Shown here: piece after piece, positions 1 to 14,003 of the stretch
Layout of the letters: each line of letters begins with the position of its first letter
Position numbering within the stretch: position 1 is the stretch's first letter
Assembly (NCBI GenBank): GCA_023133195.1
Contig: JAGLWW010000006.1
Location: forward strand, 1-14,003
Source: Candidatus Aenigmatarchaeota archaeon
GTDB taxonomy: Archaea > Aenigmatarchaeota > Aenigmatarchaeia > PWEA01 > JAGHBM01
DNA length: 14,003 nt
Reading direction: 5' to 3'
Notes under the pieces: generated by a model
The model's database searches: none
What the model was told of the DNA's origin: nothing
The model's input: only the letters and a program-made list of their open reading frames with translations
Made by a program: the position numbers and the translations under genes

Positions 1-911
1 CCAAGCTCTATAAAATCTTCCGCAATCTTATCGGCTTCCAGGAATGTCTTTATCTTAGCTCCTCTTCCTGTCGGTATGTCTATAACTACATATTTTGCAT
101 TAACCGCCTTTTTCTTGCTCATGACAGAAGGAAGAAAGAGGGGGTCTATTTTCAAAGGATATTCTATCTTTACAAAAATATCATCTGCAGGTGCCAAATC
201 CACGGCCCCGCCCCAGACCATGCACCCGTTGCACTTCTTCACGATTCTCTTTATTTCCTCAGAGTTGAATTCAACATCAGCTATTGTCTCGACGATATCG
301 GCCGTTCCTGCGGGGGAGCTTATTGCACGGCTGGAAGTCTTTGGTATGGTCAGCCCTGCAGCTGCAACTATGGGAACTATAAGCAACGTCTCCTTTTTCC
401 CCGGAATGCCTCCAATTGAATGCTTGTCGTAAACTTTCCTGCCAAAATTCAGGGTCTTTGAAGTCTCTACCATCGCCTTTGACAAATGTTCAGCCTCTTC
501 CATGGTCATGCCATTCAGTTCCAATCCCGTGATGAAAGCTGCAATTTCCACGTCTGTCAAATCCCTTTCCACAGTATCCCTGACTATCTGTCTTATCTGT
601 TTGCGGTTAAGGCTCTTGCCGTCAAGTTTTTCCTTTATGTACTTGATGCTCTTGGGTTCCATCTGCAGTTCTATATCAACATGGTCTCCGTTTAATACCC
701 CAAGTTTTTCGGCCACGCATTTGTAAAGGCCTATTTCACTGTAATCAACAACCCTGTTACTGACATTTATTATGCACGTGAGTTTTCTCCTTTTCTTTAT
801 GACATCCACCCTGTCAAGTGAATGAAGATTGAATTTTTTTAGGGTAATTTCATTAAGAACAACGATGTATAAGTTGCCTGCATCCATGTCAAGTTTTTTT
901 ACCTTAAGCAA
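1..911 (-). CDS. deoA: AMP phosphorylase (thymidine phosphorylase family), 5' part only
   Basis: The first 303 codons of a protein that runs off the left edge; the family is usually about 500 residues. AMP phosphorylase converts AMP and phosphate to adenine and ribose 1,5-bisphosphate, the entry step of the archaeal AMP pathway to RuBisCO. Visible are the N-terminal small domain of archaeal AMP phosphorylases (residues 1-85), then the alpha domain and the family signature DKHSIGGIPG (162-171), followed by PKTSSRAISSPAGTAD (190-205), which binds phosphate and substrate, and LAPADD (239-244). The start is taken as TTG at 911: no ATG fits the conserved N-terminus, GGTGG stands 4 bases upstream (916-920), and a TATA-like stretch lies at 939-951. 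It faces away from the gene at 991. RuBisCO lies less than 1 kb to the right on the same strand, supporting AMP rather than thymidine as substrate. Family assignment is firm; the nucleoside specificity is inferred from context and N-terminal domain. Confidence 0.93.
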   Translation of the reverse strand, partial: MLKVKKLDMDAGNLYIVVLNEITLKKFNLHSLDRVDVIKKRRKLTCIINVSNRVVDYSEIGLYKCVAEKLGVLNGDHVDIELQMEPKSIKYIKEKLDGKSLNRKQIRQIVRDTVERDLTDVEIAAFITGLELNGMTMEEAEHLSKAMVETSKTLNFGRKVYDKHSIGGIPGKKETLLIVPIVAAAGLTIPKTSSRAISSPAGTADIVETIADVEFNSEEIKRIVKKCNGCMVWGGAVDLAPADDIFVKIEYPLKIDPLFLPSVMSKKKAVNAKYVVIDIPTGRGAKIKTFLEADKIAEDFIEL

Positions 912-938
912 AATACCACCAAAATTATCTTGATTTTT

Positions 939-951
939 CTTTTATTAAAAG
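939..951 (-). promoter_or_regulatory. TATA-like element for AMP phosphorylase
   Basis: CTTTTAATAAAAG on the minus strand, centred about 34 bases before the TTG start. It would place transcription near 919, leaving a short leader that just contains the GGTGG motif at 916-920. The element is nearly palindromic, so it could also serve the divergent gene at 991. Confidence 0.4.
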
Positions 952-990
952 ATTTATGCTTTTGATTATAATTATTGTTATTGGGGATTT

Positions 991-1407
991 ATGGAATATT
1001 CTGAAGTTTCGTATTTTAGAGAGGTATTGGATGAAATAAACAACTGGGAACTATGGAAATTAAAAGGAGCCAGAGATTCCTTGAACCAAACTTTTAAGGA
1101 AGCATGGAATTACGTTCTTTGGAAGCACTACAGACTTGAAGTCGTGGAAGACAAACTTTCGGAAGATGAAGATAGGTATTATTTCGAAAGCAAAATACAT
1201 CCTAACATATGTTTCAAATTTTCTGAAGGAAAACTATTTGGTAAGTATGATTGTTTGGGTGCTTATGAAAAGACTCGTGAAGGGATTAAGCCTATTATGA
1301 AATCTGATGGAAGTATAGTTTCTATGGATAAAGGCTCTATACTAAATTCCATATATGATAAAATAAAAGAAAAAAAACCCAAGAAATCATTCAACTGGAG
1401 CGGATAA
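991..1407 (+). CDS. Uncharacterised soluble 138-residue protein
   Basis: I do not recognise the family. The ATG at 991 is preceded by GGGGATTT, a plausible ribosome binding site, and by AT-rich sequence with TATA-like stretches near 951-973. The protein is highly charged and has no signal peptide or membrane segment. The N-terminal half (about residues 1-60) is rich in Trp and aromatic residues and predicted helical. The middle (60-95) looks like beta strands with the pattern YYFESKIHPNICFKFSEGKL, and the C-terminus ends in a Lys-rich segment (KIKEKKPKK). Two Cys are present, far apart. It sits alone between the divergent AMP phosphorylase gene and the small membrane protein at 1447, 39 bases downstream on the same strand. 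Coding is supported by its length, an acceptable start signal and host-like lysine-rich codon use; function is unknown. Confidence 0.7.
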   Translation: MEYSEVSYFREVLDEINNWELWKLKGARDSLNQTFKEAWNYVLWKHYRLEVVEDKLSEDEDRYYFESKIHPNICFKFSEGKLFGKYDCLGAYEKTREGIKPIMKSDGSIVSMDKGSILNSIYDKIKEKKPKKSFNWSG

Positions 1408-1446
1408 AACTATTTATTAAAAAAACTACAAATCTTTTTGAGTAAT

Positions 1447-1776
1447 ATGATTTCAGACCCATTGGTGCTTGGAGATTTTATCACATCCGTGATTATAATA
1501 TTGTCCTGTGTCATAAACTGGAAAATTTTCAGGATGTACTACAAGGGAAAGGTAAAACCAAAAGGAAGATATTATTTTGTCTGGGGTCTGCTTTTGCTCG
1601 CAATCTTTCACGAGGGACTTGAATCTTATGCCGGACTTTCAGGCAACGTCCAGCTGATGGTTCCGAATACATCAACCTATATGGTATACGTACTTCTAAA
1701 ATCAATAGGTCCGATTGTTATGTTTTATGCCAGCCTGCTGATGTACAAAGAAGCAAAAAAATATCTTGGAGCCTAA
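1447..1776 (+). CDS. Small membrane protein with three predicted transmembrane segments
   Basis: A 109-residue protein I cannot place in a named family. Counting from the ATG at 1447, hydrophobic segments lie near residues 7-26 (LGDFITSVIIILSCVI), 41-58 (YYFVWGLLLLAIFHEG) and 76-99 (TYMVYVLLKSIGPIVMFYAS), with a basic loop (YYKGKVKPKGR) between the first two. This arrangement puts that loop in the cytoplasm by the positive-inside rule. An upstream in-frame TTG at 1438 is possible, but a TATA-like ATTTATTA near 1411-1419 would place transcription around 1441-1445, favouring the ATG with little or no leader. Its stop overlaps the last four bases of the convergent RuBisCO gene, so the two transcripts must overlap at their 3' ends. 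A His-Glu pair inside the second segment (residues about 56-57) is unusual for a simple membrane anchor. Confidence 0.65.
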   Translation: MISDPLVLGDFITSVIIILSCVINWKIFRMYYKGKVKPKGRYYFVWGLLLLAIFHEGLESYAGLSGNVQLMVPNTSTYMVYVLLKSIGPIVMFYASLLMYKEAKKYLGA

Positions 1777-3017
1777 CTCCACTTCTTTAACGCAATCATT
1801 AGTTCTTTATGTTCTTTTGCATATTCTTTCAGGGTAATATTTTCTAAGGTCGCTTCAAGTGCCTGTCTCATAGCAAGAGCCCCTGCTTTGGTTCCTTTTG
1901 GATGCCCGTGAATTCCACCACCTGCCTGGATGATAATGTTTTTACCCAGAAGTTTAATTAGTTTTGAAACTAGTCCTGCATGTAATCCACCAGAGCAAAT
2001 CGCAAAAACAGGTTTTATGTTGCCCCAATCTTCCTCTAATGTATGCTCTCCTTCTTTCACAAACTTTTTTTCAATCTCATCTTCTATATGCAAAACTTCT
2101 TCTCTTTCTCCAATCATTTTTCCGACAACTGTTCCTATGTGCAATTGGTCTATTCCAAGCAATCTTGCTATATCTGCCACTACCAACATTGAAATTCCAT
2201 GATTGCCTCTTGTAAATGCTCCGTGTCCCGCACGGTGTCCGTGAAGAATTAAATTTAAACCTTCGTTTCTCAAGGTTTGTAAAGCCGACCAACCTGTAGT
2301 TATTATATCTATCATAGCACATTTTCCTCCTTCCTTTTCTACTAGTTTTGCCCTCCTTATCATTTCCTTAGTTTCTGCAGTGACATTTGGAACATAAATT
2401 TTTCTTTCTCCGGTTTTCTGTTCAGCTTTATCTCTCATTTTTAAGCATTCTTTTACATTATTCTCAAATCTGTTAAATTTTTGCGAAGTCAGATTTTCAT
2501 CCGATTTAACCAAATCCAGTCCTCCAATCCATGCCTCATACGCCACCTTCGCGTGCTGCTTGGAAGACAACCCGAGCTTCGGTTTTACTATTGTTCCCAC
2601 AAGAGGCCTGTCTTTTATCTTCAGAATTTTTCTTACGCCCTGTATCCCGAACTTAGGCCCCATAAAACTTTTCATTATATTCTCCGGCCATTTTATGTCC
2701 TCCAGCCTCAGCTTGTTAAGGGCCTTCATTCCAAAGATGTTCCCGCCTATAGAGCTCATAATCTGAGGCATGTTTCCATTTTCAAACAATTCGGAAGGAT
2801 AGGCAATCTTAATCCAGTTCCCGTGTATCTCAAAGACCTTCGCGCCGATTTTCTGTATGCTTGGCTTCATTGTCTTCAAGTCAGTCCATGTCCCGATAGA
2901 GCTTTCTTCCGCTATTGCTTCGGCAGCCTTGGAATAAGAAATATGGTTCGGCTCCACCCTGAAGCTACAAACCAAGTCATTCTTAGAAGGTTTGTATCTG
3001 AGGTTGACGTAACCCAT
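1773..3017 (-). CDS. rbcL: Ribulose-bisphosphate carboxylase, form III (archaeal)
   Basis: Complete 414-residue RuBisCO large chain that fixes CO2 on ribulose 1,5-bisphosphate, here probably in AMP salvage rather than a Calvin cycle. Active-site residues are all visible (spinach numbering in brackets): Glu38 (60) in EESSIGTW, Asn93 (123), Lys145 and Lys147 (175, 177) in TIVKPKLGL, the carbamylated Lys171 with Asp173 and Glu174 (201, 203, 204) in GGLDLVKSDE, His261 and Arg262 (294, 295) in HGHRAGHGAF, His293 (327), loop-6 Lys300 (334) in GTVVGKMIGE, Ser342 (379), and the phosphate-binding GGG at 366-368. Length and motifs fit form III; the usual Phe of GxDFxKxDE is Leu, and the residue after the Lys is Ser. 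A TATA-like box at 3043-3055 and GTGATT just before the ATG support the start. Base composition changes inside the gene: about 45% GC for codons 1-165, about 37% after. Confidence 0.97.
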   Translation of the reverse strand: MGYVNLRYKPSKNDLVCSFRVEPNHISYSKAAEAIAEESSIGTWTDLKTMKPSIQKIGAKVFEIHGNWIKIAYPSELFENGNMPQIMSSIGGNIFGMKALNKLRLEDIKWPENIMKSFMGPKFGIQGVRKILKIKDRPLVGTIVKPKLGLSSKQHAKVAYEAWIGGLDLVKSDENLTSQKFNRFENNVKECLKMRDKAEQKTGERKIYVPNVTAETKEMIRRAKLVEKEGGKCAMIDIITTGWSALQTLRNEGLNLILHGHRAGHGAFTRGNHGISMLVVADIARLLGIDQLHIGTVVGKMIGEREEVLHIEDEIEKKFVKEGEHTLEEDWGNIKPVFAICSGGLHAGLVSKLIKLLGKNIIIQAGGGIHGHPKGTKAGALAMRQALEATLENITLKEYAKEHKELMIALKKWS

Positions 3018-3018
3018 T

Positions 3019-3055
3019 GAATCACTATAAAAGTTTCATTTTGTTATATAAAAAA
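3019..3055 (-). promoter_or_regulatory. RuBisCO promoter and ribosome binding site
   Basis: On the minus strand, a run of T followed by TATATAAC (3043-3055) stands about 31 bases before the RuBisCO ATG, and AGTGATT (3020-3026) resembles the archaeal GGTGAT binding site. A very short leader is expected. The TATA box nearly abuts the stop codon of the upstream gene (3057), so RuBisCO has its own promoter although it follows that gene on the same strand. Confidence 0.6.
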
Positions 3056-3056
3056 A

Positions 3057-3362
3057 TTAGAAGCGTTTATCCCGAACATAGTATATTTCAAATATACCCT
3101 TTGTATAATATTCTCGTATACATTCTTCTATATTTCCTAGTATATTTTTCAATTCTTTTTTATCTTTAAATTTTTTCAGTTTTTCCTTTAATTCATCCTC
3201 TAAAATTTCAGATGGTTCGTCAGCGCGTAAATACCTTGGAGTGAGATCTGCTGGACTATAATCTTCATCAATATATATTTTATTTTCCTCATGCTCCTCA
3301 TTTCTTTCTCTCACGATTTTGTCATAATCGTTCATCAATTCTTCTGGAGTAGGTAAAGACAT
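3057..3362 (-). CDS. Uncharacterised acidic 101-residue protein
   Basis: I do not recognise the family. The protein is soluble and strongly charged: an acidic N-terminal half with the stretch RNEEHEENKIYIDEDYSP (20-37), then a helical, Lys/Glu-rich segment (residues 52-75, ELKEKLKKFKDKKELKNI) that could form a short coiled coil, and an aromatic C-terminus (YYTKGIFEIYYVRDKRF). There is no Cys pair or catalytic motif to suggest an enzyme; a protein-binding role is possible but unsupported. The ATG at 3362 has a TATA-like stretch at 3372-3384 at about the right distance for a leaderless transcript. It ends 39 bases before RuBisCO on the same strand, but RuBisCO appears to have its own promoter. 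It follows the duplicated mscS 3' end at 3397-3429. Confidence 0.6.
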   Translation of the reverse strand: MSLPTPEELMNDYDKIVRERNEEHEENKIYIDEDYSPADLTPRYLRADEPSEILEDELKEKLKKFKDKKELKNILGNIEECIREYYTKGIFEIYYVRDKRF

Positions 3363-3396
3363 GTTAATAACTTCAAAATAAAAAGACTTATAGTTA

Positions 3397-3429
3397 TCAC
3401 TTTTTCAGAAATACAGTCTGGGTCGGGAA
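3397..3429 (-). pseudogene. Detached copy of the mscS 3' end (10 codons plus stop)
   Basis: Read on the minus strand, this encodes FPTQTVFLKK then TGA, identical in protein to the last ten residues and stop of the MscS channel at 4388-4420. Thirty of 33 bases match and all three differences are third-position silent changes (Thr, Val, Phe codons). Similarity stops abruptly before the Phe codon and after the stop codon. It lies 18 bases beyond the HNH stop and in the same frame as the HNH gene, so it is not translated unless the TGA at 3448-3450 is read through. It is best explained as a remnant of a second mscS copy or as the far end of an insertion that included the HNH gene. Confidence 0.8.
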
Positions 3430-3447
3430 GGTTTTTAAACCTAGGAT

Positions 3448-4368
3448 TCACCTGACAGAGTCGATTCTCACGTACTGGTCGTCCCCTTCTTTTTTCTTCT
3501 CTTCCTCTTCTCTTTTTTCGGCCAGGTAACAGTCTTCACAGAGAGTCTGAAGGTTTTTCGTATCATTGTTTCCGCCCTCGGATAAAGGGATAATATGCTT
3601 TACATGCAATTTAGTTTCATTAAAATCTGTTCCGCATTTCACACACGTGTAATCATCTCTCTTTAGAACTTTGTCGCGTATTGATTTTGTTATCGGATGC
3701 CTGCCTCCTTTCCTGAATTCCTTTTTTTCGGTAAGTATTTTCTTTATTTTTTCGTCTATTTTTTTGGAAACAGCTTCAGTGACCAAATCCAATTTTCCTG
3801 AAATGTCTTCATGTAGTTTATCGGCAATTAACTTTACATCAGAACTGGAAACGTTTTTCATGCCTTCTCCAAAGGCTTTGTTAAATATCAAATTTATTTT
3901 TTCTCTCAACTTTTTGTCCTCATCTTTTTTCATCAATTCACTGATTTTTCCTTTTGTTCCAGAGACAACTCCTTTCCATCTCATATATTCCTTTAACCCA
4001 TATTCTTTGAAGTATCCCGAATCTTTAATTCTATCAGTGAAAATTAAGTCCAAATCTATTTTCTTTTTCAAAAAATATTTTCTAACAGAGGCCAAATCAA
4101 AAGGATTTTTCGGAATTCCAGAATTTTTTATAATATCCCAGTTTTTTTCTATTATTTTAGAAACATCTTTCAAAACATTGCTATCACTGAGATTTTTTAG
4201 CCTTTCCCACATCTTTCCCATTTCTTTCTCCAGTTTTTCTTTTTTTCTCATTTCTTCTAATATTTGGGTGTAATATTCTAACATAATATTTTCTAATTGA
4301 TTTTGTTTAGAGAATTTCCTTTTAATCTTGGATCTGGATTTTTTATGACTTTTTTTCTTTTTTTCCAT
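3448..4368 (-). CDS. HNH endonuclease-like protein with long helical N-terminus
   Basis: A 306-residue protein. Residues 1-215 are very Lys/Glu rich and predicted mostly helical, with coiled-coil-like stretches (24-60, 175-215) and a basic start (MEKKKKSHKKSRSKIKRKFS) that could contact DNA. The C-terminal domain (residues 222-285) is an McrA/PF01844-type HNH fold: RDDYTCVKCGTD with Cys242 and Cys245, HVKHIIPLSEGG with His255 and His258, Asn272 and LCEDC with Cys277 and Cys280. The last His/Asn expected right after the second Cys pair is Tyr281, so metal binding or cleavage may be altered. A strong GGGGTGATT site (4371-4379) precedes the ATG, 19 bases after the mscS stop, so the two genes can be co-transcribed. 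It is more AT-rich than mscS (sampled blocks about 27-37% against 40-47%). A copy of the mscS end follows it, which suggests a mobile or homing gene. The target is unknown. Confidence 0.85.
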   Translation of the reverse strand: MEKKKKSHKKSRSKIKRKFSKQNQLENIMLEYYTQILEEMRKKEKLEKEMGKMWERLKNLSDSNVLKDVSKIIEKNWDIIKNSGIPKNPFDLASVRKYFLKKKIDLDLIFTDRIKDSGYFKEYGLKEYMRWKGVVSGTKGKISELMKKDEDKKLREKINLIFNKAFGEGMKNVSSSDVKLIADKLHEDISGKLDLVTEAVSKKIDEKIKKILTEKKEFRKGGRHPITKSIRDKVLKRDDYTCVKCGTDFNETKLHVKHIIPLSEGGNNDTKNLQTLCEDCYLAEKREEEEKKKEGDDQYVRIDSVR

Positions 4369-4387
4369 TAAATCACCCCAAATATTT

Positions 4388-4420
4388 TCACTTTTTCAGG
4401 AAAACTGTCTGGGTCGGGAA
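4388..4420 (-). repeat. Native mscS 3' end, direct-repeat partner of 3397-3429
   Basis: This is the last 10 codons and stop of mscS. It is matched 991 bases away by the copy at 3397-3429, in the same orientation, with 30 of 33 bases identical. The HNH gene lies exactly between the two copies. Confidence 0.8.
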
Positions 4421-5485
4421 TGCCATATTTATCTTTTCCTTTTCAAATATTTCCTTTATCTTCAAATTTATCTCCTGCTGGATATCCCTGTACTTTGCGT
4501 AATCTTTGCTGTTAACGTAATAGACCACTTCAAAATTCAGGCTGAAATCCCCGAACTCGGTGAAGTGCACCCTGTCAAGTTCTGCTAGTTTTACCCCGTT
4601 CACGGCTCCTTTCACAATTTCCGGAATCTTTTTCAGTTTCTTCGTCGGTGTTCCGTATTCCACGCCAAAAGAGAATTTGCCTCTTCTCTTTTTCATCTTC
4701 TTGTAGTTGTGTATCCTGGTTTCCGTTAGTTCCCTGTTTGATACCACCAACTCTTCTCCCTGTAAAGTCTGGATGCGGGTGGACTTTATCCCGATTTTTT
4801 TCACGGTGCCGGAATCGCTTCCTATAACTATGTAGTCTCCCGTCTCAAAAGGCTTGTCAAAGTAAATTGAGAAAGAAGCAAATATATCCGAGAGAACGTT
4901 CTGCAACGCAAACGCGATTGCTAAACCTCCAATACCAAGACCTGCTATCAACGTGTTTATGTTATATCCCAGATTTGAAAGTATCAACAATGCCGCTATA
5001 ACCCACATGAATGCTTTTGCAAAACTGCTCAAAAGCTTTATGACAGACTTATCTACCTTCTTTTTCTCTCTCTTCTCCTCTTTTTCCAGGAACTTTCTTG
5101 TCGTGTAGTCAATGAAGGTTGTCACGAACTTTATGCCGTAGAACGTTCCTATGAATACAAGAAAATAATACAGGTACAATCCCACCGTTTCCGTAAGCGT
5201 AAGATACTGCAATGAAATATACAGAGAAATAAATGCATAGAAAGGCGGTACAAAGACTTTTTCCACTGCTTCCATTACCATGTCATCCAAATCATTCTTT
5301 GTCTTTTTGGCCAGTTTCTTCAGTTTCTTTATTATCACGTACTTGAAAATCCTCAATATGGCAAGCGCCACAAGAAAGATTACAAGAGCAATCAGGTAAT
5401 CAAAAGTGGTATTGTTCCAAAATGTGTATTTCATAATTGGCAAACTGGATATCTGAGCAAAGGTTTGTGAAAAATCAAAGGCCAT
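4388..5485 (-). CDS. mscS: MscS-family mechanosensitive channel
   Basis: A 365-residue small-conductance mechanosensitive channel that would release solutes on osmotic downshift. Predicted membrane segments lie near residues 29-50, 79-97, 102-126 and 155-172, followed by the pore-lining Gly/Ala-rich helix at about 176-197 (NTLIAGLGIGGLAIAFALQN), the family hallmark. The beta domain follows (DYIVIGSDSGTVKKIGIKST, 217-236; ELVVSNRELTETRIHNY, 245-261) and then the alpha-beta C-terminal domain ending in FPTQTVFLKK. It has more membrane helices than E. coli MscS, as in many MscS-like archaeal proteins. The TATA-like AATATAAATGG at about 5504-5513 is 25 bases before the ATG, so the transcript is probably leaderless. 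The HNH gene follows after 19 bases. The gene symbol is used in the family sense. Confidence 0.93.
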   Translation of the reverse strand: MAFDFSQTFAQISSLPIMKYTFWNNTTFDYLIALVIFLVALAILRIFKYVIIKKLKKLAKKTKNDLDDMVMEAVEKVFVPPFYAFISLYISLQYLTLTETVGLYLYYFLVFIGTFYGIKFVTTFIDYTTRKFLEKEEKREKKKVDKSVIKLLSSFAKAFMWVIAALLILSNLGYNINTLIAGLGIGGLAIAFALQNVLSDIFASFSIYFDKPFETGDYIVIGSDSGTVKKIGIKSTRIQTLQGEELVVSNRELTETRIHNYKKMKKRRGKFSFGVEYGTPTKKLKKIPEIVKGAVNGVKLAELDRVHFTEFGDFSLNFEVVYYVNSKDYAKYRDIQQEINLKIKEIFEKEKINMAFPTQTVFLKK

Positions 5486-5503
5486 GTTTATAGATTAATC
5501 CGG

Positions 5504-5513
5504 CCATTTATAT
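5504..5513 (-). promoter_or_regulatory. TATA box for mscS (leaderless)
   Basis: ATATAAAT on the minus strand, centred about 25 bases before the ATG at 5485. No ribosome binding site is visible between them, which fits a leaderless mRNA. Confidence 0.5.
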
Positions 5514-5534
5514 TCTTTCTGCTAATCAGTTAAA

Positions 5535-5566
5535 AAATAAAAAAAGAAAGAGACTTTTTAAGTCCC
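5535..5566 (-). terminator. Hairpin plus T-run terminator after the exported protein gene
   Basis: On the minus strand, GGGACTT, a three-base AAA loop and AAGTCTC (5550-5566) form a 7-bp stem with one G-U pair. A T-rich stretch of about 15 bases follows. It lies 5 bases after the stop of the gene at 5572 and before the mscS promoter, so it should insulate the two. It resembles a bacterial intrinsic terminator; archaea often need only the T-run. Confidence 0.65.
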
Positions 5567-5571
5567 TTTTA

Positions 5572-7005
5572 TTAAGGCAGTTCGTAGATGTTTACTGTTA
5601 AGAATCCTACGTTGTTTGGGTAATAAATGTCGTAAATTTGTAAATCTATCGACTCACCGTCTCCAGTAAGGGTCCAATAGTACTTGTGATCTTCGTTGTA
5701 TGCTCCCCAATCGATAAATTCGTCATTAACTTTTAATTCAAGTAAATTTGTACCATAGGATTCGTAGTCTGTTACTGTATCAGTCCATGTATCATCTAAT
5801 TTGCTGTGTGTGATAGAGTACTTTGCATCGAATTCTATATCTTCGGTATATTTTCCTCCTGCGAATGCTGTTCCTACGGCTTCCAAGATATACTCTTTAC
5901 CTTCTTCTAAACCCATAGATGATACGATATATCCTTTTGCTGGCACTTCTATTGTGTCCACTAGATCTTGTTCTTCCTGTATAGTGTACTCATAGTACAT
6001 TGCCCAGTTCTTGTCTTCCCTTATATAGTCTCCTTCGCCCCAGCCAGTCTCTTCCTGAATTTCAATACAATCTTGTAACGCTTGGACAGCATTGAGGTCG
6101 TATCCATCTGCATTATCATTGTGTATTGATGGGTCTGTTACATCAACGATTTTGATAAATCTAGCAGACATTAAATCACCCAAGTCAAATTCACTGATTG
6201 TATGAATAACATCTAAGTTTGTGTTATCAGCAATTCCAAGGAGAATCCAATTTATTCCATCTTCACTTGCATATACCTCAGCTTCTTCAAGTGGGTAATT
6301 TCCCCCCCAAGTATCTTCTATGACCTTTAAGTCGTTGCCTTCACCGTTTCTGATAGGGCAGTCAAATTCCATTATAATCCAACCACCGAATCCAAGACTG
6401 AAGAAATTGTGCTCATCCCGACCAATCTCATATTCTAATCCTTGCTCTGGAACAGAACGCTCCGGCCTAACTGGAGTACCATCCTTTCTAAGACCCTGGC
6501 TGTAATTGAAGACACTTATTGCGTAGTATGGTGCCTCTGTTATGATTGTTTCTTTCTGTACTATTGCATGGGCTGCTATGTAAACCATATCGTTAATTTC
6601 AAATCCAAAGCTTCCATCAGCAATCCACTTACCGGTTGTTTTTCCTTTTTTATTCAATTCTAAACTGTAAGAGTCTATGTCCGCAAGTGGTATTGTGTAA
6701 GTCCACTCTGTTTCTGCCGGATTGTGTTCTTCGCTATATGGAAACTGTCCTGGTGCGCTCGTCAGTTCCTCGGGATTGGTTTTACCCACATAAAGGTGGG
6801 TTTCCGTCAATTCCCATACACCGTTGGTTTCGTATTTAACATAGATATTATCTGCATCGTTCCAGACTAAGACGTCACCAGCGTCTATATACTGGCCTGC
6901 CAATAGTGTAATTTCTAAAGGGTCTTCTTCTGTATATGCCATCACTGTATTTGCTGTTAACATTAAAGCTATTGTTGTTATTACTAACATAATTCTAATT
7001 TTCAT
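5572..7005 (-). CDS. Exported beta-rich surface protein
   Basis: A 477-residue exported protein. The signal peptide is clear (MKIRIMLVITTIALML, cleavage after about VMA at residue 23). The mature part has three blocks. Residues about 26-150 contain AGQYIDAGDVLVWNDADNIY and ELTETHLYVG, a pattern I have seen in other secreted archaeal and bacterial proteins. Residues about 155-312 resemble a cell-surface domain with SLGFGGWIIMEFDCPI, NDLKVIEDTWGG, AEVYASEDGINWILLG and FIKIVDVTDPSIHNDNADGY, rich in Asp/Asn and so possibly calcium binding. Residues 330-477 are a beta-sandwich-like domain of unknown type. Only two Cys are present (216 and 313), both in the middle block, and may pair. There is no C-terminal membrane anchor. 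The gene has a strong AAAGGAGGGA site (7011-7020), unlike its mostly leaderless neighbours, and a palindrome over its promoter, suggesting regulated, high-level expression. Its ligand or role is unknown. Confidence 0.85.
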   Translation of the reverse strand: MKIRIMLVITTIALMLTANTVMAYTEEDPLEITLLAGQYIDAGDVLVWNDADNIYVKYETNGVWELTETHLYVGKTNPEELTSAPGQFPYSEEHNPAETEWTYTIPLADIDSYSLELNKKGKTTGKWIADGSFGFEINDMVYIAAHAIVQKETIITEAPYYAISVFNYSQGLRKDGTPVRPERSVPEQGLEYEIGRDEHNFFSLGFGGWIIMEFDCPIRNGEGNDLKVIEDTWGGNYPLEEAEVYASEDGINWILLGIADNTNLDVIHTISEFDLGDLMSARFIKIVDVTDPSIHNDNADGYDLNAVQALQDCIEIQEETGWGEGDYIREDKNWAMYYEYTIQEEQDLVDTIEVPAKGYIVSSMGLEEGKEYILEAVGTAFAGGKYTEDIEFDAKYSITHSKLDDTWTDTVTDYESYGTNLLELKVNDEFIDWGAYNEDHKYYWTLTGDGESIDLQIYDIYYPNNVGFLTVNIYELP

Positions 7006-7010
7006 AAATA

Positions 7011-7020
7011 TCCCTCCTTT
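7011..7020 (-). promoter_or_regulatory. Strong Shine-Dalgarno site of the exported protein gene
   Basis: AAAGGAGGGA on the minus strand, 5 bases before the ATG at 7005. It is the clearest GGAGG-type site in the window and fixes the start. Confidence 0.8.
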
Positions 7021-7032
7021 AATTTTTTAAGT

Positions 7033-7064
7033 TATAATATAACACTGTTATATTATATAAAGTT
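7033..7064 (-). promoter_or_regulatory. TATA box overlapped by a 25-base palindrome (likely operator)
   Basis: Positions 7033-7057 form a perfect inverted repeat with 12-base arms (TATAATATAACA and its complement) around a single C at 7045. On the minus strand the overlapping TTTATATAATATAAC (about 7050-7064) is a good TATA box, placing transcription near 7031, at the end of the palindrome. A dimeric regulator bound here would cover the promoter. The arms are A/T only except for one base each, so chance symmetry in AT-rich DNA is less unlikely than it would be in mixed sequence. Confidence 0.55.
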
Positions 7065-7141
7065 TTTTCACCATTTGTAGTAATTATTACGTAGAAAAAA
7101 GATTTATAGAAGCAAGCAGTAACGCAATAAAATTTTCCTTA

Positions 7142-7181
7142 AATTTTATATATAAGTGAAGTCAGTTTATTATAACGGGTG
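7142..7181 (+). promoter_or_regulatory. Promoter and ribosome binding site of the slipin gene
   Basis: TTTATATATAAG (about 7144-7155) is a TATA-like box whose predicted start point is near 7174. GGGTG (7177-7181) then lies 6 bases before the ATG at 7188, which decides between this ATG and the in-frame GTG at 7179. Confidence 0.55.
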
Positions 7182-7187
7182 TGTGAT

Positions 7188-8096
7188 ATGTCATCGAGTG
7201 CAGCTACTGCTAAAACCAAGCAAACCAAAAAGGCGTCTTTTACCACCAAGTCACCGAGCTGGTGGTTTCCCATAGCTTTTTTTGTCCTGTCGCTAATACT
7301 TTATGCTTTACAAAATCTTCTTTACACGCTTACATTAGTCATATTTTTTGTATCCCTTTCGGGAATAAAGATAATCTACGAGTATGAAAGAGGAATACGC
7401 TTCAGGCTTGGAAGCTTCACAGGCGTGCTGGGGCCAGGTCTTAATTACGTTATACCTGTATTTGAAAAGCTGATTAAACTAGATACGAGAGTTATTACCG
7501 TGGACATACCGGTCCAGGAAGTAATGACCAAGGACAATGTGCCCGTGAAAATAGATGCAGTTGTTTACTTCAGGGTCCTGAATCCGGAAAGAGCTATACT
7601 TGACATACAGGACTATCACATGGCCACTAAGAACTACGCCCAGACAGCGCTAAGAGATGTATTAGGCGACTCGGAGCTGGACAGGGTTCTTGTAGCCAGG
7701 GAAGAAATAGCAAAGGAAATCAGGGAAATAGTTGACGAGCAGACAGACGAGTGGGGAATAGACGTGGTCGCAATAAAGCTCCAGCACATAGAACTGCCGG
7801 AGAACATGAAAAGGACAATGGCAAAGCAGGCTGAAGCCGAGCGTGAAAGGCGTGCTGTTATAATCAAGGCGCAGGGAGAGGTAACTGCCTCAAAGGATTT
7901 GGCCACGGCGGCAAATACTCTTCACGGTTCACCCGGAGCACTGCACCTTAGGACGCTGAACAGTCTGAACGATTTGAGTTCTGACCAGAGCAACACTGTG
8001 GTATTTGCAATACCATTGGAAGTTTTAAGGGCATTTGAGTCCGTGAGCCAGTTTCTTGGAAATACTTCAAAACCCGCCAAGCCAAAGAAGAGATAA
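7188..8096 (+). CDS. Stomatin/slipin-type SPFH (band 7) membrane protein
   Basis: A 302-residue member of the SPFH superfamily, which forms large membrane-attached cages or scaffolds. It has a polar Lys/Thr/Ser-rich N-terminus, a hydrophobic hairpin-like segment at about residues 26-59 (FPIAFFVLSLILYALQ and LVIFFVSLSGIKII), then the band 7 domain from YEYERGIRFRLGSFTGVLGP through VDIPVQEVMTKDNVPVKIDA and LDRVLVAREEIAKEI. A charged helical stretch with the slipin-like QAEAERERRAVIIKAQGE follows, then a short tail that includes ALHLRTLN and IPLEVLRAFE. Archaeal slipins are often paired with an NfeD-type protease gene; none is next to it here. It converges with the Ppx/GppA gene with three bases between the stops. 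The choice of the ATG at 7188 rests on the GGGTG site. It is divergent from the exported protein gene, sharing a 182-base intergenic region with it. Confidence 0.93.
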   Translation: MSSSAATAKTKQTKKASFTTKSPSWWFPIAFFVLSLILYALQNLLYTLTLVIFFVSLSGIKIIYEYERGIRFRLGSFTGVLGPGLNYVIPVFEKLIKLDTRVITVDIPVQEVMTKDNVPVKIDAVVYFRVLNPERAILDIQDYHMATKNYAQTALRDVLGDSELDRVLVAREEIAKEIREIVDEQTDEWGIDVVAIKLQHIELPENMKRTMAKQAEAERERRAVIIKAQGEVTASKDLATAANTLHGSPGALHLRTLNSLNDLSSDQSNTVVFAIPLEVLRAFESVSQFLGNTSKPAKPKKR

Positions 8097-8099
8097 ATG

Positions 8100-8999
8100 T
8101 TATTTCAATTCTTCTCTCACGTAACCATGTATTATATTTGAATCCGACGGAATGATAAAATTTATGCCATATTTCTCAAAAATGGCCTGGGCTAGGGCAC
8201 TGCATGCCCGGGAACCGTGCACCCATTTAGGGTTTTCAGGCATTTTGTTCTCCAGTTCCTTGAATGTCATTGAACTGAATATTTCTTCGTTTCTCAAAGA
8301 GAAATCTTCTATGCTGATTTTCTTGGGATGGTCCTTATCTTCAAACAAGTTATTTGCAACCAAATTGTATTCGGCAATTTGCATGTAATTCAGTTCACCT
8401 CCTGTATAAACAGCATAACGAACATTGTTTTTGATTTCAGGCAGCTTTTCTTTCACAAAGGACGTTATATCTTTCACTGTGCAGCCAGAATATTCTTCAT
8501 TGATTTTATGGAATCGGTTCAGCACAGTGCCTACCCCGAAATCCAGATCTATTTTTTTCACAGCTTTCATCCCTTGCATAAGTATGAGTTCCGTTGAGCC
8601 GCCCCCGATATTCACCAGGAGTATTGGTTCTTCTACATCCGCTTTTCCTACCAGAGCTTTTTCCAGATAAAGACTCTCCATTTCCTGGCTGATGATATCA
8701 AAACGCAGACCGGTCTTCTTAAAGAATTCACCAACAAAATTCTCACGTGCTTCCGGACTTAGCTTTCTGAATTGCGATGTAGCTATAACCTTAAATGAAC
8801 ATTTACCGTAAGATTTTTTCACTTCTTCTACCAGTTCAAACAATTCTTCTTTCTTTTCCTTGGCTATACCGATTTCCGGGTCAAAACCATCCTTGAAGAA
8901 AATAGACCTCACGAAAAGAAGTTCTGTCCTTTCCTTTTTAATTTTATAAACCTTTACGCTGGAAGAACCGACATCAATAGCAATTTTTTCGTCATCCAT
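8100..8999 (-). CDS. Ppx/GppA-family phosphatase (exopolyphosphatase-like)
   Basis: A 299-residue protein of the ASKHA-fold Ppx/GppA family, which hydrolyses polyphosphate or guanosine pentaphosphate. The first phosphate loop is IAIDVGSSSVKVYKI (6-20), and the second is LLVNIGGGSTELIL (127-140). The usual Asp of that second loop (vDIGGGSTE) is Asn130 here. EMESLYL (106-112) fits the position of the catalytic Glu region, FGVGTVLNRF (154-163) follows, and HGSRACSALAQAIFEKYG (261-278) fits the C-terminal helix seen in the family. At about 300 residues it matches the short, two-domain form. An upstream in-frame TTG at 9014 is rejected because the TATA box TTATAAA at 9021-9027 is 25 bases before the ATG at 8999, giving a leaderless transcript. 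Substrate cannot be settled from sequence; the missing second-loop Asp leaves activity slightly open. Confidence 0.9.
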   Translation of the reverse strand: MDDEKIAIDVGSSSVKVYKIKKERTELLFVRSIFFKDGFDPEIGIAKEKKEELFELVEEVKKSYGKCSFKVIATSQFRKLSPEARENFVGEFFKKTGLRFDIISQEMESLYLEKALVGKADVEEPILLVNIGGGSTELILMQGMKAVKKIDLDFGVGTVLNRFHKINEEYSGCTVKDITSFVKEKLPEIKNNVRYAVYTGGELNYMQIAEYNLVANNLFEDKDHPKKISIEDFSLRNEEIFSSMTFKELENKMPENPKWVHGSRACSALAQAIFEKYGINFIIPSDSNIIHGYVREELK

Positions 9000-9020
9000 G
9001 AGAATAATTGCCAATACAAT

Positions 9021-9027
9021 TTTATAA
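9021..9027 (-). promoter_or_regulatory. TATA box for the Ppx/GppA gene (decides the start)
   Basis: TTATAAA on the minus strand. Its centre is 25 bases before the ATG at 8999 but only about 10 before the alternative TTG at 9014, so the ATG is the likely leaderless start. Confidence 0.55.
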
Positions 9028-9067
9028 GTTTACTTCTTCCTGAACTTACTCATAATAAAGTAATATA

Positions 9068-9319
9068 TCAATTCCTAATTATTCTTTCAATTTCTTCTTT
9101 CTTATCCCAGTTTAGATGCCACTGGTTTTCGTGATGAGTAGGATGTTTTACCAAAAGACCCCTTCTTCTCAAATCATCAGCCGCTTTCATAACCTCTTTA
9201 TACAAATTCTTGGGGAACCCCTTTGGAAGGTTGGATTCGCAAATATGATGCTTACCCCAGCATCTCATTTTATGTAGTTTTCTTAATAAAGTGGCTTCTA
9301 TAGTATTTTCCATAGTCAT
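9068..9319 (-). CDS. Small conserved archaeal protein, winged-helix-like
   Basis: An 83-residue protein. The pattern RCWGKHH, SNLPKGFPKNLYKEV, LRRRGLLVKHPTHHENQWHLN resembles a widespread uncharacterised small archaeal protein whose members carry a WGxKH motif, an NLxKGFP motif and a final strand ending in LN. The central helices plus the short GLLVKHPTHHENQWHLN hairpin look like a winged helix, so nucleic-acid binding is plausible but not shown. It has two Cys (20 and 27) and a cluster of six His, which could bind a metal. The ATG at 9319 stands about 29 bases after a TATA-like AGCTTTATATA (9344-9354), with no clear ribosome binding site, so it may be leaderless; an in-frame ATG at 9313 is the alternative. 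It is divergent from the winged-helix regulator at 9459 and shares a symmetrical promoter region with it. Confidence 0.75.
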   Translation of the reverse strand: MTMENTIEATLLRKLHKMRCWGKHHICESNLPKGFPKNLYKEVMKAADDLRRRGLLVKHPTHHENQWHLNWDKKEEIERIIRN

Positions 9320-9343
9320 TCAGCTTAATATTTATCAAAGGGG

Positions 9344-9394
9344 TATATAAAGCTATGTATAGAAATTATACATTAAATGTATAAGCTTTATATA
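9344..9394. promoter_or_regulatory. Symmetrical divergent promoter with repeated ATGTATA boxes
   Basis: An 11-base inverted repeat, TATATAAAGCT (9344-9354) and AGCTTTATATA (9384-9394), gives identical TATA-type boxes facing outward to the genes at 9319 and 9459. Between them lie ATGTATA (9355-9361), TATACAT (9367-9373) and ATGTATA (9377-9383). The last two form an 8-base-arm palindrome (9366-9384). This looks like an operator array controlling both promoters. The winged-helix protein at 9459 is the natural candidate regulator. Confidence 0.55.
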
Positions 9395-9413
9395 TTAGAT
9401 TAATTAATTATTT

Positions 9414-9437
9414 AATAAAATAATAAAATAATAAAAT
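9414..9437 (+). repeat. Three tandem copies of AATAAAAT in a 5' leader
   Basis: Three perfect 8-base copies follow one another, then a partial copy. They fall in the expected leader of the gene at 9459, downstream of its TATA box. Copy number at such short AT repeats can vary between strains, which could alter leader length. Confidence 0.8.
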
Positions 9438-9458
9438 AAAAGAAATGATTTGATTGAT

Positions 9459-9782
9459 ATGCCAGAAGCAAAAAAATCAATATTCATAGAAACATTCGGG
9501 AACAGTCCTTTAATCAAGACCATGGACTTTTTTCTGACTTTTCAGGAGTTTGATTACTCCAAGACCCAGGTCTCCGATGAAACAGGGGTATCCAGGATAA
9601 CTATGGACAAGATATGGAAAAAGCTGAAAGAAAAGAAGATAATCGTAAAAACCAGGGAAATAGGCAGGGCTGAAATGTACAAGCTAAACACGAACAACCC
9701 CAGAGTCAAAATCCTTATTGATTTGGATTTCAAGCTTTCTTCAGCTTACGTAGAAAAAGAAGTTGTTACTCTGAAAGCTTGA
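9459..9782 (+). CDS. Winged helix-turn-helix DNA-binding protein
   Basis: A 107-residue regulator. The winged helix spans roughly residues 20-75: LIKTMDFFLTFQEFDYSKTQ, then VSDETGVSRITMDKIWKKLK as the helix-turn-helix (SDETGVSRITMDKIW) and KKIIVKTREIGRAEMYKLNT as the wing. A short C-terminal part with hydrophobic residues (VKILIDLDFKLSSAYVEKEV) may dimerise. Small proteins of this layout are common in archaea. The ATG at 9459 is chosen over an in-frame TTG at 9450; the ribosome binding site is weak (TGATT-like). It shares a symmetrical divergent promoter with the gene at 9319, so autoregulation and control of that gene are plausible. It converges with the ArsR-type gene, with one base between stops. 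Its ligand, if any, is not evident; there are no Cys residues. Confidence 0.85.
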   Translation: MPEAKKSIFIETFGNSPLIKTMDFFLTFQEFDYSKTQVSDETGVSRITMDKIWKKLKEKKIIVKTREIGRAEMYKLNTNNPRVKILIDLDFKLSSAYVEKEVVTLKA

Positions 9783-9783
9783 A

Positions 9784-10305
9784 TCACTTTCTCATCTTCA
9801 CTATATTATATAGTCCAATTATAACCAGTATTATTCCGACAACCACAAACAGAACAATCAGCCAGTCTATTCCTGCGGCCGGAGTTGCTGCAACTGTATC
9901 AACGGCATTTCTCCCGGCCTCCTCCGTGATTTCCATGCCTTTTGAAGCCATGGGTACCGCAAAAGTCTGTTCTCCCGTACTTGGAACTAAACTTCTAAAA
10001 CCTCCAATAAACATCATCACGATTCCTAAAGTCAATATAAGCACGAACTGCATGGGCGACTTGGGCTGCACGAGGTTCCGGCCCTGTTCCGTTACCTCAA
10101 AGTAAATCCATTTATGACCAGTATTTTTTCTCTGAATCAGGCCAGCCTCTTCAAGTATCTTCATGTGTTCGTTCACCGTTGAAGGGGCCATCTTAAGCTG
10201 TTTTGAAATATCAGCGGCTATCTTTCTTCTCCTAACAAGAATCTTTAATATCTCCAGTCTTGTATCCGAGGACAGAGCCTTTATAGTCTTTTTTGTAATC
10301 TCCAT
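9784..10305 (-). CDS. Membrane-anchored ArsR-type transcriptional regulator
   Basis: A 173-residue protein. An ArsR-like winged helix occupies residues about 1-80: IKALSSDTRLEILKILVRR, KIAADISKQLKMAPSTVNEH as the recognition helix-turn-helix, then MKILEEAGLIQRKNTGHKWI as helix and wing. Two membrane segments follow, near residues 85-103 (MQFVLILTLGIVMMFIGG) and 147-168 (WLIVLFVVVGIILVIIGLYN), separated by an external loop of about 45 residues. It therefore binds DNA while fixed to the membrane and could report an envelope signal. No Cys or His metal site is visible. A TATA box (10325-10336) lies 26 bases before the ATG, fitting a leaderless transcript. Its divergent neighbour is the Cys-rich secreted protein at 10402, and an inverted repeat stands between the two promoters, so control of that gene is a reasonable inference. 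Confidence 0.9.
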   Translation of the reverse strand: MEITKKTIKALSSDTRLEILKILVRRRKIAADISKQLKMAPSTVNEHMKILEEAGLIQRKNTGHKWIYFEVTEQGRNLVQPKSPMQFVLILTLGIVMMFIGGFRSLVPSTGEQTFAVPMASKGMEITEEAGRNAVDTVAATPAAGIDWLIVLFVVVGIILVIIGLYNIVKMRK

Positions 10306-10324
10306 AAACAGAATTGTAACTTAA

Positions 10325-10381
10325 CATTAATAAAAATTGTGTATTCGGAGAAAACCGAATAAAATCGCTATTTTTAAATAG
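10325..10381. promoter_or_regulatory. Divergent leaderless promoters around an ATTCGG/CCGAAT operator
   Basis: CATTAATAAAAA (10325-10336) is the TATA element for the ArsR-type gene, and TATTTTTAAATAG (10369-10381) is that for the gene at 10402. Each is centred about 26 bases before its ATG. Between them, at 10343-10360, lies the inverted repeat ATTCGGagaaaaCCGAAT, with 6-base arms and a 6-base spacer. It stands out from the AT-rich background by its CGG/CCG. A winged-helix dimer binding here could control both genes. Confidence 0.6.
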
Positions 10382-10401
10382 ATACCAATAATAATCAAAT
10401 T

Positions 10402-11832
10402 ATGATAAAGAAAAACCTGTATTTAGGACTTTTTGTAACAATGTTTTTAGTTTTATTTTCAATTTCCGTGCTTGCACCGGGAACTGAATCAACAATATCA
10501 GATTCATGCACAGATACAGATGGAGGTAAAAACTACTACGAAAAGGGCACTGCCACGATGGGAGGCACGTCCCTCTCTGATCACTGTAACTCAGACAACA
10601 GTCTTACCGAGAAGTACTGCTCCGATGAAGAGATAAAATGGGTGAAATATGAATGTCTCCATGGTTGCGAGAACGGGGCTTGTATAAGTGAAGCAGAAGA
10701 ATATGAAGAAACAACTTGCGGTGACAGCAAGTGTATGTATCCTGAAGATGATTACAATTGCAGAAAGGATTGCCTACCAAACTGTGGTGATGGAGTGTGT
10801 CAGGATTACACCTGCATGGCGTACGGATGTCCATACGGGGAAACCTCGAAAAACTGTCCGGAAGACTGCGAACCAGCCGAAGAAAGTTATTGTGAAGGTT
10901 TATCTTGGGAAGATTGTGAGTTAAATAAGAACACTTGCTGGTGGAGCACCTGTGACTGTTTGCCAGTGGGTCAAGCGTGCAACAAGGAACCATGTAAAGT
11001 TTTGAACAAAGATAAATGTACAGATGACTATTATGCATATTACTGCTGGTGGAGCGAGGATTGTAATTGTTTGCCTACCCATCAGTCATGTACGATTAAT
11101 ATTGAAAAACCAGATCTAAAAGTTGATAAGATAGAATATAAACTCGATAACGAAAACAACCCCACAAAAATATTCTTTTATGCAACTATTGTCAATATAG
11201 GAAACTCTGAATCTTCATTTTTTGATGTAAATGTACAAATACCGCAACTTAGTGTGTTTGTAAAAAATACTTGTATGAATCATAATCTTTTACCTGGAGA
11301 GACCTGTATAGAAACAGGTTATGGATTCAGATCTGATGAAGTAGCAATAAAAGGAAAAATTGATATAATTGCCATAGCAGACCCCAGAAACAACATTGAG
11401 GAAACTAATGAGAAGAATAACAAATTCGGAATTTCTCTATACGTTGGTGCAGAAAATAAAACAAGAGAAGAATCAATTTCTGTAACTGAAGAAGATTGTC
11501 CAGTTGGTTGCGAGTGTTATGGTGAAAAAATCATATGTGAGGCAATTCCTATAGAATCAAAAGTAAAATGCGAAACAGGATGTAAATTAAATAATAGGTG
11601 TGTTATTCAGGGAACTAGAACAGTTATAGAAGATAAAAGTTCTTATTGTGGAATAGATGGAATATGGCACACCCAAAAAGAAACTAATAAAACCTGCATG
11701 AACAACTATGAATGCACAACCAACTTCTGCTCCGACGGGGAGTGTTACGACATAAAGGGAGAACTTCAGGAAACCAAGGGAATTCTTGAAGGAATAATGG
11801 ATTTCCTGAGGTCCTTGTTCGGTTTTAAATAA
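10402..11832 (+). CDS. Exported Cys-rich protein with CARDB domain and C-terminal tail module
   Basis: A 476-residue exported protein with about 50 Cys, so disulfide-stabilised outside the cell. Order: signal peptide (1-25), a DSCTDTDGGKNYYEKGT repeat seen in other archaeal surface proteins (34-93), two CGDxxC...NCxxDC motifs (106-124 and 128-156), two tandem CxxL...CWWSxxCxCLP units (164-193 and 198-230), a CARDB adhesion-type domain (about 236-350, with DPRNNIEETNEKNN), a Cys module (366-432), and the tail (432-476) with CMNNYEC, NFCSDGEC and ETKGILEGIMDFLRSLFGFK. The tail helix is amphipathic and could attach to membrane or envelope. The TATA box at 10369-10381 gives a leaderless start. 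GC drops to about 27-35% in sampled blocks of the CARDB and Cys module and returns to about 47% in the tail. The next gene carries the same Cys module and tail. No enzymatic motif is visible; binding or adhesion is likely. Confidence 0.88.
   Translation: MIKKNLYLGLFVTMFLVLFSISVLAPGTESTISDSCTDTDGGKNYYEKGTATMGGTSLSDHCNSDNSLTEKYCSDEEIKWVKYECLHGCENGACISEAEEYEETTCGDSKCMYPEDDYNCRKDCLPNCGDGVCQDYTCMAYGCPYGETSKNCPEDCEPAEESYCEGLSWEDCELNKNTCWWSTCDCLPVGQACNKEPCKVLNKDKCTDDYYAYYCWWSEDCNCLPTHQSCTINIEKPDLKVDKIEYKLDNENNPTKIFFYATIVNIGNSESSFFDVNVQIPQLSVFVKNTCMNHNLLPGETCIETGYGFRSDEVAIKGKIDIIAIADPRNNIEETNEKNNKFGISLYVGAENKTREESISVTEEDCPVGCECYGEKIICEAIPIESKVKCETGCKLNNRCVIQGTRTVIEDKSSYCGIDGIWHTQKETNKTCMNNYECTTNFCSDGECYDIKGELQETKGILEGIMDFLRSLFGFK
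11695..11832 (+). repeat. Tail module, copy 1
   Basis: From the Cys codon before MNNYEC to the stop. The protein pattern is C-x3-YEC-x2-NFCSDG-x-C, a short linker and ETKGILE...DFLRSLFGFK. It is closest to the orphan copy at 13860 (most of the first 30 residues identical, with many silent base changes). Confidence 0.8.
11823..11830 (+). promoter_or_regulatory. Possible TATA box for the second Cys-rich gene
   Basis: TTTTAAAT at the very end of the preceding gene is centred about 24 bases before the ATG at 11851. With only a weak GGAA upstream, a separate leaderless transcript is as likely as read-through from the first gene. Confidence 0.35.
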
Positions 11833-11850
11833 GGAAAATAGAAAAATATT

Positions 11851-12789
11851 ATGGCAGACAAAACCATGGCAGTGCTTTTGGCCGTTTTGTTTTTGTTTCT
11901 TTTCTCCCAGACTGTCCTCCCAGACGTAATGCTGGAAAAGACAGGTCAAGATACAGCCATGTACGGGGACCTGAAAATAATCTTTTTGGGCCATATTTAC
12001 GATTACTCGAAAAACAATCACGGTGCCAATCTAAAAATAAACGGCCTTGAGAAAACTGTTCTTCAGGGCGAATGCATCCTGAATGATTCCAACTGTCCGC
12101 TGAAAATTCCTAGTGGCGGTCTGGGAAAGTATGAAGGAATGAGTTACGCCATAATAGAGGAGGCGGCTACGGGAGAAACAGTCCAGCTTTTTGAAACGTT
12201 TGATGAAGAGTTGATTGTGGAAATGGACAAGGAATTTTCCTTCAACTCCAACTTGGAACAGATAATCCTTGTACAGGATTACGGAAACGAAGTCTACAGT
12301 AATTTGAGACTCAGGCTCCTTGAAATAGACCAGTCGCCAAGCGCTGACCTGGAGATTTTCGTTGAGGAAAACGGCATTGAAAAATCCCGGCGGATATACA
12401 ACATAAAGACAGGGTATGAAATCAAGGTATACGGCGTTAAAATAACATTAACTACTTTCACAGGGAGTGGCAGCATGTGGTCCTCTCCCTATTTTATTGT
12501 CAGAAATGATTATTTTGAGGAGTCTGTGGAAAACAGAAAGTGCGACGGTTGCCTTTACAAGGGATGCGTCCCTCCGGGTACAAGAATGACACTGAGTCCT
12601 AACAGGCCATATTTCTGCAGCGCAGAAAGAGTTCTAGAACCGCAGAGGGAGAACAGAGAATACTGCACCAGAAGTTATGAATGCAGAAGCAACTTCTGCT
12701 CCGATGGTATTTGCTGTGAAAAACAGGAAACCAAAGGAATCCTGGAAATGATACTGGATTTCTTCAGGTCCTTGTTCGGTTTTAAATAA
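11851..12789 (+). CDS. Exported protein sharing the Cys module and tail
   Basis: A 312-residue exported protein. The N-terminus is a signal peptide (MAVLLAVLFLFLFSQTVLP within residues 6-24; an ATG at 11866 is an alternative start). Residues 27-225 are two or more beta-rich regions, for example LKIIFLGHIYDYS, LEQIILVQDYG and LRLRLLEIDQSPSADLEIFV, with GYEIKVYGVKITLTTF; I do not recognise them. They look like surface beta-sandwich domains. From residue 230 it matches the preceding protein: CDGCLYKGCVPPGTR, then YCTRSYECRSNFCSDGICC and the tail ETKGILEMILDFFRSLFGFK. It lies 18 bases after that gene in the same direction, so the two are probably expressed together. The HEPN gene ends 3 bases after its stop, from the opposite strand. 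At about 48-50% GC in sampled blocks it differs sharply from that neighbour. Confidence 0.85.
   Translation: MADKTMAVLLAVLFLFLFSQTVLPDVMLEKTGQDTAMYGDLKIIFLGHIYDYSKNNHGANLKINGLEKTVLQGECILNDSNCPLKIPSGGLGKYEGMSYAIIEEAATGETVQLFETFDEELIVEMDKEFSFNSNLEQIILVQDYGNEVYSNLRLRLLEIDQSPSADLEIFVEENGIEKSRRIYNIKTGYEIKVYGVKITLTTFTGSGSMWSSPYFIVRNDYFEESVENRKCDGCLYKGCVPPGTRMTLSPNRPYFCSAERVLEPQRENREYCTRSYECRSNFCSDGICCEKQETKGILEMILDFFRSLFGFK
12664..12789 (+). repeat. Tail module, copy 2
   Basis: From the Cys codon before TRSYEC to the stop. It lacks the YDIKGE linker of copies 1 and 3 and ends FRSLFGFK, with the last 24 bases (AGG to the stop) identical to copy 1. It forms the left flank of the HEPN/MNT cassette. 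Confidence 0.8.
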
Positions 12790-12792
12790 TTT

Positions 12793-13290
12793 TTATATGG
12801 GAGGAACCAAAGATTTGAATCTTTTTCTAATATTTTCTATTTCCTCGATACACAATTTATTTATAAAAAGTTTGATTTGAATTAAGAAATTCTCAGCCTC
12901 GTTAATCATATCTTTAGTGGATTCTTTTGTGAGTTCAAGGTTTTCTTTTGACGTTAAATAATACTGTTTATCTATCCTTTCTTCCTTTGTAGAAGATATC
13001 TTTTTGAATAAATCAATTTTATTGAAAACTTTCTTAAGCAATAAAATAGAGGCGGAGTGATTTTCACATTTAATACCCGTTTTAAAAAGTAAAGCGGTCA
13101 GGGAGTTATACATAGCGTAGTATGACATAGAAATAGAATTTTCATACAGTTCATTTTTTAATAATATTTTGGCAGACTTTAAGCAATTATCTGCCTTTTC
13201 CAGGTATGAACTACAAATTTCCTCAGAAGCTTCCACCAGTTCTAACTTGCCATCTTCCTTGAGTTTACTCAAAAAACTTTGTTTTTTCAT
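12793..13290 (-). CDS. HEPN-domain protein, probable toxin of a HEPN/MNT pair
   Basis: A 165-residue all-helical protein. LEKADNCLKSAKILLKNELY (30-49), then SISMSYYAMYNSLTALLFKT (52-71) and GIKCENHSASILL (72-84) are the standard signature of archaeal HEPN domains partnered with minimal nucleotidyltransferases. The RNase-type RxxxxH of catalytic HEPNs is not clear; ERIDKQYY (104-111) occupies the equivalent place, like the RxxADY form in MNT-linked members. The start is taken as the ATG at 13290; an in-frame GTG at 13305 is the alternative. It overlaps the 3' end of the MNT gene by 26 bases, so the two are translationally coupled. Known pairs act as toxin-antitoxin systems in which MNT modifies or neutralises HEPN. 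It converges on the secreted-protein gene with three bases between stops and is much more AT-rich. Confidence 0.88.
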   Translation of the reverse strand: MKKQSFLSKLKEDGKLELVEASEEICSSYLEKADNCLKSAKILLKNELYENSISMSYYAMYNSLTALLFKTGIKCENHSASILLLKKVFNKIDLFKKISSTKEERIDKQYYLTSKENLELTKESTKDMINEAENFLIQIKLFINKLCIEEIENIRKRFKSLVPPI

Positions 13291-13819
13291 AGAATATTTC
13301 CACACCCTTCAAAATTACATGATTTTTAATTATTTCCTTTATCAATAAAGATGAGATATCAAATTTTCCTATTTTTACCCTGATTCTTGAGTTTACATAT
13401 TCTGTTTTTTCTTTGGTTTTCCTGCTCTTTGTTTCAATATAAATATCTATATCACTGTCTTTTTTCGCTGAGAATTTGGCATAACTACCGAAAAGAATAA
13501 CCATATTTTCATCGGTTTTCTTTAAAATATCATCTATAATTATATTTAATTCAGGATATTTTTTTAACAATTTAATCAATTTATATCTCTCTGCATTGAA
13601 AACATAATTTTTTGCTTGCAACCCTCCCTTTATGAAAAAAACCTTGTTCTTACCTTCTCTTTTGTAGTTCAGGGTATTTTCTTTTATTAGATTTTCCAAT
13701 CTTCTTTGAATTGTAGCGTGCGGAACTTTTAGAATTCTTGCTATATTTCTTAAATGATTTTCTCCCTTTAACAAAAGCAAAATTATTTCCAGTTCTAAAT
13801 TGTCCCTATTTTGAACCAT
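13265..13819 (-). CDS. HTH plus minimal nucleotidyltransferase, probable antitoxin
   Basis: A 184-residue fusion. The N-terminal winged helix (1-66) has LLLLKGENHLRNIARILKVP and ATIQRRLENLIKENTLNYKR, fitting binding to its own promoter. The nucleotidyltransferase domain follows (about 75-184) with MVILFGSYAKFSAKKDSDID (106-125): the GSY motif and the Asp-x-Asp pair that holds metal are intact. A downstream strand with KIGKFDISSL supplies the usual third Asp (154). In related pairs this domain adds AMP to the HEPN toxin. A TATA-like TTTAAATATT (13841-13850) lies 26 bases before the ATG at 13819, so this start is preferred to the ATG at 13828 and the TTG at 13870. The longer TTG form would overlap the orphan tail at 13860. 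The HEPN gene follows with overlapping ends. Sampled blocks are 22-30% GC. Confidence 0.88.
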   Translation of the reverse strand: MVQNRDNLELEIILLLLKGENHLRNIARILKVPHATIQRRLENLIKENTLNYKREGKNKVFFIKGGLQAKNYVFNAERYKLIKLLKKYPELNIIIDDILKKTDENMVILFGSYAKFSAKKDSDIDIYIETKSRKTKEKTEYVNSRIRVKIGKFDISSLLIKEIIKNHVILKGVEIFYEKTKFFE

Positions 13820-13840
13820 ATGTATCATATATAAACCATT

Positions 13841-13850
13841 AATATTTAAA
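13841..13850 (-). promoter_or_regulatory. TATA-like element of the MNT/HEPN operon
   Basis: TTTAAATATT on the minus strand, centred about 26 bases before the ATG at 13819. It lies only 10 bases from the orphan tail, so the cassette carries its own promoter up to the junction. Confidence 0.45.
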
Positions 13851-13859
13851 GCTTTCAAC

Positions 13860-14000
13860 TGTATGAACAACTACGAGTGCAAAAGCAACTTTTGCTCTGA
13901 TGGCGAGTGCTACGATATAAAGGGAGAAATCCAGGAAACCAGGGGAATCCTGGAACTGATAGTGGATTTCCTAAGAAAAATGTTCCTGTTCGGTGATTAG
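13860..14000 (+). pseudogene. Orphan tail module (copy 3) without its protein body
   Basis: In frame from TGT ATG to the stop TAG at 13998-14000, this encodes MNNYECKSNFCSDGEC, then YDIKGEIQETRGILELIVDF and LRKMFLFGD. It is a close match to the C-terminus of the protein at 10402 (CMNNYEC, NFCSDGECYDIKGE). An in-frame TGA lies 14 codons upstream, and there is no signal peptide or body, so a functional export substrate is unlikely. The match to copy 1 begins at the Cys codon, about 10 bases from the MNT promoter element. It is best read as the 3' end of a third paralogue, or of the gene at 11851, cut off by the HEPN/MNT cassette. A 45-residue small protein starting at 13863 cannot be excluded. 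Confidence 0.8.
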
Positions 14001-14003
14001 ATT

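Follow-up and report, generated by a model that had tools for sequence, protein, structure and literature searches.

Among the systems described to date, those closest in layout to the locus considered here are the mobile endonuclease ORFs (mORFs) of fungal mitochondria. In Glomus sp., for instance, the mORFs of atp6, atp9, cox2 and nad3 supply the host gene with a foreign C-terminus and push its native one downstream, and atp6 of Allomyces is cited as a further case in the same paper (PMC3630166). The similarity between the two ends found within Glomus atp6 is 63.5% in DNA and 91% in protein, and the displaced end differs from the end of a relative's gene by synonymous changes only (PMC3630166). 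At the level of the nuclease, the HNH protein of the locus shares with McrA, IscB and the Zorya protein ZorE a CxxC...CxxC HNH region, which occupies its C-terminal third. The final histidine of the CxxCH motif in such regions binds metal. Partial gene duplications can also appear at the boundary of a transferred segment when one side recombines through homologous DNA and the other forms a non-homologous joint, a process termed homology-facilitated illegitimate recombination. End joining at microhomology (PriSL) has been reported for archaea (PMC12019639).

The locus lies in a 14,003-nucleotide stretch of DNA from a Candidatus Aenigmatarchaeota archaeon, hereafter the window, which is one contig of a MAG comprising 826,970 bases in 178 contigs and approximately 80% complete. 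Read along the minus strand, a full-length mscS gene (5485-4388; 365 aa, a small-conductance mechanosensitive channel with Pfam MS_channel_2nd, MS_channel_3rd and MS_channel_1st) is followed by the gene for a 306-aa HNH protein (4368-3448), a second mscS end (3429-3397), after a further 34 nt orf101, which encodes an orphan 101-aa protein (3362-3057), and rbcL, encoding the large subunit of a type III RuBisCO (3017-1773; NCBIfam rubisco_III). A 19-nt spacer (4369-4387, minus strand) separates mscS from the HNH gene and contains GGTGATT, which we take to be a Shine-Dalgarno-like element. The nearest named relative of mscS among the contigs retrieved is labeled Woesearchaeota, and some of the RbcL relatives among the matches listed are labeled Aenigmarchaeota; from these labels alone, the organism would be classed as a DPANN-type archaeon.

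A preliminary description of this DNA had reported a repeat of the mscS 3' end with silent differences only and with boundaries falling at the stop codon and directly ahead of a Phe codon, and every part of that description is borne out. The final 10 codons of mscS with their stop (4388-4420, minus strand) agree with the second copy (3397-3429, minus strand), here called the relic, at 30 of 33 bases. Both translate to FPTQTVFLKK followed by a stop; the three mismatches, at bases 15, 18 and 21 of 33, all fall in third codon positions, and the likeness ends at the stop codon on one side and immediately before the Phe codon on the other. As read from the sequence, the relic shares the frame of the HNH gene beyond its TGA, with no in-frame ATG, GTG or TTG between the HNH stop and the relic's own stop. 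The best other match to the mscS 33-mer on either strand of the window is 20/33, and a degenerate pattern allowing up to three mismatches returned these two sites and no third copy in the 826,970 bases of this roughly 80% complete genome (a reversed-pattern control gave 0 matches). A common motif of the genome, which the preliminary description had raised as one possible explanation, is thus ruled out at this tolerance. As a further control, 1500 33-mers were drawn at random from the window; just two had a non-self match of at least 30, both of them 31. Other direct repeats of at least 26/33 in the window occur only among the tails of three surface-protein genes close to the right end. Other mscS genes do not share the feature: across 73 mscS loci with 179-4000 bases of downstream DNA (a set that includes the G003 locus described below twice and two distant MscS at 27%), no duplicated tail came near 30/33, the best being 24/33 in L066.

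Under unconstrained change, the probability that all three differences would be silent is 0.011-0.025, so the source of the relic was likely, although not certainly, a translated allele of a close relative. The view that both copies descend from translated mscS genes is accordingly retained as likely on the sequence; silent changes alone do not prove it, as the preliminary description had assumed, and a simple duplication that has since decayed neutrally would be compatible with them as well.

The sole other genome of the genus in our comparison, G003, provides the context in which the relic can be read. Its gene order, mscS-HNH-rbcL, matches that of the window, and the encoded proteins have diverged from those of the window to a similar degree: 67.4% identity for mscS (365 aligned residues), 68.9% for the HNH protein (305 aligned residues) and 72.5% for RbcL (414 aligned residues). 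The mscS-HNH spacer is also 19 nt long in G003 and shares the GGTGATT. Neither the second mscS end (best match 17/33 in 4000 bases downstream) nor orf101 was found in G003, and the gap between the HNH gene and rbcL measures 44 nt there versus 430 nt in the window. Because G003 has the same order, the same spacer length and host-like divergence, with no second end, the HNH gene behaves as an inherited neighbor of mscS. The piece specific to the window is then the mscS tail, the following 34 nt and orf101, lying between the HNH gene and rbcL. The 18 nt 3' of the HNH stop (3430-3447, minus strand; GGTTTAAAAACC) resemble the HNH-rbcL spacer of G003 (GGATTAAAATC) up to the proposed joint at their end, a short and merely suggestive likeness, and the relic starts directly thereafter. 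The preliminary description had read the arrangement as an insertion at the mscS 3' end that carried its own replacement end from a related allele, or as a duplicated mscS mostly replaced by the HNH gene; a copy derived most likely from a related, translated mscS allele by rearrangement survives from that reading, while the HNH gene as a newcomer confined to this DNA does not, given its presence at the same place in G003 with the same spacer and no second end. In G003 (L076 5512-6099, minus strand), a 195-aa gene, presumably flavodoxin/FMN-reductase-like as judged by eye, sits between rbcL and a 112-aa ORF; in the window, these two flanking ORFs overlap by 4 bases.

The relic matches the window mscS at 30/33 and the G003 mscS end at 23/33, and the functional ends of the two genomes match each other at 24/33. 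Since a relic older than the split would have diverged for as long as the genes themselves, and since this one lies closer to the mscS of the window than to that of G003, these alignments suggest that it is most likely younger than the split and arose in the lineage of the window.

Set beside the fungal mORFs, the window shares the succession of a host gene, an endonuclease ORF and a second host-gene 3' end downstream. It differs in several respects. The mORFs encode LAGLIDADG or GIY-YIG proteins rather than an HNH protein, and those of Glomus atp6 and nad3 are in phase with the host gene, whereas a 19-nt spacer sets the HNH gene apart as an ORF of its own. The repeated ends of the window are 33 bp long, encode the same peptide and agree in 91% of their DNA, unlike the more divergent atp6 ends (63.5% in DNA and 91% in protein), and, contrary to the mORF pattern, G003 likewise carries the HNH gene but has no displaced end. 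Our literature search found no report of this locus or of a prokaryotic mORF, although absence is not thereby proven.

The HNH protein itself (domain at residues 242-284) scores above the Pfam cut-offs for both HNH_5 (45.3 bits, cut-off 27.5) and HNH (41.4 bits, cut-off 21.4), and below the NCBIfam cut-offs for IscB (54.5 of 175 bits) and ZorE (21.5 of 600). Its likeness to McrA, IscB and ZorE covers the C-terminal HNH region only. In an alignment, the last position of the CxxCH motif, a histidine in McrA and IscB, is a tyrosine both in the window (Tyr281) and in G003. Full-length relatives occur in two of 156 genomes of the class and are confined to the genus; 12 other class genomes and four viral loci match in the HNH region only, and phage HNH families match the domain. 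With matches so limited, its classification as a viral gene or as a defense-system gene was rejected. A foreign origin suggested by AT-richness was likewise rejected: the third-position GC content (GC3) of the HNH gene lies below that of mscS in the window (0.34 versus 0.51) and also in G003 (0.60 versus 0.76). Within the gene, the last 44 codons (3448-3582, minus strand) have a GC3 of 0.57, compared with 0.27 before them (p 0.002). The structure model was poor (mean pLDDT 45) and was left out of the analysis.

The protein encoded by orf101 is predicted to be helical (mean pLDDT 75), and comparison of the model with the PDB gave no match at E <= 0.001. Its only relatives found are two metagenome-derived proteins, P0003 (64%) and P0004 (60%), and the gene occurs in one of the 156 class genomes, that of the window. 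A viral identity was rejected since no match was found among the viral loci and no PHROG at E 0.01, and a defense-system identity was rejected on just two marginal matches (E 0.008).

Downstream of the joint, rbcL presents an independent illustration of exchange between relatives. After codon 161 its GC3 drops from 0.56 to 0.24 (z 6.4, permutation p 0.0005, the floor of the test), and the break persists when conditioned on amino acids (z 6.7, p 0.001, again the floor); G003 rbcL has no comparable break (p 0.75). As background, 37 ORFs called mechanically on ten further contigs of this genome reached a |z| of 4.0 at most, and five had breaks with p < 0.05 (smallest 0.009). GC3 breaks are therefore not rare in this genome, and we rely on that in rbcL alone. 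Relatives of RbcL were taken as 120 listed of 7,466 matches. Compared with P0006, the window protein is 88% identical over residues 1-161, 70% over 162-360 and 100% over 361-414, and across these three segments P0006 ranks 1st, 16th and 1st among the 119 relatives listed. Over residues 162-360, P0006 and P0010 are 94% identical to each other, and the window protein is 70-71% identical to both; the best match to this segment among the relatives listed is 78%, with no closer donor found there. Trees of the first 60 proteins listed place codons 1-161 plus 361-414 with P0006 and P0010 (support 0.995) and codons 162-360 with P0027 (support 0.994). When single relatives were compared with the window protein in simple two-segment change-point tests, P0006 gave a significant result (p 0.004), P0010 (p 0.044) and P0007 (p 0.050) gave borderline ones, and P0009 (p 0.077), P0017 (p 0.30) and P0008 (p 0.34) gave nonsignificant ones; the first 30-40 residues of P0010, moreover, depart from those of both P0006 and the window. 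These results weaken the case for a mosaic. On balance, recombination between relatives inside rbcL is well supported independently of the mscS repeat, with codons 162-360 (1938-2534, minus strand) forming an AT-rich tract of different ancestry whose limits are approximate, the 5' one set by the GC3 break and the 3' one by the identity profile. The conflicting ancestry of neighboring segments that marks a recombination scar is found here next door to the joint rather than at it.

We consider it probable, at about 60%, that the second mscS end is a scar of allelic recombination in which an mscS-HNH chromosome was joined to an mscS-orf101 allele. After the split from G003, a chromosome of the order mscS-HNH-rbcL would have been joined illegitimately to the DNA of a close relative whose allele carried mscS and then orf101, 34 nt apart, without an HNH gene between them. 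The joint would lie approximately 18 nt 3' of the HNH stop codon, perhaps within a microhomology of a few bases (C/CTT); the likeness to microhomology-mediated or other illegitimate joining extends, on the sequence, to at most those few bases. Of the mscS of that relative, the final 33 bp would thereby have stayed behind as an untranslated relic before orf101. Ordinary homologous DNA would have provided the site of the other crossover, whether on the rbcL side, adding orf101, or within mscS, adding the HNH gene; receipt of the orf101 piece and receipt of mscS-HNH are indistinguishable because both give the same joint. An allele exchange within the lineage, with an HNH-free mscS giving way to an HNH-bearing one, is possible and would yield the same joint as well. 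The parental arrangement mscS-HNH-rbcL is present in G003; the other, mscS-orf101, was not seen, with orf101 in none of the other class genomes (156 including its own). We infer the mscS-orf101 parental allele, the joining at microhomology and the direction alike.

The HNH gene might instead be a homing element of mscS that cut an HNH-free allele approximately 30 bp before the stop and inserted together with a replacement 3' end, so that the relic would be the displaced resident end and orf101-rbcL the resident downstream DNA. The order of a carried C-terminus, an endonuclease ORF and a displaced native C-terminus is that of the Glomus mtDNA hybrids (PMC3630166), with an endonuclease-like ORF between two copies of a host-gene 3' end; the joint is as such a model expects, and phage HNH families match the domain. 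Against these points, we weigh the HNH gene of G003, which occupies the same place with host-like divergence and without a displaced end in 4000 bases downstream (although an old end may have decayed), the tyrosine that both orthologs have at the position of the last CxxCH histidine, and the restriction of full-length relatives to two of 156 class genomes, with the 12 others and the four viral loci matching in the HNH region only. On balance homing is unlikely. Its fuller form, an archaeal HNH homing into mscS as a prokaryotic counterpart of mORFs, in which G003 would hold an older insertion with a decayed end, while in the window an allele without HNH would recently have been invaded again, appears distinctly unlikely. 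Among the mscS relatives retrieved, those next after G003 lack an HNH gene, but are not syntenic with this locus.

A tandem duplication of mscS after the HNH gene, with the second copy later lost except for its last 33 bp and orf101 either incoming or already present, would account for a relic that retains its sense, its direction and silent changes only, and a comparable orphan gene tail exists on the same contig (13860-13991). It is nonetheless decidedly improbable: the genome of the window and G003 each hold a single mscS match at E <= 1e-20, and an extra large deletion ending 18 nt after the HNH gene would be needed. An assembly chimera of two strains comes to mind for a MAG of 178 contigs that is 80% complete, more so as the HNH and orf101 protein clusters (5 and 2 members) have one contig each and therefore offer no proof of the junction in a second assembly. 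Yet the longest exact runs common to the two ends are 14 and 12 bases, which makes short-k assembly collapse unlikely, and the cluster of the window RbcL (representative 100% identical) has two contigs, the longest of which, at 52,338 bases, exceeds that of the window; a chimera is thus very unlikely. We regard as extremely unlikely that the 33 bp are kept for a function of their own, be it as an RNA element, a binding site or a read-through tail of the HNH protein. Their little-changed state and position in the HNH frame beyond the TGA would fit such a role, but placement in frame has a chance of 1 in 3, the case is single and absent from G003, and differences at third codon positions speak for a coding past instead.

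Gene tails also recur elsewhere in the window. An orphan C-terminal tail of a cysteine-containing protein, surface-type as judged by eye (13860-13991, plus strand), is 80% identical over 44 residues to the tail of a 476-aa ORF (11695-11829) and related to that of a 312-aa ORF (12664-12786); its simplest reading is as a third tandem paralog, mostly replaced. A HEPN/nucleotidyltransferase pair (12793-13870, minus strand) is bracketed by these tails, much as the HNH gene is. The last 24 bases of the 476-aa and 312-aa ORFs are identical, and the last 46 codons of the former (11692-11832, plus strand) have a GC3 of 0.57, compared with 0.28 before them (p 0.003). An exchange of 3' ends between these neighboring ORFs is possible.

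The locus shows recombination between related lineages in an uncultured archaeon, with recognizable joints; a mosaic type III RuBisCO is among its traces. It further cautions against taking a nuclease gene for the mobile part simply because duplicated gene ends flank it. Were it true, conversely, that the HNH gene drives the rearrangement, the mORF way of spreading would extend from fungal mitochondria to archaea.
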